From: Desulfomarina profundi | GTDB taxonomy: Bacteria; Desulfobacterota; Desulfobulbia; Desulfobulbales; Desulfocapsaceae | Direction: 5' to 3' | Assembly: GCF_019703855.1 (NCBI RefSeq) | Contig: NZ_AP024086.1 | Span: 3,864,501-3,928,500 of the forward strand | DNA length: 64,000 bases | Shown here: in pieces, positions 1 through 64,000 of the stretch | How the letters are laid out: the number at the start of each line of letters is the position of its first letter | How positions within the stretch are numbered: the first letter of the stretch is position 1 | The notes under the pieces: model-generated | The model's input: the letters and a program-made list of their open reading frames with translations, nothing else | The model's database searches: none | What the model was told of the DNA's origin: nothing | Position numbers and translations under genes: made by a program

Positions 1-553
1 GGTTGCAGTAGGCCAGCAGGTACCAGCGTCCCTGGTAGTTGTGAATGAGCAGGGGGGCGATTTTCCTGGTGCTGTTTTTTTTATCAAGAGCCTGATAGGA
101 GATGTTCAGGAATTTCTCCCTGGCCAATCCGTCAGAAATTACGGTAAAAATATGGTGGTCAACAGTTTCCACTTCTATCCACTCGCAGGAAATTTTTTTC
201 AGGAGTTTCCGGTAGTCCGGCAGGACCATGGTGGACAGTTTTTTTTCGAGCTGTTGTACTTCCGGCAGCTCTGCCAGCCCGGCTTCGCCGGCGAACCTGT
301 TGAGCATAGTGAGCAGAAAAACAATGCGGGGGCCGTTTTCAAAGGGGAGGGCAAAGGATTCATCCCCGTATCTGTAACCGTTTTTTTCCCGGTCAAAGAC
401 CAGGGGCGCCAGAAGGCGGTCCCGCAGGTAGGCAATATCTCTTTTGGAAGTTGCCGGGGAAGTTTCAAATTGTGCCGAAAGACTCTTTGAGTTGGGGAAA
501 TTTCCCTTCACCACTTCCTGGTGGAAATAGAAGACCCGTTCAAGCAGGCTCAT
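1..553 (-). CDS. WYL-domain regulatory protein, C-terminus cut by window edge
   Basis: An open minus-strand frame runs from an ATG at 553 to the window edge without a stop, about 184 residues. It reads MSLLERVFYFHQEV at the start, a short DeoR/HTH-like segment, and later has a stretch like the start of a WYL domain (LLIHNYQGRWYLLAYCN) right at the edge. WYL proteins bind nucleic acid or small ligands and usually act as transcriptional regulators. The start lies 3 bp after the rpoN stop, so it is probably co-transcribed with rpoN. The family call rests on the order HTH-like N-terminus plus WYL-like motif; the end of the gene is not visible. Confidence 0.7.
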   Translation of the reverse strand, partial: MSLLERVFYFHQEVVKGNFPNSKSLSAQFETSPATSKRDIAYLRDRLLAPLVFDREKNGYRYGDESFALPFENGPRIVFLLTMLNRFAGEAGLAELPEVQQLEKKLSTMVLPDYRKLLKKISCEWIEVETVDHHIFTVISDGLAREKFLNISYQALDKKNSTRKIAPLLIHNYQGRWYLLAYCN

Positions 554-556
554 GGG

Positions 557-2014
557 TTATTTGGCGTGTCTGCGATGTTTGACCGGAAGGATTTTCAACT
601 GGTCCCTGTACTTGGCGACTGTCCTTCTGGCAATTTTTATATTCTGTTCAGCCAGTTTTTTTGCAATGGCATTATCGCTGAGCGGTTTGGCCTTGTCCTC
701 TTCCCTGATCATTTTCTTGATCCGCGCCTTGATCGATTCAGCGGCCAGTGCATCTCCTCCAGTGCGGGGAATGGCCGTGGAGAAGAAGTATTTCAGCTCG
801 TAAATGCCCTGGGGTGTATGGACATATTTGTTGGAGGTGACCCGGCTGATGGTGGATTCGTGCATTTCAATATCATCGGCCACATCTTTTAAAATCAGGG
901 GACGCAGGTAATGGGGGCCGTGTTCGAAAAAATCACGCTGAAATTTCAACAGGCTTTCCACGACCTTGTATATGGTGCGCTGCCGCTGGTGCAGGGACTT
1001 GATAAACCAGTCGGCATTTTTAAGCTTGTCGCTGATATAGTTCTTTGATTTTTTTTCCAGATCCTTGCAGTTTTCCAGCAACTCCTGGTAATGGGAGGAG
1101 AGCTTCAGTCTCGGCAGGTCATCATCATTAAGGCGGATGACATATTCGCCGTCTATCTTGCGGACGTAGACATCAGGGACAATATAATTGGTATTTTCGT
1201 TGGTGTAGGGCAGTCCCGGAAAAGGAGAGAGTTCAGAAGTAATAAAATCAATTGCCCGACTGATTTCAGGTTTCTTCTTTCCGGTAGCTCTGGCAATTGC
1301 CTTGAAGTTGCGGGTAACAAGAAGGGGCAGGTGGTTTTTTACTATTTCGGCAGCCAGGCTGTTTTCCTTACCCATCCTCTCAAGCTGCAGGTAGAGTGAC
1401 TCACTGACGTCCCTGGCTGCAATGCCCGGAGGATCAAGGTCCTGAATCACTTCAAGAACATATTCAGCATCATCCCTGTCGCAGCCGGTTTCAGCCTGTA
1501 TCTGGTCCAGGTCGACTTCCAGAAAACCGTAGCGGTTGAGGTTGCCGATGATGAACAGGGCAATTTCCATCTCCTTTTCGTCCAGTTCGCAATGGGCAAG
1601 CTGCCATTGCAGGTAGGACATCAATCCCGGTTTTTCGGAAATAAATTCGAATTGGGATGGGGTATCGGCGGGGGGTGTTTCGTGGGCAAAGGAGAAGTTT
1701 GAATCAAAATTATTAGCGTAATCTTCCCAATTTACCTCACCCATCTTATCGGATATTTCCACTTTTTCCGTGACATCCAGCTCCCTGCCTTCTTCGCCGG
1801 TCTGTTCAACGGTTGAGGAGAGGGACAATGGATTTTCGATGGTTTCAGGGGTGGACAGATCCTCTTCCAGGGCCGGATTCTGTTCAATTTCCGCCTGGAG
1901 AGCATCGGAGAGTTCCAGCCTGTTGAGCTGAAGGAGCTTGATGGCCTGACGCAGCTGGGGCGTCATTACGAGTTTCTGGGCCAGCTTGAGCTGGAGTCTG
2001 AGTTCGAGGGCCAT
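557..2014 (-). CDS. rpoN: RNA polymerase sigma-54 factor
   Basis: 485 aa, usual length for RpoN. The N-terminal activator-interacting region is rich in Gln and Leu (LAQKLVMTPQLRQAIKLLQL, residues about 12-31), followed by an acidic linker, the core-binding domain, an HTH (ADDIEMHESTISRV) and near the C-terminus the RpoN box ARRTVAKYRDQL that reads the -24 promoter element. Sigma-54 directs transcription from -24/-12 promoters and needs an AAA+ activator; one such activator gene and a matching promoter lie near 58-60 kb in this window. The gene follows lptB by 10 bp, so it is in the lptA-lptB-rpoN cluster common in proteobacteria. Confident. Confidence 0.97.
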   Translation of the reverse strand: MALELRLQLKLAQKLVMTPQLRQAIKLLQLNRLELSDALQAEIEQNPALEEDLSTPETIENPLSLSSTVEQTGEEGRELDVTEKVEISDKMGEVNWEDYANNFDSNFSFAHETPPADTPSQFEFISEKPGLMSYLQWQLAHCELDEKEMEIALFIIGNLNRYGFLEVDLDQIQAETGCDRDDAEYVLEVIQDLDPPGIAARDVSESLYLQLERMGKENSLAAEIVKNHLPLLVTRNFKAIARATGKKKPEISRAIDFITSELSPFPGLPYTNENTNYIVPDVYVRKIDGEYVIRLNDDDLPRLKLSSHYQELLENCKDLEKKSKNYISDKLKNADWFIKSLHQRQRTIYKVVESLLKFQRDFFEHGPHYLRPLILKDVADDIEMHESTISRVTSNKYVHTPQGIYELKYFFSTAIPRTGGDALAAESIKARIKKMIREEDKAKPLSDNAIAKKLAEQNIKIARRTVAKYRDQLKILPVKHRRHAK

Positions 2015-2024
2015 GGAATATCAG

Positions 2025-2747
2025 TTACATATGAAAATTTTCACCCAGGTACATCTTGCGGGCGACTTCACTTTCAATAATATCGTCCGCCACACCGGAG
2101 GTGAGTATCTGTCCTTCATTCATAATATAGGCAAAGTCACAAACCTGCAAAGTTTCTCTGACATTATGATCGGAGATAAGAATTCCAAGTCCCTTGTTCT
2201 TAAGGTTGTAAATCAGTTTCTGCAGGTCGTTAACGGCCAGGGGGTCAATCCCGGCAAAGGGCTCGTCCAGGAGGATGAATTTGGGCCTTGTGGACAGGGC
2301 CCGCATGATTTCCACCCGTCTTCTTTCTCCACCGGAAAGGGCATGGCCCTTGTTGTGGCGGAGATATTCAATACCGAGATCATCCATCAACTCGTCAATC
2401 CTTGCGTTGATTTCCTGTTTGGACAGCCCCAGCGGCTCCAGAATTATCCGCACATTTTCTTCCACCGTCAGCTTTTTAAAGACAGAAGGCTCCTGGGCAA
2501 GATAGGAAATACCTTTCAAAGCCCGTTTATAGATGGGAAGATTGGTGATCACCTCACCGTCAAAAAGAATATTCCCCTTGTTCGGGCGGATGAATCCGGC
2601 AATGGAATAAAAAGATGTTGTTTTTCCGGCACCGTTGGGACCGAGCAGGCCGACCACCACACCTGTTGTGACCTGGAGGCTGACGCCGTCTACAACCGTG
2701 CGGGGACCGTAGCGTTTTACAATATTTCTGGTTTCCAGCAATGACAT
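2025..2747 (-). CDS. lptB: LPS export ABC transporter ATP-binding protein LptB
   Basis: 240 aa single ABC ATPase. Walker A GPNGAGKTT is near residues 36-44, the signature is LSGGERRRVEI and Walker B is FILLDEPFAGIDP, followed by the switch histidine in ISDHNVRE. The LSGGERRR signature and 240-aa length are typical of LptB rather than amino-acid transporter ATPases. With LptF/LptG it powers extraction of LPS from the inner membrane; the substrate bridge protein LptA is encoded just upstream. The start at 2747 gives the standard N-terminus (MSLLETRNIVKRYG). Confidence 0.95.
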   Translation of the reverse strand: MSLLETRNIVKRYGPRTVVDGVSLQVTTGVVVGLLGPNGAGKTTSFYSIAGFIRPNKGNILFDGEVITNLPIYKRALKGISYLAQEPSVFKKLTVEENVRIILEPLGLSKQEINARIDELMDDLGIEYLRHNKGHALSGGERRRVEIMRALSTRPKFILLDEPFAGIDPLAVNDLQKLIYNLKNKGLGILISDHNVRETLQVCDFAYIMNEGQILTSGVADDIIESEVARKMYLGENFHM

Positions 2748-2916
2748 GATATTTTCTGACTGCGCACAAAACTCAATCCGGAAAAGCAGTTGCGGTTTCA
2801 GGTAAGCTGAGTTTTCAACTCCCTGAAGCCATGAAGATTTTGTGGCTTTATTTTAAGTAATATGATGAAAATTTATTAAAAATTATTTAACTGAGCTGAT
2901 TCAGAAGATAAAAAAT

Positions 2917-3459
2917 TTATTTTTGAATAATGGTCATATTGACCCGTGATTTCTTTTTCTTTCTGCCGGACTTGGAAACAGTTGTTCCCACCCTGCCTAT
3001 AACCTCGGAGCGACCTTCGTCCAGATAGTAAATGATCTTGCTGCCGCTGACCATGTTCTGTCCCTGCCAGGCCTTGGCATTATCAACAAGGATAACCTGT
3101 CTTTCCTTTGAAAGATAGATCATTTTTTTCCCGGTACCCAGCCAGTCGCCCCTGGTGACCTCCACATTTCCGGTACAGATCAGTTTCTCAACCTGCTGGG
3201 CCATTTTCGGGCCATTTTTTTTCTTTTTCTTGTCCGCCCTGGTGTAATAGACGGTCATTTTGTCCGCACGGATGCGCACATCACCCTGTTTTGCGTCGAC
3301 ATCGCCGGTAAAGACTACGGAGTTACTTTTTTCCGTTGAGGTCATATGGTCGGCTTCGATATGAATGGGTGATTTTGCCGAAAAAACGGTGACCGGAAAA
3401 AGCAGGATAAGTGCTGCAAGCAGTGAAACTGCGATATGGGAATGAAAAAAGATCTTCAT
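2917..3459 (-). CDS. lptA: LPS transport periplasmic protein LptA (OstA family)
   Basis: 180 aa with a signal peptide at residues 1-27 (hydrophobic core VSLLAALILLFPVTVFS). The mature part has the LptA/OstA pattern: HIEADHMTSTEKSNSVVFTG, then VDAKQGDVRIRADKMTVYY and a later repeat around VILVDNAKAWQGQNMVSGSK. LptA forms the periplasmic bridge that carries LPS to the outer membrane. It is rich in Lys near residues 75-82 and at the C-terminus. No lptC is next to it: the upstream neighbour is the divergent argB operon. A 169-bp gap without a gene separates it from lptB. Confidence 0.88.
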   Translation of the reverse strand: MKIFFHSHIAVSLLAALILLFPVTVFSAKSPIHIEADHMTSTEKSNSVVFTGDVDAKQGDVRIRADKMTVYYTRADKKKKKNGPKMAQQVEKLICTGNVEVTRGDWLGTGKKMIYLSKERQVILVDNAKAWQGQNMVSGSKIIYYLDEGRSEVIGRVGTTVSKSGRKKKKSRVNMTIIQK

Positions 3460-3678
3460 TGTATTGCTCCCTTTCAGGTGGTTGTCCGGCAGGAGAAGGG
3501 GTTCAGTCCCTGGCTTGTGCCGGTTTCAGTATCGGGCGCATGGTAGCTTACTGACCGATAATTGTAAAGAGTTGGTAATTCCCGCCGCTACTGACAACGA
3601 AAAAAAACCGCTTCAAAGTAAGTGTAGATGAAAACACAAAGTTACAAATCCTGTGACCAGTTATGCTTCAAAGAGTGC

Positions 3679-3707
3679 TTTACTTAACTTTTATAAGTCA
3701 GTACAAT
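3679..3707 (+). promoter_or_regulatory. predicted sigma-70-type promoter of the arg operon
   Basis: TTTACT at 3679-3684 and TACAAT at 3702-3707 are separated by 17 bp, a good -35/-10 pair. It lies about 65 bp upstream of the argB start in the 313-bp gap between divergent lptA and argB. Apart from this pair I see no gene or strong hairpin in that gap. Prediction by eye only. Confidence 0.5.
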
Positions 3708-3772
3708 ATTTTCACTTTTTCCCCAAACAGGGGGATGCGGATCAAGAGAAACGACTTTGCCACAACGATATC

Positions 3773-4672
3773 ATGAAAATTGTAGAAAAAAATATTGAAA
3801 AAGCCAAGGTACTGATTGATTCCTTACCTTACATGCAGGAGTTCAGGCATAAGACCATCGTCATCAAATATGGTGGTCATGCCATGGTTGACGAGCACCT
3901 GAAGAAACAGTTTGCCCTTGATGTTATTCTTCTCAAACAGGTAGGTATTAATCCGATTATTGTCCATGGGGGCGGTCCCCAGATCAACAGGTTACTGGAC
4001 CGGCTGGGGATAAAACCCAGTTATGTGCAGGGAATGCGTGTCACCGATGGAGAGGTGATGGATGTGGTGGAGATGGTGCTTGTGGGCAAGGTGAACAAGG
4101 AAATTGTCGGTTTGATTAACCATTGCGGCGGCAAGGCCGTGGGGCTCTCCGGTAGGGATGGGGATCTTGTCTGTGCCCGCAAACTGCGGGTGAGCTCCAG
4201 GCCGGAAAGTGCGGAAACAGGTGTTAATCCTCCGGAATTGATCGATCTTGGTCGGGTAGGTGAGGTGACTGCCGTGAATCCGGGCGTTTTGGCAAGTCTC
4301 AGCAGCAATGATTTTATTCCTGTGATTGCCCCGGTTGGGGTGGGGGAGGACGGCCGTGCCTTTAATATCAACGCTGACCTGGTTGCCGGGGCCATTGCCG
4401 GAGAACTGGCCGCGGAAAAACTGATCCTGCTCACCGATGTGCCCGGTGTGAATGATCGTGATGGCCGACTGATTACAACCCTGCCCCATGGCGAACTGGA
4501 ACAGTTGATTGATGACGGGACGGTAGCGGGGGGGATGATTCCCAAGGTCCGCTGTTGCGTGGACGCACTCAGCCACGGAGTTTCAAAAACATATATTGTT
4601 GATGGCAGGGTGGAGCATTCGATTCTGCTGGAGATGTTTACGCCGGAAGGCGTCGGTACGGAGATATACTGA
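3773..4672 (+). CDS. argB: acetylglutamate kinase
   Basis: 299 aa from the ATG at 3773 ([20 protein letters not shown]), the usual N-terminus for the family; an upstream in-frame start at 3653 would add 40 atypical residues and overlap the predicted promoter. Phosphorylates N-acetylglutamate in the second step of arginine synthesis. Visible motifs are KYGGHAM and [11 protein letters not shown] (phosphate and substrate binding) and [14 protein letters not shown] in the nucleotide domain. It lacks a strong ribosome site. Its stop overlaps the argD start by one base (TGATG), which points to coupled translation. Whether arginine feedback-inhibits the enzyme is not decided here. Confidence 0.96.
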
Positions 4673-5886
4673 TGAAAATGACAGAGATTGGTAATGCGGA
4701 ACTGAAGAAAAGAGCGGATGCTGTTTTTATCGGCAATTATGCCAGGTATCCTGCGGCCATGGTACGTGGAGAAGGGTGTCGACTTGTTGATGGCGACGGG
4801 CGGGAATATCTTGATTTTCTGGCTGGCATTGCAGTCTGTTCCCTGGGCCATTGTCATCCAAAAGTGACTGAAGCGGTTCGCGAACAGGCCGGACTCCTTG
4901 TCCATGTCTCCAACCTTTATTATACAGAGCCCATGACCCGTCTGGCGGAGCTTCTTGTTGCCAATTCCTTTGCTGAAAAAGTCTTTATGGCCAACAGTGG
5001 CGCCGAAGCAAATGAGGCAGCCATCAAGCTTGCCCGGATCAACGGTGGTCAGGGGAAATTTGAGATTATCAGCCTTACCGGTTCCTTTCACGGCCGAACC
5101 CTGGCGACGGTGGCTGCCACGGGGCAGCCTAAATTCCATGAAGGGTTTGAACCCATGCCCGCAGGATTTCTCCATGCTCCTTTTGGGGACTTGGAGGCCA
5201 TTGAGAAGTTGGTAACAGACAGGACCTGTGCTATTCTCTGTGAACCACTGCAGGGAGAAGGTGGGGTGAGACCTCTTGAAAAGGAGTATCTGCAGGGAAT
5301 CAGAAAATTGTGTGATGAAAAGAACCTCCTGCTCATCTTTGATGAAATCCAGACCGGTATGGGCCGGACCGGAACGCTGTTTGCCTATGAGCAACTGGGA
5401 GTGATTCCAGATATCATGACCCTGGCCAAGGGGCTGGGTAACGGGCTGCCCATCGGGGCCATGTTGACTTCGACTCAGCTTGCCGCTGCTTTTGTCCCGG
5501 GAACCCATGCTTCCACCTTTGGCGGTAATCCTGTTGCCAGCGCGGCTGCAGTTGCGGTGTTGGGCGTGATGCTGGAGGATGGGTTTCTTCCGGGTGTCAG
5601 GGAGAGAAGTCTTTATTTCAGAGGGGAACTGGAAAAGCTGGCAGAACGTTATCCCACCATTATCAGCAGGATCCGGGGGCTTGGTATGATTCTCGGGGCT
5701 GTTCTGACTGATACGGCTGTTGCCATGGGAACGGATATTGTTAACGCCATGTTTGAAAAAGGATTTCTGATGAATTTTGCCGGCAATGTCGCTTTACGGT
5801 TTGTCCCGCCTCTGGTCGTCACAATGGCGGAAATTGATGAACTGATTTCGGCACTCGATGGGGTTTTGGCAGAAGTAAACGTGTAA
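4672..5886 (+). CDS. argD: acetylornithine aminotransferase
   Basis: 404 aa class III PLP aminotransferase. Converts N-acetylglutamate semialdehyde to N-acetylornithine; enzymes of this family may also serve as succinyldiaminopimelate aminotransferase. Motifs: NSGAEANEAAIKLAR (PLP phosphate), SFHGRT, IFDEIQTGMGRTG with the PLP Asp, and the Schiff-base Lys in TLAKGLGNGLPIGAM. A second ATG lies two codons in (4678), so the exact start is uncertain by 6 bp. It is joined to argB by a one-base overlap and followed by a 185-bp gap before argF. Confidence 0.95.
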   Translation: MKMTEIGNAELKKRADAVFIGNYARYPAAMVRGEGCRLVDGDGREYLDFLAGIAVCSLGHCHPKVTEAVREQAGLLVHVSNLYYTEPMTRLAELLVANSFAEKVFMANSGAEANEAAIKLARINGGQGKFEIISLTGSFHGRTLATVAATGQPKFHEGFEPMPAGFLHAPFGDLEAIEKLVTDRTCAILCEPLQGEGGVRPLEKEYLQGIRKLCDEKNLLLIFDEIQTGMGRTGTLFAYEQLGVIPDIMTLAKGLGNGLPIGAMLTSTQLAAAFVPGTHASTFGGNPVASAAAVAVLGVMLEDGFLPGVRERSLYFRGELEKLAERYPTIISRIRGLGMILGAVLTDTAVAMGTDIVNAMFEKGFLMNFAGNVALRFVPPLVVTMAEIDELISALDGVLAEVNV

Positions 5887-5894
5887 AACCGATA

Positions 5895-5920
5895 AAAAAT
5901 CTCATTTCTGGACAGACACT
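5895..5920 (+). repeat. short transposon-end-like repeat between argD and argF
   Basis: The 26 bases from the A-run to GGACAGACACT match the right end of the inverted-repeat element at 44276-44301 with two mismatches. Only one end is found here, so it is a remnant or solo end in the argD-argF gap (5887-6071), which otherwise holds no gene I can see. Confidence 0.45.
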
Positions 5921-6071
5921 GACTGACATTGCCGGAAAATGCTTTGCAAATCGTCTTTTTTTTAGGTAATGATATTTCTTTTCTCCCCGCTGTATAGGTT
6001 CAGTTGGCCTCTGGATGGCCGTCAGGGTGGATCGTGAAAGGGCGGGGAGGTAATTCAGCCAGGTGAGAAAC

Positions 6072-6983
6072 GTGCCAAAGCATTTACGATCATTACAGGA
6101 ATTTACAGGAGACGAGCTGCTCAGTCTGGTCCGGCGGGCCATTGAAATGAAGCAGGAGCGGAGTGAAGGTGTTGCCCATAACCAGCTGGCCGGAAAGACG
6201 GTTGGTCTTATTTTTGAAAAACCCTCAACCAGAACCCGCGTCTCCTTCGAATCTGCCATGTACGGTCTGGGCGGTCAGGTGATTTTTCTTTCAGGCCGGG
6301 ATACCCAGCTTGCCAGGTCAGAACCGTTGAAGGATATGTCCAGGGTCATGTCCCGTTATGTGGACGGCATGGTGGTCAGAACCTTTGGCCAGAACGTGGT
6401 GGATGAGCTGGCGGATTATGCGTCCGTTCCGGTGATAAACGCGCTCACAGACCTGCATCACCCCTGTCAGATTCTGAGTGATATCATGACGGTTGTTGAA
6501 GAGAAGGGTAGAATTGAAGACCTCCATATCGTCTGGCTGGGAGACGGCAACAATATGGCCAATTCCTGGATCCAGGCGGCGGCGAAGATCGGTTTCAGGC
6601 TGACTCTTGCCTGTCCGGATAAATACGGGCCGGATGATAACATCCTGGCGCTGGGCCAGACCGAGGCGACAAAACCGATTACCCTGATAAATGATCCTGT
6701 GGAGGCGGTACAGACAGCGGATGTGATCAATGTGGATGTCTGGGCGTCGATGGGAATGGAGAATGAGCAGGAGGAGAGGTTGAAGGTTTTTTCCCCCTAC
6801 CAGTTGAATACAGCCCTTCTTGACAGGGCACCGGCCGGGGCCATTGTGCTTCACTGTCTGCCCGCCCACAGGGAAGAGGAAATAACGGACGAAGTTCTGG
6901 AGTCAAGCCGTTGTGTCGCCTTTGACCAGGCGGAAAACAAAATGCACATACATAAGGCGATTCTGGAGAAATTTCTTGCCTGA
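6072..6983 (+). CDS. argF: ornithine carbamoyltransferase
   Basis: About 303 aa. Transfers the carbamoyl group to ornithine to give citrulline. The carbamoyl-phosphate loop is EKPSTRTRVSFE, followed by HHPCQILSD and the ornithine-binding/catalytic HCLPAHREEEI near the end. I prefer the GTG at 6072 (MPKHLRSLQEF), 5 bp after an AGGTGA ribosome site; a GTG at 6063 is the alternative and adds three residues. It lies between argD and argG on the same strand. All catalytic motifs are present, so it should be active. Confidence 0.95.
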   Translation: MPKHLRSLQEFTGDELLSLVRRAIEMKQERSEGVAHNQLAGKTVGLIFEKPSTRTRVSFESAMYGLGGQVIFLSGRDTQLARSEPLKDMSRVMSRYVDGMVVRTFGQNVVDELADYASVPVINALTDLHHPCQILSDIMTVVEEKGRIEDLHIVWLGDGNNMANSWIQAAAKIGFRLTLACPDKYGPDDNILALGQTEATKPITLINDPVEAVQTADVINVDVWASMGMENEQEERLKVFSPYQLNTALLDRAPAGAIVLHCLPAHREEEITDEVLESSRCVAFDQAENKMHIHKAILEKFLA

Positions 6984-6994
6984 TCAACAGGCAA
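6976..6994 (+). terminator. hairpin across the argF stop
   Basis: TTGCCTG and CAGGCAA form a perfect 7-bp stem with a 5-base loop across the argF stop codon. No T-run follows, so it is more likely an attenuating or RNA-stability hairpin between argF and argG than a full terminator. Confidence 0.3.
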
Positions 6995-7049
6995 CCGGTC
7001 CCGTTGAACAAAACTATAATGACAAGAATGAGAAAATCAGAGGATATAA

Positions 7050-8279
7050 ATGGGTGTTAAAAAAATAGTGCTTGCCTATTCAGGCGGTCTGGATACATCG
7101 GTAATATTAAAATGGCTGGCCGAGGAATATAACTGCCCTGTCATAGCCTATGCCGCCGATATCGGTCAGAAAGAGGACTGGGATGCTGTTCGGGAAAAGG
7201 GAATAGCTACCGGTGCGGAGAAGGTTATTATCTCCGATCTGCAGAAAGAGTTCGTGGAGGATTATATTTTTCCTGCCTTTCGCGCCAACGCAATCTACGA
7301 GGGGACCTACCTTCTCGGCACATCCCTGGCCCGTCCAATTATCGCCAAAGAACAGATCAGAATAGCAAAGGAGGAGGGCGCTGATGCCGTCAGCCATGGG
7401 GCTACCGGAAAGGGAAATGATCAGGTTCGCTTTGAGTTGGCTTATATCGGTATTGATCCTACCCTGAAGATTATTGCACCGTGGCGGACCTGGGATCTCA
7501 ATTCCCGGCAGAAGCTGGTGGAATTCGCCAAAAACCACGAAATCCCGGTACCGGTCACCAAGGAAAAGCCATACAGTTCCGATGAAAACCTGCTCCATAT
7601 CAGTTTTGAAGGTGGGATGCTGGAAGATCCCTGGACAGAGCCCGACGAGGGAATGTACCAGCTGACCGTTTCCCCGGAGGCGGCTCCGGATAAACCGACC
7701 TACGTGGAGATTGAATTCAGCAATGGTGATCCCATCGGTCTGGACGGAGAAAAAATGGATCCTCTGCCACTCTTTCTGCGTCTCAATGAGCTGGCGGGAA
7801 CCAATGGCATCGGGCGTCTTGACCTGGTGGAAAACCGCTTTGTCGGCATGAAGTCCCGTGGGGTGTATGAAACTCCCGGCGGCACCCTGCTGCGTGCTGC
7901 ACATATGGCCCTGGAAACAATCACCATGGATCGCGAGGTTATGCGCATCCGTGATTCCCTGGTACAGCGTTACGCGGACCTGGTCTACAATGGTTTCTGG
8001 TTCTCTCCGGAAAGGGAGCTGCTGCAGACCACAATGGATGCCAGCCAGAAAACGGTGAACGGCGTTGTCCGGATGAAACTCTACAAGGGTAATTGTACGG
8101 CGGTGGGTAGAAAATCAGTTCAATCCCTCTACCAGGAGAACTTTGCCACCTTTGAAGAGGATGATGTTTACGATCAGTCCGATGCGACCGGATTTATCCG
8201 TCTGAACGGACTGCGCCTGAAAATCAACGCTTTGCAGAAGAGCGGTCTGGAAGGAAGAATTGCCAACTATTATGACTGA
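7050..8279 (+). CDS. argG: argininosuccinate synthase
   Basis: 409 aa, type I bacterial length. Joins citrulline and aspartate using ATP. The N-terminal PP-loop is [15 protein letters not shown] (residues about 8-22), and [15 protein letters not shown] is the conserved substrate-binding segment; YETPGGTLL lies further on. Start at ATG 7050, 66 bp after argF. Its last codons overlap the argH start on the same strand, so the two are translationally linked. Confidence 0.97.
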
Positions 8280-9684
8280 TTCAAAAAAGCAGCCAGGATC
8301 TTCAGAAAAATTATGGGGCGGGCGTTTTGCGGAAAAAACCGCCGCTTCGGTGGAGGATTTTACCGCCTCGATCCAGTACGATTCCCGGCTGTATAAATAT
8401 GATATTGCCGGTTCAAGGGCCCATGCCGCCATGCTGGCAAGCCAGGGAATTCTCTCAAGGGATGAATTGGAAGCCATTGATTCCGGCCTGGTGGAGATTG
8501 GTCGGGAAATAGAGGCGGGAACATTCCGATTTAAGGCAGAGTTGGAAGATATTCATATGAATATCGAAAAAGCTCTGGTTGACCGCATCGGTCCGGCCGG
8601 GGCAAAACTGCACAGTGGTCGCAGCAGAAATGACCAGATCGCCCTTGATTTCAAACTCTATCTCCGTGATCAGTGTGATCTGCTCATGGAGCTTCTGAAG
8701 GGAGTCAACAGGGGCTTTGTCAGGCTGGCCCGCGGCTACCTTGGTGCGGTCATGCCCGGTTACACGCATATGCAGCGGGCCCAGCCCGTTCTGGTTTCCC
8801 ATCATATGCTTGCCTATTTCGAGATGTTCTCCCGGGATCATTCCCGATTAGAGGATTGCCGCAGGCGGCTGAATCTCTCTCCCCTGGGGTGCGCGGCCAT
8901 GGCCGGAACCGGTCTGCCAATTGACCGGGAGCAGGTGGCGGAGAATCTGGGATTTGACGGGGTTACCGCCAATTCCATGGACAGTTCCGGTGACAGGGAT
9001 TTTGCCATAGAGTTTACCTCATGCTGTGCCATGATTCAGCTCCATCTCTCCAGGCTGTCAGAAGAACTTGTCCTCTGGTCAAGTCAGGAGTTTTCCTTTG
9101 TGGAAATATCTGATAAGTTCTGTACAGGTTCATCAATCATGCCGCAGAAGAAAAATCCGGACATCCCGGAGCTGATCCGCGGCAAGAGTGGCAGGGTTGT
9201 CGGCAGCCTCATGAGCCTGCTGACCCTGGTCAAGGGGTTGCCCCTCACCTACAACCGGGATCTGCAGGAGGATAAGGAACCTGTTTTTGATGTGGTGGAT
9301 ACGGTGTCTGCTTCCCTATCCATCATGGCTGAACTGTTGGAAAATCTCGAATTCAATACAGCCACCATGGAAGAGGCAACGAAAACCGGCTTTATTACGG
9401 CAACGGATCTTGCTGATTATCTGGTGTTGAAAGATGTTCCCTTTAGGGAGGCTCATGGCATTGTTGGCAGGGCTGTTGCCTACTGCCTGGATAAAGGCTG
9501 TGAACTGGAAGATCTGAGCGTAGATGAGCTGACCCGTTTTTCTGATGTTATTGCAAAAGATGTTTTTGAAGTGCTCAGTGTGAGAGGATCCGTGGACAGT
9601 CGGATATCAACGGGTGGAACAGCCCGGGTACGGGTGGAAGAGGCTGTTGCCCAAGCCGAAAAACAATTAGGGATAGCACAATGA
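8272..9684 (+). CDS. argH: argininosuccinate lyase
   Basis: About 470 aa. Splits argininosuccinate into arginine and fumarate. The fumarase/aspartase signature with the catalytic Ser is [12 protein letters not shown], and [13 protein letters not shown] and TAVMPGYTH-like segments match the family. I use the ATG at 8272, which overlaps the end of argG by 8 bp; a TTG at 8260, just behind AAGGAAG, is the alternative. The stop overlaps the next gene by ATGA. This closes the argB-D-F-G-H run; argC, argJ and carAB are not in the window. Confidence 0.96.
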
Positions 9685-10739
9685 CAAGTAGATTCAGGCT
9701 GAAGATTGCGGGATTCCTGGGTATGGCGGTTCTTTTGTTAACGGCCGGGTGTGGTTACAAGAATAACCCGGTTCCACCGGAGAGTGTTGTACCACAGCCG
9801 ATTGGAGATCTGCGTTACACGGTTGGTGGACAGGGAGTTGTACTGAACTGGTCCTATCCCGTTGAGACGATAAAAGGTTCGACAATTGATACCATCGATT
9901 CCTTTGAGCTGTTCCGGGCCGAAATTCCCCTGGACGATTATTGTGGTAATTGTCCGGTGCCTTTTGCCGAACCTCTTGAACTTCCCGGTGGTCCGCCCAT
10001 CGATGGGAAGGTAAGACGAAGCGGTTCCTATACTGATTCCATGTTGAAGTCGGGCTATAAATATTTTTACAAGATTCGAACCCGTACCAACTGGTGGGCC
10101 TCAAGTGATGATTCGAATATTGTTTCTTTCACCTGGTTTGAACCGGCAGCCTCCCCACAGAATCTGGCTGTGATTCCGGGGGATCGAGAAATTACTCTTA
10201 ACTGGCAACAGGTGAAAACCCGCGCAGACGGACAATCCCTGACAATGGCTGTACAATATCAGGTTCTTCGTTCCGTGGGCGGCAAAGGGTTTGAAAAACT
10301 GGGTGATCCGGTGGGGACAACCCGTTATGTCGACCGCCAGGTCCGTAACGGACAGAAATATTTTTACAAGGTGCAGAGTCTGCTGGTCCATGGAAAAGAG
10401 TTGGTCGAAGGTGAGATAAGCCGGGAAATAGCCGCTGTACCCGTGGACAGAACGCCGCCTCTACCGCCTTCTGGTGTGACTGCTGTCTGGACTTCGGGTG
10501 GTGTCAAGATATTCTGGGATAAGAACGAGGACAGTGATCTCGGCGGTTACAGGGTCTATCGTCGCACAGCGGACAGTGATTCCTACGAGCTGCTGGGGGA
10601 TGTGGACCCCGTGTACACTCTATTTGTTGACGCAAGTGCGCAAGATACTATAAGGTACTACTGGGCTGTCACTGCCATTGACAAGGCAAAACCCGTGAAC
10701 GAAAGCGATAAATCGCGGGAGGCGACCATACGGTATTAA
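9681..10739 (+). CDS. lipoprotein with fibronectin type III-like domains
   Basis: 352 aa. The N-terminus has a basic segment, a hydrophobic core (IAGFLGMAVLLLTAG) and the lipobox LTAGC, so it should be a lipid-anchored envelope protein. The mature part holds at least two FN3-like repeats with recurrent phrases: YKYFYKIRTRTNW, then QKYFYKVQSLLV, and a third SDLGGYRVYRR unit near 260-350. Function unknown. Its start overlaps the argH stop (ATGA), yet it has no evident link with arginine synthesis. A hairpin terminator follows. Confidence 0.8.
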   Translation: MTSRFRLKIAGFLGMAVLLLTAGCGYKNNPVPPESVVPQPIGDLRYTVGGQGVVLNWSYPVETIKGSTIDTIDSFELFRAEIPLDDYCGNCPVPFAEPLELPGGPPIDGKVRRSGSYTDSMLKSGYKYFYKIRTRTNWWASSDDSNIVSFTWFEPAASPQNLAVIPGDREITLNWQQVKTRADGQSLTMAVQYQVLRSVGGKGFEKLGDPVGTTRYVDRQVRNGQKYFYKVQSLLVHGKELVEGEISREIAAVPVDRTPPLPPSGVTAVWTSGGVKIFWDKNEDSDLGGYRVYRRTADSDSYELLGDVDPVYTLFVDASAQDTIRYYWAVTAIDKAKPVNESDKSREATIRY

Positions 10740-10768
10740 TGAGTTCTGCTTGAGCAGGTGGATTATAC

Positions 10769-10805
10769 AGGCCCTCTAATCGGAAAGAACTCGGTTTGAG
10801 GGCCT
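10769..10805 (+). terminator. predicted terminator after the arg-lipoprotein operon
   Basis: AGGCCCTC at 10769-10776 pairs with GAGGGCCT at 10798-10805, followed by a T-rich TGTTGTCT stretch. It lies 30 bp past the lipoprotein stop and before dapF, so it probably separates the arginine and dap transcripts. Confidence 0.6.
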
Positions 10806-10872
10806 TGTTGTCTGGTAGCAGGATGCAGGAAAAACAAGAAACAAAAAATAAGAAAGAAGAAGGAGTGCGGTT

Positions 10873-11709
10873 ATGTCCATTTCCTTTCCCCTCGAATTTG
10901 AGAAAATGAGTGGGACCGGCAATGATTTTGTTATTATAGATAATAGAAACAATGTTGTTCCGGTGGAAGAGCAGAGTGAGTTTGCCGGGAAAATATGCAG
11001 GCGGATGTTTTCAGTTGGTGCGGACGGTCTGATTCTGATAGAGAATTCCGATAAAACCGATTTTGGCTGGTCTTTTTATAATGCAGATGGTTCTTTGGCC
11101 GACATGTGCGGCAATGGTGCACGGTGCGCTGCCAGATTTGCTTTTCGCCACGGGATTGCGGAGGCGAAGATGCGGTTTGCAACGAGTGCCGGAATAGTTG
11201 AAGCGGAAATCCTGGACGATGAGGTTGTCCGGTTGCAGATGACTCAACCCTTTGATTTCAGGCTGGGCCTTTCCATGAACCTTGGGGGTGAGGAACGTCC
11301 GGTGGCTTTTGTGAATACCGGCGTACCCCATGCCGTGATATTTGTTGAAGATGAAGAGATTGCTGTGAAGAAACTGGGGCGCAAGGTTCGGTTTCATGAG
11401 CTGTTTGAACCCAAAGGGGCCAATGCCAATTTTGCCAGGATTCTCGATGATGGTCGACTGGAGGTGCGTACTTACGAGCGGGGTGTGGAGGACGAAACCA
11501 TGGCTTGCGGCACAGGAGCTGTTGCTGCCGCCCTTTTTGCTACCATGCAGAAGGGAATGGAATCTCCCGTGGAGGTGGTGACTTCCGGTGGTGAGGAATT
11601 GACGGTTATTTTCGATCTGCTTGACGGGCCTGTAGCCGAAAATGTATTTCTGCAGGGGCCCGCTCGATGTATATTTACAGGAAAATTGACGGCTGAAGCT
11701 CTGCTTTAG
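10873..11709 (+). CDS. dapF: diaminopimelate epimerase
   Basis: 278 aa. Interconverts LL- and meso-diaminopimelate, without cofactor, by two cysteines. Both are seen: the first in DMCGNGARCAARF and the second in MACGTGAVAAALF. The N-terminal FEKMSGTGNDFVIID is standard. The start at ATG 10873 follows a good ribosome site (AAGGAG). It heads dapF-dapA-dapB, although 146 bp separate it from dapA. Confidence 0.97.
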   Translation: MSISFPLEFEKMSGTGNDFVIIDNRNNVVPVEEQSEFAGKICRRMFSVGADGLILIENSDKTDFGWSFYNADGSLADMCGNGARCAARFAFRHGIAEAKMRFATSAGIVEAEILDDEVVRLQMTQPFDFRLGLSMNLGGEERPVAFVNTGVPHAVIFVEDEEIAVKKLGRKVRFHELFEPKGANANFARILDDGRLEVRTYERGVEDETMACGTGAVAAALFATMQKGMESPVEVVTSGGEELTVIFDLLDGPVAENVFLQGPARCIFTGKLTAEALL

Positions 11710-11855
11710 AACATAAGGTGGTAGAACCGGCAACGGTCGGACCCTCCGGTTCGGCTATTAATACCCTTTGTTGGGTACAATCCAATGGAAGCTGAATTGC
11801 AGCGAAAAATTGTTAAGAAACTGCAGGTTTCCATTTGTAACATAAGGGAGGAGTT

Positions 11856-12737
11856 ATGAAAAAATTTCACGGAGCGCTTGTTGCACTGGTAACCCCTTTT
11901 ATTGACGGTAAACTGGATGAGCAGGGTCTGAAAGACCTGATAGAGTTTCAGATAAAAAACGGCACCCACGGTATTGTCCCGGTGGGAACAACGGGAGAGT
12001 CGGCAACGCTCAGTTTCGATGAGCATAAAATGGTGGTTGATATCACTGTCAAAACCGTAAACGGCCGTGTACCTGTCGTGGCCGGAACCGGTGCCAACAG
12101 CACACTTGAGGCTATTGAATTGACTGAAAGTGCCAGGGAAAGTGGTGCAGACGCCGTTCTTTCCGTTGTTCCCTACTACAACAAGCCGAACCAGGAAGGA
12201 ATCTATCTCCACTTCAAAGAAATTGCTGAACAAGTGGATATTCCGATGTTTCTCTATAATGTTCCCGGCAGAACGGTGGTCAATATGCTGCCGGAGACTG
12301 TGGCGCGGTTGGCCGAACTGGACAATGTGATTGGTATCAAGGAGGCGAGCGGCAGCCTGGAACAGGTAACCGATGTACTGAGAAGCTGCCCCGATGACTT
12401 TATTGTTCTTTCCGGGGATGATTTTACGGCAATGCCCAGTATCTGTGTCGGTACAAAAGGTGTTATTTCTGTTGTATCAAATGTGTATCCCCAGGCGATG
12501 GCGGCATTGATGGAAACGGCTCTCGAGGGAGACCTGGTCAAAGCCAATGAACTGAATCGCAGACTCTTTCCCCTGATGAAGCTGATGTTTGCGGCACCAA
12601 GCCCGGCTCCGGCCAAAAAAGGGGCGGAACTCCTTGGCAAAATCAAGGATGGAACACCGCGGTTGCCTATGGCACCCATTGACGATGCTACCCTGGCCAG
12701 GCTGCAGGCAACCATGAAGGACCTGGGACTTCTTTGA
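11856..12737 (+). CDS. dapA: 4-hydroxy-tetrahydrodipicolinate synthase
   Basis: 293 aa TIM-barrel enzyme that condenses pyruvate with aspartate semialdehyde. Motifs: VPVGTTGESATL (pyruvate site), FLYNVPGRTVVNM with the catalytic Tyr, and the Schiff-base Lys in VIGIKEASG near residue 160. The start at 11856 follows AAGGGAGGAG. In the 146-bp gap before it, TACCC/GGGTA can form a small hairpin near 11763-11778, of unknown meaning. Confidence 0.97.
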   Translation: MKKFHGALVALVTPFIDGKLDEQGLKDLIEFQIKNGTHGIVPVGTTGESATLSFDEHKMVVDITVKTVNGRVPVVAGTGANSTLEAIELTESARESGADAVLSVVPYYNKPNQEGIYLHFKEIAEQVDIPMFLYNVPGRTVVNMLPETVARLAELDNVIGIKEASGSLEQVTDVLRSCPDDFIVLSGDDFTAMPSICVGTKGVISVVSNVYPQAMAALMETALEGDLVKANELNRRLFPLMKLMFAAPSPAPAKKGAELLGKIKDGTPRLPMAPIDDATLARLQATMKDLGLL

Positions 12738-12753
12738 ACCGGAGGGAAAATCG

Positions 12754-13563
12754 ATGATAAAAGTGATAATAGCCGGTGCGGCCGGCAGGATGGGGCGACG
12801 GGTTGCCCTGATGGTTAATCGCCATCCGAGGCTGGAATTTGCCGCCGCCTTTGAGGCTCCTGGCAGTCCCGCAATCGGAAAGGATGCGGGGTTTCTCTCT
12901 GCCGGGGAGGAAAACGGGGTAATTATCGGCGAAGGTCTGGAATCGGTCATTGACCAGGGGGATGTGATTATTGATTTCACCTTCCATAAGGCGACCATGG
13001 AGTTTGCACGCCTGGCCGCTCAACATAACAGGGCAATGGTTATCGGCACCACCGGATTGTCGGCTGAAGATCTGGCCGAGCTGGGTGGGCTGGCGAAAAA
13101 TTTTCCCTGTGTGCAGGCACCTAATATGTCGGTCTGTGTCAATGTTCTTTTTAAACTGGCGAAAAAGACTGCGGCCATTCTCGGTGATGACTATGATATA
13201 GAAATTATCGAGGCTCATCATAACAAGAAAAAGGATGCGCCCAGCGGTACGGCACTGAAACTTGCCGAGATGGCGGCGGAAGGTGTGGGAAGAAAGCTTT
13301 CTGAAGTGGCTGTCTGCGAGCGCAACGGTATCATAGGTGAGCGCCGGTCTGAAGAAATCGGTATTCAGACGATCAGGGCTGCTGATATAGTGGGTGAACA
13401 TACCGTCTATTTTGCCGGCCAGGGTGAGCGGATAGAGCTTGTGCACAGGGCCCACAGCCGGGATCATTTTGCCCGGGGTGCCGCCACGGCAGCCGCCTGG
13501 ATAGTAGACAGGGAAAACGGTGTTTATTCCATGTTTGATGTTCTGGGGCTGGATGATCTGTAA
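12754..13563 (+). CDS. dapB: 4-hydroxy-tetrahydrodipicolinate reductase
   Basis: 269 aa. NAD(P)H-dependent reduction of the DapA product. The Rossmann motif is IAGAAGRMGRR at the N-terminus, and the substrate signature is EIIEAHHNKKKDAPSGTA with the catalytic His and Lys. It follows dapA by 16 bp with a GGAGGG ribosome site and abuts folK directly (start at 13564), so dapA-dapB-folK read as one unit. No DapL/DapD/DapE gene is next to it. Confidence 0.97.
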   Translation: MIKVIIAGAAGRMGRRVALMVNRHPRLEFAAAFEAPGSPAIGKDAGFLSAGEENGVIIGEGLESVIDQGDVIIDFTFHKATMEFARLAAQHNRAMVIGTTGLSAEDLAELGGLAKNFPCVQAPNMSVCVNVLFKLAKKTAAILGDDYDIEIIEAHHNKKKDAPSGTALKLAEMAAEGVGRKLSEVAVCERNGIIGERRSEEIGIQTIRAADIVGEHTVYFAGQGERIELVHRAHSRDHFARGAATAAAWIVDRENGVYSMFDVLGLDDL

Positions 13564-14118
13564 ATGGAGAACGAGACGGAAATGGACAAAATCAGGGCCT
13601 TTATAGGCTTGGGTTCCAATCTTGGTGACGGTCCGTCAATAGTGCAGGATGCCTGGCGGATGCTTGGTGAAGTGGCGGGTGTGGATCTGCTGGCTCTCTC
13701 CAGCCCCTATAAGAGCGCTCCCGTGGAGATGTCCAGTCAGCACTGGTTCACCAACGGGGTGGGCAAAATTGAAACTCTGCTGCCGCCTCCAGCGTTGTTG
13801 CAGGAGTTGTTTCGCATTGAGGCGGCGTTCGGCAGAAAGAGAAAATCGGGTTCCTTTGGTTACCAGGATCGACCGCTTGATCTTGATATTCTTTACTATG
13901 GCGAAATAATTCTGGATGAACCTGAGTTGATTCTGCCCCACCCGAGAATCAGGGAACGCCTCTTTGTCCTCAGCCCGCTTGCGGAACTGGACCCCGATTT
14001 CAGAGACCCTGTTTCCGGGGAAACAGCTGCGGCCATGGAGGCTGAGCTGAAAAGGAAAATTGCTGAGAAAGTGATGAAAAATCAAGAAATTATTCGTGGA
14101 AAGTGGGGTGAATCTTGA
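13564..14118 (+). CDS. folK: HPPK: 2-amino-4-hydroxy-6-hydroxymethyldihydropteridine diphosphokinase
   Basis: 184 aa. Transfers pyrophosphate from ATP to 6-hydroxymethyl-dihydropterin in folate synthesis. Motifs are FIGLGSNLGDG near the N-terminus, the SPYKSAPVEMSSQHWFTNGV segment, and the catalytic metal-binding DRPLDLDILYYG with LPHPRIRERLFVLSPLAEL. The start at 13564 directly follows the dapB stop; an internal ATG seven codons in (13582) is also possible. The C-terminal tail of about 25 residues is Lys/Glu rich and variable. Confidence 0.94.
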   Translation: MENETEMDKIRAFIGLGSNLGDGPSIVQDAWRMLGEVAGVDLLALSSPYKSAPVEMSSQHWFTNGVGKIETLLPPPALLQELFRIEAAFGRKRKSGSFGYQDRPLDLDILYYGEIILDEPELILPHPRIRERLFVLSPLAELDPDFRDPVSGETAAAMEAELKRKIAEKVMKNQEIIRGKWGES

Positions 14119-14384
14119 GCCCGATACGGATACTTATCCTGGCCATCCTGGTCTATATCGCCTACCGTCTGGTTTTTGGGGGCAAGACCATTGCAGGAGG
14201 TGGCCGGGAACCGGAAAAACCGGAAAGAAAAGAAATGCCGGTAGACGATGTACTGGAGGAAGATCCGGTCTGTGGAAAACTTGTTCCCCGGAAGCAGGCA
14301 GTTCGGTACCTGCAGGGAGAGAAGGCGGTTTATTTTTGCAGCGAAGAGTGTTGTGGGAAATATAAAGATGACCAGAAAGATTGA
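14115..14384 (+). CDS. small membrane protein with TRASH/PP0621-like cysteine motif
   Basis: 89 aa from a TTG at 14115 that overlaps the folK stop. One N-terminal membrane segment (ILILAILVYIAYRLVFG) is followed by a charged linker and a C-terminal cysteine set, DPVCGKLVPR and YFCSEECCGKY. This CxGK...FCSxEC pattern is that of YHS/TRASH-like metal-binding domains. Partner and metal are unknown. Its end overlaps the start of the lytic transglycosylase gene by 17 bp. The function call is based on the motif only. Confidence 0.7.
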   Translation: MSPIRILILAILVYIAYRLVFGGKTIAGGGREPEKPERKEMPVDDVLEEDPVCGKLVPRKQAVRYLQGEKAVYFCSEECCGKYKDDQKD

Positions 14385-14976
14385 TCTCCTTATCTGTGTT
14401 ATTATTGCAGGTGCTATGACTCTTCTGGTCTGCACGGAAGGTTGGACTGCAATGTTTATCTGCAAAAACGGGCGGGGTGAGACACAATTCACCAATGTCC
14501 CTTCCATGCCCGGCTGCAATGAAATTGTGTTGAAGGGCGGCACCATGGGTCGTGTGTCATTTAGCGGTGGTAAAGGGTATAATCCGGAGCGCTATGACAG
14601 AGAGATTTCCAGGGTCTCCAGAAAATACAAGGTGGATCCTTTTCTGATCAAGGCTATAATTCATACGGAATCGGATTTTGATCACAGGGCTGTATCCAAA
14701 CGGGGTGCCCGGGGACTGATGCAGCTTATGCCGGATACAGCCAGGGAATTACAGGTGAGAGACTCCTTTAATGCCCGGCAGAATATTGATGCCGGAACCC
14801 GCTATTTTAAACGACTTCTTGATATGTTCAAAGGTAATGTGCGGCTTTCCCTTGCGGCCTATAACGCCGGTCCGAGACTCGTTCAGGAGTTAAACGATGT
14901 TCCGCCTTTTCCGGAAACGGTACGGTACGTGAAGAAGGTACTCGATCAATACAGAATATATAAAATTTCCAGGTAG
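14368..14976 (+). CDS. lytic transglycosylase, SLT family, with DUF4124-like N-terminus
   Basis: 202 aa from the ATG at 14368 (MTRKIDLLICVIIAGAM); this start gives a proper signal segment, while an upstream ATG at 14248 would not. After the signal peptide comes a short Cys-containing DUF4124-like part (MFICKNGRGETQFTNVP). The SLT domain carries the catalytic Glu in IIHTESDFDHRAVSKRGARG, then LMQLMPDTA and AAYNAGP. It cuts peptidoglycan glycan strands in the periplasm. Overlap with the preceding small gene suggests coupling. Confidence 0.88.
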   Translation: MTRKIDLLICVIIAGAMTLLVCTEGWTAMFICKNGRGETQFTNVPSMPGCNEIVLKGGTMGRVSFSGGKGYNPERYDREISRVSRKYKVDPFLIKAIIHTESDFDHRAVSKRGARGLMQLMPDTARELQVRDSFNARQNIDAGTRYFKRLLDMFKGNVRLSLAAYNAGPRLVQELNDVPPFPETVRYVKKVLDQYRIYKISR

Positions 14977-14997
14977 GCAGGAACCTCAGGTTACAGG

Positions 14998-15561
14998 ATG
15001 AAACAACTCCTTTCAGTTCCCAATATTCTCACCGGCTTTCGATTTGCCCTTATTCCGGTGCTGATACTTCTCTTTTCCATGCACCAGACGACCGGTATTG
15101 AACTTGCAAGTTTTGTGGTGTTTACTGTGGCAGCCCTGACCGATTTTGTCGATGGTTGGGTGGCCAGAAGGTATCATATTGAAACCGTGCTTGGCAAACT
15201 GATGGATCCCCTCGCCGATAAGGTTCTGGTGACAACTGCTCTGGTCATGCTTATTCCCCTGGGGAAAATTGCCGCCTGGGTCTCCTTGCTGATTATCTGT
15301 AGGGAGATTGTCGTAACGGGATTCCGTGGTCTTGCTGCTACCACCGGCAAGGTTGTTGCTGCCGGATCAATTGGTAAATTGAAGAGCAACTTTCAGTATT
15401 TCGGCCTGGGTTTTCTGATCTTTCCCCTCGGCGTACTTCCGGTGCCATACCAGCACCAGACAGGTACGGTTCTTATCTATATTTCCCTCGTCCTGGCCCT
15501 CTGGTCCGGAGGGGTTTACGCCTGGCATCTCCGGGATGTTTTCCTGGAAACCGCAAAATAG
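14998..15561 (+). CDS. pgsA: CDP-diacylglycerol--glycerol-3-phosphate 3-phosphatidyltransferase
   Basis: 187 aa integral membrane enzyme making phosphatidylglycerol phosphate. The CDP-alcohol phosphotransferase motif D-G-x2-A-R-x8-G-x3-D-x3-D is complete: DFVDGWVARR followed by LGKLMDPLADK. Several hydrophobic helices surround it (residues 7-25, 33-50, 80-100, 130-180). It is 21 bp after the transglycosylase and 70 bp before tRNA-Leu; PgsA next to tRNA genes is common in proteobacteria. Confidence 0.93.
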   Translation: MKQLLSVPNILTGFRFALIPVLILLFSMHQTTGIELASFVVFTVAALTDFVDGWVARRYHIETVLGKLMDPLADKVLVTTALVMLIPLGKIAAWVSLLIICREIVVTGFRGLAATTGKVVAAGSIGKLKSNFQYFGLGFLIFPLGVLPVPYQHQTGTVLIYISLVLALWSGGVYAWHLRDVFLETAK

Positions 15562-15592
15562 AAGTGATTGCCTCCCCCGTTTTTAATTCTCC

Positions 15593-15622
15593 TTGACGGT
15601 GCGGTAAAAAATACGGTATAAA
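15593..15622 (+). promoter_or_regulatory. predicted promoter of tRNA-Leu
   Basis: TTGACG at 15593-15598 and TATAAA at 15617-15622 are separated by 18 bp and end 9 bp before the tRNA, a strong consensus-like sigma-70 promoter. Confidence 0.7.
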
Positions 15623-15631
15623 CAACTCCAC

Positions 15632-15718
15632 GCCGGAGTGGTGAAACTGGTAGACGCACTGGACTCAAAATCCAGCGGGGGCAACTCCGTGTCGGTTCGA
15701 CTCCGACCTCCGGCACCA
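15632..15718 (+). tRNA. tRNA-Leu (anticodon CAA)
   Basis: 87 bases including an encoded CCA. The acceptor stem GCCGGAG pairs with CTCCGGC, the D-arm is followed by the stem CTGGA/TCCAG with a CTCAAAA loop (anticodon CAA at 15666-15668), a long type II variable arm (CGGGGGCAACTCCGTG) and the T-arm TCGGTTCGACTCCGA. It precedes the accessory region; no copy of its 3' end was found elsewhere in the window. Confidence 0.97.
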
Positions 15719-15727
15719 GTAAAATAC

Positions 15728-15766
15728 AAGGCTTTATCCCCGTAATAGTGGGGTAAAGCCTTTTTT
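15728..15766 (+). terminator. strong intrinsic terminator after tRNA-Leu
   Basis: AAGGCTTTATCCCC and GGGGTAAAGCCTT form a near-perfect stem of about 13 bp with an 8-base loop, followed by a T-run and GTTT. It lies 9 bp past the tRNA CCA end. Confidence 0.9.
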
Positions 15767-15930
15767 GTTTCAGACCGTAAATGGGTAATGATGGTAAGAT
15801 CAGGGATATTTTACCCGTCCTGCAGGTCTTCTGTGCACGGGTGATTAGGTGCTGCGGAAATAATCAACGAATCTACGGGGAATACGTTCGAATTCAAGTC
15901 GCAAAGAAAAATAAAAAGTGCAGTATATTA

Positions 15931-16044
15931 ACCCACATTTCTCATGAACATTGTGTCAATTTTGAGAATAACTGTATAATACAAACAATTGGCCAACTCT
16001 CAGTGTTTGAGCAAAATTTACACAATGTTCACCCAAGGTCAGTT
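15931..16044 (+). repeat. partial copy (A) of a MITE-like element
   Basis: About 114 bp closely matching the left half of the element at 37925-38160, in the same orientation. Shared parts include CATTTCTCATGAACATTGTG at the left and ACACAATGTTCACCCAAGG at the right; these two blocks are themselves inverted (GAACATTGTG/CACAATGTTC). The right terminal repeat (ATGAGAAATGCAGG) is not found downstream, so this copy is truncated. The surrounding gap 15767-16479 is AT-rich and holds, besides this repeat and the fragment at 16122-16268, nothing I can assign. Confidence 0.7.
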
Positions 16045-16121
16045 AGTTCATTCAGTATAAATTAAACTGTAACATTGTAATTTAATACGAAATAGATAGA
16101 AGAGTCTCATATTATTCAGCG

Positions 16122-16268
16122 GTGAAAAAGGTGGTACAGGGTAGGGCAACTCGGCAAGGAGAAGGTGTTTTGCTGCTGGATATAGATCAGCTGGGAACAG
16201 CATCTTTCCAGACAATCGTGCGGGAAGATCAGAAAATGAGAGATTTCTTCATTAAAGAAGGCTTCTAG
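16122..16268 (+). pseudogene. possible gene remnant, family not recognised
   Basis: A 48-codon frame starting GTG (VKKVVQGRATRQGEGVLLLD) has protein-like composition and continues past a TAG as HFILSDTILWEF, as if a larger gene had been cut and then gained a stop. No ribosome site is seen. It sits between the truncated repeat and the defence operon. I do not recognise the family; this is a weak call. Confidence 0.25.
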
Positions 16269-16479
16269 CATTTTATTCTGTCAGATACAATCCTCTGGGA
16301 GTTTAATTAAGCTTCCAGTTCGGTAATATGCCTGGCAACATTTTTTCAAAATCGATAAAACATGGAAGCCGCTTTATGCTTTTTTATGGTATATGTTTCA
16401 TTGATTTTATGTTGTTTTTTCCCACTACCACTATGCTGACTCGGGTTACAGCTGGATTATCCGGATTGGAAAGGAAGTT

Positions 16480-19400
16480 ATGAGCAATCTATTCTTCGAA
16501 CACCCCATTCTCAACTCGCCTTACGATTATCCCTCCAGGCATTGGGAGCTGGATGAACAGGGACAACCAACCCAGCAAATTATCAACCAGCGACGTAAAG
16601 CCGAATTTATAACCCCCATTCCCAAACCTAAAAAGCGGAAAGGCAAAGGGACACAGCAAAAACTTTTTGCAGATCATACTCTTACCAGTGATGGGCAGCA
16701 ATATGATCCCACGTCCATCATCAACAAACTTCGTCAGGAAGTTGATGCATGGCGCGCTCTTCCAAATTCAAATGACTGGAAAGTAACTCCGGAGACGGTA
16801 CGTCTTTTGAAACATTGGCGGCATCACAAATTCAGTGGTATTCGTCCGTTTTTTTGCCAGGTAGAAGCCATAGAAGTTGCAATATGGCTCATCGAAGTAG
16901 CCCCTCAACTTGGCAAGAGGGGAAAGTTCTTCCTTGATCATCTGGAGAGCGCCAATAACGATGCCAATCCGGAATTAATGCGGCTGGCATTAAAGCTGGC
17001 CACCGGTGCCGGAAAAACCACGGTCATGGCAATGCTTATTGCCTGGCAGACTATCAATGCCGTACGCAGGCGGAGAGCCAAAAAATTCACCCGTGGTTTT
17101 CTTGTGGTGGCTCCCGGGCTCACTATTCGTGATCGTCTTCGTGTCCTCCAGCCCAATGATCCAGGCAGTTACTACGCCAGCAGGGAACTGGTTCCCGGAG
17201 ATATGCTGGCTGATCTGGAAAGAGCCAAGATTGTGGTCACCAATTATCACGCGTTCAAACTGCGAGAACGGGTCAAACTGGCTAAAGGTAATCGTTCTTT
17301 GCTGCAGGGGCGCGGAGAGGAACTCAATACTCAGGAAACTGAAGGTCAGATGCTGCAGAGGGTTATGCCCGACCTGATGGGTATGAAAAACATCATGGTC
17401 ATCAATGATGAGGCCCATCACTGTTACCGGGAAAAGCCTGACGAAGATGATGTTGCTGTCTTGAAAGGGGATGACAGGAAAGAGGCACAAAAGAACAACG
17501 AAGCGGCCAGGCTGTGGATTACAGGCCTTGAGATAGTGGGCCGGAAAATTGGCATTCACCGGGTCATTGACCTGTCGGCCACTCCGTTTTTTCTCAGCGG
17601 CTCAGGTTATGCGGAAGGAACGCTTTTCCCTTGGGCCATGAGTGACTTTGCCCTCATGGATGCCATTGAATGCGGCATTGTCAAGTTACCCAGGGTGCCT
17701 GTGGCGCAAAACCTGCCCGGTGATGAAATGCCCATGTTCCGCAACCTGTGGGAACATATCAAAAAAGATATGCCCAAAAAGGGGCGCGGCAAGGCCAAGG
17801 ATCTTGATCCGTTAAGCCTGCCTGTTCGCCTGCAGACAGCTCTTGAAGCTCTTTATGGACATTACAAGGAGACGTTTGCCTTATGGCAGACTGCCGGAGT
17901 GAAAGTCCCGCCCTGTTTTATTGTGGTCTGTAACAACACGTCCACCTCAAAACTTGCCTATGATTATATTGCCGGTTTTCATCGGTTGAATGAAGACGGC
18001 AGCAGCTCGTTTGTTCCGGGCCGAATGGAATTATTCCGTAACTATGATGAGCATGGCAACCAGCTGGCCCGACCCCGCACTCTGCTCATTGACAGCGAAC
18101 AGCTTGAATCCGGTGACGCCCTGGATAAAAATTTCAGGGCCATGGCTGCTGCTGAAATTGAACGCTTTCGTTATGAGATGCGTCAACGTGGAGATCATAA
18201 GCAGGCAGAAAACATAACAGACCAGGACCTGCTGCGGGAAGTCATGAATACAGTTGGCAAGCCGGACAGCCTGGGTGGTTCCATCCGCTGTGTGGTCTCC
18301 GTCTCCATGCTGACCGAAGGCTGGGACGCCAACACTGTCACCCATGTCCTTGGAGTGCGGGCTTTTGGCACCCAGCTTCTCTGTGAACAGGTCATTGGTC
18401 GCGCTCTGCGCCGGCAGTCCTATGATTTGAATGAGCAAGGGTTGTTTAACGTGGAATATGCCGATGTATTGGGCATCCCTTTTGATTTTACCGCAAAACC
18501 AGTGGTGGCGCCGCCCCAACCGCCCAGGGAAACCATTCAAGTCAAAGCAGTAAAACCCCAGCGTGATCATCTGGAAATCCGCTTTCCCAGGGTTCAGGGA
18601 TATAGGGTTGAGCTGTCTGAAGAACGTCTGAGCGCAAAATTTACCGACGATTCAATTTTAGAGCTGACCCCGGATCTGGTAGGTCCATCCATTACCAGGA
18701 ATCAGGGTATTATCGGCGAAGGTGTGGAGCTCAGCCTGAAACACCTGGAAGATATGCGACGCTCCAGTCTCATTTTTCAGGTGACCAAACGCCTTTTGTA
18801 CACCAAGTGGCGAGATCCTGGTGAAGAACCGAAGATGCACCTCTTTGGTCAACTCAAACGCATAACCAGACAATGGCTTGATACCTGTCTCATCTGCAAG
18901 GGAGCAACGTATCCGGCCCAGCTGATGTATCAGGAACTGGCGGATATGGCCTGTGAACGAATCACCGCAGCCATTACCCTGTCTCAGATTGGAGATAACC
19001 CGGTCAAGGCTGTGCTTGACCCGTATAACCCCACAGGAAGCACCAGCCATGTGAATTTCAATACTTCAAAAAAGGATCGCTGGGAGACCAGTTCCGAGAA
19101 ATGCCATATCAACTGGATCATTCTGGACAGCGACTGGGAGGCGGAATTCTGCCGGGTTGCCGAGGCCCATCCCAAGGTGATTACTTACGTCAAAAACCAT
19201 AATCTCGGCTTGGAAGTCCCCTATCGGTACGGTTCCGAGACCCGTACATATATTCCGGACTTTATCGTCCATGTGGATGACGGCCATAAAGACCCGCTGC
19301 AGCTGATTGTGGAGATCAAAGGCTATCGCCGGGAAGATGCCAAGGACAAAAAAATGACCATGGAGACCTACTGGATACCGGGAGTTAATAACCTGAAAAA

Positions 19401-19521
19401 ATATGGCAGATGGAGTTTTGCCGAGTTTACGGAAGTGTATCAGATCGAGGTGGATTTTGAGGCAAAGGTCGAGACTGAGTTTAATAAAATGATAGAAAAA
19501 ATATCAGAGCGGAAACCATAA
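16480..19521 (+). CDS. type III-like restriction endonuclease subunit (DEAD/DEAH helicase plus PD-(D/E)XK nuclease)
   Basis: 1013 aa. Superfamily 2 helicase motifs: Walker A LATGAGKTT (about 173-181), DEAH box in VINDEAHHCY (310-313), motif III DLSATPFFL, and motif VI EQVIGRALRR. The C-terminus has a PD-(D/E)XK nuclease core: IPDFIVHV with D927 and LIVEIKGY with E945 and K947. This matches the Res subunit of type III-like systems (BPTD_3080-like group), which translocate and cut unmodified DNA with a Mod partner. The Mod gene is two genes downstream, not adjacent. The ATG at 16480 has a strong GGAAAGGAAG site. A nuclease-helicase that needs no Mod partner is an alternative. All catalytic motifs look intact. 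Confidence 0.88.
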   Translation: MSNLFFEHPILNSPYDYPSRHWELDEQGQPTQQIINQRRKAEFITPIPKPKKRKGKGTQQKLFADHTLTSDGQQYDPTSIINKLRQEVDAWRALPNSNDWKVTPETVRLLKHWRHHKFSGIRPFFCQVEAIEVAIWLIEVAPQLGKRGKFFLDHLESANNDANPELMRLALKLATGAGKTTVMAMLIAWQTINAVRRRRAKKFTRGFLVVAPGLTIRDRLRVLQPNDPGSYYASRELVPGDMLADLERAKIVVTNYHAFKLRERVKLAKGNRSLLQGRGEELNTQETEGQMLQRVMPDLMGMKNIMVINDEAHHCYREKPDEDDVAVLKGDDRKEAQKNNEAARLWITGLEIVGRKIGIHRVIDLSATPFFLSGSGYAEGTLFPWAMSDFALMDAIECGIVKLPRVPVAQNLPGDEMPMFRNLWEHIKKDMPKKGRGKAKDLDPLSLPVRLQTALEALYGHYKETFALWQTAGVKVPPCFIVVCNNTSTSKLAYDYIAGFHRLNEDGSSSFVPGRMELFRNYDEHGNQLARPRTLLIDSEQLESGDALDKNFRAMAAAEIERFRYEMRQRGDHKQAENITDQDLLREVMNTVGKPDSLGGSIRCVVSVSMLTEGWDANTVTHVLGVRAFGTQLLCEQVIGRALRRQSYDLNEQGLFNVEYADVLGIPFDFTAKPVVAPPQPPRETIQVKAVKPQRDHLEIRFPRVQGYRVELSEERLSAKFTDDSILELTPDLVGPSITRNQGIIGEGVELSLKHLEDMRRSSLIFQVTKRLLYTKWRDPGEEPKMHLFGQLKRITRQWLDTCLICKGATYPAQLMYQELADMACERITAAITLSQIGDNPVKAVLDPYNPTGSTSHVNFNTSKKDRWETSSEKCHINWIILDSDWEAEFCRVAEAHPKVITYVKNHNLGLEVPYRYGSETRTYIPDFIVHVDDGHKDPLQLIVEIKGYRREDAKDKKMTMETYWIPGVNNLKKYGRWSFAEFTEVYQIEVDFEAKVETEFNKMIEKISERKP

Positions 19522-19552
19522 ATATGGCTATACAAATGAAAAGGATGTCTTC

Positions 19553-21022
19553 ATGATCGTTGACCGACCGGAAGAATACCTGCGCAGTATCATCCGGGAA
19601 CTGTGTAATCTGCCACATGAAACCGAGTGGGTTGAATTTAAACATAACAATGATAACCCGGAAGAAATAGGCGAATATATTTCCGCTCTTGCCAATTCAG
19701 CAGCACTGTTGGGTAAAGTCAACGCCTATGTGGTCTGGGGTGTCGATAATATCAGTCACGATTTGCTTGGCACCAGTTTTAAACCCGGAAACTGCAAAAT
19801 TAGCAATGAAGAACTGGAAAACTGGCTCCTTCGTCTGCTTTCTCCGAAAATAAATTTCAGGTTTTATGAAGTAACCATAGATGACTTGCCTGTTGTTCTC
19901 CTTGAAATAGGCTCTGCCTTTCGGCATCCAGTTCGATTTCAATCCACGGAATTTATTCGGATTGGTTCATATAAAAAGAAACTGAAAGATCATCCTGAAA
20001 AAGAAAGGGAATTATGGCGTGTCTTTGACCAGACCCCTTTTGAACGTGAAATTGCAGCAGAAAATGTCACTGCAGAAAATGTTCTGCGTCTGCTTGATTA
20101 TCCAGCCTATTTTGATCTGTTCCAGCTGCCTCTGCCGGAATCACGGGACGGTATTCTGGCAGCACTGCAAGCCGATGACCTTATAGAGCCGTGCACCAAT
20201 TCCGCTCAATGGAATATCTTCAACCTTGGTGCAATCCTCTTTGCCAAAAAACTCGCTGATTTTTTCGGTCTGAAACGTAAGGCCGTGCGGGTCATTGTCT
20301 ATAAAGGAGAGAACCGGGTGGAAACTCTGCGGGAACAGGAAGGAAGCAGAGGATATGCCGCAGGTTTTGAAGGCTTAATCGAGTTTATTCTTGCCCTTTT
20401 ACCTGTCAACGAGGTCATTGGCCAGGCTCTGCGCCGGGAAGTCCCCATGTTCCCGGAACTCGCCATTCGAGAGCTGGTCGCCAACGCTGTCATCCATCAG
20501 GACTTTCATATTACCGGTACCGGGCCAATGGTGGAAATATTCAGCAGCCGTATGGAAATTACCAACCCCGGTCTTCCCCTTGTTACCACAGAACGTTTTT
20601 TAGACAGCCCGCCCAAATCACGTAATGAAGCCATGGCCTCACTTATGCGCCGCATCGGTGTTTGTGAAGAGCGCGGCAGTGGTATTGACAAGGTTGTTTT
20701 TGAGACAGAATTCTATCAGCTCCCGGCGCCGATATTTGAAACAACGGCTGAGCACACCCGCACGGTGTTATTTTCCCATAGAGAACTGAAAGAAATGGAT
20801 AAGGCGGACAGGGTAAGAGCCTGCTATCTTCATGCCTGCCTCAGGTATGTGCAGCGGGATTTTTTGACCAATGCGACCCTGCGTGAACGATTCGGCATTG
20901 AAAGTAAAAACAGCGCCATGGCCTCACGGATCATAAAAGATGCCCTGCTGGCAGAACGTATTCGTTGTTACGATGATACTGTGGGCAGCAAGGCAAAGAA
21001 ATACCTGCCTTGGTGGGCTTGA
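19553..21022 (+). CDS. AlbA_2/Schlafen-type ATP-binding protein with GHKL-like C-terminal domain
   Basis: 489 aa. The N-terminal AlbA_2 (Schlafen) domain has ETEWVEFKHNNDNPEEIGEY, ALANSAALLGKVNAYVVWGV with the GxxN-like core, and RIGSYKKKL. The middle holds an HATPase_c_4-like segment (AIRELVANAVIHQDF, about residues 303-318) and ERGSGIDKVV. The C-terminal 80 residues resemble a winged helix. Such proteins act as transcription regulators or as parts of anti-phage systems. It is 31 bp after the Res gene and in the same operon, placed between Res and Mod, which suggests a regulatory or effector role in the system. Role inferred from context. Confidence 0.82.
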   Translation: MIVDRPEEYLRSIIRELCNLPHETEWVEFKHNNDNPEEIGEYISALANSAALLGKVNAYVVWGVDNISHDLLGTSFKPGNCKISNEELENWLLRLLSPKINFRFYEVTIDDLPVVLLEIGSAFRHPVRFQSTEFIRIGSYKKKLKDHPEKERELWRVFDQTPFEREIAAENVTAENVLRLLDYPAYFDLFQLPLPESRDGILAALQADDLIEPCTNSAQWNIFNLGAILFAKKLADFFGLKRKAVRVIVYKGENRVETLREQEGSRGYAAGFEGLIEFILALLPVNEVIGQALRREVPMFPELAIRELVANAVIHQDFHITGTGPMVEIFSSRMEITNPGLPLVTTERFLDSPPKSRNEAMASLMRRIGVCEERGSGIDKVVFETEFYQLPAPIFETTAEHTRTVLFSHRELKEMDKADRVRACYLHACLRYVQRDFLTNATLRERFGIESKNSAMASRIIKDALLAERIRCYDDTVGSKAKKYLPWWA

Positions 21023-21038
21023 ACAGCACTGCGGAATT

Positions 21039-21146
21039 TGTTTGACTGTTGTTTGATTATAATGGTGCTCAAATAATACATACTTCAAATAACATGATGA
21101 AAATACATAAAAAATAAATATTTAATTTGTTTGACTGTTGTGTGAC
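21039..21146 (+). promoter_or_regulatory. pair of direct repeats upstream of the methyltransferase gene
   Basis: TTTGTTTGACTGTTG occurs at about 21039-21053 and again at about 21126-21140, 87 bp apart, each followed by TTGA or GTGA. The 151-bp gap between the ATPase-like gene and mod is the only long gap inside the operon, so this is a likely place for an internal promoter and binding site that sets methyltransferase level separately. No regulator is identified. Confidence 0.4.
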
Positions 21147-21173
21147 AGCACGATCAAATCAGGAACCATAAAT

Positions 21174-23972
21174 ATGGCAAAACGGAAACCAAAGATAAAA
21201 AAACAGATCGATGCCCTGACCCATAGAGAGGACAAGCGGAAGAATATCCCCACTGCCGAATACCAGTCCGTGCTGCGGGATGAGGAAAAAAATCCAATCC
21301 GGGTAGCCTATGAGCGGCGTAATCGTGATCTTGATCCGCAGCTTGTCTGGCGGGGCAAGGATGAGCAGGACTGGTCTGATCTGGTGGTGCAGGCCCCGCC
21401 TCTCTATATTCAAGAGAAGGTGCATCCCAAGATTTTGATTGATGATCTGCGCAGTCAGACGGAAAACCGGGAAGGGGAAGGTCAGCCTCGGCAGCTGGAT
21501 CTTTTTGGCGACTTCAATGGTATCCCGGATGAGGCCGCTAAGACAGAATTTTATCAGCATGATGCCAACTGGACGAATCGGATGATTTTGGGTGATTCGT
21601 TACAGGTCATGGCCTCGCTGGCTGAACGGGAAGGATTGCGGGGCAAGGTGCAGTGTATCTATCTTGATCCGCCCTATGGGATTAAATTTAACTCTAATTT
21701 TCAGTGGTCAACTACCAGTCGGGATGTCAAGGACGGCAATAAAAAGCATATCACCCGTGAGCCGGAGCAGGTTAAGGCATTTCGAGATACCTGGCGAGAT
21801 GGAATTCATTCATATTTGACCTATCTCCGGGATCGGTTGACTGTGGCTCGGGATTTATTGACGGATAGTGGATCGATTTTTGTTCAGATTGGTGATGAGA
21901 ATCTTGCGAAAGTGAGAAGTATATTAGACGAGATTTTCGGAGAGGATAATTTTGTAATTTCTATCCCATTCCAGAAAAAAGCGTACCAGGAAGCACTTTC
22001 ATTAGCACCGGTCAACGACTATATATTGTGGGTTGCAAAATCCAAACAATTATTAAAATATCGACCGCTTTATATTCCAACACCATTTGAGGGTCATGTA
22101 GGAAAGTATACTCGGATTGAATCACAAGACTTAATAATTGATAAATCAAACAACAAAAACACAGGAGAAATTAGCTCTCTTTTAGATAAAGGTTGGCGTC
22201 TATTTCGAGAAGATTACCCTGTTGTTAGTCAAGATCCCCCGAAAAAGCCTCAGCCTTTTGATTATTGTGGTGTTACCTATAATCCACCACCAGGTAGACA
22301 TTGGTCACAAAAATGGCCAGAAGGAATGCAACGACTTGCAATTGCTAATCGTCTACGTGGAACAGGAACTAGGTTATATGCCAGAGAGTACTGGACAGAC
22401 TCAGCTATTGTTCCACGTAATAATTTATGGGTTCAATTAAAAGGTCCGGCACACCCTAACTATGTTGTAGAAACGGCAACGGAAGTAGTTAAGCGTTGCA
22501 TCCTCATGTCCACCGACCCCGGCGACCTCATTCTCGACCCCACCTGCGGTTCCGGCACCACCGCCTATGTTGCTGAACAATGGGGGCGCCGCTGGATCAC
22601 CATTGATACTTCGCGGGTTGCCCTAGCCCTGGCACGGGCCAGGATCATGGGCGCCCGCTATCCCTATTATTTGCTGGCCGACAGCCCGGAAGGGCAGAAG
22701 AAAGAGGCGGAAATAACCCGTACCATCCCGTCCGAATCCCCCACCTTCGGCAATATTCGACAGGGCTTTGTCTACCAGCGGGTACCGCACATCACCCTGA
22801 AGGCCATTGCCAATAACGCCGAGATCGACGTGATCTGGGATAATTTTCAGGAAACTCTGGAACCCCTGCGAAAACAACTCAACAAGGAACTGGATCAGGA
22901 CTGGCAGGAATGGGAAATCCCCCGAGAGGCTGAAGAAGAGTGGTCAAGCAAAGCGAAACAACTCCATAAAAAATTCTGGCATTTGCGCATTAAACGGCAG
23001 CAGGAGATCGACGCCTCCATTGCCGCCAAAGCCGACTTTGAATACCTCTATGACAAGCCCTACGAAGACAGGAAAAAGGTCAGGGTGGCAGGCCCGTTTA
23101 CTGTGGAATCCCTGTCCCCCCATCGGGTACTTGGGGTGGACGAAAATGATGAACTGATAGATCCTCTCAAATCCGATCAACAAGACACCGATCAGCAGGG
23201 TTTTGTCCGGATGATCCTGGATAACCTCAAAACCGCCGGTGTACAGCAGGCCCATAAGGAAGATAAAATAAATTTCAGCTCCATTACCCCCTGGCCCGGC
23301 GATTATATCTGTGCCGAAGGCCGTTATCTTGAGGGTGAAGAAGAATCAGGCCCGGAAAAGCGGGCCGCCATCTTCATCGGCCCGGAATTCGGCACCGTCT
23401 CCCGTCCCGACCTGGTGGCCGCGGCCCGGGAAGCAGGGGACGCGGGTTTTGACGCCCTCATCGCCTGCGCCTTCAACTACGACGCCCATTCCTCGGAGTT
23501 CAACAAACTGGGGCGCATCCCGGTTCTGAAAGCCCGGATGAATGCCGACCTGCACATGGCCGATGACCTGAAAAACACAGGCAAGGGCAACCTCTTTGTC
23601 ATCTTCGGTGAGCCGGATATTGATATTCAGGAAATTGAAGACAATAAAATCCAGGTCAGGATCAACGGAGTGGATGTTTTTCACCCCAACACCGGCGAAG
23701 TCCGCAGTGATTCTGCCGACGGTATTGCCTGCTGGTTTATTGATACCGACTATAATGAGGAATCCTTTTTCGTCCGCCACGCCTATTTTCTTGGCGCCAA
23801 TGACCCATACAAGGCATTGAAAACAACCCTCAAGGCGGAAATTGACAAAGAGGCCTGGGACACCCTGCACAGCGACATCTCCCGTCCCTTTGACAGACCG
23901 GAATCAAGCCGCATCGCCGTCAAGGTCATCAACCACCTCGGGGATGAGGTGATGAAAGTGTATTCTGTTTAA
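21174..23972 (+). CDS. site-specific DNA adenine methyltransferase, type III Mod-like
   Basis: 932 aa from the ATG at 21174 (MAKRKPKIKKQID), 8 bp after AGGAA; an earlier non-ATG start at 21138 is less likely. It is a beta-class methyltransferase: motif IV DPPYGI at residues 165-170 precedes motif I DPTCGSGTT at about 455-463, with the target-recognition region between. A long C-terminal half of about 450 residues follows (IFIGPEFGTVSRPDLVAAA and similar), typical of the Mod partner of large Res proteins. It protects host DNA by N6-adenine methylation and gives the sequence specificity. The bases from about 21940 to 22490, within the recognition region, are clearly more AT-rich than the rest of the gene, which suggests an exchanged recognition domain. 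Confidence 0.92.
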   Translation: MAKRKPKIKKQIDALTHREDKRKNIPTAEYQSVLRDEEKNPIRVAYERRNRDLDPQLVWRGKDEQDWSDLVVQAPPLYIQEKVHPKILIDDLRSQTENREGEGQPRQLDLFGDFNGIPDEAAKTEFYQHDANWTNRMILGDSLQVMASLAEREGLRGKVQCIYLDPPYGIKFNSNFQWSTTSRDVKDGNKKHITREPEQVKAFRDTWRDGIHSYLTYLRDRLTVARDLLTDSGSIFVQIGDENLAKVRSILDEIFGEDNFVISIPFQKKAYQEALSLAPVNDYILWVAKSKQLLKYRPLYIPTPFEGHVGKYTRIESQDLIIDKSNNKNTGEISSLLDKGWRLFREDYPVVSQDPPKKPQPFDYCGVTYNPPPGRHWSQKWPEGMQRLAIANRLRGTGTRLYAREYWTDSAIVPRNNLWVQLKGPAHPNYVVETATEVVKRCILMSTDPGDLILDPTCGSGTTAYVAEQWGRRWITIDTSRVALALARARIMGARYPYYLLADSPEGQKKEAEITRTIPSESPTFGNIRQGFVYQRVPHITLKAIANNAEIDVIWDNFQETLEPLRKQLNKELDQDWQEWEIPREAEEEWSSKAKQLHKKFWHLRIKRQQEIDASIAAKADFEYLYDKPYEDRKKVRVAGPFTVESLSPHRVLGVDENDELIDPLKSDQQDTDQQGFVRMILDNLKTAGVQQAHKEDKINFSSITPWPGDYICAEGRYLEGEEESGPEKRAAIFIGPEFGTVSRPDLVAAAREAGDAGFDALIACAFNYDAHSSEFNKLGRIPVLKARMNADLHMADDLKNTGKGNLFVIFGEPDIDIQEIEDNKIQVRINGVDVFHPNTGEVRSDSADGIACWFIDTDYNEESFFVRHAYFLGANDPYKALKTTLKAEIDKEAWDTLHSDISRPFDRPESSRIAVKVINHLGDEVMKVYSV

Positions 23973-23986
23973 CAGGAGAAAAAACC

Positions 23987-25696
23987 ATGCCTGGAATGAA
24001 TTTTAATACCACGAACAATACTTTTCGTCAGCTCATGGGAAATGGCCTTTTATACAGGGTGCCCCCTTTTCAACGTGATTATTCATGGTCAAACGATGAA
24101 TGGGATGATCTCTGGCAGGATATCACTTCTCTTGGAACTGGTGATGCGGAATCCTCCCATTATATGGGATACCTGGTTTTGCAGTCTTCGGACAGTAAAC
24201 GGTTTAATATTATTGACGGCCAACAGCGTATCACCACTCTCAGCATATTGGTCCTTGCCGCAATTGCTCTTTTGCAGGAATTGGCACAGGCTGATGAGAC
24301 AAATCTGGATGATCAAAAACGGGCAGAACAATTACGTTCCAGTTATATCGGTTATCTGGATCCGGTCACTCTGATTCCCCAGGCAAAGCTCAGTCTCAAC
24401 CGGCATAACGACCGTTTTTATCAAAACTATCTCGTTCCCCTTGAACGGTTACCGCAACGTGGATTGAACAGGTCAGAACATCTTTTGCGCAAAGCTTTCA
24501 ACTGGTTCCGTGATCGTCTCAAAGCGGATATAGGGACAAAAGGTGAAGAAATAGTCAGATTTATTGACTCCATTGTTGATCTGATTTTTTTTACAGTCAT
24601 CACTGTCACGGATGAATTGAATGCCTTTACCGTCTTTGAAACATTAAACGCCAGGGGAGTTCGCCTTTCTGCCACCGACCTTCTGAAAAATTATCTTTTT
24701 TCCGTTGTGAGCAAGGAAGGGGCCCATACAACAGAATTGCAAAATCTTGAAGAACGCTGGGAAGGTATTGTCGGGCTGCTGGGCAGTGAAAGTTTTCCGG
24801 AGTTCTTAAGAATATTCTGGAATAGTAGGCATAAACTGGTACGCAAATCACACCTGTTTAAAACTATCCGCAGGGCTATTGTTAAAAAAGGTGATGCCTT
24901 TTCATTGATTCGGGAACTGGATACCCATGCCCGAATTTATGCGGCACTTCGAAATCCTCAGGAAAGCTCCTGGAGCAGAAAAGAGCGTGATTATCTCAGG
25001 CAGTTACAAATGTTTAATGTCAGACAACCTCTTGCTTTGTTGCTTGCCGCCTATAATCGCCTGGGGGAAGAGAACCGTGAAGGGTTTACAAAAATTCTCA
25101 GAACAATAGCTGTTATATCCTTCCGCTATAATGTCATCTGTAATCATCCAAGCAATGAACAGGAAAAGATATACAATGCCATTGCGCAGAAGATATTTTC
25201 CGGAACCTTTGATTCGGCAGGGAACATTATTCCGGCTTTACAGCCGGTATATCCTGAAGACCGGATTTTTCGAACAGCTTTTAGTGAAAAGGAATTGCGA
25301 ACGACCAACAGTCGAAACAAAAAAGTTGTCCGCTATATTCTTTTTGCCATTGAGCGTCATTGTTCTGGCAGCACCTTTGACTTTGAAAGTGCAACGTATA
25401 GCCTTGAACACATTTTGCCGGAACATCCAGAGAATGGCTGGGAGACATTTGATGACCAACTCCATTCCCGCTGCGTTTATCTTCTTGGCAACATGACCCT
25501 GCTTGCCACTGGAGAGAATCGGAATCTGGGAAATCAATCTTATCAGGAAAAAAGGACAATTTATTCGCTAAGCGAATTTCTTATCACCCAGGGAATCAGC
25601 AAACATTTTGATGAATGGACACCCGCCACTATCCGTTCACGGCAAAGCTGGATGGCAAAACAGGCCTGCTCAGTGTGGCATGTCTCATTTAGCTGA
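23987..25696 (+). CDS. DUF262/DUF1524 (GmrSD-like) protein
   Basis: 569 aa. The N-terminal DUF262 domain has VPPFQRDYSWSNDEWDDLW and the signature IIDGQQRITTLSIL (about residues 72-85), seen in ParB/GmrS-like NTP-binding folds. The C-terminal DUF1524 domain has an HNH-type set, YSLEHILPEHPEN (His at about 474) and LLGNMTLLATGENRNLGNQ. GmrSD-family enzymes cut modified phage DNA and other DUF262 proteins are phage-defence parts. It follows mod by 14 bp behind an AGGAG site, so it belongs to the operon. It could restrict DNA that escapes the Res/Mod pair; that role is inference. Confidence 0.86.
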   Translation: MPGMNFNTTNNTFRQLMGNGLLYRVPPFQRDYSWSNDEWDDLWQDITSLGTGDAESSHYMGYLVLQSSDSKRFNIIDGQQRITTLSILVLAAIALLQELAQADETNLDDQKRAEQLRSSYIGYLDPVTLIPQAKLSLNRHNDRFYQNYLVPLERLPQRGLNRSEHLLRKAFNWFRDRLKADIGTKGEEIVRFIDSIVDLIFFTVITVTDELNAFTVFETLNARGVRLSATDLLKNYLFSVVSKEGAHTTELQNLEERWEGIVGLLGSESFPEFLRIFWNSRHKLVRKSHLFKTIRRAIVKKGDAFSLIRELDTHARIYAALRNPQESSWSRKERDYLRQLQMFNVRQPLALLLAAYNRLGEENREGFTKILRTIAVISFRYNVICNHPSNEQEKIYNAIAQKIFSGTFDSAGNIIPALQPVYPEDRIFRTAFSEKELRTTNSRNKKVVRYILFAIERHCSGSTFDFESATYSLEHILPEHPENGWETFDDQLHSRCVYLLGNMTLLATGENRNLGNQSYQEKRTIYSLSEFLITQGISKHFDEWTPATIRSRQSWMAKQACSVWHVSFS

Positions 25697-25712
25697 ACAG
25701 AGGGAAAAACAC

Positions 25713-27785
25713 ATGGAATTTCGTATAGCCGACACATTTACCGACAGCCTGGCAAAACTGACAGGACGGGAGCAGAAAGCGGTGAAAACCACGGCCTTTG
25801 ATTTACAGATGAATCCGGCCAATCCCGGCCTGAAATTTCATAGACTGGATAGGGTCAAAGACCCCAACTTCTGGTCAGTACGGGTTAATGCTGATATTCG
25901 TCTCATTGTCCACAAAACCTATTCCAGCCTGATGCTCTGTTACGTGGGGCACCATGATAAAGCCTACTCTTGGGCTGAGCGTCGTAAGCTGGAAACCCAT
26001 CCTAAAACTGGTGCTGCTCAACTGGTTGAAGTCAGGGAATTGGTTAAAGAAATTATAGTTCCGAAATTTGTGGAAGAAGAACAGACTGCACCTGTCTCGC
26101 CGCCACTTTTCAGCAATGTCTCTGATGAAGAATTATTGAGCTATGGTGTGCCGGAGGAATGGCTGAATGATGTTCGGCTGGCAACTGAGGACTCTCTTCT
26201 TAACCTGGTGGAGCATTTGCCGGCTGAAGCGGCTGAGGCACTATTGGAACTTGCAGTGGGGGAGACACCGGCTATTCCGGAACTGGCCACCAGTCATGTT
26301 GATCCCTTCAATCACCCGGATGCCAGGCGGCGTTTCCGGGTGATGAGCAACGTCGATGAACTGGAACGTGCCCTTGAATACCCATGGGAGAAATGGACGG
26401 TCTTCCTTCATCCTGATCAGCGACAGATTGTTGAAAAGGAGTATAACGGGCCGGCTCGAGTTTCCGGTTCTGCTGGTACCGGCAAAACAATTGTTGCCCT
26501 GCACAGAGCCGTTTTTCTGGCTCGTAATCATCCGGATGCCAGGGTGTTGCTCACCACATTTTCAAACCCATTGGCCAATGCCTTGGAGACAAAACTGCGC
26601 CGTCTCATCAGCCATGAACCCAAGCTGGCTGAAAGGATAGATGTCCGGGACATAGCCACTATCGGCAAGCGGCTTTACGGGATGCACTGTGGGCCTGTCA
26701 ACCTGGTATCGGAAGAAATGATGCAGGAGCTAATTGAGCAGGCTGGAAGTACGGTGACCGGGCATAAATTCAGTAATCAATTCTTATTGAGTGAATGGCG
26801 GGATGTTGTGGATGCCTGGCAACTTGGAAGCTGGGAGGATTATCGTGATGTTAAACGGTTGGGCCGAAAAACCAGGCTGCCGGAAAAGCAGCGGTGTGTC
26901 CTTTGGGAAATTTTTTCACATGTTCGTTCTGAATTGAAGAAGCACGGCTGGATAACATATGCCGGGATGTTCAACCGTGTGGCCAAGAAACTTAAGGGGA
27001 ATAACAACCCTCCATTTGATTTTGTGGTGGTTGATGAGGCCCAGGATATCAGTGTGGCTCAGTTGCTTTTTATGGCGGCATTGGGTAGTGATCGCCTCAA
27101 TGCTCTTTTTTTTGCCGGAGATCTTGGCCAGCGAATCTTTCAGCAGCCTTTTTCCTGGAAAGCATTGGGGGTAGATATTCGTGGTCGTTCCAGAACATTA
27201 CGAGTCAACTATCGGACATCTCACCAGATCAGAATGCAGGCTGACCGCTTGTTGGCGCCTGAATTATCAGATGTGGATGGAAATTTGGAAAGAAGGGGTG
27301 GAACCGTTTCCGTATTTAATGGACCAAACCCGATTTTGAGAATACTCGATACTGAAAAAGATGAAATAAAGACAGTCGCCGACTGGTTGCGGGATTTGAA
27401 AAGCGATGGCATTCTCCCCGGTGAAATCGGGATTTTTGTCCGTTCGGAAAGAGAATTGGAGAGAGCAAGTGCAGCGGTTGAAGCGGCAGACTTGCCCTGC
27501 AAAATACTTGATGAAAAACTTGATATCAGGGGCGACGATATCTCTATCAGTACAATGCATCTGGCCAAGGGCCTTGAATTCCGAGTTGTTGTTGTCATGG
27601 CCTGTGACGATGAAGTCCTTCCCTCGCAGGAGCGCATAGAAACTGTTGCTGATGATGCGGATCTTGAAGAGGTTTATAATACGGAGCGACATTTGCTGTA
27701 TGTTGCCTGTACCCGTGCCAGAGATCGTTTGCTGGTAACAGGTGTTGATCCTGCTTCTGAGTTCATTGATGATTTAATGGGATGA
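25713..27785 (+). CDS. UvrD/Rep-type helicase with N-terminal RelE/ParE-like domain
   Basis: 690 aa from the ATG at 25713 (MEFRIADTFTDSLAKLTGRE), 9 bp after AGAGGG. A longer frame from 25608 would overlap the preceding gene by 89 bp and is unlikely. Residues 1-95 look like a RelE/ParE toxin fold: KFHRLDRVKDPNFWSVRVN, DIRLIVHKT and MLCYVGHHDKAYSWAERR. The rest is a superfamily 1 helicase: Walker A GSAGTGKT near 251-258, Walker B VVDEAQDIS, GDLGQRIF, and motif VI YVACTRARDRLLV. It is the last gene of the operon, 16 bp after the DUF262 gene. The catalytic residues of the toxin fold are not certain; the domain may only bind RNA or partner proteins. Confidence 0.87.
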   Translation: MEFRIADTFTDSLAKLTGREQKAVKTTAFDLQMNPANPGLKFHRLDRVKDPNFWSVRVNADIRLIVHKTYSSLMLCYVGHHDKAYSWAERRKLETHPKTGAAQLVEVRELVKEIIVPKFVEEEQTAPVSPPLFSNVSDEELLSYGVPEEWLNDVRLATEDSLLNLVEHLPAEAAEALLELAVGETPAIPELATSHVDPFNHPDARRRFRVMSNVDELERALEYPWEKWTVFLHPDQRQIVEKEYNGPARVSGSAGTGKTIVALHRAVFLARNHPDARVLLTTFSNPLANALETKLRRLISHEPKLAERIDVRDIATIGKRLYGMHCGPVNLVSEEMMQELIEQAGSTVTGHKFSNQFLLSEWRDVVDAWQLGSWEDYRDVKRLGRKTRLPEKQRCVLWEIFSHVRSELKKHGWITYAGMFNRVAKKLKGNNNPPFDFVVVDEAQDISVAQLLFMAALGSDRLNALFFAGDLGQRIFQQPFSWKALGVDIRGRSRTLRVNYRTSHQIRMQADRLLAPELSDVDGNLERRGGTVSVFNGPNPILRILDTEKDEIKTVADWLRDLKSDGILPGEIGIFVRSERELERASAAVEAADLPCKILDEKLDIRGDDISISTMHLAKGLEFRVVVVMACDDEVLPSQERIETVADDADLEEVYNTERHLLYVACTRARDRLLVTGVDPASEFIDDLMG

Positions 27786-28128
27786 TAGGCTGGTTGGCAG
27801 CTTCAAGGAAAAAAGCTTTTGAATTATTTGAAGGTTTTGTGACGAAATAGGAGTAAGATCTGCCATCAGCAGCTGCCTGCCATAGATCGCAGGCATCCTG
27901 TATGCGCAGCCAAACTACCGGATTCGTATCAAGGCATTGGGAAAGACGAAGGGCTATATCTACAGAAATACTGGTTTTGTCATTTAATAACCTGGACAGG
28001 GGGACGCGGGATATCCCAAGTTGTCGGGCAGGCTTGGTCCCATTGACACGTTCAGCCTTCAGGAAGTCTTCTTTTATGATTTCTCCAGGGAGGGCAGGAG
28101 AAGAGTGAGCCCAATCATAACACACCAA
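27763..28128 (-). CDS. HigA-like XRE-family antitoxin, no toxin gene beside it
   Basis: 121 aa, convergent with the helicase gene and overlapping its last 23 bp. The HTH core is of the HigA/VapI family: ALPGEIIKEDFL, ARQLGISRVPLSRLLNDK, ISVDIALRLSQCLDTNPVVW and LRIQDACDLWQAA. About 30 extra C-terminal residues follow. HigA normally follows higB in an operon; here the upstream gene on the same strand is an unrelated methyltransferase-like gene, so no separate toxin gene is seen. The only RelE-like domain nearby is fused to the helicase. It may be a regulator or the antitoxin of that fusion; this pairing is inference. Confidence 0.75.
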   Translation of the reverse strand: MVCYDWAHSSPALPGEIIKEDFLKAERVNGTKPARQLGISRVPLSRLLNDKTSISVDIALRLSQCLDTNPVVWLRIQDACDLWQAAADGRSYSYFVTKPSNNSKAFFLEAANQPIIPLNHQ

Positions 28129-28145
28129 CAGTTTTTTTTTAATTT

Positions 28146-29171
28146 TTAAAGAATTTTATATGTTTCCCGAAGCATATGTGACAGTTGGTTGGTCATTGAA
28201 AAGGCATTTTTGACAGTTTGCCCTTTGTCTGGGTTGACCAGGCAGCATGTTGCAGGTGACAACATGCTTTGGGCGATTATCTGCTCAATATCAATGCCTT
28301 TTTTGCCTAAGTGCTCCCATATTCCTTTCAGCTTCATGATGAGAAACCCAAGGCTTTCCTTGGCAAAAATTTCATAACCGGTTGGGACGATACCCCAGAC
28401 CAGTATGCCGCCCCGATCGAGAAATTTCTTAATTGAACCAGCACAAGCTGCAAATATTTCTGCGTTGGTATAAATATCCAGCGAGAGAATATCCATGTCC
28501 AGGTTGAGGAGAAAATCCCAGTCCGGATTGCCACACAAATGAATACCACGTGGAGCGTCAACCATTGCGAAAAAATTATCCAAGTCCGTTTTGGCTTTTC
28601 GTTCCCCGTAACCGGACATTGCTGAAAAAATAAACTGCAGTCCGGGTTCATCAATGAACATAAAAGCGTTGGGATTGCGCTCTTTCAATCTGGTGAGCTG
28701 TATATTAATTCTCCTGGCCATGAATTCCATTAAAAAGGGCCTGATTGTATCATCAAAAAGGATAGGTCGATCGTCCTGATCAAGAACATTGAATCCAAAG
28801 CTGATGGGACCTTCCAGCTGACCGCGGATAGCCGGTCGATCGGCAAGATCTCTTGCTAAAAAGTCATGATAGACGACAGAATATTGTTCGCTGATATCAA
28901 AATACGTCGGGTCATCAAACCTGCCCATGGCCTCTTCAAACTCATCAATGAATTTGGTCATTGAAAAACCCAGCGTCTTTTTTTCCATGTCCAGGACAAT
29001 GCCCGGAAAATGCTCGGCTGCCTGCACATACATATCTTCGTAATAGCTGAAATTTGGCAGTTGCGGCCAGAAGGGAACATCAAGAGAGAGGGCGAGATCA
29101 AGGGCCTGCTGTACATCTGTCTGCGGCATTACGGCCATTGCAGTGGTCAAGAGATTTCCGGGTATGGGCAT
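28146..29171 (-). CDS. uroporphyrinogen decarboxylase/MetE-fold zinc-thiolate methyltransferase-like protein
   Basis: 341 aa from the ATG at 29171 (MPIPGNLLTTAMAVMPQTD), behind AGAGGG at 9 bp; an ATG at 29204 is less well placed. The barrel carries an HxC pair (HLCGNPDW, H211 and C213) and a late Cys pair (SPATCCLVNPDKG, C309/C310). This H-C...C pattern is the zinc site of cobalamin-independent methionine synthase and MtaA-type methyltransferases that act on thiols. No corrinoid protein is encoded beside it, so the donor is unknown. Divergent from the CBS-HPP genes. True uroporphyrinogen decarboxylase is unlikely given this metal site. Confidence 0.72.
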   Translation of the reverse strand: MPIPGNLLTTAMAVMPQTDVQQALDLALSLDVPFWPQLPNFSYYEDMYVQAAEHFPGIVLDMEKKTLGFSMTKFIDEFEEAMGRFDDPTYFDISEQYSVVYHDFLARDLADRPAIRGQLEGPISFGFNVLDQDDRPILFDDTIRPFLMEFMARRINIQLTRLKERNPNAFMFIDEPGLQFIFSAMSGYGERKAKTDLDNFFAMVDAPRGIHLCGNPDWDFLLNLDMDILSLDIYTNAEIFAACAGSIKKFLDRGGILVWGIVPTGYEIFAKESLGFLIMKLKGIWEHLGKKGIDIEQIIAQSMLSPATCCLVNPDKGQTVKNAFSMTNQLSHMLRETYKIL

Positions 29172-29275
29172 GGGGTGTTTCCCTCTTTGTTGTGTTGCAG
29201 CCATTGATATAAGACAATAACCGTATAGAATTAAAGAGACCGAGATAATTTACAGTTATATGACATAAGTCAATT

Positions 29276-29321
29276 ACATGGTACAAAAGTTTATGCTACC
29301 TGTAAGTGTATGGTACCATGT
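29276..29321 (+). promoter_or_regulatory. inverted repeat, candidate operator upstream of CBS-HPP genes
   Basis: ACATGGTAC at 29276-29284 is repeated inverted as GTACCATGT at 29313-29321, and ATGGTACCAT at 29310-29319 is a perfect palindrome by itself. The site is 30-75 bp before the CBS gene in the 180-bp divergent gap. The binding protein is unknown. Confidence 0.45.
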
Positions 29322-29351
29322 ATTCAGGCATCATAAAAGGAGGAGAAAAAC

Positions 29352-29972
29352 ATGAAAGAAATACCTGGTGGGGAATTTAGATCAGTGGATATTTCTGAGA
29401 AGGATGTGGTCGAGGCAATGAAATCTATCTCCGGCTATATCGATATAACTCCGGGTGATTTCAAGGAAGTGTATCAGTCGGCCTATGCTCTGGCAATAAA
29501 ACGGCTTCTGGACAGCATAACTGCTGATAAAATCATGACCAGGACAGTGATTTTTGTTGATCAGGAAATGGCTCTTGTCGAGGCATCAGACCTGTTGGCG
29601 GAAAAAAAGATTTCCGGCTGTCCCGTCGTCGGTAGCGAAGAAAAAATCGTTGGGGTTGTTTCCGAAAAAGATTTCCTTAAAGAGATGGGATTTGGCACTA
29701 CACCCTCCTTTATGCAGTTAGCCACCCATTGCCTGAACAGTAAAAGCTGTATGATACGAAGACTACATAATAAAACCGTTGGTGATATCATGACAAAGCC
29801 ACCGATAACTGCCGATTCAACAATGACCATCGGGGCCATCTCCACTCTTTTTGCCAAACATCAAATCAATCGGTTGCCGATTGTCGATAATAATGGACGG
29901 CCGATTGGCATGGTAACCCGTACTGACCTGGCACATTCCTATCATACCCTTGGGGAGAGGGAAAAATCATGA
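29352..29972 (+). CDS. CBS-domain protein
   Basis: 206 aa. After about 55 N-terminal residues without a known motif come two CBS units: ADKIMTRTVIFVD to VGVVSEKDFLKEM, and VGDIMTKPPITAD to PIGMVTRTDLAHS, making a Bateman pair that usually binds adenine nucleotides. Its stop overlaps the next gene (ATGA), which encodes an HPP membrane protein; HPP proteins elsewhere are often fused to CBS domains, so this is probably the split regulatory half. A good GGAGGAG site precedes the start at 29352. Confidence 0.85.
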   Translation: MKEIPGGEFRSVDISEKDVVEAMKSISGYIDITPGDFKEVYQSAYALAIKRLLDSITADKIMTRTVIFVDQEMALVEASDLLAEKKISGCPVVGSEEKIVGVVSEKDFLKEMGFGTTPSFMQLATHCLNSKSCMIRRLHNKTVGDIMTKPPITADSTMTIGAISTLFAKHQINRLPIVDNNGRPIGMVTRTDLAHSYHTLGEREKS

Positions 29973-30505
29973 ACTACTTTCAGAAAATGAGAGGTGGTGG
30001 AGAAAGTCCTCCGAAAGTTGGTGTGTTTGAAGTTCTCTGGTCCTGGATCGGCAGTTTTCTGGGAATCTCCGCTGTTGCCTTTGCCAACTATAAAATACTC
30101 GACCATACCGGCCTGATATTTATCATTGGTTCATTCGGTGCTTCCGCTGTCCTGATTTACGGCGCTATTCGCAGTCCTCTGGCCCAGCCGAGGAATCTTC
30201 TTGGCGGCCATATTCTTTCTGCTGTGATTGGAGTCACAGCCTTCCAGTGGCTGGGGTGGCAACCCTGGTTGGCTGCTGCCGTGGCTGTCTCCACGTCCAT
30301 TGCTGTAATGCACCTCACAAAAACGCTCCATCCTCCGGGGGGAGCCACCGCCCTGATCGCTGTTATCGGTGGTGACAGCGTCCACAATCTTGGCTATCTC
30401 TACGTTCTGATGCCGGCAGCTCTGGGGGCAATTGTAATGCTTATTGTTGCTCTTCTGGTCAACAATATTCCAAAGAATCGAAGATATCCCGAATTCTGGT
30501 TCTAA
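29969..30505 (+). CDS. HPP-family membrane protein
   Basis: 178 aa with four hydrophobic segments (about residues 25-45, 50-70, 80-115, 140-165). It carries the family motif HPPGGATALIAVIGG (about 124-138) and LAQPRNLLGGH. HPP proteins include nitrite transporters of chloroplasts and cyanobacteria; the substrate here is not known. It is translationally coupled to the CBS gene by an ATGA overlap, and the CBS protein may gate it. Confidence 0.85.
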   Translation: MNYFQKMRGGGESPPKVGVFEVLWSWIGSFLGISAVAFANYKILDHTGLIFIIGSFGASAVLIYGAIRSPLAQPRNLLGGHILSAVIGVTAFQWLGWQPWLAAAVAVSTSIAVMHLTKTLHPPGGATALIAVIGGDSVHNLGYLYVLMPAALGAIVMLIVALLVNNIPKNRRYPEFWF

Positions 30506-30602
30506 CAAGACAGATGTGAAACCACTTGAGGGAGATCGGGCAGGTGTATTCAGGACCTCTCAGCGGGGTGATAATTTTCATATAGTTCATAGACAATTTT
30601 GG

Positions 30603-31088
30603 TTAAGGGCGTACTGCCCGTACCAGTCCTTTTTTCTTGGGAATATACTGTCGTTCGGGATCACAGTTGTCATCCAGCTCCCAGGTGCCAACCCGTCCAT
30701 CCATGTCCGGTTCGTCGGACCAGTAGTTTCCTTCTACCTTCATTTGGCAATTGCCATTGTTATGCAGGTCAAAGATGATGTACAGACCATAGAGTTCTGA
30801 AACTGTCGGTAGCCTCCAGTCAGTATAGCCCCCTTTCTCCAGAGCGTCAGTATATTTCTCGGCTTCTTCCAGGGATCTGATTGTCCTGCTGGTGTCCATC
30901 TGCCACATTTTTCCGGTTCTGGTATCCTGGCAAATACCATTGTCCAGTGTAATGAGTCTGTCACTCGCCCTGCGGCTTTTCTGATCTGTATGTCCGGCAC
31001 ACCCATTGAGGAGGAAAAGGAAGAGTATCCCGATGAAAAGATGATTTCTGTTGAGGTTCAGAAAGGTTGATTGTCTGCGTTCAGTCAT
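30603..31088 (-). CDS. DUF1566 (Lcl C-terminal domain) lipoprotein
   Basis: 161 aa. The N-terminus has a hydrophobic core (LFIGILFLFLLNGC) with a lipobox at LNGC, so it should be lipid-anchored. The mature part shows the DUF1566/Lcl pattern: DTRTGKMWQMD, GGYTDWRLPTVSELYGL, NYWSDEPDMDG and GLVRAVRP at the end. The family is surface-exposed and common in Desulfobacterota; its role is unknown. It follows the TetR gene by 2 bp and is probably under its control. Confidence 0.82.
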   Translation of the reverse strand: MTERRQSTFLNLNRNHLFIGILFLFLLNGCAGHTDQKSRRASDRLITLDNGICQDTRTGKMWQMDTSRTIRSLEEAEKYTDALEKGGYTDWRLPTVSELYGLYIIFDLHNNGNCQMKVEGNYWSDEPDMDGRVGTWELDDNCDPERQYIPKKKGLVRAVRP

Positions 31089-31090
31089 GT

Positions 31091-31672
31091 TTACTCCGGT
31101 TCAAGCAGGGTTTTGATCGTGCGAATACACTGTTCCAGGGCCTGTCTGTTTTCATAAACCCTGGAGAGCATGATTCCGCCTTCGAGTATGGCAACAATTG
31201 AGGTGGCAAGGGCATCAACCGTTAGTTTTCCACTCAGTTGACCGGATTCTTCTGCCTTCTGCAGTTCGGTTCGCAGTTTTTTCGTCCAGAGGCCGAATAC
31301 ATCCTGCAGAATCTCGCCGAAACGGGGGTTGATACCGCTCATTTCCAGGGCGGTGTTGCCAAACAGACAGCCTCCGACAAAATGAGTCTGTTGCATAAGT
31401 TCCATAATGGCCTGGCAGGAAGTGATGATTTTTTCCATGGGATCATCACCACTCAGGGATCGGTCGAGAATGACGGAAAATTCTTGAGCGGCATCAAGGA
31501 GCACGGCAATGCCAAGTTCCTCCTTGGAGGGAAAATGATAGTAGAGGTTTCCCTTCTTTACCCCCGTGACGGCAATTATTTCGCTGACACTGGTATTTTG
31601 AAAACCCCTTACGGTAAATAGTTTTCGGCTCTCTTTTAAAATTCGTTTTCGGGTTTCTTTACCTTTATTCAA
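31091..31672 (-). CDS. TetR-family transcriptional regulator
   Basis: 193 aa. The N-terminal HTH is typical: ESRKLFTVRGFQNTSVSEII, AVTGVKKGNLYYHFPSKEELG. The C-terminal ligand domain is of the common AcrR/NemR-like group and its inducer cannot be named. The start is a TTG at 31672, 7 bp after GAGG. It is followed by the DUF1566 lipoprotein gene in the same operon and is divergent from recD2. A dyad just upstream (31696-31713) may be its own operator. Confidence 0.88.
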   Translation of the reverse strand: MNKGKETRKRILKESRKLFTVRGFQNTSVSEIIAVTGVKKGNLYYHFPSKEELGIAVLLDAAQEFSVILDRSLSGDDPMEKIITSCQAIMELMQQTHFVGGCLFGNTALEMSGINPRFGEILQDVFGLWTKKLRTELQKAEESGQLSGKLTVDALATSIVAILEGGIMLSRVYENRQALEQCIRTIKTLLEPE

Positions 31673-31695
31673 TCCCGTACCTCGATAGTTCCTAT

Positions 31696-31713
31696 ACTGA
31701 CCGTTCGGTACAA
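31696..31713 (+). promoter_or_regulatory. candidate TetR operator
   Basis: An imperfect dyad with arms ACCG and CGGT around TT (GACCGTTCGGTAC, centred at 31704) lies about 30 bp upstream of the TetR start in the divergent gap with recD2. GACC...GGT-type dyads are usual for TetR regulators of this kind. Confidence 0.4.
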
Positions 31714-31794
31714 AATAGAGTAAAAGAAGAAATTTGTCAATAACCTTTCTCGATAGTACTTGTCAAAGACAGGGGAAGAGGGAAGAATGGGAGA

Positions 31795-34259
31795 ATGGAG
31801 AAGATAACCGAAAAGATAAGCGGAATTGTTCAGCGGGTGACCTATCATAACCCCGACAGCGGCTGGTCGGTTTTGCGGGTTTCTCCATTTAACAGTCCGG
31901 GTCGGTTGGAGACCGTAACCGTGCATCAGACCCGGGTGTTTGCCGGTGCTACCATGGAGTTTCGGGGAAGCTGGATAATCCATTCCCGTTTTGGGAGACA
32001 GTTTCAGGCGGACGAGGCTGTCGAGAAAAAGCCGGCTTCTGCCGCCGCCCTTGAGAAATATCTCAGTTCCGGCCTGATTAAAGGAGTTGGTCCCAAGACG
32101 GCCGGCAGGATTGTCAGCTACTTCCGTGAAAAGACTCTCGACATATTTGAGAATGATATTGACAGACTTACCGAGGTTCCGGGAATTGCAAAAAAGAAAC
32201 TGGCAATGATAAAGGAAGCCTGGCGGGAGCATCGCATGGTCCGTGAGGTGATGATGTTTCTCCAGGGTCACGGGATCTCCACGTTATTTGCGGTGAGGAT
32301 CTATAAAAAATACGGGGACAGGGCAATCCAGCTTGTCAGTGAAGATCCCTATCGGCTGGCAGCGGATTTTTACGGCATCGGTTTTTTTTCGGCAGACAAA
32401 GTGGCCCTCAGTATTGGTTTTGCCCCGGACAGTCACAGGCGGATTGTGGCGGCCATAAGACATATCCTGGCTGCGAGCCGGGAGCAGGGGCATTGTTATC
32501 TCACCATTGGCCAGATCAGCCTTGACGTGGAAAAGCTCCTTGATTTCTCTCTTGGTGAAAGGCTTCTGGGAATATTGAATGAGATGGAGCGTGATAATCA
32601 GTTGCGTGTGCGGATTTTTCCTGCTGACAAAGGGGAAGAACAGCGTTGTTATTATTCAAAAACCCTTTACTATGATGAGGAATATGTGGCCCGCAGGATA
32701 CGCTCAATGGCTGTCCGGCCCATGTTGTTGCCGGGAACGCTTTCTCCCTGGATCGAGAAATATTGCCGTGAAGCGAAGCTGGCCCTCAGTGATGAGCAGG
32801 TGGCTGCTGTCCGTTCTGTAGCCTGCAGTCATTTTGCTGTTCTCACCGGAGGACCTGGATGTGGAAAGACAACGACAACGCTGGTCATTGTCCGTCTGCT
32901 TGAGGCGCTGGGAAAAAGGGTGCTGCTGGCGGCGCCCACCGGGCTGGCGGCCAAGCGGATGAGTGAGGTCATCGGCCGGGAGGCAAAGACCCTGCATCGT
33001 CTTCTTGAATTCCAGGGTGGTGGTTTCAAACGCAGTGAAGAGCAGCCCCTGCGGGGGGATTTTCTTATTGTGGACGAATGTTCAATGCTGGATATTTCCC
33101 TCACCGCCTCCCTGCTCAGGGCTGTACCCGATGGTTGCCAGGTACTCTTTATCGGTGATGCCGACCAGCTTCCCTCGGTGGGACCGGGAAACGTTCTGCG
33201 GGATATTCTCTCTTCAGGAGTAGTGGCCTCATGTCATCTCACCCGGGTGTTTCGACAGGCGCGCAAGTCAAAAATTATTGAGTATGCCCATCAGATCAAC
33301 AAGGGTGAGATTCCCCGGATTACTTCCCCTTTAAAAGGCCGGATGTATGGCATGGAGAAACGGACTGTATCTTCCTGGATTCCGATGAGGCCACTCGTGA
33401 ACAGCTTGGATTTATTGCCAGGGTGAAAAGGAATTTCCAGATAAAAACAGAGGAGTTCGAAGGTTTGAGCAGTGGAGGAGACGGGTTTGTTTTCAGAACA
33501 AATGAGATGATCACTTCCGCCTGGGAGAAGGATTTTGTGATTCCCGAAAAATTCAGACATGTGGATCTGCAGAAAATCAGGCAGGCTGAGGGTGCAGTGG
33601 AGGAGCTGAAAGCGGTGCTGGCAAAAATTCACCCCTGGTCCAGCCTGCACTATGGTCTGGGCGGGGTTGACACGGTGGTTCGTCTCTATATTGACTGGAT
33701 TCCGAAATATATGGGAAAAGATACCGAAATCCAGATCCTCTCACCCATGACCCGTGGAAGCCTGGGTACGGCAAATCTCAACAGGGTGATCCAGGAGGCT
33801 GTCAATCCTGCGACGAAGGGAAAGGCTCAGCTCCAGGTGGGGGAAAGAATTTTCAGGGAGGGAGACCGGGTGATTCACCGCCGAAACAACTATGACCTGG
33901 CCGTCTTCAATGGTGATATCGGCAGGATCGTTTCCATCGATAACTCGGCTCTAACCTGCATGGTTGCTTTTGCCCAGGATGATCGTCGAGTGCTCTACCA
34001 GCGGGATGATGTCCTGGAACTCGACCTGGCCTATGCCATAACTATCCATAAATCCCAGGGAAGTGAATTCCAGGCGGTAATTCTTCCCGTGTTGACCCAA
34101 CATTTCAAGATGCTGTTTCGTAATCTTATCTATACGGGATTGACCAGGGCGAAATCCATGGCCGCCTTTGTGGGGACGAGAAGGGCACTGGCTATGGCAG
34201 TCCGGCAGCAGGACAGCAGCAGAAGACAGACCGGCCTGGCAGATCTTTTGATGGATTGA
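31795..34259 (+). CDS. recD2: RecD2-like ATP-dependent DNA helicase, frame interrupted
   Basis: The gene is in two frames: 31795-33426 and the continuation to 34259. With one base added near 33330-33336 (TTTAAAA, after CCCC) it gives 821 aa, normal for RecD2. The N-terminal OB-like and helix-hairpin-helix parts (IKGVGPKTAGRIV, EVPGIAKKKLA) precede the helicase: Walker A GGPGCGKTTT, VDECSMLDISL, GDADQLPSVGPG and LAYAITIHKSQGSEF in the last part. It is a 5'-3' helicase acting in repair without RecBC. The new frame continues smoothly as DCIFLDSDEATREQLGFIAR. The break may be a consensus error, a true one-base deletion, or less likely a -1 frameshift signal. Confidence 0.85.
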
Positions 34260-34292
34260 TGGAATTCATTCACTTTTAAAAAAGGCCGGGAT

Positions 34293-36601
34293 TCAGGTGA
34301 CAGGAAGTTTGATGATAAACTCTGTCCCTCTGCCGAATTCCGTAGTAAAATCAATGGTACCGCCATGTTTTTCAGTAATGACATCATGGCTGATCGCCAG
34401 TCCCTGCCCTGTGCCCTTTCCTACCATTTTTGTGGTATAGAAGGGATCGAAGATCCTTGGCTGTGCCTCTTCCGGGATGCCGGTCCCCGTGTCACGGATA
34501 CGCAGTTCCACATGGTTGTCCTTTTTCCGGGTGGCAATGGTTATGGTTCCCTTACCGCCTTCCGGGGTTTCTCCCAGTTTTTCACCAATGGCATGGGCCG
34601 CGTTGATAATCATATTGAGGATAACCTGGCCCATTTCATCGGACAGGAGTGGCAGTAGAGGCAGGTCCGGGTCGAGATCAAATTCAACCTCGGCTACGTA
34701 TTTCCATTCATTACGGGCGACAGTCACTGTTGTTTCGATTATCTTATTCAAATCCTTGGGTTCTTTTTCCCTGCTCCCGGGGTGGGAAAATTCCTTCATG
34801 GCGAGAACGATGGAACTGACACGTTTGACACCCTCCCTGGATTGCCTGATTGCCTGGGGGATTTCCTCGGCCAGGTATTTCCAGTCCATGGTTTCAAGTG
34901 CTTGGTCAATTGTCTCCCTGACGTTTTTTGAGCTGTTGCCGGCGAGTTGCTGCATCTGTTCAACGAAGACTGCCAGATCATCAAAAACCTCATCCAGGAA
35001 GTTGATGTTTGTTCCAATGAACTGGGTCGGTGTATTGATTTCATGGGCAATACCTGCGGCAAGCTGTCCAACCGATTCCAGTTTCTGGGCATGGAGGAGC
35101 TGGGACTGCAGGCTCTCCTTCTTCCGTGTTTCTTCAATTCGTTGTGTAATATCGCGGACAATGGCCACAAATCGCCCACCAAGGTTTTGTGAAGAAACAT
35201 ACTGAAGAAAAACTTCCACAGGAATGAGTTGTCCATCTTTGGCCTTGTGATTTGTGGTGAAGGTAATTGAATCTTTTTCCCCCTGAGCAGTGGCGCTATA
35301 AATTTTCTGAAATTTTCTTTTGAAAAATCAGGTTTGATATCCAGGGGGGTCATGTTCAGTAGCTCTCCAAGCGTGTACTTAACCTGGTTTATAGCACCCC
35401 GGTTAACATAGATGAATCGCAGGGTATCCGGCTCAAACATGAAAACACAGTCAAGGATCTGGTCCAGGCTGAGTTTAAACTGCTGCAGTTTTTCGCTCAT
35501 TGTTTTGTTGTTCTCGAGTTCACGGTCAAGGGAAATCATGGTTGTTTTCAGGCGTCGATTGAGCAGCAGAACAGATATCATGGCAACGATTGCCCCGGTG
35601 AGGGTTATTCCGATAAGGGTAAATTCAATCCAGTGTTGGCGAAATGATGCCTTCCAGGTAATGATACCGTAGTGTTCATAGGGGGCAATGTGGAGAGTTT
35701 TCAGGCAGGTATGGACTGACTGGTAATTGTGGGCAATTGTCCAACCGCCAATGGAAGCAGCACTGGCAGCCCTGTGTTGCGGAGAAAGCTGCAGCAGGGC
35801 AATAGTTACCTGTTCTGCCAGATTTTTGTCGACATGGCGGAGGGTAGCCATTGGCCACTCCGGATAGAGGGCGGTGGTCAGCAGAAAAGGAAAGTGTGCT
35901 GTATCACTTTTTTCTTCCAGGATTTTGTAGGTTTTAAGATTGATTTTTCCTTCTGCCGCCATGCGTTCCAGGGTGTCGGACCGGATTGTGCCGCCATCGA
36001 CAAGTCCATCCCGGACCGCGTAGACCACAGCATCGTGGGTTCCTCCAAACTGAAGGGAACTGAAATCCCTGGACGGTTTCAGCCCATGGGACAGGAAATG
36101 GTACCAGGCAGCTATCCATCCTCCGAAAGAATGTTTGTCTACCGCCATGAACCGTTTCCCACGGAGGTCTTCGCAATCTGTGATATCATTGCGGTCTTTT
36201 CTTGAAAAAATTACTCCTCCGAAACGGGTTGTGGTTTTTCGGAATTTCAGGTTTTTCATGGTCGCGATTCTTTCGACACCGAAATTGTGTTCCAACTGTA
36301 CATAGTAGGCGGGATTTGTCAGGATGAAATCAATTTGATTCTTTTCTACTGCCGGATAGATTTCGTTGAAATCCAGTGGTATCACAGTGAATTTGAAATT
36401 ATCTATGGTTCTGGAAAGATACTCTGCTGTCGGGGTCCATTTTTTCAGCGCCTGTTTTTTCCCTCGTTTTGCGAGGATGCCGATTCTGACAGAAGTATCG
36501 GCGGCCATGACTTTTTGAGAAAGGGGTAGAAAAATAAGGAACATTGCTGTAACCCAGGCAAGGAAATTTATACGGCATAAAGAAAGGAATTGAGTTTTCA
36601 T
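34293..36601 (-). CDS. sensor histidine kinase with PhnD-type periplasmic domain, frame interrupted
   Basis: Read as one gene it is 769 aa after adding one base in the C5T5 run at 35274-35283. The N-terminus has a signal peptide and a PhnD/TauT-like binding domain (SVRIGILAKRGKKQALKKW, residues 35-290), then a membrane helix (TLIGITLTGAIVAMISVLLL), a PAS domain split by the frame break, and a kinase core: GIAHEINTP with the phospho-His, N-box near NMIINAAHAIG, and RDTGTGIPEEAQPRIFDPF. It probably senses a small oxyanion or phosphonate-like ligand. It follows a MOT1-type transporter gene on the same strand by 102 bp. No response regulator is adjacent. Confidence 0.82.
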
Positions 36602-36703
36602 ATCACCCGACCATAAGTTGGATTTCCTGTAACTGTGTATATTTTACAGTATACATGTGTCAGGCGTGTTGTTCAAATTTTTCTCTTTATTGATATGAGT
36701 CTG

Positions 36704-37891
36704 TCAAATATCGAATTTCTCAGAACGAAGTGTAAATGCGAGAATAATTCCCGCAAGAAAGCCCCAGGTCAAGCTTGAGGCAAGGGTGATGGCGAGGATG
36801 GTGAGAACCACGAACATGTCCTTTCTAGCGAACATGTCCAGAATGGTGAGACTGAGCTGAGAACCTGCAAAAAGCAAGAGAATTCCCAGGATGGAAAAGG
36901 GCAGGAAATGAATGAGAAGAATAACATGTGGACCGGTAAAAACAGCCAGGGCCAGGAAAACAGCACCAATAATAATATTTGAACCGGCAGTACGGGCTCC
37001 AAACCGATAATGGGCGGCCAGACCTCCCGCCCCGTGGCAGAGGGGGATTCCGCCCAGGAAAAAGCTGAGACCGTTTGCCGCTGCCATGGAAAGCGTTGTG
37101 GCCCTGTATGTAACCCGGTCTGAATCTTCTCCGAAATATTCTTTTGAGAGATCAGCGTTTGCAATGATGGCATTACCGATGGTCATGGGCAGCTGGGGGA
37201 TGACCAGGACAAAGAGGGCCACGGTGAGATCAGTAGTGGCGGGCAGTCCTGCGGGGAGTAACGGAGGTGGATAGAATCCGGGCGTAAAGCGGCTCATACC
37301 ATCATATGTTCCTAGAAAAAGACCGACAAGCAGGCCGAACAGGGTGACAACGATACCAGCAGGATATTTCCTGCTGTTTAAGAAATAAAAGGTTAATACA
37401 GTTCCGGCAATACCGATAATAATGGTTATGGGCAGGGGACCGGCACTCTGGATAGAAAGATATGGTTCCAGCAGTTGGCTGCCGGGGGCACCATCAATTA
37501 CGAATGAAACACCTTTGGTCATAAGCAGTATTCCCGTGGACAGCTGCACACCCCTCACCACCGATTTCGGGACAAGTTTGCCTATCATGGAAATAGTGTC
37601 GGTCGCGCCAATAATAAGGAGAAAGATGCAGACAAGTCCTGTGGAGGCACTGATCTGGGAGTATGTCATGCCGGTTGAAATGGCGTAGGCGGCGATGACT
37701 TTCATCGGCTGAATGGGGACTGGTAGTCCAAAGTAGCAGCCCGACAGGATATAAAAAAGGCCGATGGAATAAAAAATGCCTGTTGGTGAAACATGATTAA
37801 TCGTTACCATGCCAACGATCAGTGGCAGCAGAGTTCCCAGGTCTCCAAGAGATCCTGCTATTTCCATTCTGTTGAAGCGGTATTTTTTCAT
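36704..37891 (-). CDS. MOT1/SulP-like oxyanion (molybdate or sulfate) transporter
   Basis: 395 aa from the ATG at 37891 (MKKYRFNRMEIAGSLGDLG); a TTG at 37918 is an alternative. About ten hydrophobic segments. Two MFS_MOT1 signatures are seen: GSLGDLGTLLPLIVGM with PVPIQPMKVIAAYA, and later PQLPMTIGNAIIA with GGIPLCHGAGGLAAHYRFG. MOT1 proteins carry molybdate with high affinity; the sulfate transporter relation makes sulfate possible. A MITE lies 33 bp upstream of this start, between it and any promoter. The next gene downstream is the PhnD-domain kinase, which may report on the same ion. Confidence 0.82.
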   Translation of the reverse strand: MKKYRFNRMEIAGSLGDLGTLLPLIVGMVTINHVSPTGIFYSIGLFYILSGCYFGLPVPIQPMKVIAAYAISTGMTYSQISASTGLVCIFLLIIGATDTISMIGKLVPKSVVRGVQLSTGILLMTKGVSFVIDGAPGSQLLEPYLSIQSAGPLPITIIIGIAGTVLTFYFLNSRKYPAGIVVTLFGLLVGLFLGTYDGMSRFTPGFYPPPLLPAGLPATTDLTVALFVLVIPQLPMTIGNAIIANADLSKEYFGEDSDRVTYRATTLSMAAANGLSFFLGGIPLCHGAGGLAAHYRFGARTAGSNIIIGAVFLALAVFTGPHVILLIHFLPFSILGILLLFAGSQLSLTILDMFARKDMFVVLTILAITLASSLTWGFLAGIILAFTLRSEKFDI

Positions 37892-37924
37892 GATGTCTGC
37901 TGAATAAAGTGAAAACAACTCTAT

Positions 37925-38160
37925 CCCGCATTTCTCATGAACATTGTGGTAATTTTGAGAATAGCTGTAGATTACAAATAATTAGACAACTATCAGTAAT
38001 AGAACAAAATTTACACAATGTTCACCCAAGGTCAGTCCAGGAGACGCCATCTTCTGCAGTATTTCGGCAGTAAATATAGATCACTATGATTCACTGCCAG
38101 GTAAGCGAAGACTCCGGGAACTTTGAACCTGACGTCGCCTGGACTGATGAGAAATGCAGG
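37925..38160 (+). mobile_element. 236-bp MITE (copy B) with terminal repeats and 4-bp target duplication
   Basis: Terminal repeats CCCGCATTTCTCAT (37925-37938) and ATGAGAAATGCAGG (38147-38160) match inverted with one mismatch. The flanks CTAT at 37921-37924 and 38161-38164 are a direct 4-bp target duplication. Inside are nested inverted pairs: GAACATTGTG/CACAATGTTC, and AGTCCAGGAGACG against CGTCGCCTGGACT. It encodes no protein of note. The 4-bp duplication and CC-type ends are compatible with an IS1380-type source transposase, which is not in the window. It sits upstream of the MOT1-type gene and of the HAD gene. The rest of the gap 37892-38372 holds no gene I can see. Confidence 0.8.
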
Positions 38161-38372
38161 CTATGATGAATATACACCATTTTAAACGACAGAAGAAGAG
38201 AAAGCACATCATGAAATATCCTGTTGTAATGTCCCGGAGGAGTGTTACACTAATTTTAAACTCGAAAATAAAATAGTATTTGATTGCCCATGGAACTCAG
38301 CATGATAAAAATAGACCTGCATTGATCTCAACCTGAGTTTGAAGGGGAGTCGTGATTGTTCATGGAGGGAAA

Positions 38373-38765
38373 ATGTATATTGGTCTGGACTTTGACGGAA
38401 CGGTTGTTGATCATCGCTATCCCGATATCGGCGAACCAGTTCCCGGTGCCGTAAAATGGTTGAAGCGACTGCAGCAGTGTGGGGCGAAAATTATTCTGTT
38501 TACAATGCGGTCAAACAGTGAAGAGGGAAGTTATCTGAGAGATGCAGTCAGGTATCTTGAAGAAAACGGCATACAGCTTTATGGCGTCAATATGAATCCG
38601 GACCAGGCAGAATGGACAACAAGTCCAAAGGTATATGCCCATGTATATATAGATGATTCGGCTTTTGGTTGCCCTCTTGTGCAACCTAGGGGGTTTGCTG
38701 CTCCCTGTGTGGACTGGAAGGTTGTCGGTCCTCAGGTGGAGCATATGTGTTTGAATATGGGCTGA
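38373..38765 (+). CDS. HAD-superfamily hydrolase, small form
   Basis: 130 aa from the ATG at 38373 behind GGAGGG; a GTG at 38352 is the alternative. The catalytic motif YIGLDFDGTVVDH is at the N-terminus, and the second motif region is KIILFTMRSNSEEG. The last motif appears as VYIDDSAFG. It is a compact HAD phosphatase without a cap domain. Substrate is unknown and it stands alone between the MITE and the acyltransferase gene. Confidence 0.8.
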   Translation: MYIGLDFDGTVVDHRYPDIGEPVPGAVKWLKRLQQCGAKIILFTMRSNSEEGSYLRDAVRYLEENGIQLYGVNMNPDQAEWTTSPKVYAHVYIDDSAFGCPLVQPRGFAAPCVDWKVVGPQVEHMCLNMG

Positions 38766-38834
38766 ACCGGAGGATGTGTTTTACTGGTTGTTAGATTCAA
38801 TTTTGATCTTTTTGTGGGTGTGCATTGCGGGGGG

Positions 38835-40510
38835 ATGAAGGGAAGCGTGAATGGTACAAAAACAACTCAAAAAAAAATCTTTGCACTATGTGGCGCACTG
38901 GTCGTCACCTGTCTTGTCTACTGGAGTATTCAGTTTGTAGTTTTGTCTGCTTTTGCCAGAGTTGTGGTTGATATTGAAAGCGAATATAACAGCAAGGTTC
39001 AGCTCTATTATTCTTTTGCCACGGGAAGCCGGGTAGCTTTTCGGGAAAAAGATTCAACTGTTATGCAGGATCTGCCGGCAAAAAAACGGTGTCAGTTACA
39101 ATTTCAAACCAATAACAGATCTTTCAGAACATTGAGGATTGATCCGGGCAAGGGGCACGGGACGTATCGAATATACAACGTGCGGCTGTTAAGCTTTTTC
39201 GGCCCGGAAATTGAAATAGATTTTGGTCAGCAACAGCCTGAACTCACGGCATCTCCTCAGACCGAATTGAAATTCGACCAGGGTGGATTTCTGAGGGTCA
39301 AAAGCGATACCGATGATCCTTACATCATCCTCCATCGTGAGTTACAGGTAAACAATCCGGTAGTTCAGTATATTGTGCCGGTACTGGCAGGGATCTTCTC
39401 TTTTTTTCTGTTTTGTTCGCTCCGTTTTTCTGCTTCAGCATTTTATAATGATCTTCTCCATAAAACTCCGTCAACCGGAAAAAACCTGGCTCCCCTTGAC
39501 GGGTTAAGGGGGTAGCTGCACTTCTGGTTCTGCTGGACCATACAGGACTTCCGGGGTTCAGGGGAACAGGTATGGTCGGAGTGGCTCTTTTTTTCTGCCT
39601 GAGCGGTTATCTGCTCTGCCTGCCTTTTGCTGGTGAAGGCTCCCGTATTGTTTCCGCCGAATATATGAAAAATTATTTCGCAAGACGTTTCTGCAGAATT
39701 CTTCCCATGTATTATTTCGTCCTTACGGCTGGATATTTTTATTCACAGCGTTATGAGGATTATTTCAGATCACTGCTTTTTCTCCAGGGAAATTCCATAC
39801 TCTGGACCGTTCTGCAGGAAATTCATTTTTATACCTTGCTACCGCTTATTTTTATGATCCATCATTTTATTTTTCGCGGTCGGTTGACAGGGATTCTGAT
39901 CTTCCTGGGAGGGGTTGGGTTTGCTTATAATCACAATTGGTTGCCGATTCACACCATGTACGGAATGGAGCATACCATGCCTCTTTACCTGGGAGTGTTT
40001 CTGGTGGGAATCATGATGGGATATTTCTATCAGAAATGGGACCGGATAAAATATAAGGATATTCTTTCCCTGCTCGGTCATCCCGGCGTTATTCTCATAA
40101 TGTTTGTCCTGGCTGTTTCTCTCCCCGAACTTCGAAATTTTATTGTCGGCCATAGAGTTGTCGAGTCGTGGGTTCTTGAAGGAATCTATCCTTACTTGAC
40201 AGGTTGTTTGATTCTGGGCCTTTCGATAACTGAACGGAACAGGGTTCAGAAATTTTTTTCACATTCATGGCTCAGAGCCGTTGGTTTGATAAGCTATAGC
40301 GTCTATCTGCTCCATCCTGTTTTTCTGGATCTGGTGAAATATATTTTTTTGGTCTATTTAAATATTCAACCAAATGGTGTCGTTAAGTTCCTGTTTACTC
40401 TTGTCCTGGTTATTCCCGCAAGTGTTATGACATATACCTATATTGAAAGACCGTTCATCAGGAGAGCCCCGGTAAAACTTCAATCGACTGAATCTCAGCC
40501 GATTGTATGA
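38835..40510 (+). CDS. acyltransferase 3 family protein with added N-terminal periplasmic domain, frame interrupted
   Basis: One gene of 558 aa after adding a base in the G5 run at 39508-39512; the two frames are 38835-39515 and 39514-40510. N-terminus: one membrane helix (FALCGALVVTCLVYWSIQF), then about 150 residues likely outside the membrane, then a second helix (YIVPVLAGIFSFFLFCSL). The acyltransferase core starts with LDGLRG, with the rejoined AALLVLLDHTGLPGFRG, then GVALFFCLSGYLL and a run of helices to IERPFIRRAPVK. Such enzymes O-acylate surface sugars or lipids. The N-terminal domain is of a type I do not recognise. The start at 38835 is chosen for the helix position. Confidence 0.78.
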
Positions 40511-40518
40511 TTTCTGTT

Positions 40519-40533
40519 TGCGAATCATTTGCA
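40519..40533 (+). promoter_or_regulatory. candidate Zur/Fur-family operator upstream of znuA
   Basis: TGCGAAT-C-ATTTGCA is a 7-1-7 inverted repeat with one mismatch, extending to 8-1-8 with the outer T/A. This is the layout of Fur-family boxes. It lies 98 bp before znuA, and a Fur-family gene ends the operon. Confidence 0.55.
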
Positions 40534-40630
40534 ACATGGGTAAGGTGGTGAACACGAATGTTGTTTTAGATTTCTTACAGGATCGGGTGATGTCGGGTTT
40601 GGAATCTTGAGTTGATTATGAAGAGCGTAA

Positions 40631-41563
40631 ATGAATTCAATGAGATATTGGAAAATTCTATGTTGTTTTCTCTGGGTGATGCTGTTGTTTGGCAGTCAGC
40701 CGGGTGAAGCTGCCGAAAAACTTCACGTTGTTACTTCTATTTTTCCCCTGTATGATTTTACCAGGCAGGTTGGTGGAGAAAGGGTTGAGGTCAAGCTGCT
40801 TCTGCCACCGGGAATAGAGGCTCACGGGTTTTCTCCGACCCCGCGGGATCTGGTGACAGTAAGCCAGGCGGATCTGTTTTTTTATACCAGCCGTTTTCTG
40901 GAGCCTTGGGCGGAAGCTGTTGTTTCGGCCATGGGCAGGGAACAGGGCAGGGTTGTTGAGGTTGGCAGGGAAATTATTGCACAGCAGGTGAAAAATCATA
41001 AGGCCGACAGAGATCATTCAGGGCATGGCGGTATTGATCCTCATATCTGGCTTGACCCTCTGAATGCGGTTGAAATGGTGAATGTGATCAGCAACATACT
41101 GATCAAGATGGATCCGGACAATGGCGGGTTTTATCGGCAAAACAGAAAAGCTTATGTGGAGAAACTGTATGAGTTTGATCGTGAGACCGGGAAAAGTCTC
41201 CGGAACTGCCGTCTGAAAACCATTGTCAGTGGTGGTCATTTTGCCTTCGGTCCGTTTGCTGAAAGATACGGTCTCAAGGCTGTTTCACCGTTCAAGGGCT
41301 ACTCGCCAAATGGACAACCCAGTCCCCGTGCCATTGCCGCGCTTGTCGATAATATACAGAATACGGGGAGTAGGGTGATTTTCCATGAGGAACTTGTGCA
41401 GCCGAAAATTGCCCGGGTCATAGCGGAGGAAACCGGAGCAAAACTGCTTCTTCTCCATGGGATTCATAATGTTTCGCGGGACGAGCTGGAACGCGGTGAG
41501 ACCTGGTTGTCTCTGATGAAAAAAAATGTGGAAAATTTGAAGCAGGGCCTGCAATGTCAATAA
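40631..41563 (+). CDS. znuA: zinc/manganese ABC transporter substrate-binding protein
   Basis: 310 aa with a signal peptide (WKILCCFLWVMLLFGSQPGEA). Cluster A-I binding protein: TSIFPLYDFTRQVGGERVEV at the start of the mature part, metal ligands in GIEAHGFSPTPRD, a His-rich loop HSGHGGIDPHIWLDP and a later SGGHFAFGPFAERYGL. It is expected to bind zinc in the periplasm. It lacks the long His loop of E. coli ZnuA. It overlaps the ABC ATPase gene by 10 bp. First gene of znuA-znuC-znuB-zur with the candidate box upstream. Confidence 0.9.
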   Translation: MNSMRYWKILCCFLWVMLLFGSQPGEAAEKLHVVTSIFPLYDFTRQVGGERVEVKLLLPPGIEAHGFSPTPRDLVTVSQADLFFYTSRFLEPWAEAVVSAMGREQGRVVEVGREIIAQQVKNHKADRDHSGHGGIDPHIWLDPLNAVEMVNVISNILIKMDPDNGGFYRQNRKAYVEKLYEFDRETGKSLRNCRLKTIVSGGHFAFGPFAERYGLKAVSPFKGYSPNGQPSPRAIAALVDNIQNTGSRVIFHEELVQPKIARVIAEETGAKLLLLHGIHNVSRDELERGETWLSLMKKNVENLKQGLQCQ

Positions 41564-42300
41564 TCTCGGTGGAAAATCTCTCCGTCAAATTGCATGGTGT
41601 TGTCGTACTGTCGGATGTTTCCTTTAAGGTGGCAGAGGGTGAGTATATCGGCATCGTCGGTCCTAACGGGTCGGGAAAATCGACTCTTGTCCGTGCCATT
41701 CTGGGGCTTGCGGACATTCACGTGGGCAAAGTTCAAATCATGGGGCAACCTCTTCGCCATTTTGCACAATGGTATCGGATCGGCTACCTGCCCCAGTCAA
41801 CCGTTGTTGCCAACAAATCTTTTCCGGCATCCGTGGCCGAAGTTGTGGCAACCGGTCTGCTGGGCAGTAAAAAATTTCCACGGAAGGTGAGAAGAAAAGA
41901 CAGGGAAAAGGTTATGGAAACACTTTCCATGCTGGGTATTGCCGATCTTCACCTGGAGCAGATAGGAAAACTTTCCGGCGGGCAGAGCCAACGGGTCTTT
42001 CTGGCAAGAGCCATGGTTTCCGATCCGGACATCCTGGTACTTGATGAACCGACCGCTGCCCTCGACCCGGTAACCCGCGAATCCTTTTATGAAATAATCG
42101 CTTCCCTCAACCGGGATCATGGTAAAACAGTTCTTCTGGTAACCCATGACAGTTCCATCATCGGTCGTTATGCCGATAAAATGCTTTACCTGGATAGGCG
42201 TCTTGTTTTTTTCGGAAACTTCAAGGAATTCTGCATGTCCAGTGACATGTCAAACTATTTTGGGGAATTTACCCAGCATCTCATCTGTCATCAACATTGA
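41554..42300 (+). CDS. znuC: zinc ABC transporter ATP-binding protein
   Basis: 248 aa ABC ATPase. Walker A GPNGSGKSTLVRAI, signature LSGGQSQRVFLARAM, Walker B ILVLDEPTAALDP and the switch His in LLVTHDSS. It overlaps the binding protein gene and the permease gene, so it belongs to the same metal importer. The family (MntB/ZnuC) does not tell Zn from Mn by itself; the adjacent Fur-family gene favours zinc. Confidence 0.9.
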   Translation: MSIISVENLSVKLHGVVVLSDVSFKVAEGEYIGIVGPNGSGKSTLVRAILGLADIHVGKVQIMGQPLRHFAQWYRIGYLPQSTVVANKSFPASVAEVVATGLLGSKKFPRKVRRKDREKVMETLSMLGIADLHLEQIGKLSGGQSQRVFLARAMVSDPDILVLDEPTAALDPVTRESFYEIIASLNRDHGKTVLLVTHDSSIIGRYADKMLYLDRRLVFFGNFKEFCMSSDMSNYFGEFTQHLICHQH

Positions 42301-42302
42301 AA

Positions 42303-43130
42303 ATGGATACGGTTTTTACCCAGATTATCCAGGCTCTCCATTACGGGTTCATACAGCGTGCCCTCTTTGCCGGCTGTTTCATCGGTGTCTGCTGTGCCGT
42401 GCTTGGACTGTTTCTTGTTCTGCGGAGATTGTCTCTGATTGGTGAAGGGCTTGCCCATTTTTCCCTGGCGCCCATCGGTCTGGCCCTTATGCTCGGGATT
42501 TATCCACTTTATGTGGCACTTCCCCTGGGGTTGCTGGCATCCTTCTGGATACTGCACCTTGCGGGCAGGGCAAATATGTACGGAGATGCTGCCATCGGTC
42601 TTGTTTCTGCCATCGGTGTCGCAACCGGTGTTATCCTGGCAAGTCTGGGATCTGGGTTTAATGTGGATCTTTTTGGTTACCTGTTCGGGGATATCCTGGC
42701 CGTGAGTCGGGTGGAGTCCGTTCTGACCATGGCACTTTCCTTTGTTGTACTCCTCCTTGTTTTCCTGAATTATCAGGATCTTTTTGCCATAGCGTTTGAT
42801 GAAGAGTTTGCCAAGGTTATCGGATTGAATACCGAACGGATGAACCGGATACTGGTTGTTCTGACAACCTTTACTGTCATTCTGGGTATCAAAGTCGTAG
42901 GTATCATGCTTGTCTCAAGCTTTATTATTTTTCCCGCAGTAACAGCTCTACAGTTATCCAGAGGGTTCAGGACAGCTATTTTTTTTGCTGTGTTTTCAGC
43001 ATCTTTTTCTGTTTTCGTGGGAATTGTAGCGGCATATCTTTTTAATTTACCGGCGGGGGCAACAATAGTCCTTGTGAATTTTGTTTTTTTTCTGTTGGCG
43101 TATGGGTTGAGCCGTTTCAGGATAATGTGA
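42303..43130 (+). CDS. znuB: zinc ABC transporter permease
   Basis: 275 aa from ATG 42303; a TTG at 42297 within the znuC end is the alternative. About eight membrane segments. Family marks include AVLGLFLVLRRLSLIGEGLAH, DLFGYLFGDILA and VVGIMLVSSFIIFPAVTALQ. It forms the channel of the metal importer. The last codons are 4 bp from the Fur-family gene. Confidence 0.9.
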   Translation: MDTVFTQIIQALHYGFIQRALFAGCFIGVCCAVLGLFLVLRRLSLIGEGLAHFSLAPIGLALMLGIYPLYVALPLGLLASFWILHLAGRANMYGDAAIGLVSAIGVATGVILASLGSGFNVDLFGYLFGDILAVSRVESVLTMALSFVVLLLVFLNYQDLFAIAFDEEFAKVIGLNTERMNRILVVLTTFTVILGIKVVGIMLVSSFIIFPAVTALQLSRGFRTAIFFAVFSASFSVFVGIVAAYLFNLPAGATIVLVNFVFFLLAYGLSRFRIM

Positions 43131-43134
43131 TTAT

Positions 43135-43524
43135 ATGTCAGGATTTACGCCAAAAAGACAGCTGGTGCTGGAAATTATCGAGTCTTCGGATCGTCCTCTC
43201 TCCTCTCAGGAGATCTTTGCCATGAGAAAAGGGGAGATTAATCTGGCGACTGTTTACAGGAGTGTCAACTACCTGGAAAAACAGAACCTGATAGAGGGTT
43301 TTTCTCTTTTCTCCGAGTCAAAGGGGACAGTGCGGTTCTATTTTCGGAAAAGAAGGCCACATCTCCATTTCTTTTTCTGCGGGCGATGTCAATCGTTTAC
43401 GCCATTTCATGACTGTATCTTCAGCAGGCAGTCTCGCACTGAAATCGAGGAGAAATACCAGCATAAGATCCAGTCGCACGTTCTTTACTTTACCGGTTTA
43501 TGTCGTGACTGCCAGTCAGACTGA
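43135..43524 (+). CDS. zur: Fur-family regulator, probably Zur
   Basis: 129 aa. The winged-helix part is FTPKRQLVLEIIESSDRPLS with EINLATVYRSVNYLEK, the recognition helix of Fur proteins. The C-terminus has the metal sites: HLHFFFCGRCQ with a Cys pair and LCRDCQ at the end, which bind structural zinc. Its place as last gene of the znuACB operon suggests zinc control of that operon. Iron- or manganese-sensing relatives cannot be excluded from sequence alone. Confidence 0.82.
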   Translation: MSGFTPKRQLVLEIIESSDRPLSSQEIFAMRKGEINLATVYRSVNYLEKQNLIEGFSLFSESKGTVRFYFRKRRPHLHFFFCGRCQSFTPFHDCIFSRQSRTEIEEKYQHKIQSHVLYFTGLCRDCQSD

Positions 43525-43526
43525 GA

Positions 43527-43961
43527 CTATTTTTTCTTTTTCCCCTTTTTTTCTTTTTTCTTCTTTTTGTTTTTCTTTTTTCCCTTCTTTTTTTTCTTTT
43601 TTTCCTCTTTCTCTTTTTTCTTTTTCTTGTTTTTCTTCCCGTCCTTTTTTTTCTTTTTTTTCTTTTTTACAGTTGTGTTTTCAGGTTGAGAGGTTTGAGA
43701 GGAAGGCTCTTCTGTAGATGTGGCGGGAAGCGTGTGACCGGGGAAAAGGTCCATGCGTTTTTCCTTGAAGAGGACAAGGAGATAACGGAGCTGGCCGATG
43801 GTCAGTTTACTTAATTCAGCACTTTTTACCTGAGTGTGGCCGTCATCCAGGAGGAGAAGGGCTTTGGCCCTCCGGCTGAACAGACCGATGTTGAGTTTTG
43901 TGATGTATTCGCAGGATTCTCTTTCCTTCTGATTCAACAGGTTTCCCGTGGTGGTTGCCAT
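43527..43961 (-). CDS. HTH-like protein with extreme polylysine tail
   Basis: 144 aa from the ATG at 43961, behind a perfect AAGGAGG site. Residues 1-70 contain an HTH-like segment: SRRAKALLLLDDGHTQVKSA and SKLTIGQLRYLLVLFKEKRMDL, as in IS630-type HTH units. After a Ser/Thr-rich linker, the last 56 residues are almost only Lys, Glu, Gly, Asn and Asp, read from A-rich DNA. Such tails bind DNA, RNA or polyphosphate. It ends 2 bp from the convergent zur stop. Function unknown; the repeat-rich tail may vary in length between strains. Confidence 0.65.
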   Translation of the reverse strand: MATTTGNLLNQKERESCEYITKLNIGLFSRRAKALLLLDDGHTQVKSAELSKLTIGQLRYLLVLFKEKRMDLFPGHTLPATSTEEPSSQTSQPENTTVKKKKKKKKDGKKNKKKKKEKEEKKKKKKGKKKNKKKKKEKKGKKKK

Positions 43962-44160
43962 ATGTCCTCCTTGAAATGATGTCGGCAAAATGCAGAGAAG
44001 CAGCCCGGGTGGCATGGAGACTGCAGAAAAAGGTCGAATTATTACCTCTGAAAACAGTTTATGGCTGAAACAATAGCATTTCCTGAAAAAAAAATAAATG
44101 GTCTCCCTGGAAGCAGATGAGGAAAATCATGAAGAAATTTTTTACGAATAATGCTAGTGT

Positions 44161-44301
44161 AGTATCTGTCCATAAACAGCCTTTTTCCCCTGATTCTTCG
44201 TTGTTGTGGAAATTTTATCCTTGGAATATCAGATAGATGTCTGTGGTAAAATTTTCTTGCGCCCGATTCAGAATAAAAAAGCTCATTTCTGGACAGATAC
44301 T
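44161..44301 (+). mobile_element. 141-bp inverted-repeat element (MITE-like)
   Basis: AGTATCTGTCCATAAA at 44161-44176 and TTTCTGGACAGATACT at 44286-44301 are inverted 16-bp repeats with one mismatch. No protein is encoded and no clear target duplication is seen. Its right end, with the A-run before it, is repeated at 5895-5920. The element lies in the 378-bp gap between the Lys-tailed gene and purL, which holds nothing else I can assign. Confidence 0.6.
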
Positions 44302-44393
44302 CGAGTATTCCGAACGTTTCAGGAATTTCACTGTTCTTTATTTCATTAAAAATTCTGTAAATATCCAATTCTTATCACTGAAGGAAGTTTGCC

Positions 44394-47300
44394 ATGGGTG
44401 TGACAATCACACGACTGTATCGAAAAATTGACGGGGAACAGGCATACTGTTTCAATATAGAATCGACAAGAACACTCACCGCAGAAGAAATGAATTGCCT
44501 GCGAATGATTCTGGCAGACGGTTTTCTTATTGATACCGTTACCACAGAGCCGGTTCTCACCGGAAACCGGGTCGTAGAGGTGGGGCCCCGCCTGAATTTC
44601 GCTACAGCCTGGTCTTCAAATATGGTGTCCATCTGCCAGGCGACAGGACTCGGGATAGTTACCCGTGTGGAAAGATCAAGGCGATATCGTGTGCCGGAGG
44701 GGAGTAATCTCCAGGAATTTATTGACAGTCACCATGACCGGATGACCGAGTGTCACTACCCGGAACCGTTGAGCAGTTTCGAGACGGGGGTTGTGCCCGA
44801 GCCGGTATACGAAGTGGATCTTCTGGGCAGGGGGGCTGAGGCTTTTGATGATATTCCCGGTATCTCCATGGATGAATGGGATCGCAATCTCTATTACGAT
44901 TATTTTGTCAACAGGCAGAAAAGAAATCCGACGATTGTGGAGATTATGGATCTCAATAATGCCAATTCCGAGCATTCCCGCCACGGTTTTTTTAAGGGGA
45001 AACAGATAATAGATGGTCAGGAAATGGAGGGAACGCTTTTTGACCTGGTGACCGCAACTCTTGATGCGAACCCGAAAGGGTCGCTTATTGCTTTCAAGGA
45101 TAATTCGAGTGTTATCAGTGGCTATGGAATAGATACCATTATTCCTGATCAACCGGGTATCCCGTCGTTATTTTCTCTTCGGTCAGTACTGTACCATCCT
45201 CTGTTGACCGCGGAAACACATAATTTCCCTACAGGTGTGGCTCCTTTTCCCGGGGCAGAGACTGGAACAGGCGGGCGGATTCGTGACGTGCAGGGTACGG
45301 GAAAGGGTGGCTTTGTTATCGCCGGAACAGCCGGATATTGCGTTGGAAATCTGAATATTCCCGGATATGCGCTTCCCTGGGAAAATGATTATCCCCGTCC
45401 TGACAACCTGGCCTCCCCCCTTGAGATTGAAATTGAGGCCAGTAACGGTGCGTCAGATTACGGCAACAAGTTTGGAGAGCCCCTGATCCAGGGTTTTACC
45501 CGTTCCTTTGATATGCGTCTGGAAAATGGTGAGAGGTGGGGATTTGTAAAACCCATCATGTTTACCGCCGGAGTAGGCCAGATTGATTCCCGGTTGACGG
45601 ATAAGGCAAGGGAAGAAAAAGGTATGCTCATCGTTCAGGTGGGTGGTCCAGCGTATCGAGTCGGTTTCGGCGGCGGGGCGGCTTCAAGCATGTTGCAGGG
45701 CGAGAATGAATCGAGCCTTGATTTTAATGCGGTGCAGCGTGGTGACGCGGAAATGGAGCAGAAGATGAATCGTGTTATCAGAGCCTGCAACGAGATGGGT
45801 GAGCGGACCCTGGTTGATGTGATTCACGACCAGGGTGCCGGAGGTCCTGCCAATGTATTGAAGGAACTGGTGGAAAACTCGGGCGGTTGGGTAGAGGTTC
45901 GCAATATCAGAGTGGGCGATCCCACCATGTCTGTGCTTGAAATATATGTTGCCGAATACCAGGAGCGTAACGGGTTTTTGATCAGACCGGAAAATATTGA
46001 GAGGTTTTTGGCAATCTGTGAAAGGGAAAAAGTCAACTGCGAGGTCCTGGGCAGGGTTACCGGGGATCTTCGTTTTGTCCTCCACGATTCCCATGATGAC
46101 TCTACACCCGTGGATATTGAGCTTGACGTACTGCTCGGAGATATTCCCCAGAAAACCTTTGAGGACAAAAGAAAAAGTCTTGCCGGTCAACCGGTTGAGC
46201 TTCCCGATGGAGCAACGGTTGAAGGGGTGCTGCATGACGTGCTTCGCCTGGTGTCGGTGGGATCCAAAAGGTTTCTCACCAGCAAGGTTGACCGGGCCGT
46301 TACCGGTCTTATCGCCAGACAGCAGTGTTGCGGTCCCCTGCAGTTGACCGTGGGAAACGTTGCCGTAGTTGCCCAGTCCCATTTTGGTCTGACAGGGATA
46401 GCGACAGCTATTGGAGAGCAGTCTATCAAGATGCTGGTTGATCCTGCCGCCGGTGCCCGGATGGCGGTGGGAGAGGCGTTGACAAACCTGGTCTGGGTAA
46501 AAATTGAAGATCCCCTGCAGATTAAGTGTTCCGCCAACTGGATGTGGGCGCCGAAACTGCCTGGAGAAGGAGCGGCAATCTATGATGCCGCCAGGGGTAT
46601 GAGAGACCTGATGATTGAGGTGGGCATGGCGGTGGATGGTGGCAAGGACAGTCTTTCCATGGCCACCATGGTTGGTGATGAAACGGTGAAATCCCCAAGG
46701 GAACTGGTTATTTCCGCCTATGCAGCCGTACCTGATATCAGAAAAAGCGTTACTCCGGATATTAAGAACGTCGGTTCAAGGCTGCTTTTTATTGATCTTT
46801 CGGGTCGTAATCGCCTGGGAGGCAGTAGTCTTGCACAGGTGCTGGGGCAACTGGGGGATGAAAGTCCTGACGTGGAGGATCCGGGTCTGTTGAAAAGGGG
46901 TTTTGCCGCAGTGCAGGAAGTGATCGCTCAAGAATTGATTTCAGCTGGACATGACAGAAGCGACGGGGGACTGATTACCACCCTGCTGGAGATGGCCTTT
47001 AGTGGCAATTGTGGACTGGATCTGGATCTGGGTGGAAAAGACTCTGTTTTCAGCGCACTTTTTTCCGAGGAACTCGGTTTTGTCGTGGAATGTGTCGAAG
47101 AGAAGCTGCAGGAGGTGAAGGCGCTGTTTGACAGGGCGGATGTTGAGTGCCGGGAAATCGGCAGGACTACGAAAGAGAAACGGATTCTCCTGCGCTATAA
47201 CGAGGAGGTGGTTCTTGATAAGAACATGGTTGAATTACGCAGCTGGTGGGAGGAAACCAGTCACCGTCTTGACCTGCTTCAGGCTGATCCGGGTTGTGTG

Positions 47301-48197
47301 AAGGAGGAAAAAGAATCGATCCATGACCGCAGGGGGCCGGAATATATTATCCCCTTTACGCCGGAACCGGCCCCGGCAGCCCTGCTGAAGAAGGAGAATA
47401 AGCCAAAGGTTGCAATCCTGAGAGACGAAGGATCCAATTCGGATCGGGAGATGAGTTCCGCCTTCTTTGCCGCCGGTTTTGAAGTATGGGATGTCTGTAT
47501 GCAGGATCTGCTCTCCGGAAATATGACATTGGACGGATTCAGAGGACTTGCTGCGGTTGGTGGCTTTTCTTATGCTGATGTGCCGGAATCCGCTAAAGGA
47601 TGGGCTGCAACCATTTTGTTCAATGACCGGCTGAAAGAGATGTTCAGGGAATTTTATAAGCGTCCTGATACTTTTACTCTGGGGGTCTGTAACGGGTGCC
47701 AGCTTTTTGGTTTGCTCGGTTGGGTACCGGAGCCAGGACTTGCATCTGAAGTGCAGCCCCGTTTTGTCAAAAACAGATCCGGCCGATTTGAGTCCCGCTG
47801 GTCAACGGTGAAGGTCAGGAGAAGTCCGGCCATCATGTTGAAGGGCATGGATGGATTGGTTTTTGGTATCCATGTGGATCATGGTGAGGGAAGACTTCAT
47901 TTCCCGGATACGGGAATTCTGGAGAAGGTGAAACAGAACAATCTTACTCCGTTGGTCTATGTGGACGATGAGGGTAGAAGTACGGAAAAATATCCCTTCA
48001 ATCCCAACGGCTCCCCGGAAGGGTTGGCGGCACTCTGTTCGGCTGACGGTAGGCACCTGGCGCTCATGCCTCATCCGGAAAGGGTATTTCTGCCCTGGCA
48101 GGCCCATTATCTGCCAGAGGAGATGAAAGAACTCAAGGTCTCCCCCTGGTTTCAGATGTTCAGAAACAGCTATGACTGGTGCACATCGGGTTTCTGA
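44394..48197 (+). CDS. purL: phosphoribosylformylglycinamidine synthase, long single-chain form
   Basis: 1267 aa. Makes FGAM from FGAR, glutamine and ATP in purine synthesis. The FGAM-synthase part has ANSEHSRHGFFKG (about 180-193), ETHNFPTGVAPFPGAETGTG and DKAREEKGMLIVQVGGPAYR, and the second half has GGKDSLSMA. The C-terminal class I glutaminase domain has its Cys in LGVCNGCQLF (Cys1099) and the late HPER motif. This is the fused type known from enteric bacteria rather than the split PurSLQ. The start at 44394 follows AAGGAAG. It stands alone among unrelated genes. Confidence 0.93.
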   Translation: MGVTITRLYRKIDGEQAYCFNIESTRTLTAEEMNCLRMILADGFLIDTVTTEPVLTGNRVVEVGPRLNFATAWSSNMVSICQATGLGIVTRVERSRRYRVPEGSNLQEFIDSHHDRMTECHYPEPLSSFETGVVPEPVYEVDLLGRGAEAFDDIPGISMDEWDRNLYYDYFVNRQKRNPTIVEIMDLNNANSEHSRHGFFKGKQIIDGQEMEGTLFDLVTATLDANPKGSLIAFKDNSSVISGYGIDTIIPDQPGIPSLFSLRSVLYHPLLTAETHNFPTGVAPFPGAETGTGGRIRDVQGTGKGGFVIAGTAGYCVGNLNIPGYALPWENDYPRPDNLASPLEIEIEASNGASDYGNKFGEPLIQGFTRSFDMRLENGERWGFVKPIMFTAGVGQIDSRLTDKAREEKGMLIVQVGGPAYRVGFGGGAASSMLQGENESSLDFNAVQRGDAEMEQKMNRVIRACNEMGERTLVDVIHDQGAGGPANVLKELVENSGGWVEVRNIRVGDPTMSVLEIYVAEYQERNGFLIRPENIERFLAICEREKVNCEVLGRVTGDLRFVLHDSHDDSTPVDIELDVLLGDIPQKTFEDKRKSLAGQPVELPDGATVEGVLHDVLRLVSVGSKRFLTSKVDRAVTGLIARQQCCGPLQLTVGNVAVVAQSHFGLTGIATAIGEQSIKMLVDPAAGARMAVGEALTNLVWVKIEDPLQIKCSANWMWAPKLPGEGAAIYDAARGMRDLMIEVGMAVDGGKDSLSMATMVGDETVKSPRELVISAYAAVPDIRKSVTPDIKNVGSRLLFIDLSGRNRLGGSSLAQVLGQLGDESPDVEDPGLLKRGFAAVQEVIAQELISAGHDRSDGGLITTLLEMAFSGNCGLDLDLGGKDSVFSALFSEELGFVVECVEEKLQEVKALFDRADVECREIGRTTKEKRILLRYNEEVVLDKNMVELRSWWEETSHRLDLLQADPGCVKEEKESIHDRRGPEYIIPFTPEPAPAALLKKENKPKVAILRDEGSNSDREMSSAFFAAGFEVWDVCMQDLLSGNMTLDGFRGLAAVGGFSYADVPESAKGWAATILFNDRLKEMFREFYKRPDTFTLGVCNGCQLFGLLGWVPEPGLASEVQPRFVKNRSGRFESRWSTVKVRRSPAIMLKGMDGLVFGIHVDHGEGRLHFPDTGILEKVKQNNLTPLVYVDDEGRSTEKYPFNPNGSPEGLAALCSADGRHLALMPHPERVFLPWQAHYLPEEMKELKVSPWFQMFRNSYDWCTSGF

Positions 48198-48232
48198 ATT
48201 GTTTCGTATGAAGTCATGAAAAGGAAAGAGAA

Positions 48233-48553
48233 ATGATTATTACCAACGTGGAGAATGTTCCCGGAAAAAGAATCGTGGAACATTTCGGAATTGTTCAGGG
48301 CAGTACCGTTCGGGCAAAACATATAGGTCGTGATTTTATGGCCAGTCTGAAAAACCTGGTCGGCGGAGAATTGAAAGGGTACACGGAGCTGCTAAACGAA
48401 GCGAGACAGGAGTCTCTGGAGCGTATGCAGAAACAGGCCGAAGGGCTGGGAGCCAATGCAGTTGTTAATGTCCGGTTTGCCACTTCATCAGTTGCCCAGG
48501 GTGCATCCGAGCTCTTTGCCTATGGGACGGCTGTCAGACTGGAATCGGAGTGA
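48233..48553 (+). CDS. YbjQ/DUF74 family protein
   Basis: 106 aa, whole-length DUF74 domain: ENVPGKRIVEHFGIVQGSTV, LNEARQESLERMQKQAEGLG and ANAVVNVRFATSS. The family forms small oligomers of unknown role, sometimes listed as heavy-metal-binding. It is 4 bp from a second, membrane-anchored copy. Confidence 0.85.
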   Translation: MIITNVENVPGKRIVEHFGIVQGSTVRAKHIGRDFMASLKNLVGGELKGYTELLNEARQESLERMQKQAEGLGANAVVNVRFATSSVAQGASELFAYGTAVRLESE

Positions 48554-48557
48554 AGAG

Positions 48558-49034
48558 ATGCAGTTTCTGACAAATAACGGTGATCTTGTTCTCTTCGTAC
48601 TGCTTATTATCCTTGGCTATGTAGCGGGATCTCTGGCTGAAAAACGTCATTATGCCTCCATCAGAAAAAGAGAGCGGGAAATGATGTCCATGCCGGTTGT
48701 GACTTTTGTGGATGGCTATCCTGCCTCGAGAGTGACACATTCTCAGCTTGTGACCGGTAGTGCGGTTATTTCCATTGATTATTTCAAACGTTTTCTGGCA
48801 ATCCTGAGAAACCTGTTTGGCGGCCGGGTCAAATCCTACGAGTCCCTTATCGACAGGGCCAGGAGGGAGGCCATCCTTCGGATGAAGGCGGAGGCGGAAA
48901 AAAAGGGCGCTGCCCTAATCGTCAATTTTCGCTTGGAGACTTCAGCTATTGGACGTTCCGCAAACCGGAAACGGCAGGTAGGAAGTGTTGAAGCTCTAGC
49001 CTACGGGACAGCCGTTTTTCTGGAGCAGCAATGA
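48558..49034 (+). CDS. membrane-anchored YbjQ/DUF74 protein
   Basis: 158 aa from the ATG at 48558 (MQFLTNNGDLVLF). One N-terminal membrane helix (LVLFVLLIILGYVAGSLA) precedes a diverged DUF74 domain: YPASRVTHSQLVTGSAV, ESLIDRARREAILRMKAEAE and ALIVNFRLETSA. It overlaps the M48 protease gene (ATGA), so it may help place or regulate the protease. Paralogue of the preceding gene; function unknown. Confidence 0.8.
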   Translation: MQFLTNNGDLVLFVLLIILGYVAGSLAEKRHYASIRKREREMMSMPVVTFVDGYPASRVTHSQLVTGSAVISIDYFKRFLAILRNLFGGRVKSYESLIDRARREAILRMKAEAEKKGAALIVNFRLETSAIGRSANRKRQVGSVEALAYGTAVFLEQQ

Positions 49035-49861
49035 AATTTACGCCAAAACCTGTCGATGGTGATGTAAATCTTTCGGGAAAACATCCTTTGCGGGAGGCAG
49101 TCTGGCTGGTGGCTGAATTACTGGTTATTCTTGCACTTCTCTATTTTGTATTTGGATTTGTCGCCCAGTTTGTGGCCGTTCGTCTACCGGTGAAGGCGGA
49201 AATCTGGATCGGCAGTAAACTTGAAGCAAAATATCAGGCTCATACAGACGCATTTCTCCAGGATCATCTTGATCGGCTCGTACGGGAGCTTCCTGCAGAT
49301 TCCCCGCTCCATGAGTATTCTTTCAAAATATTTCTTGATGACTCGAAAAAGATTAATGCCTTTGCGCTGCCGGGTGGCAGTATTGTGGTTTTTCAAGGAC
49401 TGTTGAATACAGTCCGGTCTGAAAATGAACTGGATATGGTTCTGGCTCACGAACTTGGCCACTTTTATCATCGGGACCACCTGCGGGCCATGGGACGTAA
49501 TCTTCTTCTGTTTCTTGTTGCCAGATTACTTCCCGGAGACCAGTCTCCTGACCTGGTTCTCTGGCTTGCGGGTAAGTTCGAGAGACGATACTCGCAGAAA
49601 CAGGAGCTTGCTGCAGACAGCTGGGGACTGGATCTGCTCTACAGGCGCTATGGTCATGTGGGTGGAGCAACCGATTTTTTCAGGCGGTTGTCTCAGAAGA
49701 ATAAAAGCCATTTAGCCTATTTCCTGGCCACCCATCCCCATCCGGAAGATCGGTTGAACAGCCTGAACAGGATAATAGAAGAGAAACATTATCCTGTAGG
49801 TGAAACTGTACCGTTTAGTTCGGGACAGAAGGAAAAACTGGGCTCAGGAGCCGCTCATTGA
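49031..49861 (+). CDS. M48-family membrane metalloprotease
   Basis: 276 aa. N-terminal membrane helix (AELLVILALLYFVFGFVAQF), then the zinc motif HELGHFYHRDH and the third ligand Glu in QKQELAADSWGL. INAFALPGGSIVVFQGLL is the strand segment seen in Ste24/HtpX/BepA-like proteases. It probably acts on misfolded envelope proteins, with the active side not settled. Translationally coupled with the second YbjQ gene. Its end overlaps the convergent binding-protein gene by 7 bp. Confidence 0.87.
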   Translation: MKFTPKPVDGDVNLSGKHPLREAVWLVAELLVILALLYFVFGFVAQFVAVRLPVKAEIWIGSKLEAKYQAHTDAFLQDHLDRLVRELPADSPLHEYSFKIFLDDSKKINAFALPGGSIVVFQGLLNTVRSENELDMVLAHELGHFYHRDHLRAMGRNLLLFLVARLLPGDQSPDLVLWLAGKFERRYSQKQELAADSWGLDLLYRRYGHVGGATDFFRRLSQKNKSHLAYFLATHPHPEDRLNSLNRIIEEKHYPVGETVPFSSGQKEKLGSGAAH

Positions 49862-51026
49862 CATACTGATTTGTACAGAGTGAGCATGTCTGAGTCAATC
49901 CGGACAATAATGACACATTTGTCGGGGTCTCCTGTTGCATTAAAACTCATCGTGCCGGATGCTCCCGGAAAATTTTTCAGCTTTGCAAGTGCTGTTTTTA
50001 CGGCCACCCGATCAGCAATAAGCTTTCCCTGGAGTCCTCCCGTATCCCTGATGGCCTGCAGGAGTGCACGGGTAGCGTCCCAAGTAAGTGCGGCAGGGGC
50101 ATCTGGATAGCTGTTATACGCCTTACGGTACGCTGTAACAAACTGTTTGTTCAGGCCGGTCGCGCCACCCGGAGCATAGTCTCCGGCATAGAAGAGGCCG
50201 TCACAGTCTTGCCCGCAGGTTCCGATAAGGTCTCCTCCCGCCCATGAACCACCACCGACGATGGGTATATTCAGTTCTATTTCATTGGCCTGTTTAACAA
50301 TAAGAGCCACCTGGTCCACATGTTGCGGCAGATAGAGAAACTGGGCCGGGGAATTCTTGATTCGTTTCAGCTGTTCTCTGAAATCCTTGTCACCGGTTCT
50401 GAATGTTTCCAAGGCAACTATCGATCCGGCACCATTTGCAGTTTCGAAAGCCTGTTTGAAGTTTTTTGTCATTCCACGGGGGCCGGGCTGACAATATCAT
50501 AAAGAACTGCCGCTTTTGTCGCCCCGAATTCATCAGCCACAAACGTTGTGATAACCGGGCCCTGTTTGGTAAAAATTGAATTACTTCTGAAAACGAAGGG
50601 GCGATTTTCAGTTGTTTTCGGTGACGCGGACCAGGAGGCGATCATGGGGGTGGAAAAGGCATTGGCTATCTGGCCGACGGGTATGGCATGACGACTGCTC
50701 AAGGGACCGACTATTCCAATCACATTATTTCTGCTCACCTGGTCAAGCACCAGTTTTGAGGCAGCCGATGGATCGGATTTGTTATCTCCGTACAAAAAAT
50801 TCACCCGATAGGTCTTATCCCCGACTTTCAGTCCCCCTGAAACCTCAAGATCTTTGCGAACCAGTTCCGCGGCATTTTTTGCATGGTGGCCCGCCTGTTC
50901 AAGCCATCCAGAAAAGGGAAGGTTGAAACCGATTGCTATTTCGCTGTTGTTTGCGTAGGTCGTCGGGACAGCGATTATCAGGGGAAAAACAGCGATCAAC
51001 AATACGGGAAGGATTTTGAGTTTCAT
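49855..51026 (-). CDS. Leu/Ile/Val-type periplasmic binding protein, frame interrupted
   Basis: One gene of 390 aa when a base is added to the G5 run at 50478-50482; the visible frames are 51026-50469 and 50472-49855. Signal peptide MKLKILPVLLIAVFPLIIAV. Peripla_BP_6 fold: EIAIGFNLPFSGWLEQAGHH, VIGIVGPLSSRHAIPVGQIA, and after the rejoined break KNFKQAFETANG and GLFYAGDYAPGG. It would bind a branched-chain amino acid or similar ligand. No ABC permease or ATPase is beside it, so it is an orphan receptor or serves a transporter elsewhere. Confidence 0.83.
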
Positions 51027-51238
51027 TGTCAGCTCCTGGATGAATTTTCAGGGTAATGAAATAGAACCTGAATTTTGCACTTGGGAAAATGAAAAGATAA
51101 CTGTTCATTTTCTTTCTCTTGCAGGATTGGGGAAGAAGGTATTATTTTAGCGTGTTTTTAGATTACATACAATTTATTTTTGATGGGGACAGGTTGGAGT
51201 AACGGCAGGATACAGACGATAAGGATGTGAGCTGGAAA

Positions 51239-51268
51239 AAAAGGACATCTGAAAACAGATGTCCTTTT
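51239..51268 (-). terminator. intrinsic terminator of the PEP-CTERM gene
   Basis: AAAAGGACATCTG and CAGATGTCCTTTT make a perfect 13-bp stem with an AAAA loop, 28 bp past the gene end, followed on the minus strand by a T-run. Apart from it, the gap 51027-51296 holds nothing I can assign. Confidence 0.85.
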
Positions 51269-51296
51269 GGGATAAACAAATTTGGTTACGAAAAAA

Positions 51297-52034
51297 TCAG
51301 CGGGAATTTCTTCGTCGAAGAGTACCGCCTGCAAAAGCAGCGAGTCCGGCACCAAAAAGCAGCATGGTGGCCGGTTCTGGAACAGCTGCGGTCTGGGTAA
51401 ATCCCTGGTATGAAACATTTGGCTGGGAGTAGTTATAAAAGCCGAATTTCCCTGCGGCATATGAACCGTCAATATCAAAAATTGTATCGCCGTCAATAGC
51501 TATATTGATATTGTTTGCAGTGTAGCTCAGGGTGAACTGGTAAGATATGTTATCTTTCCATCCATTAGTTGAGGAATAATCATCAGCTATGATATTAATG
51601 TCGTTTCCTGAGTGATCCCACAGATTGATGTCACTTCCGGTGATATGGGAGAGAGTAAAACCTTCACGTCCCTGGCCTCCAGGACCCCAGTATTGATCGT
51701 TCTGTTTCCAGTCAAAAAGATAATAGTCCTCTGAACTGGCATACCCGAAGACAAAACCGATAAAATCATCATCACCGGTTGTGTTGACTTTGAAATTGCC
51801 GTTAAAAACGGTGTTTGTCCAGGTCTGGTCACTGAGAAAGGCGGAAGGGTCACTGTTGACACTCTGGGTGACAGAAGTTCCGCCAACGGTTGTCCAGCTT
51901 GGTGAGGCATGGTGAGAATCATCATACATAACTACAGGGCTCCAGCCACTGAGATCAATAGGATCCGCCAGAGCTGAAAGAGAACAACTGAAAAAAGTGG
52001 CAGTCAGAAATGCCGCGGTAAAAAAAGGTTTCAT
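51297..52034 (-). CDS. PEP-CTERM sorting-signal protein
   Basis: 245 aa. Signal peptide at 1-23 and a C-terminal PEP-CTERM tail: VPEPATMLLFGAGL, a hydrophobic stretch, and RRRNSR at the end. The middle resembles an LamG/thrombospondin C-type beta domain (FIGFVFGYASSEDYYLFDWK). Such proteins are exported and processed by exosortase, whose gene is not in the window. Likely an exopolysaccharide- or surface-associated protein. Binding target unknown. Confidence 0.85.
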   Translation of the reverse strand: MKPFFTAAFLTATFFSCSLSALADPIDLSGWSPVVMYDDSHHASPSWTTVGGTSVTQSVNSDPSAFLSDQTWTNTVFNGNFKVNTTGDDDFIGFVFGYASSEDYYLFDWKQNDQYWGPGGQGREGFTLSHITGSDINLWDHSGNDINIIADDYSSTNGWKDNISYQFTLSYTANNINIAIDGDTIFDIDGSYAAGKFGFYNYSQPNVSYQGFTQTAAVPEPATMLLFGAGLAAFAGGTLRRRNSR

Positions 52035-52152
52035 AATAATTATCCTTTAAATGGTGTAAATGTGTTTTTGAAAGAATTTTTTCCTGAAAATTATCCATCT
52101 GCCATATTATTATAACCTCCAGGAAAAAAGAAACAATGGTAAGGATAATTAT

Positions 52153-54336
52153 TTACCGGTTATTTACTCTTTTTTTGAGTATCTCCTCCAGCAGTTCAAC
52201 AGTGTGAACACAACGCACTGTTTTGTCGGCTTTTCCCATGGCTCCCTTGAGCATGATCATACAGCCGGGGCAATCCATGGCCACGGTCTTTACACCGGTT
52301 TGTCGGATGGCGGCAACTTTATCCAGGGTGATCTGTTTTGATATCTGGGGGTGGCTGAGAAAGGAGTAGGTGCCGCCGAAACCGCAGCAGCGATCACTGT
52401 TTTTCATTTCGTCAATCGTATACCCTGCTGCTTCCAGAAGGTTTCTCGGTTCTTTCCAGACTCCGTTTCCTCGTTTGAGGTGACAGGAATCATGGTAAGT
52501 TATCTTCTCACGGGCTCTGGGGGCTTTTCGTATTTCTTCTGTGGAGTTAAGAATTTCTTCCAGAAATCTGGCTGCATCCATCGTTTTTTCAGAGAGATCA
52601 GCAGCTTTTTCTCTCCATTCAGGATAGTCTTTCAGCCGTTTGAAGAAATCTCTTTTTACTCCCATTGTACAGGTGGGGCAGAGGCTGAGAACATAATCGA
52701 CCCTGACCTCTGAGAATGCCTGGACGCTCTGTTTGGCCAGGTAGATGCCTGTTTCATTGTCTCCCGCGTAGAGAGCTGGAATCCCGCAGCAGTTCTGGCC
52801 TTCAGGAAAAACCACTTTGACATTGAGATAATTGAGAACCCGGACAAGTGCAAGACCGCTTTCGGGGTAAACAAAATCAGCCCCGCAGCCGATGAAGATG
52901 CCAACCGTATAACGCGGATTTTCAACCTGTTGTTCAATTAAATCAAATTGTTCCCGGAAAGATTTTTCGGCAATTGAGGGCAGATCCCGCCACTCGGTAT
53001 AATCTCTGGACATAAAGTGCATGGGGAGATGGCGGATAACAGGGGGGGATGAGTCGTCATCTTTTCCGGTGAGCGGTTTTTGCAGCTTTGATGCGGCTTT
53101 CACCATCGAGTGAAAAAGAGTGCGATTTTTCATAATCGCCTTAAAGGCAACATTTTTTATTACACCCATACCGTATTTTTCCGTGACCATGTTACGCAAA
53201 TGAAGGATTATCTCTTCCAGGTCAATGCCGGCTGGACAGACAGCGGAACAGGATCGGCAGCCGATGCAGGCACGGGTCAGTTCCTTTGCCTTGTCCAGTC
53301 CCTCGTAAAAGGCGGTGAGGATGATGCCGATGGCGGAGATATAGATGGAGCCGAATACATGTCCCCCCACGGTCTGATAGACGGGGCAGACATTGGCGCA
53401 GGCACCGCACTGGATGCAGCGCAGGGCGTCTTGGCAAGCTTGGGACTGGTAAAGGTCTTCCCGGCCGCCGTCGATCAGGATTATATGCTGTTCTTTGGGT
53501 TCATCACCTGCAGGTACGGCTCCCCGGATCCATGTCACATAGGAGGTGAGCAGTTGTCCGGTGGCGTTGCGTGGCAGCAGACGGGTGATTTTGACGGCAT
53601 CTTCCATGGAACGGACCAGTTTATGGATTCCGGCGAAAACGACATGAGTCTTTGGCAGTGTGGCACAGAGTCTTGCATTGCCTTCATTGGTGACAAGACC
53701 GATACCACCAGTTTCTGCAATGAGGAAATTGGCCCCGGTCAGGCCAATATCCGCATCAAAATATTCTTTTCTCAGGCGGTTGCGGGCGACATCCACAAGG
53801 GTTTTGATCTCCGCGGCCAGGTTTTCACCGGTTTCCCTGCTGAACAACCTGGCCACATCTTCCTTGAACATGTGAATGGCCGGCATCACCATATGGCTGG
53901 GTCGCTGTCCGGCAAGCTGGACAATCCATTCACCGAGATCTGTTTCAGCGGCACGGATACCCGCAGCTTCCAGGGCTTTGTTGAGATGAGCCTCCTCGGA
54001 AACCATCGATTTTGATTTGGCAATGAGCTTTGCCTTTTTTTTCCGGGCAAGTTCTATGACATAGTCATTTGCCTCTTTTGTATCCCTGGCAAGAAAGACT
54101 TTGGAACCGGCTTTTTCAGCGTTACTGATAAACTGAACCAGCAGTTTTTTTCGGTGGATGCGCACTTCGTCTTTGATAGTCGCCAGTTCTTCACGCATTG
54201 CCTCGAAATCGAGTCCGGCAAAGGCCTGCTTACGGGCGATCAGGTAGGCATCCCCAAAAAGATGGAGAGCCTGGCTCAGTTTCGGGTTGCTGATTGCCGT
54301 TTCCACGGATTTTTTAAAAGGTGATGAAGATGTCAT
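52153..54336 (-). CDS. fused lactate-oxidation protein: LUD domain, Fe-S clusters and CCG domains (LutB/LldF-LldE type)
   Basis: 727 aa. Order: LUD domain (about 60-300), a pair of 4Fe-4S motifs CIQCGACANVCPVY and CIGCRSCSAVCPAG (about 300-370), then two CCG domains ending in NCCGIPAL and RCCGFGGTYS. In Bacillus the LutA and LutB proteins are separate; here they are one chain, as in several sulfate reducers. It should oxidise lactate (or a similar hydroxy acid) with electrons going through Fe-S clusters. It follows lutC by 21 bp. The gene lies after a TRAP transporter set. Confidence 0.88.
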   Translation of the reverse strand: MTSSSPFKKSVETAISNPKLSQALHLFGDAYLIARKQAFAGLDFEAMREELATIKDEVRIHRKKLLVQFISNAEKAGSKVFLARDTKEANDYVIELARKKKAKLIAKSKSMVSEEAHLNKALEAAGIRAAETDLGEWIVQLAGQRPSHMVMPAIHMFKEDVARLFSRETGENLAAEIKTLVDVARNRLRKEYFDADIGLTGANFLIAETGGIGLVTNEGNARLCATLPKTHVVFAGIHKLVRSMEDAVKITRLLPRNATGQLLTSYVTWIRGAVPAGDEPKEQHIILIDGGREDLYQSQACQDALRCIQCGACANVCPVYQTVGGHVFGSIYISAIGIILTAFYEGLDKAKELTRACIGCRSCSAVCPAGIDLEEIILHLRNMVTEKYGMGVIKNVAFKAIMKNRTLFHSMVKAASKLQKPLTGKDDDSSPPVIRHLPMHFMSRDYTEWRDLPSIAEKSFREQFDLIEQQVENPRYTVGIFIGCGADFVYPESGLALVRVLNYLNVKVVFPEGQNCCGIPALYAGDNETGIYLAKQSVQAFSEVRVDYVLSLCPTCTMGVKRDFFKRLKDYPEWREKAADLSEKTMDAARFLEEILNSTEEIRKAPRAREKITYHDSCHLKRGNGVWKEPRNLLEAAGYTIDEMKNSDRCCGFGGTYSFLSHPQISKQITLDKVAAIRQTGVKTVAMDCPGCMIMLKGAMGKADKTVRCVHTVELLEEILKKRVNNR

Positions 54337-54357
54337 ATTTCCTTATTCCTCCCTCCG

Positions 54358-54921
54358 TCAATTTTTCAGCAAATCATCGGAAATGTTGTTGACAATCAGG
54401 ATGTGCAGTTCCCTTGGGCCATGGCAGCCGATGGTCAGTACACGCTCGATGTCTGCGGTCCTGCTTGGCCCGGTGATATAGGCGATAAAAACAGGTTTAT
54501 GTCCCGAATGCAGAGTGTTCATTGGCTGAATCGCGGTGAGATTATCCGGTAGAATGGTTGCAGGGTCAACAAAAATAAAATGTTTTTCAGGCAGGGTAGT
54601 GGCCAGTCGGATGTTTTCATCGGTACTGTCCAGCACTACCGTGCCCGTGTCAGCCATGGCGAAGTTCGAAAAGGTAACCCCTGCAGCGGGAATTTGACCT
54701 GCGTAACGGAAATCCTCCCGAAAGACATCGACTCCCTCTTCATGAAGAAGTTCAGTGAGTCTGAACTCTGCGGCAAGTGCGGTTGATGGCACGAGGGTGG
54801 TGCCGTCTGTCTTTGATCCGATATAGGCAACAGCTTCCCTGATGCCGGCAAACTGGCGGGTACTGGCACCGATTTTTCGGCTGGCGGTAATGAATGTTTC
54901 TAGGGTATCCTGGTTCAGCAT
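54358..54921 (-). CDS. lutC: LutC-type LUD-domain protein
   Basis: 187 aa. LUD domain with FRLTELLHEEGVDVF, FSNFAMADTGTVVLDS and a terminal LTIGCHGPRELHILIV. LutC is the third part of the LutABC lactate oxidation complex. It is 47 bp after the repaired dctM and 21 bp before the large LUD-CCG gene on the same strand. The substrate could also be another 2-hydroxy acid. Confidence 0.87.
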   Translation of the reverse strand: MLNQDTLETFITASRKIGASTRQFAGIREAVAYIGSKTDGTTLVPSTALAAEFRLTELLHEEGVDVFREDFRYAGQIPAAGVTFSNFAMADTGTVVLDSTDENIRLATTLPEKHFIFVDPATILPDNLTAIQPMNTLHSGHKPVFIAYITGPSRTADIERVLTIGCHGPRELHILIVNNISDDLLKN

Positions 54922-54968
54922 GGTCTGTTTCTCTGGAGATCAGAAATTAAAGGTACACCGTTTCAATG

Positions 54969-56311
54969 TTATCCACCGAAAAAGAGCGTGGGCAGAAAGG
55001 TAACGATGGACGGGAAAACGGCAATGATCAGCAATCCGAGTATCTGCAGCAGGACAAAGGGAATGATTCCCCTGTAGATATGTCCCATGGTGTAACCTTC
55101 CGGCGCGACCCCTTTGAAATAAAAAAGAGCATAACCAAAGGGGGGGTCAGAAAAGAGGTCTGCAGGTTAACACAGAGCAGGATGGAAAACCAGAGCGGGT
55201 TGAAATCCAGCTCCATGGCAATTGGCATGAAAATAGGTACCGTAACAAGAAGGATAGCCGCCCAGTCGATGAACATCCCCATGATAAAAACGATACTCAT
55301 CATGATGAGAAGGACCATCCAGCGATTCAGGCCGGAGCCTACAAGAACATCGGCCACCACATCACCGCCTCCCATGGAGAGAAAAACGGTACTGAAGAAT
55401 TTACCACCGATAAAAAGCATCATTACCATTGCCGTGGTATTCATGGTGGCATGGGCCGATTCCTTCATTACCTGCCAGCTGAAATTACCACTGAAAATGG
55501 CAAGAATCATTGCCCCAAGGGCCCCGAGTGCTGCGGCTTCAGTGGGTGTTGCGACACCGGCCAGAATGGTCCCCATAACTGCGAGAATAAGGGCCATGGG
55601 GGGAAGGAGTGATTTCAGGGTCAGCAGGAATTTTTGACTTGTGCTCCATTTTGAGGCTTCCTCCCGGGTGATTGGGGGGCCGAGAGTGGGGTTGATGGTG
55701 CAGCGGACGAAGATATAAAGGAAATAGAGGCCTGCCAGGAGAAGTCCGGGGAAAATGGAACCAGCGAAGAGATTTCCCACCGAAGTTTCTTTCAGGCCCG
55801 TCAACCCGCCGTAGACCACCATCATGATAGAGGGGGGGATGAGTATTCCAAGTGTACCTGCCGCACAGATAATGCCTGCGGACAGCTCTTTCTGGTATCC
55901 TCTTTTCATCAGGGCCGGAGTGGCGAGCAGACCCATTGCCACAACGGACGCACCGATGATACCAGTAGTGGCGGCAAAAACGGTACAGACAACAACCACT
56001 GCCAGCCCCAGACCACCTTTCAATCCACCTAGGACAACAAACAGTGTTTCAAACAATTTATCGGCCACTTTGGAACGGTCAAGGAGCTGGGCCATAAGAA
56101 TAAAAAGAGGAATGGCGACGAGAACATAATTGTTCATCAGACCCCAGGTATTATTGGCAAACATGTTAAAGAGAGCGGCAACATCCCAGCCGTTGTCTAT
56201 CAGGCCGAAAAGGGTGGCGACCGCCGCCAGGGTATAGGCCAGGGGATGGCCGAGGGTAATTGCACCGATCAGGGTGGCGAACATGGCCACGGTTAATAGT
56301 TCAGGACTCAT
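54969..56311 (-). CDS. dctM: TRAP transporter large permease DctM, frame interrupted near the end
   Basis: The visible frame stops at 55028 with an odd C-terminus. Adding one base in the G7 run at 55140-55146 (after LTPP) restores FGYALFYFKGVAPEGYTMGH and a final membrane helix pair, for 447 aa ending at 54969, the normal family size. Other marks are PPSIMMVVYGGLTGLKETSVGNLF and FAATTGIIGASVVAMGLLATP. DctM is the sodium-coupled channel subunit of TRAP importers. Three bases separate it from dctQ. Confidence 0.85.
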
Positions 56312-56313
56312 TT

Positions 56314-56820
56314 TTACCTCTCTTCTTTTCCGAACAGGATCTGCAGATCATGGATTAGGTTTGAAATTCCCTGCAGGAGGAGAAACAGAAAGCAGATCGC
56401 CATTATTACCTTGAAGGGATAAACGGGTGGTGCCCAGCTTGTTGAATTCAGTTCGTGTTCCGCAACTGATGTAAGGGCAAATTTACCAGACCAGATAGTC
56501 ATGCAGGTCATGACCGGCATGAAAAAGACCAGTGTGGTCATTACACTTAGAAATGCCCGTATTTTTCTGGGAGCAAGGGATGTGAAAATATCTACCTGGA
56601 CATGGCCTTTTTTAACTTCAGTGTAGGAAATACCGAACATGTAGTGCATGCCGTAAATGAAGGCGGTGGCTTCAAATCCCCAGATGGTCGGCGAATTAAA
56701 TCCGTAACGCATGAATACCTCGTATATCACCACACCGAGCAGGGGAATAATGAGCAGTGAAGTCAGCTCACCCTGCCTGGTTATGAAGGTATCGATGGTT
56801 TGAGCAATTTTGGATAACAT
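56314..56820 (-). CDS. dctQ: TRAP transporter small permease DctQ
   Basis: 168 aa with four membrane segments (LTSLLIIPLLGVVIYEVFMR, the YGMHYMFGISY region, VMTTLVFFMPVMTCM and IMAICFLFLLLQGI). The family mark is the WGFEATAFIYGMHYMFG stretch. DctQ is required with DctM for uptake. It is 70 bp downstream of the binding protein gene and 2 bp from dctM. Confidence 0.88.
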   Translation of the reverse strand: MLSKIAQTIDTFITRQGELTSLLIIPLLGVVIYEVFMRYGFNSPTIWGFEATAFIYGMHYMFGISYTEVKKGHVQVDIFTSLAPRKIRAFLSVMTTLVFFMPVMTCMTIWSGKFALTSVAEHELNSTSWAPPVYPFKVIMAICFLFLLLQGISNLIHDLQILFGKEER

Positions 56821-56890
56821 CTTGGTTCCTTGACTTGGGTTTTATACCGCTCCTTTCCGTGTTCAGATGGAAGGAGCGGCTTCGAGGTTG

Positions 56891-58042
56891 TTATTCAGTG
56901 ATTTGGCCTGAAATATATGTTTCATATGGCCAGGGGGTGGCACCGCTGCGGGCATTTCGCCAGACTGAGTACTCTTTGATAAATTGCTCCTGGCTGTCCA
57001 GAGCTTTTTTTACATCGGGATGTTTGCTTTTGACGTCATCCAGATATTTTTTGGTGGTTTTTCTGAACTCAACAAGAGTGTCTCTGTCCATTTTGACAAT
57101 TTCAATTTTTTCCTTGAAACGGTTGATCGCTTCAGCGTTCAGGGCGTTGATCCAGTTATAACTCCACGCCTGAGTTTCAGCAGCCGCAAGTTTGACAATT
57201 TCTTTGAGATCCTGGGGCAGTTCGCCCCAGGCTTTTTGGTTAAACATGAGGCCGCACTGGATGGCAGGCTGGTGCACACCGGGTTGGATGGCATACTTGG
57301 TTATTTCATCAAACCCCATGGGATAGTTGATGGCCGGAGAAGAGAATTCCGCGGCATCGATAACACCTCTTTCCAGGGCAAGGTACACTTCACCGCCTGG
57401 TAACGGGCTGACCGAGGCACCAAGGTTGTTCATGATATCCATGAACCAGCCCACAGTCCTCATACGCATTCCCTTGAAATCCTCCATCTTGGTGGCGCGT
57501 TTGTTTGAGAAAAGCCCCATTTCCTGACCGAACTGACCACCCGGCAGCGCATAGAGACCAAATTGGCCATAAAGAGCCTGCATCTGTTCCAGACCACCTT
57601 TTTCATAGAGCCAGATATTATATCCTTCCGCATCGAGACCAAAAGGTACGGAACCGAAGGCGACAAAGGCTTCATTCTTGCCTTTCCAGTATCCTGGCCA
57701 GTCGTGACCGACCTGGGCGGAGCCCTTGGAAACGGCGTCGAAGGTCTGCATTGCAGGTACCAGTTCTCCCGCGGAAAAGGGTTTGATATCAAGACGACCG
57801 GCAGAAGCCAGGCGAACGCTGTCGGCGAAATGGACAGCAACATCATAGAAGAGCAGTCCCTTGGACCACGGCATGACCATTTTCCATCTGATTTTTTTGG
57901 TCGATGGCTTGAATTTGACCCTCTTTGCCGATTTATGCCGGGAGTCCGTACCGAATTTTTCACGTTTTGCTGCATCGGCAGATCCTGCGGCTGCTCCGAT
58001 GGTCATGATTACACACACTGCAATGGCCAGAAATCTTTTCAT
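56891..58042 (-). CDS. dctP: TRAP transporter substrate-binding protein DctP
   Basis: 383 aa from the ATG at 58042 behind AAGGAGGAG; an upstream in-frame start at 58114 is a false extension that would include the promoter. Signal peptide FLAIAVCVIMTIGAAAGSAD. DctP-type features: IRWKMVMPWSKGLLFYDVAV and MRTVGWFMDIMNNLGASVSP with the carboxylate-binding Arg, and RGVIDAAEFSSPAIN. It resembles binding proteins for alpha-keto or hydroxy acids. First gene of dctP-dctQ-dctM-lutC-lutB with a sigma-54 promoter upstream. Confidence 0.9.
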   Translation of the reverse strand: MKRFLAIAVCVIMTIGAAAGSADAAKREKFGTDSRHKSAKRVKFKPSTKKIRWKMVMPWSKGLLFYDVAVHFADSVRLASAGRLDIKPFSAGELVPAMQTFDAVSKGSAQVGHDWPGYWKGKNEAFVAFGSVPFGLDAEGYNIWLYEKGGLEQMQALYGQFGLYALPGGQFGQEMGLFSNKRATKMEDFKGMRMRTVGWFMDIMNNLGASVSPLPGGEVYLALERGVIDAAEFSSPAINYPMGFDEITKYAIQPGVHQPAIQCGLMFNQKAWGELPQDLKEIVKLAAAETQAWSYNWINALNAEAINRFKEKIEIVKMDRDTLVEFRKTTKKYLDDVKSKHPDVKKALDSQEQFIKEYSVWRNARSGATPWPYETYISGQITE

Positions 58043-58110
58043 TGTATCTCCTCCTTGGAAATCATGGATTAGGTGGGATGTGGCCACCCGTTGTTTCTGC
58101 CACAGGTAAA

Positions 58111-58125
58111 GCACTATGTGTGCCA
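58111..58125 (-). promoter_or_regulatory. sigma-54 (-24/-12) promoter of the dctP operon
   Basis: Read on the minus strand: TGGCACACATAGTGC, with GG at -24 and GC at -12 at exactly the right spacing; only one base in the -12 half departs from TTGC. It is 69 bp upstream of the dctP start. The gene upstream is a sigma-54 activator, which fits. Confidence 0.78.
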
Positions 58126-58180
58126 GAGGAGAGCAGATTTGATATATGATGTTATTTCAAGTTGATAGCTGAGGTGTTGG

Positions 58181-58202
58181 TTGGATTCCGTTGGAATAAC
58201 AA
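58181..58202 (-). promoter_or_regulatory. candidate activator binding site upstream of dctP
   Basis: ATTCC-GTT-GGAAT is a short perfect dyad (58185-58197) inside TTGG...CAA, about 60 bp upstream of the -24 element. It could be the site of the adjacent sigma-54 response regulator. Inference only. Confidence 0.4.
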
Positions 58203-58225
58203 AGGTGGGGAGATGGTTTTGTCTG

Positions 58226-58253
58226 AAAAATCGGATTGACCAGTCCGATTTTT
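58226..58253 (-). terminator. hairpin after the response regulator gene
   Basis: AAAAATCGGA and TCCGATTTTT form a perfect 10-bp stem with an 8-base loop, 24 bp past the stop of the regulator gene. A T-tract is present only inside the 3' arm. It could equally be an upstream activator site for the dctP promoter. Confidence 0.5.
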
Positions 58254-58277
58254 GAGAATTTCCATGAGAAACACTGG

Positions 58278-59726
58278 TTAAAGTCTGAGGTTGTTTTTTT
58301 TCAGAAGAGCATAAAGGTGAGAACGTGAAAGCCCGGAAATGCCCAGAATTTTACTGAGTTCTCCATTGCACTGCCGTATGAGTTCACTGAGATAAATCCG
58401 TTCTACTGCAGATTTGAATTCTTTGAGAGGAGGCAGGGTGCTGTCGACAATATCTTCAAAAATAATCTGTCCTATTTTTCGGACATTTTCTCCGGCAGGT
58501 TCATTCGCAGGCAGAACCGCCTCTGACCCGGTTATGTTTTTTATCTGGGATTTTGCCACCCTTATTCGAAGGTCACGGGCCAGATGTACACTGTAGAGGG
58601 TTTCTTCTTCACCTGCATCGACCATGGCCCGCTCCAGGATGTTGAACAGTTCCCGTACATTTCCCGGCCAGGTGTAGCCGTTGAGAGTGGTGAGGAAATC
58701 TTCCGCCAGTTTTTTTTCTGTAAAGCCGAATGTATTGCAGAGGTACTCCATTCTGCTGTTAATAAGAGGCAGGATATCTTCCTTGCGGCTTCTCAGGGGA
58801 GGCAGCCTGATATGCATGGTTTTTATGCGAAAGAGCAAATCACTGCGGAACCGTTTTTCTGCAACCATGACATCGAGATCCCTGTTGGTGGCGGCAATCA
58901 GTCGGAAATCACTGGTCTCTTCTCTTGTGGCACCCACCGGTCGGAAATGTTTTTCCTGAAGAACCCGCAGGAAGGCTTTCTGGATAGAGAGTGGCATTTC
59001 ACCTATTTCATCCAGAAACAGGGTCCCGCCGTCGGCGAGCTTGAAGAGTCCCTGGTGGTCGGCCAGGGCACCTGTAAAAGCACCTTTTTTATGGCCAAAA
59101 AGAGTTGATTCAACAAGAGTCTCAGTCAGAGATGCACAGTCGACAATGACGAATCGTCTATCGGCCCGTTTGCTGTTGTTGTGGATCGTTCGTGCGAAAA
59201 GTTCCTTGCCTGTCCCGGTTTCTCCGGTGATAAGGACATTGGTATCTGCCCGTGCCGCCTTTGCCGTCAACCGCAGGCTGGCTCTGATCCCCTGGCTGGT
59301 TCCAATGACATGATTCAGAGGAATAATTTCTTCCCCAATCTTCCTGGTTTTTTCCTGTCGATATTTCAGGGCACGGTTAAGGGTGAGAGTGATTTCCTTG
59401 ACGGAAGAGGGCTTGAGCAGATAATCCCAGACACCGCCCTTGATGGCAAGTTCGGCTCCGCTCGGATCCCCTTTGCCGGTCAGGATAATGACTTCAGGAT
59501 GTTCCGGTTGCGCCATGAGATTCGGTAGGATTTCAAGGCCGTTTCCGTCCGGAAGGTGCACATCAAGAAAAATCACATCGTATTCTGCTTCCGTGGCCAT
59601 CCTGAGACCGGATGTGAGGGTATGGGCCATGTCACAGCTGTGACCCATCCGGGAGATCAGGCTTTTCATGGTTTCACAGGCCTCAATATCATCATCGATG
59701 ATCAGCATATGACCATTGTTTTTCAT
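58278..59726 (-). CDS. sigma-54-dependent response regulator (NtrC/DctD type)
   Basis: 482 aa. Receiver domain at 1-120 with the phospho-Asp in DVIFLDVHLPDGNG and Lys in YLLKPSS. AAA+ domain with Walker A GETGTGKELFAR, the sigma-54 contact loop GAFTGA, and FLDEIGEMPLSIQKAFLRVL. C-terminal Fis-type HTH: LSKILGISGLSRSHLYALLK. It activates promoters with the -24/-12 pattern such as the one at 58111. The kinase gene lies immediately upstream, 7 bp away, so they are a two-component pair. Confidence 0.94.
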   Translation of the reverse strand: MKNNGHMLIIDDDIEACETMKSLISRMGHSCDMAHTLTSGLRMATEAEYDVIFLDVHLPDGNGLEILPNLMAQPEHPEVIILTGKGDPSGAELAIKGGVWDYLLKPSSVKEITLTLNRALKYRQEKTRKIGEEIIPLNHVIGTSQGIRASLRLTAKAARADTNVLITGETGTGKELFARTIHNNSKRADRRFVIVDCASLTETLVESTLFGHKKGAFTGALADHQGLFKLADGGTLFLDEIGEMPLSIQKAFLRVLQEKHFRPVGATREETSDFRLIAATNRDLDVMVAEKRFRSDLLFRIKTMHIRLPPLRSRKEDILPLINSRMEYLCNTFGFTEKKLAEDFLTTLNGYTWPGNVRELFNILERAMVDAGEEETLYSVHLARDLRIRVAKSQIKNITGSEAVLPANEPAGENVRKIGQIIFEDIVDSTLPPLKEFKSAVERIYLSELIRQCNGELSKILGISGLSRSHLYALLKKNNLRL

Positions 59727-59733
59727 GGGGTGT

Positions 59734-62359
59734 TCACTCCTTTTTTGCTACCCTGCCAAGTGCCGACTGCAGATCATTCCTGTCGTAGGGCTTAATCAAT
59801 ACTGTAACAATATTCCTGCTCTTTGTCGCCATCTCCAGGGCATCCTGCCTGCCGGAAACAAGAATGACCGGTATTGCACCGAGTTTCAGTGCCATTTCCA
59901 CACCGTTCATGACTGGCATATCAAAATCAGTTATTACAAGGTCAAACCGGTTCCGGGAGGATTTGATCATCGCCAGTCCCTGCCCGGGGTCATCGGTGGC
60001 AGTGACGCTGTGGCCCATTTCCTCTAAAATACGGGGAATGGAGTCAAGCTGATCCCTGTCATCCTCCACAAAAAGAATGGAAAGAGACTCAACTGCCACG
60101 ACCGGTGTAAAACCGGTATGTTGATACCTTGTTTCATTGGTGACGGGCAGGTAAATGGAGAAAACAGTACCTTGGCCCGGTTCACTGCTGACCTGCAGCC
60201 CTCCCCGGTGGCCCTTGACAATCCCGTGGACCACGGCCAGTCCCAGACCTGTCCCTTCGGAGATATCTTTTGTTGAGAAAAAGGGATCAAAAATATTATC
60301 AATGATTCCCGCCGGGATGCCCGGGCCGTCGTCTGCCACCCTGATACGGATGTAGTTACCCGGGGAGATATTCATGGTTGCGGCAAGTTCTTTTTCCACG
60401 TTCAGCTCATCCAGTTGCACATTTATCAGCCCGCTGTTTTCCCGAAGAGCGTGGTAACTGTTGGTGCACAGGTTCATGAGAACCTGGTGGATCTGGGTGG
60501 GATCCGCCTCCACAAGACTGCCACCAGAATGAATTCTGGAACTGATTCTGATAGTGGATGGCAGGGAACCATTCATCAGGCTGATCACTTCGTGAACCAC
60601 TTCGGAAAGGTCGGTGGGCCGAAAGCCCTCCTTTGACGGCCGACTGAAGGAGAGAATACGTTTGACGACACCACTACCTCTTCTGGCCGCCTTCAGGACA
60701 CGGGTCAGGTCTTCCGCTGTCATACTCTTCGGATCAAGATCCCCAGGGCCAGTTCTGTGGAATTAATGATTGATGTAAGTATATTATTGAAATCATGAGC
60801 GATTCCTCCGGCAAGAGTTCCCAGTGCTTCCATTTTCTGGGACTGGAGGAGCTGCTTTTCCAGATTCTGTTCTTTGGTAACATTTTCAGCCGTGGTCAGT
60901 ATACCGACTATCCTGCCGTTCCTGTCCCTCAGGGGAACTTTGTTGACTTCCAGCCATCCGGTGGATCCGTCGCGATTTTGCAGTTTTTTGCGGCGTTTTC
61001 TGATGATTGTTTTTCCCCGTGCCACATCATCATCGGCATTGACTGACCAGCGTACATATTCCCGGTCAAAGACCACATCTTCAGTTTTTCTGGAAACAAC
61101 GTCATCCGGGGTTTCGATATTGAAAAAATCAATAAATGTTCGATTGGCCCCGAGATATTTCCTTTCTCTGTTTTTCCAGGAGACCAGGAGAGGGATGGTA
61201 TCCATGAGTGTTTCCTGGAAAGAGAGCTGTTCCGTTATTTTCCGCTCCACCCGCCTTCGGCCGATCATTGCCGTCACAAGAAAGACAAGGACGATGAGGA
61301 GAAGCAGGAGACTGGTCATGATTGTCCAGAAAAGTTCCTTGGGCAGCTCGTAGAAGGCCTTGGGTGAGTTGATGATCAGTGAATCCTCAGGCAGCAGATC
61401 ATGTCTGATATTCAGTCGTTGCATGACACGATAATCAAACTCATATCTGCCGGTGGCTTCTGTCTGAACAGGGATGTTCTGCGGTTTTTCCCCGTTAAGG
61501 ATGCGAAGTGCCATTTCAGCGGCGGTTCTACCATGCTGCCTGCCGGAGAGCATTCTGCCGCCGACGGCACCATGGCCCAGGAGAAACTCCCAAGTGGTAT
61601 AAATGGGAACAGGAGAATGGGAATAGATTGCCTCCATTACCTCTTCCGCCGTATAAAATTTTCCTTTGATTGTCTGGTACCAGGGAAAGAAAAAGAGAAA
61701 CGTGTCATCGCCCAGATTTTCAACTCTTTTCTGGGTCTCTTCCAGGGTGAGTTTGACCCAGAATTCTACCTGGAAAGGGAATGAATAGGTGGAGAGTATT
61801 TTTTCCATCTGTCTGCGGATCCCCCTGCCTGTGGCGGATTCATCGCCAATGACGACCATTTTTTTTCTCTCGGGTGGAGGCTGCGGATAAGATCAAGGGT
61901 GCTGACAAGGTCGAAGTTTTCAATGACTCCGGTGATGTTTTCCGGAGAATTATTGATGGCTTCAAAATTATTTATTCCACAAAACACGATGGGTTTTTTA
62001 CGGAAAAGTGTTTCATGGTACTGTGAAACAAAATTAAAGCCGTTATTATCGGATACCAGAATGAGGTCAAAATTTTCCCCACGGAACTTTTCCCTGTATA
62101 GGGTGAAAAGGCTGTTTTTTATATGGGTGTAGTTGTATTTTTTAGTATCCATGTATTCTATCTGCAGACCGATGTGACTGTCACTTTCCCTTAACACTGA
62201 TCGGATACCTTCAAGTATTTTGTCTGACCAGCGGTAACCGTGGTGGTAGGAATTAAGATAGAGGATATTTTTTTTGCTTCCACCATGGCTCCACTGTACA
62301 CAGCACAGGAGAAGCAGTGGCAAGAGGAGTGTGGGCAGCATGTATCTTTTCATTTTCAC
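59734..62359 (-). CDS. hybrid sensor histidine kinase with ABC-binding-type periplasmic domain, frame interrupted twice
   Basis: Three visible frames (62359-61766, 61859-60720, 60723-59734) form one 875-aa protein once a base is added in the T8 run at 61859-61866 and in the C4 run at 60741-60744. Order: signal peptide, ABC_sub_bind-type domain (ILYLNSYHHGYRWSD, IVFCGINNFEAINN), membrane helix, PAS domain, HisKA with MEALGTLAGGIAHDFNNIL, HATPase with ADDGPGIPAGIIDNIFDPFF, and a C-terminal receiver (ILFVEDDRDQLDS, VITDFDMPVMNG). It is the likely sensor for the sigma-54 regulator next to it. The ligand could be a carboxylate of the lactate type. Confidence 0.82.
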
Positions 62360-62560
62360 TTTTTTTGCAATTCAGTTCCAATGGATAAAGGCATGGTCGA
62401 ACCAGATGGTTCAGCCACAAAAGCAAATGAAAACCCTGCTACAGCAAAATACCTTCTGTGTGGGGGATTTTCAGATAAACTATGGTAACAATACTGGACG
62501 ATAAACAGTTCAACAAAAAAATATTAAGCAAAAAATGTGCCTGAATAGGCAGGAGTGGTG

Positions 62561-63370
62561 ATGGCAGAGAAGAAAATAGACTTACCTGGGGCAGTGCTGG
62601 CTGAACTTGAGAAGATATCAATGGTGGCTTCTTATCTTTGGGAGCGGCAGTGGATCGAGCGAAACGGGGGCAATATTTCTTTCAACCTCACGGAAATGAT
62701 TACCGGGTTGCCGGATTCCCTGGATGGTTTTCAATATATTGAAAGACAGGTTCCTGCCGGTACTGCCGGTATGGTTGTTTTTATAACGGCTGGTGGCGCG
62801 CGATTGCGGGATCTAATGAACCATATTGAAGAGATTGGCTGTGTTCTGAGGATCGATGAAGAGGAGAAGGGATGCCATCTTCTCTGGGGAGGAGGAAAAA
62901 ACAGTTTTCAGCCCAGCAGCGAATTCATCCCTCATCTTTTGATTCATCTGGAAAAAAAGAGGCTTAAAGATGGACACCGGGCGGTTCTTCATGTCCATCC
63001 CCTGGAATTGATTGCCATGAGTCATCACCCTGTTTTGGGTCATGATGAGCAGAAATTGAATCGTGCCTGCTGGTCGATGTTACCGGAGGTTCGTCTTTTT
63101 ATTCCCCGGGGTCTGGCCCTTGTCCCATTTTACCTGCCTGGTTCAGATGAGCTGGCAGCACAGACCGCGACAGCTCTGTGCAGCAGGGATGTCGCTCTCT
63201 GGAGCAAACATGGAGCTGTTGCCACAGGCAGGGATATTTATGAAGCATTTGATTGTATAGATGTGGCCAATAAGGGGGCTTCAATTTACCTGCGATGCCT
63301 GTCTGCCGGCTTTGAACCGGATGGACTGAGTGAAGATGAAATGGCGAAACTGATGGGTGGTTTTGTTTGA
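62561..63370 (+). CDS. class II aldolase/adducin family protein, RhaD-like
   Basis: 269 aa from the ATG at 62561, 5 bp after AGGAG. Features: IERNGGNISFNLTEM, the zinc ligands HVHPLELIAM, WSKHGAVATGRDIYEAFDCID and SIYLRCLSAGFEPDGLSEDE. These match rhamnulose-1-phosphate aldolase and related L-sugar-phosphate aldolases. No other sugar genes are in the window, so the true substrate is uncertain. It is divergent from the hybrid kinase gene. Confidence 0.78.
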   Translation: MAEKKIDLPGAVLAELEKISMVASYLWERQWIERNGGNISFNLTEMITGLPDSLDGFQYIERQVPAGTAGMVVFITAGGARLRDLMNHIEEIGCVLRIDEEEKGCHLLWGGGKNSFQPSSEFIPHLLIHLEKKRLKDGHRAVLHVHPLELIAMSHHPVLGHDEQKLNRACWSMLPEVRLFIPRGLALVPFYLPGSDELAAQTATALCSRDVALWSKHGAVATGRDIYEAFDCIDVANKGASIYLRCLSAGFEPDGLSEDEMAKLMGGFV

Positions 63371-63384
63371 GAAATATTCTCAAA
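63366..63384 (+). other. hairpin across the aldolase stop
   Basis: TTTGAGAA-ATA-TTCTCAAA is a perfect 8-bp stem around the stop codon of the preceding gene. No T-run follows, so it is an RNA hairpin rather than a clear terminator. Confidence 0.35.
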
Positions 63385-63481
63385 GCCGCTGGCGATGATT
63401 ATCTTTCAGGGAGGTAAGGAATTCTGACGCCGTAACGGTTTTATGAGTTGGAACAAATAATACTCTTTTACCCGGGTTGTT

Positions 63482-64000
63482 GTGGATAAATCTTTTCAGT
63501 TTAAGGAATTATTTCTCTCATTCTTCTTCGCGATCATCCTCCATGCTCTGGCTACGCTGGTCGCTCTTTATTCGGGGGAGATTCCCTGCTGCTCCAGAAA
63601 AAGTTTTCAGGCCAACATATTCGTAAAAATCAATTAGTTACCAGGAATTCAGGCCATGATCCTGAATTAAAAATATCGGGAAATAAAAGAGATACCTCGG
63701 TTAATAAAGTTGTAAAGACATCTGTTCCTTTCAGTTTTGCGGGTGGTGGCAGGGCAGTCTCGAGAAATATACAGAAAGTCGTCTCTGTCCCTTCCGCTCC
63801 ACTCAGCCCTCTTTTTTCACGGGAGAAAAATGTCCATTTTCTCGGGAGAATCAGTCCGCCTGAACAGCTTATGGCTCCCGTTTTTTCCCATGACACCATT
63901 CCGGAGAAACCACCAACTGAAGTATGGGAGGAAATCAGGGATTCCAGAACATCTGCGCTGACGGGTGATATTTTCAATGATTCCGTACCGGCACCTTATT
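63482..64000 (+). CDS. membrane-anchored protein with TonB-like N-terminus, partial and frame interrupted
   Basis: The first frame (GTG at 63482) reads a short basic-to-hydrophobic N-terminus, KELFLSFFFAIILHALATLV, as in TonB, and breaks at the G5 run 63574-63578. Adding one base there opens a frame of more than 140 residues to the window end, including Ser/Pro-rich sequence such as VSVPSAPLSPLFSREKN and SHDTIPEKPPTEVWEE. No ribosome site is seen before the GTG, so the start is uncertain. The C-terminal domain lies outside the window, so the TonB call is tentative. Confidence 0.5.

Follow-up and report, generated by a model that had tools for sequence, protein, structure and literature searches.

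Gene, start codon and neighbours

The window analysed here is the whole 64,000-nucleotide (64-kb) stretch of DNA, which belongs to a genome of a single 4.3-Mb contig. It holds a small gene whose product of 144 amino acids consists of a confidently predicted helix-turn-helix (HTH) domain at residues 11-70, a linker and a lysine tail at residues 99-144. The features of the locus, with their basis in brackets, are the following:

43527..43961, minus strand: coding sequence of 144 amino acids, HTH domain and lysine-rich tail (open reading frame and relatives)
43962..43972, minus strand: ribosome-binding site AAGGAGG, directly 5' of the ATG (sequence)
43740..43934, minus strand: predicted HTH domain, residues 10-74, with helices 11-23, 26-39, 44-50 and 55-72 (structure model)
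43530..43667, minus strand: lysine-rich tail, residues 99-144 (translation, composition, structure model)
43135..43524, plus strand: Fur-family gene, zur-like, convergent neighbour (annotation)
43495..43541, plus strand: candidate intrinsic zur terminator, made of a hairpin that spans the zur stop and, after it, the T-rich tract complementary to the tail end (folding)
44394..48197, plus strand: purL (FGAM synthase), oriented divergently from the gene and conserved beside it in four genera (annotation, comparison of loci)

The start ATG is at 43961 and AAGGAGGACAT stands directly before it. A more upstream ATG in the same reading frame would give a product of 162 amino acids. The inner ATG is where the alignment of the relatives begins, and in four relatives of the same genus it is preceded by GGAGG- or GGGGGA-like sites. 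A strong ribosome site had been noticed in an earlier reading of the sequence alone.

The Fur-family gene is called zur-like because of its place after genes for znuA, an ABC ATPase and an ABC-3 permease. The sequence-only reading placed the gene next to zur. This is true of the window and of locus L048 but not of L049 and L051, so that zur adjoins the gene in two of the four readable loci of the genus (L050 stops short of the zur side and is not counted). It had also been proposed that the T-rich tract on the other strand ends the zur transcript. About 140 bases of plus strand past the zur stop are rich in T, being the complement of the lysine tail. The hairpin at 43495-43528 has a folding energy of −12.1 kcal/mol, equalled in 2 of 200 shuffles, and AUUUUUUCUUUUU follows directly 3' of it. 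On the other side, a terminator consensus scan does not list this hairpin, the 221-base fold of the zur-stop region is not unusually stable overall (z −0.81), and relative L048 has the T-tract with no clear hairpin (z −0.24). It is thus plausible, for the window only, that a zur terminator takes its U-tract from the complement of the coding sequence of the tail gene.

The start of purL lies 432 bases from the HTH-tail gene in the window. purL is divergent in all eight loci with a readable flank, which come from four genera (the window, L048, L049, L050 and L052-L055); L051, with 303 bases on that flank and no purL start seen, and L060, with 252 bases, are left out of this count. Such a conserved arrangement would be expected of a sequence-specific local regulator, acting for instance on divergent purL or on its own gene, with the tail adding non-specific affinity. 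This is the main rival to the reading that we prefer below, and we consider it rather unlikely. In genus g12 the gene stands in 5/5 loci beside a gene from a single cluster, of which the member tested is CobA/CobO/BtuR, and in other families different genes adjoin it. With neighbours varying in this way across lineages, neither purL nor zur is a general partner. Moreover, matches in 54 genomes left 30 purL loci for comparison; seven of these have the HTH-tail gene, and the remaining 23 have no nearby open reading frame with at least 14 lysines in 40 residues, so purL manages without an HTH-tail protein.

A promoter-like block, TAATGCTAG, is conserved 5' of purL (window 44130-44165), and a TTCCTG-type element lies upstream of it in some relatives. 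As an operator for the HTH-tail protein the block was rejected: it sits at the position of the purL promoter and is present in the gene-less purL loci L079, L082 and L088, which also counts against a local regulator. A single sub-threshold Rfam match to a snoRNA at 44109-44200 was judged to be chance.

The HTH domain and its family

The HTH was modelled with AlphaFold2 from 17 aligned family sequences (alignment A4; members G031 and G244 left out). Block mean pLDDT is 90-96 for residues 11-70, 68 for residues 71-80 and below 50 for the linker, residues 81-108. R31, A32, L35, G41, Q57 and F73 are invariant in the 17 aligned sequences. Q57, R59 and Y60 are conserved in the predicted recognition helix (residues 55-72, approximately); this speaks for the sequence-specific local regulator discussed above, and it is important to note that these residues fit such a regulator as well as they fit the reading that we prefer.

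In structure alignment of the model, the closest solved folds are those of sigma region 4, namely 4g8x_A (Z 5.2, rmsd 3.0, 55 aligned residues) and 3vfz_A (Z 4.8, rmsd 3.0, 54 aligned residues), with PAX-6 and KorA ranking lower; Z scores of 4-5 are of a size that common arrangements of helices also give. Foldseek with the HTH model gave no match at E≤0.001. As judged from the model, the HTH fold class is convincing, and closer kinship to any solved structure is not. What is folded in the model is an HTH made entirely of helices and not an HU fold.

In a Pfam search at E≤1 with the HTH parts of 15 members, HTH_23 was matched by 12, HTH_29 by 11 and HTH_28 by 10, with best E values of 2e-7 to 5e-7. 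The sequence of the 144-residue protein itself has no match to an HTH family in Pfam or NCBIfam at E≤1; its HTH is therefore visible only through the relatives and the structure model. Taken together, these matches suggest a homeodomain-like HTH such as IS630-type transposases and sigma region 4 possess. HU is absent from the Pfam matches of the 144-residue protein at E≤1 and, for the 15 HTH parts, from the 22 families listed, and the same Pfam searches at E≤1, with the protein and with the 15 HTH parts, returned no H1 globular domain.

Scans of the whole protein gave nine Pfam and six NCBIfam matches with E values of 0.0077 or worse, far under the curated cut-offs and for the most part in the low-complexity half. 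No other domain, catalytic or ligand-binding, was found in these scans. In PHROGs, the 15 HTH parts match no family at E≤0.01, and the whole protein has three matches, at the tail region, with E values of 0.29 or worse. A marginal PADLOC match to mad1 in one of three proteins (E 0.0014) was judged to be that of a generic HTH. The sole match in a search of solved-structure sequences, 8vd6 'CAP REPEAT', consists of five near-identical repeats of about 6 bits each and is not evidence of kinship. None of the curated families in Pfam, NCBIfam, PHROGs or PADLOC accounts for the 144-residue protein.

With the HTH part as query, 15 of 97 related genomes match, the source genome among them, and all 15 open reading frames carry a lysine-rich tail. 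A profile search of the order, read as the Desulfobulbales, to which Desulfocapsaceae belongs, gave matches in 25 of 257 genomes: 19 clear members with a tail (E at most 1.6e-18; L032-L035 are the four additional to the first 15), one partial copy (L036) and five without a tail (L037-L041). The class-level search covered the same 257 genomes. A DDE_3 transposase domain is present in L037 and a double HTH of transposase type in each of L038-L040; no family is matched by L041. Of the 19 members, 16 belong to the source organism's own family and the others to two further families, and their hosts are presumably sulfur-cycling bacteria. A clear member is absent from 238 of the 257 genomes, incomplete genomes counted; the distribution is patchy and the protein is thus not a universal nucleoid protein of the order. 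In a sample of the phylum (395 genomes) there were five matches, the own genome and four with transposase-type-looking HTH open reading frames, three of which (L042, L043, L045) have HTH_23/29-type domains. No relatives were found on plasmids, phages or viral contigs. A profile of eight members gave 23 candidate stretches, seven of them named MAG records labelled Desulfobulbaceae, Desulfocapsaceae, Desulfobacterales or Deltaproteobacteria, with no genomes beyond those already counted. Profile comparison relates the two subgroups, the own one and that of genus g12, with 98.9 % probability (E 2.3e-17).

In genus g63, a relative of 65 amino acids (L036:1492-1686 in reverse-complement coordinates) begins inside the HTH and has no lysine tail; the copy may be broken or the assembly wrong at this place.

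The sequence-only reading had taken the N-terminus to be conserved, and this is supported by the HTH being kept in relatives and by its codons. In the HTH part of five same-genus genes, pairwise differences at codon positions 1/2/3 number 130/84/370. dN/dS is 0.05-0.22 in seven of ten pairs and three pairs are saturated; dS exceeds 1 in six of the seven, which makes dN/dS rough. The codon pattern indicates that the HTH part is under purifying constraint.

These results bear on the view that the gene is a fragment of a transposase in decay, with no meaning in its A-rich end. Weak matches to the IS630 model NF033545 are seen in nine of 15 members (best E 1.4e-4), although the 144-residue protein itself has none, and the weakest profile matches are mostly transposase-type open reading frames. 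However, the gene has been kept in different genera and in three families, under coding constraint and in a conserved neighbourhood, the tail is kept in 19/19 members, and the Pfam scan of the whole protein at E≤1 finds no transposase domain, the open reading frame ending in the lysine tail instead. In a tree of 27 HTHs (L036, L040, L041 and L046 left out) a branch with support 97/93 separates the 19 family members from eight transposase-type rows; six of 24 inner branches in this tree are well supported, and four of the transposase-type rows are long. A transposase fragment is already largely refuted and hardly credible.

The lysine-rich tail

The tail of residues 99-144 contains 36 K, 4 E, 3 G, 2 N and 1 D, and by this count it has 46 residues, shorter than the about 56 given earlier. 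Block mean pLDDT for the tail is 37-70; the model draws residues 110-143 as one helix at 55-70, which is not to be trusted. The low pLDDT suggests that the tail is disordered. Past the FP motif, the tails of 15 members are 65-114 residues long, with 20-51 % K and a net charge of +14 to +36. Across the family, sequence and length of the tails drift and they align poorly; composition and basic charge are kept. A small HTH protein with a charged C-terminal tail, as described in the sequence-only reading, is confirmed as real by the members with tails in 19 of 257 genomes of the order. Since every one of the 19 family HTHs runs on into a lysine-rich tail, the tail is neither an artefact nor without homologues.

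It had been suggested that replication slippage could change the tail length. No run of nine or more A occurs in the tails of 17 of the 19 members (G031 and G244 not included), where shuffling of each tail's own AAA/AAG codons gives a mean of 20.6 and a minimum of 6 in 1000 shuffles. Runs of 8, the longest present, remain. Control counts of A- or T-runs in the whole window are mixed: 20 of length 8, three of length 9 and none longer, as compared to 4.6, 1.65 and about 0.8 expected from a Markov model. With three runs of at least nine against about 2.5 expected, the window is not short of them, and the drop from length 8 to length 9 is steep. Tails lacking the longest A-runs argue against hypermutable tracts, but slippage may still occur. 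From residue 98 onwards, the +1 frame has one stop, its first codon, and the +2 frame has none; as the shifted frames are nearly stop-free, a slip within the tail would still yield basic residues. Counted over the whole part past the FP motif, the shifted frames of the 144-residue gene have one stop each, and those of 16 relatives have 1-7 and 2-15.

The exact pattern AAR x8 has two occurrences in the own genome, one in this gene and the other in a small lysine-rich open reading frame that contains cysteine. The reversed control pattern likewise matches twice, so this result says little. The second lysine-run open reading frame lies at L073:1426-1569 (minus strand; about G000:C1:2588553-2588696), and from an internal ATG its short product reads MGKKKKKKKKKDKAKKKCCGKFLKKKGKRCSKCPDG, with a cysteine motif.

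Concerning what such a tail would hold, nucleic acid, as first proposed, is the likeliest partner. Polycationic tails bind both RNA and DNA, and an RNA- or ribosome-associated protein could have its tail on RNA and its HTH on rRNA or a protein partner. HTHs of this homeodomain-like type are typically on DNA, however, and there is no translation gene among the annotated part of the neighbours; we regard this role as quite improbable. Polyphosphate had been named as another ligand. Charge alone speaks for a polyphosphate-binding protein, the HTH would be left unexplained and the annotated part of the neighbours includes no polyphosphate gene, so that the proposal finds very little credit with us.

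Proposed role and known systems

We lean towards the view that this is a small, lineage-specific protein that binds chromosomal DNA in part of the Desulfobulbales, as either a low-specificity nucleoid-associated protein or a broad regulator. DNA binding, its low specificity, compaction, abundance and disorder of the tail in the cell are properties that we infer. The homeodomain-like HTH would contact DNA through the recognition helix at about residues 55-72. The nearly pure lysine, disordered tail could neutralise the DNA backbone and raise the affinity, and the polycation might clamp DNA, or spread along or bridge neighbouring DNA, as expected of a low-specificity nucleoid protein or a broad regulator. 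This mode of action of the tail is proposed by analogy with what is reported for the lysine-rich tails of HupB and MDP1. HupB without its C-terminal domain is reported to show no nucleoid association (PMC5676037), and the disordered tail of MDP1 to be required for DNA compaction (PMC5974015).

A more far-reaching and less likely version is that of a lineage-specific bacterial chromatin protein in which a transposase-type HTH has been joined to a polylysine tail and which, in part of the Desulfobulbales, coats or compacts the chromosome as a convergent counterpart of histone H1. In linker histone H1, an HTH-type globular domain is followed by a lysine-rich, disordered C-terminal tail. The protein described here is similar to H1 in this architecture only: H1 is a winged helix that acts in chromatin with nucleosomes, there is no Pfam match to it, and the likeness would be convergent. 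The IS630 transposases have an N-terminal HTH that may be of the same homeodomain-like kind, with weak profile similarity, whereas in our family no catalytic DDE domain was found, a lysine tail stands in its place and the HTHs form a separate branch of the tree. Chlamydial Hc2 is described as a lysine-rich DNA-binding protein whose length varies with the number of lysine-rich pentamers (PMC2848022). The likeness, compared by description only, lies in the richness in lysine and the variable length. To our knowledge Hc2 has no HTH domain.

Our literature searches brought up no study that we recognised as being on a family with an HTH and a polylysine tail. Lysine tails on small DNA-binding proteins are already known; the combination of an HTH with such a tail in this lineage is a variation on them. 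We know of no well-studied nucleoid proteins in the Desulfobulbales, and the searches brought up no study of one. If the preferred reading is true, an unnamed family gains a testable role in nucleoid structure. In the literature covered, the bacterial lysine-tail proteins that have been studied most are actinobacterial ones with the HU fold. Mycobacterial HupB/MDP1 and the spore-associated HU of Streptomyces likewise combine a small folded DNA-binding domain with a long lysine-rich tail, and for HU-type proteins it is reported that nucleoid binding or compaction depends on this tail (PMC5676037, PMC5974015, PMC3784963). The folded part here is an HTH, unlike that of HupB and HupS, and the tail is nearly pure lysine. 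If the proposed role is right, the tail principle of the HU proteins would have been grafted on a different DNA-reading domain in the Desulfobulbales.
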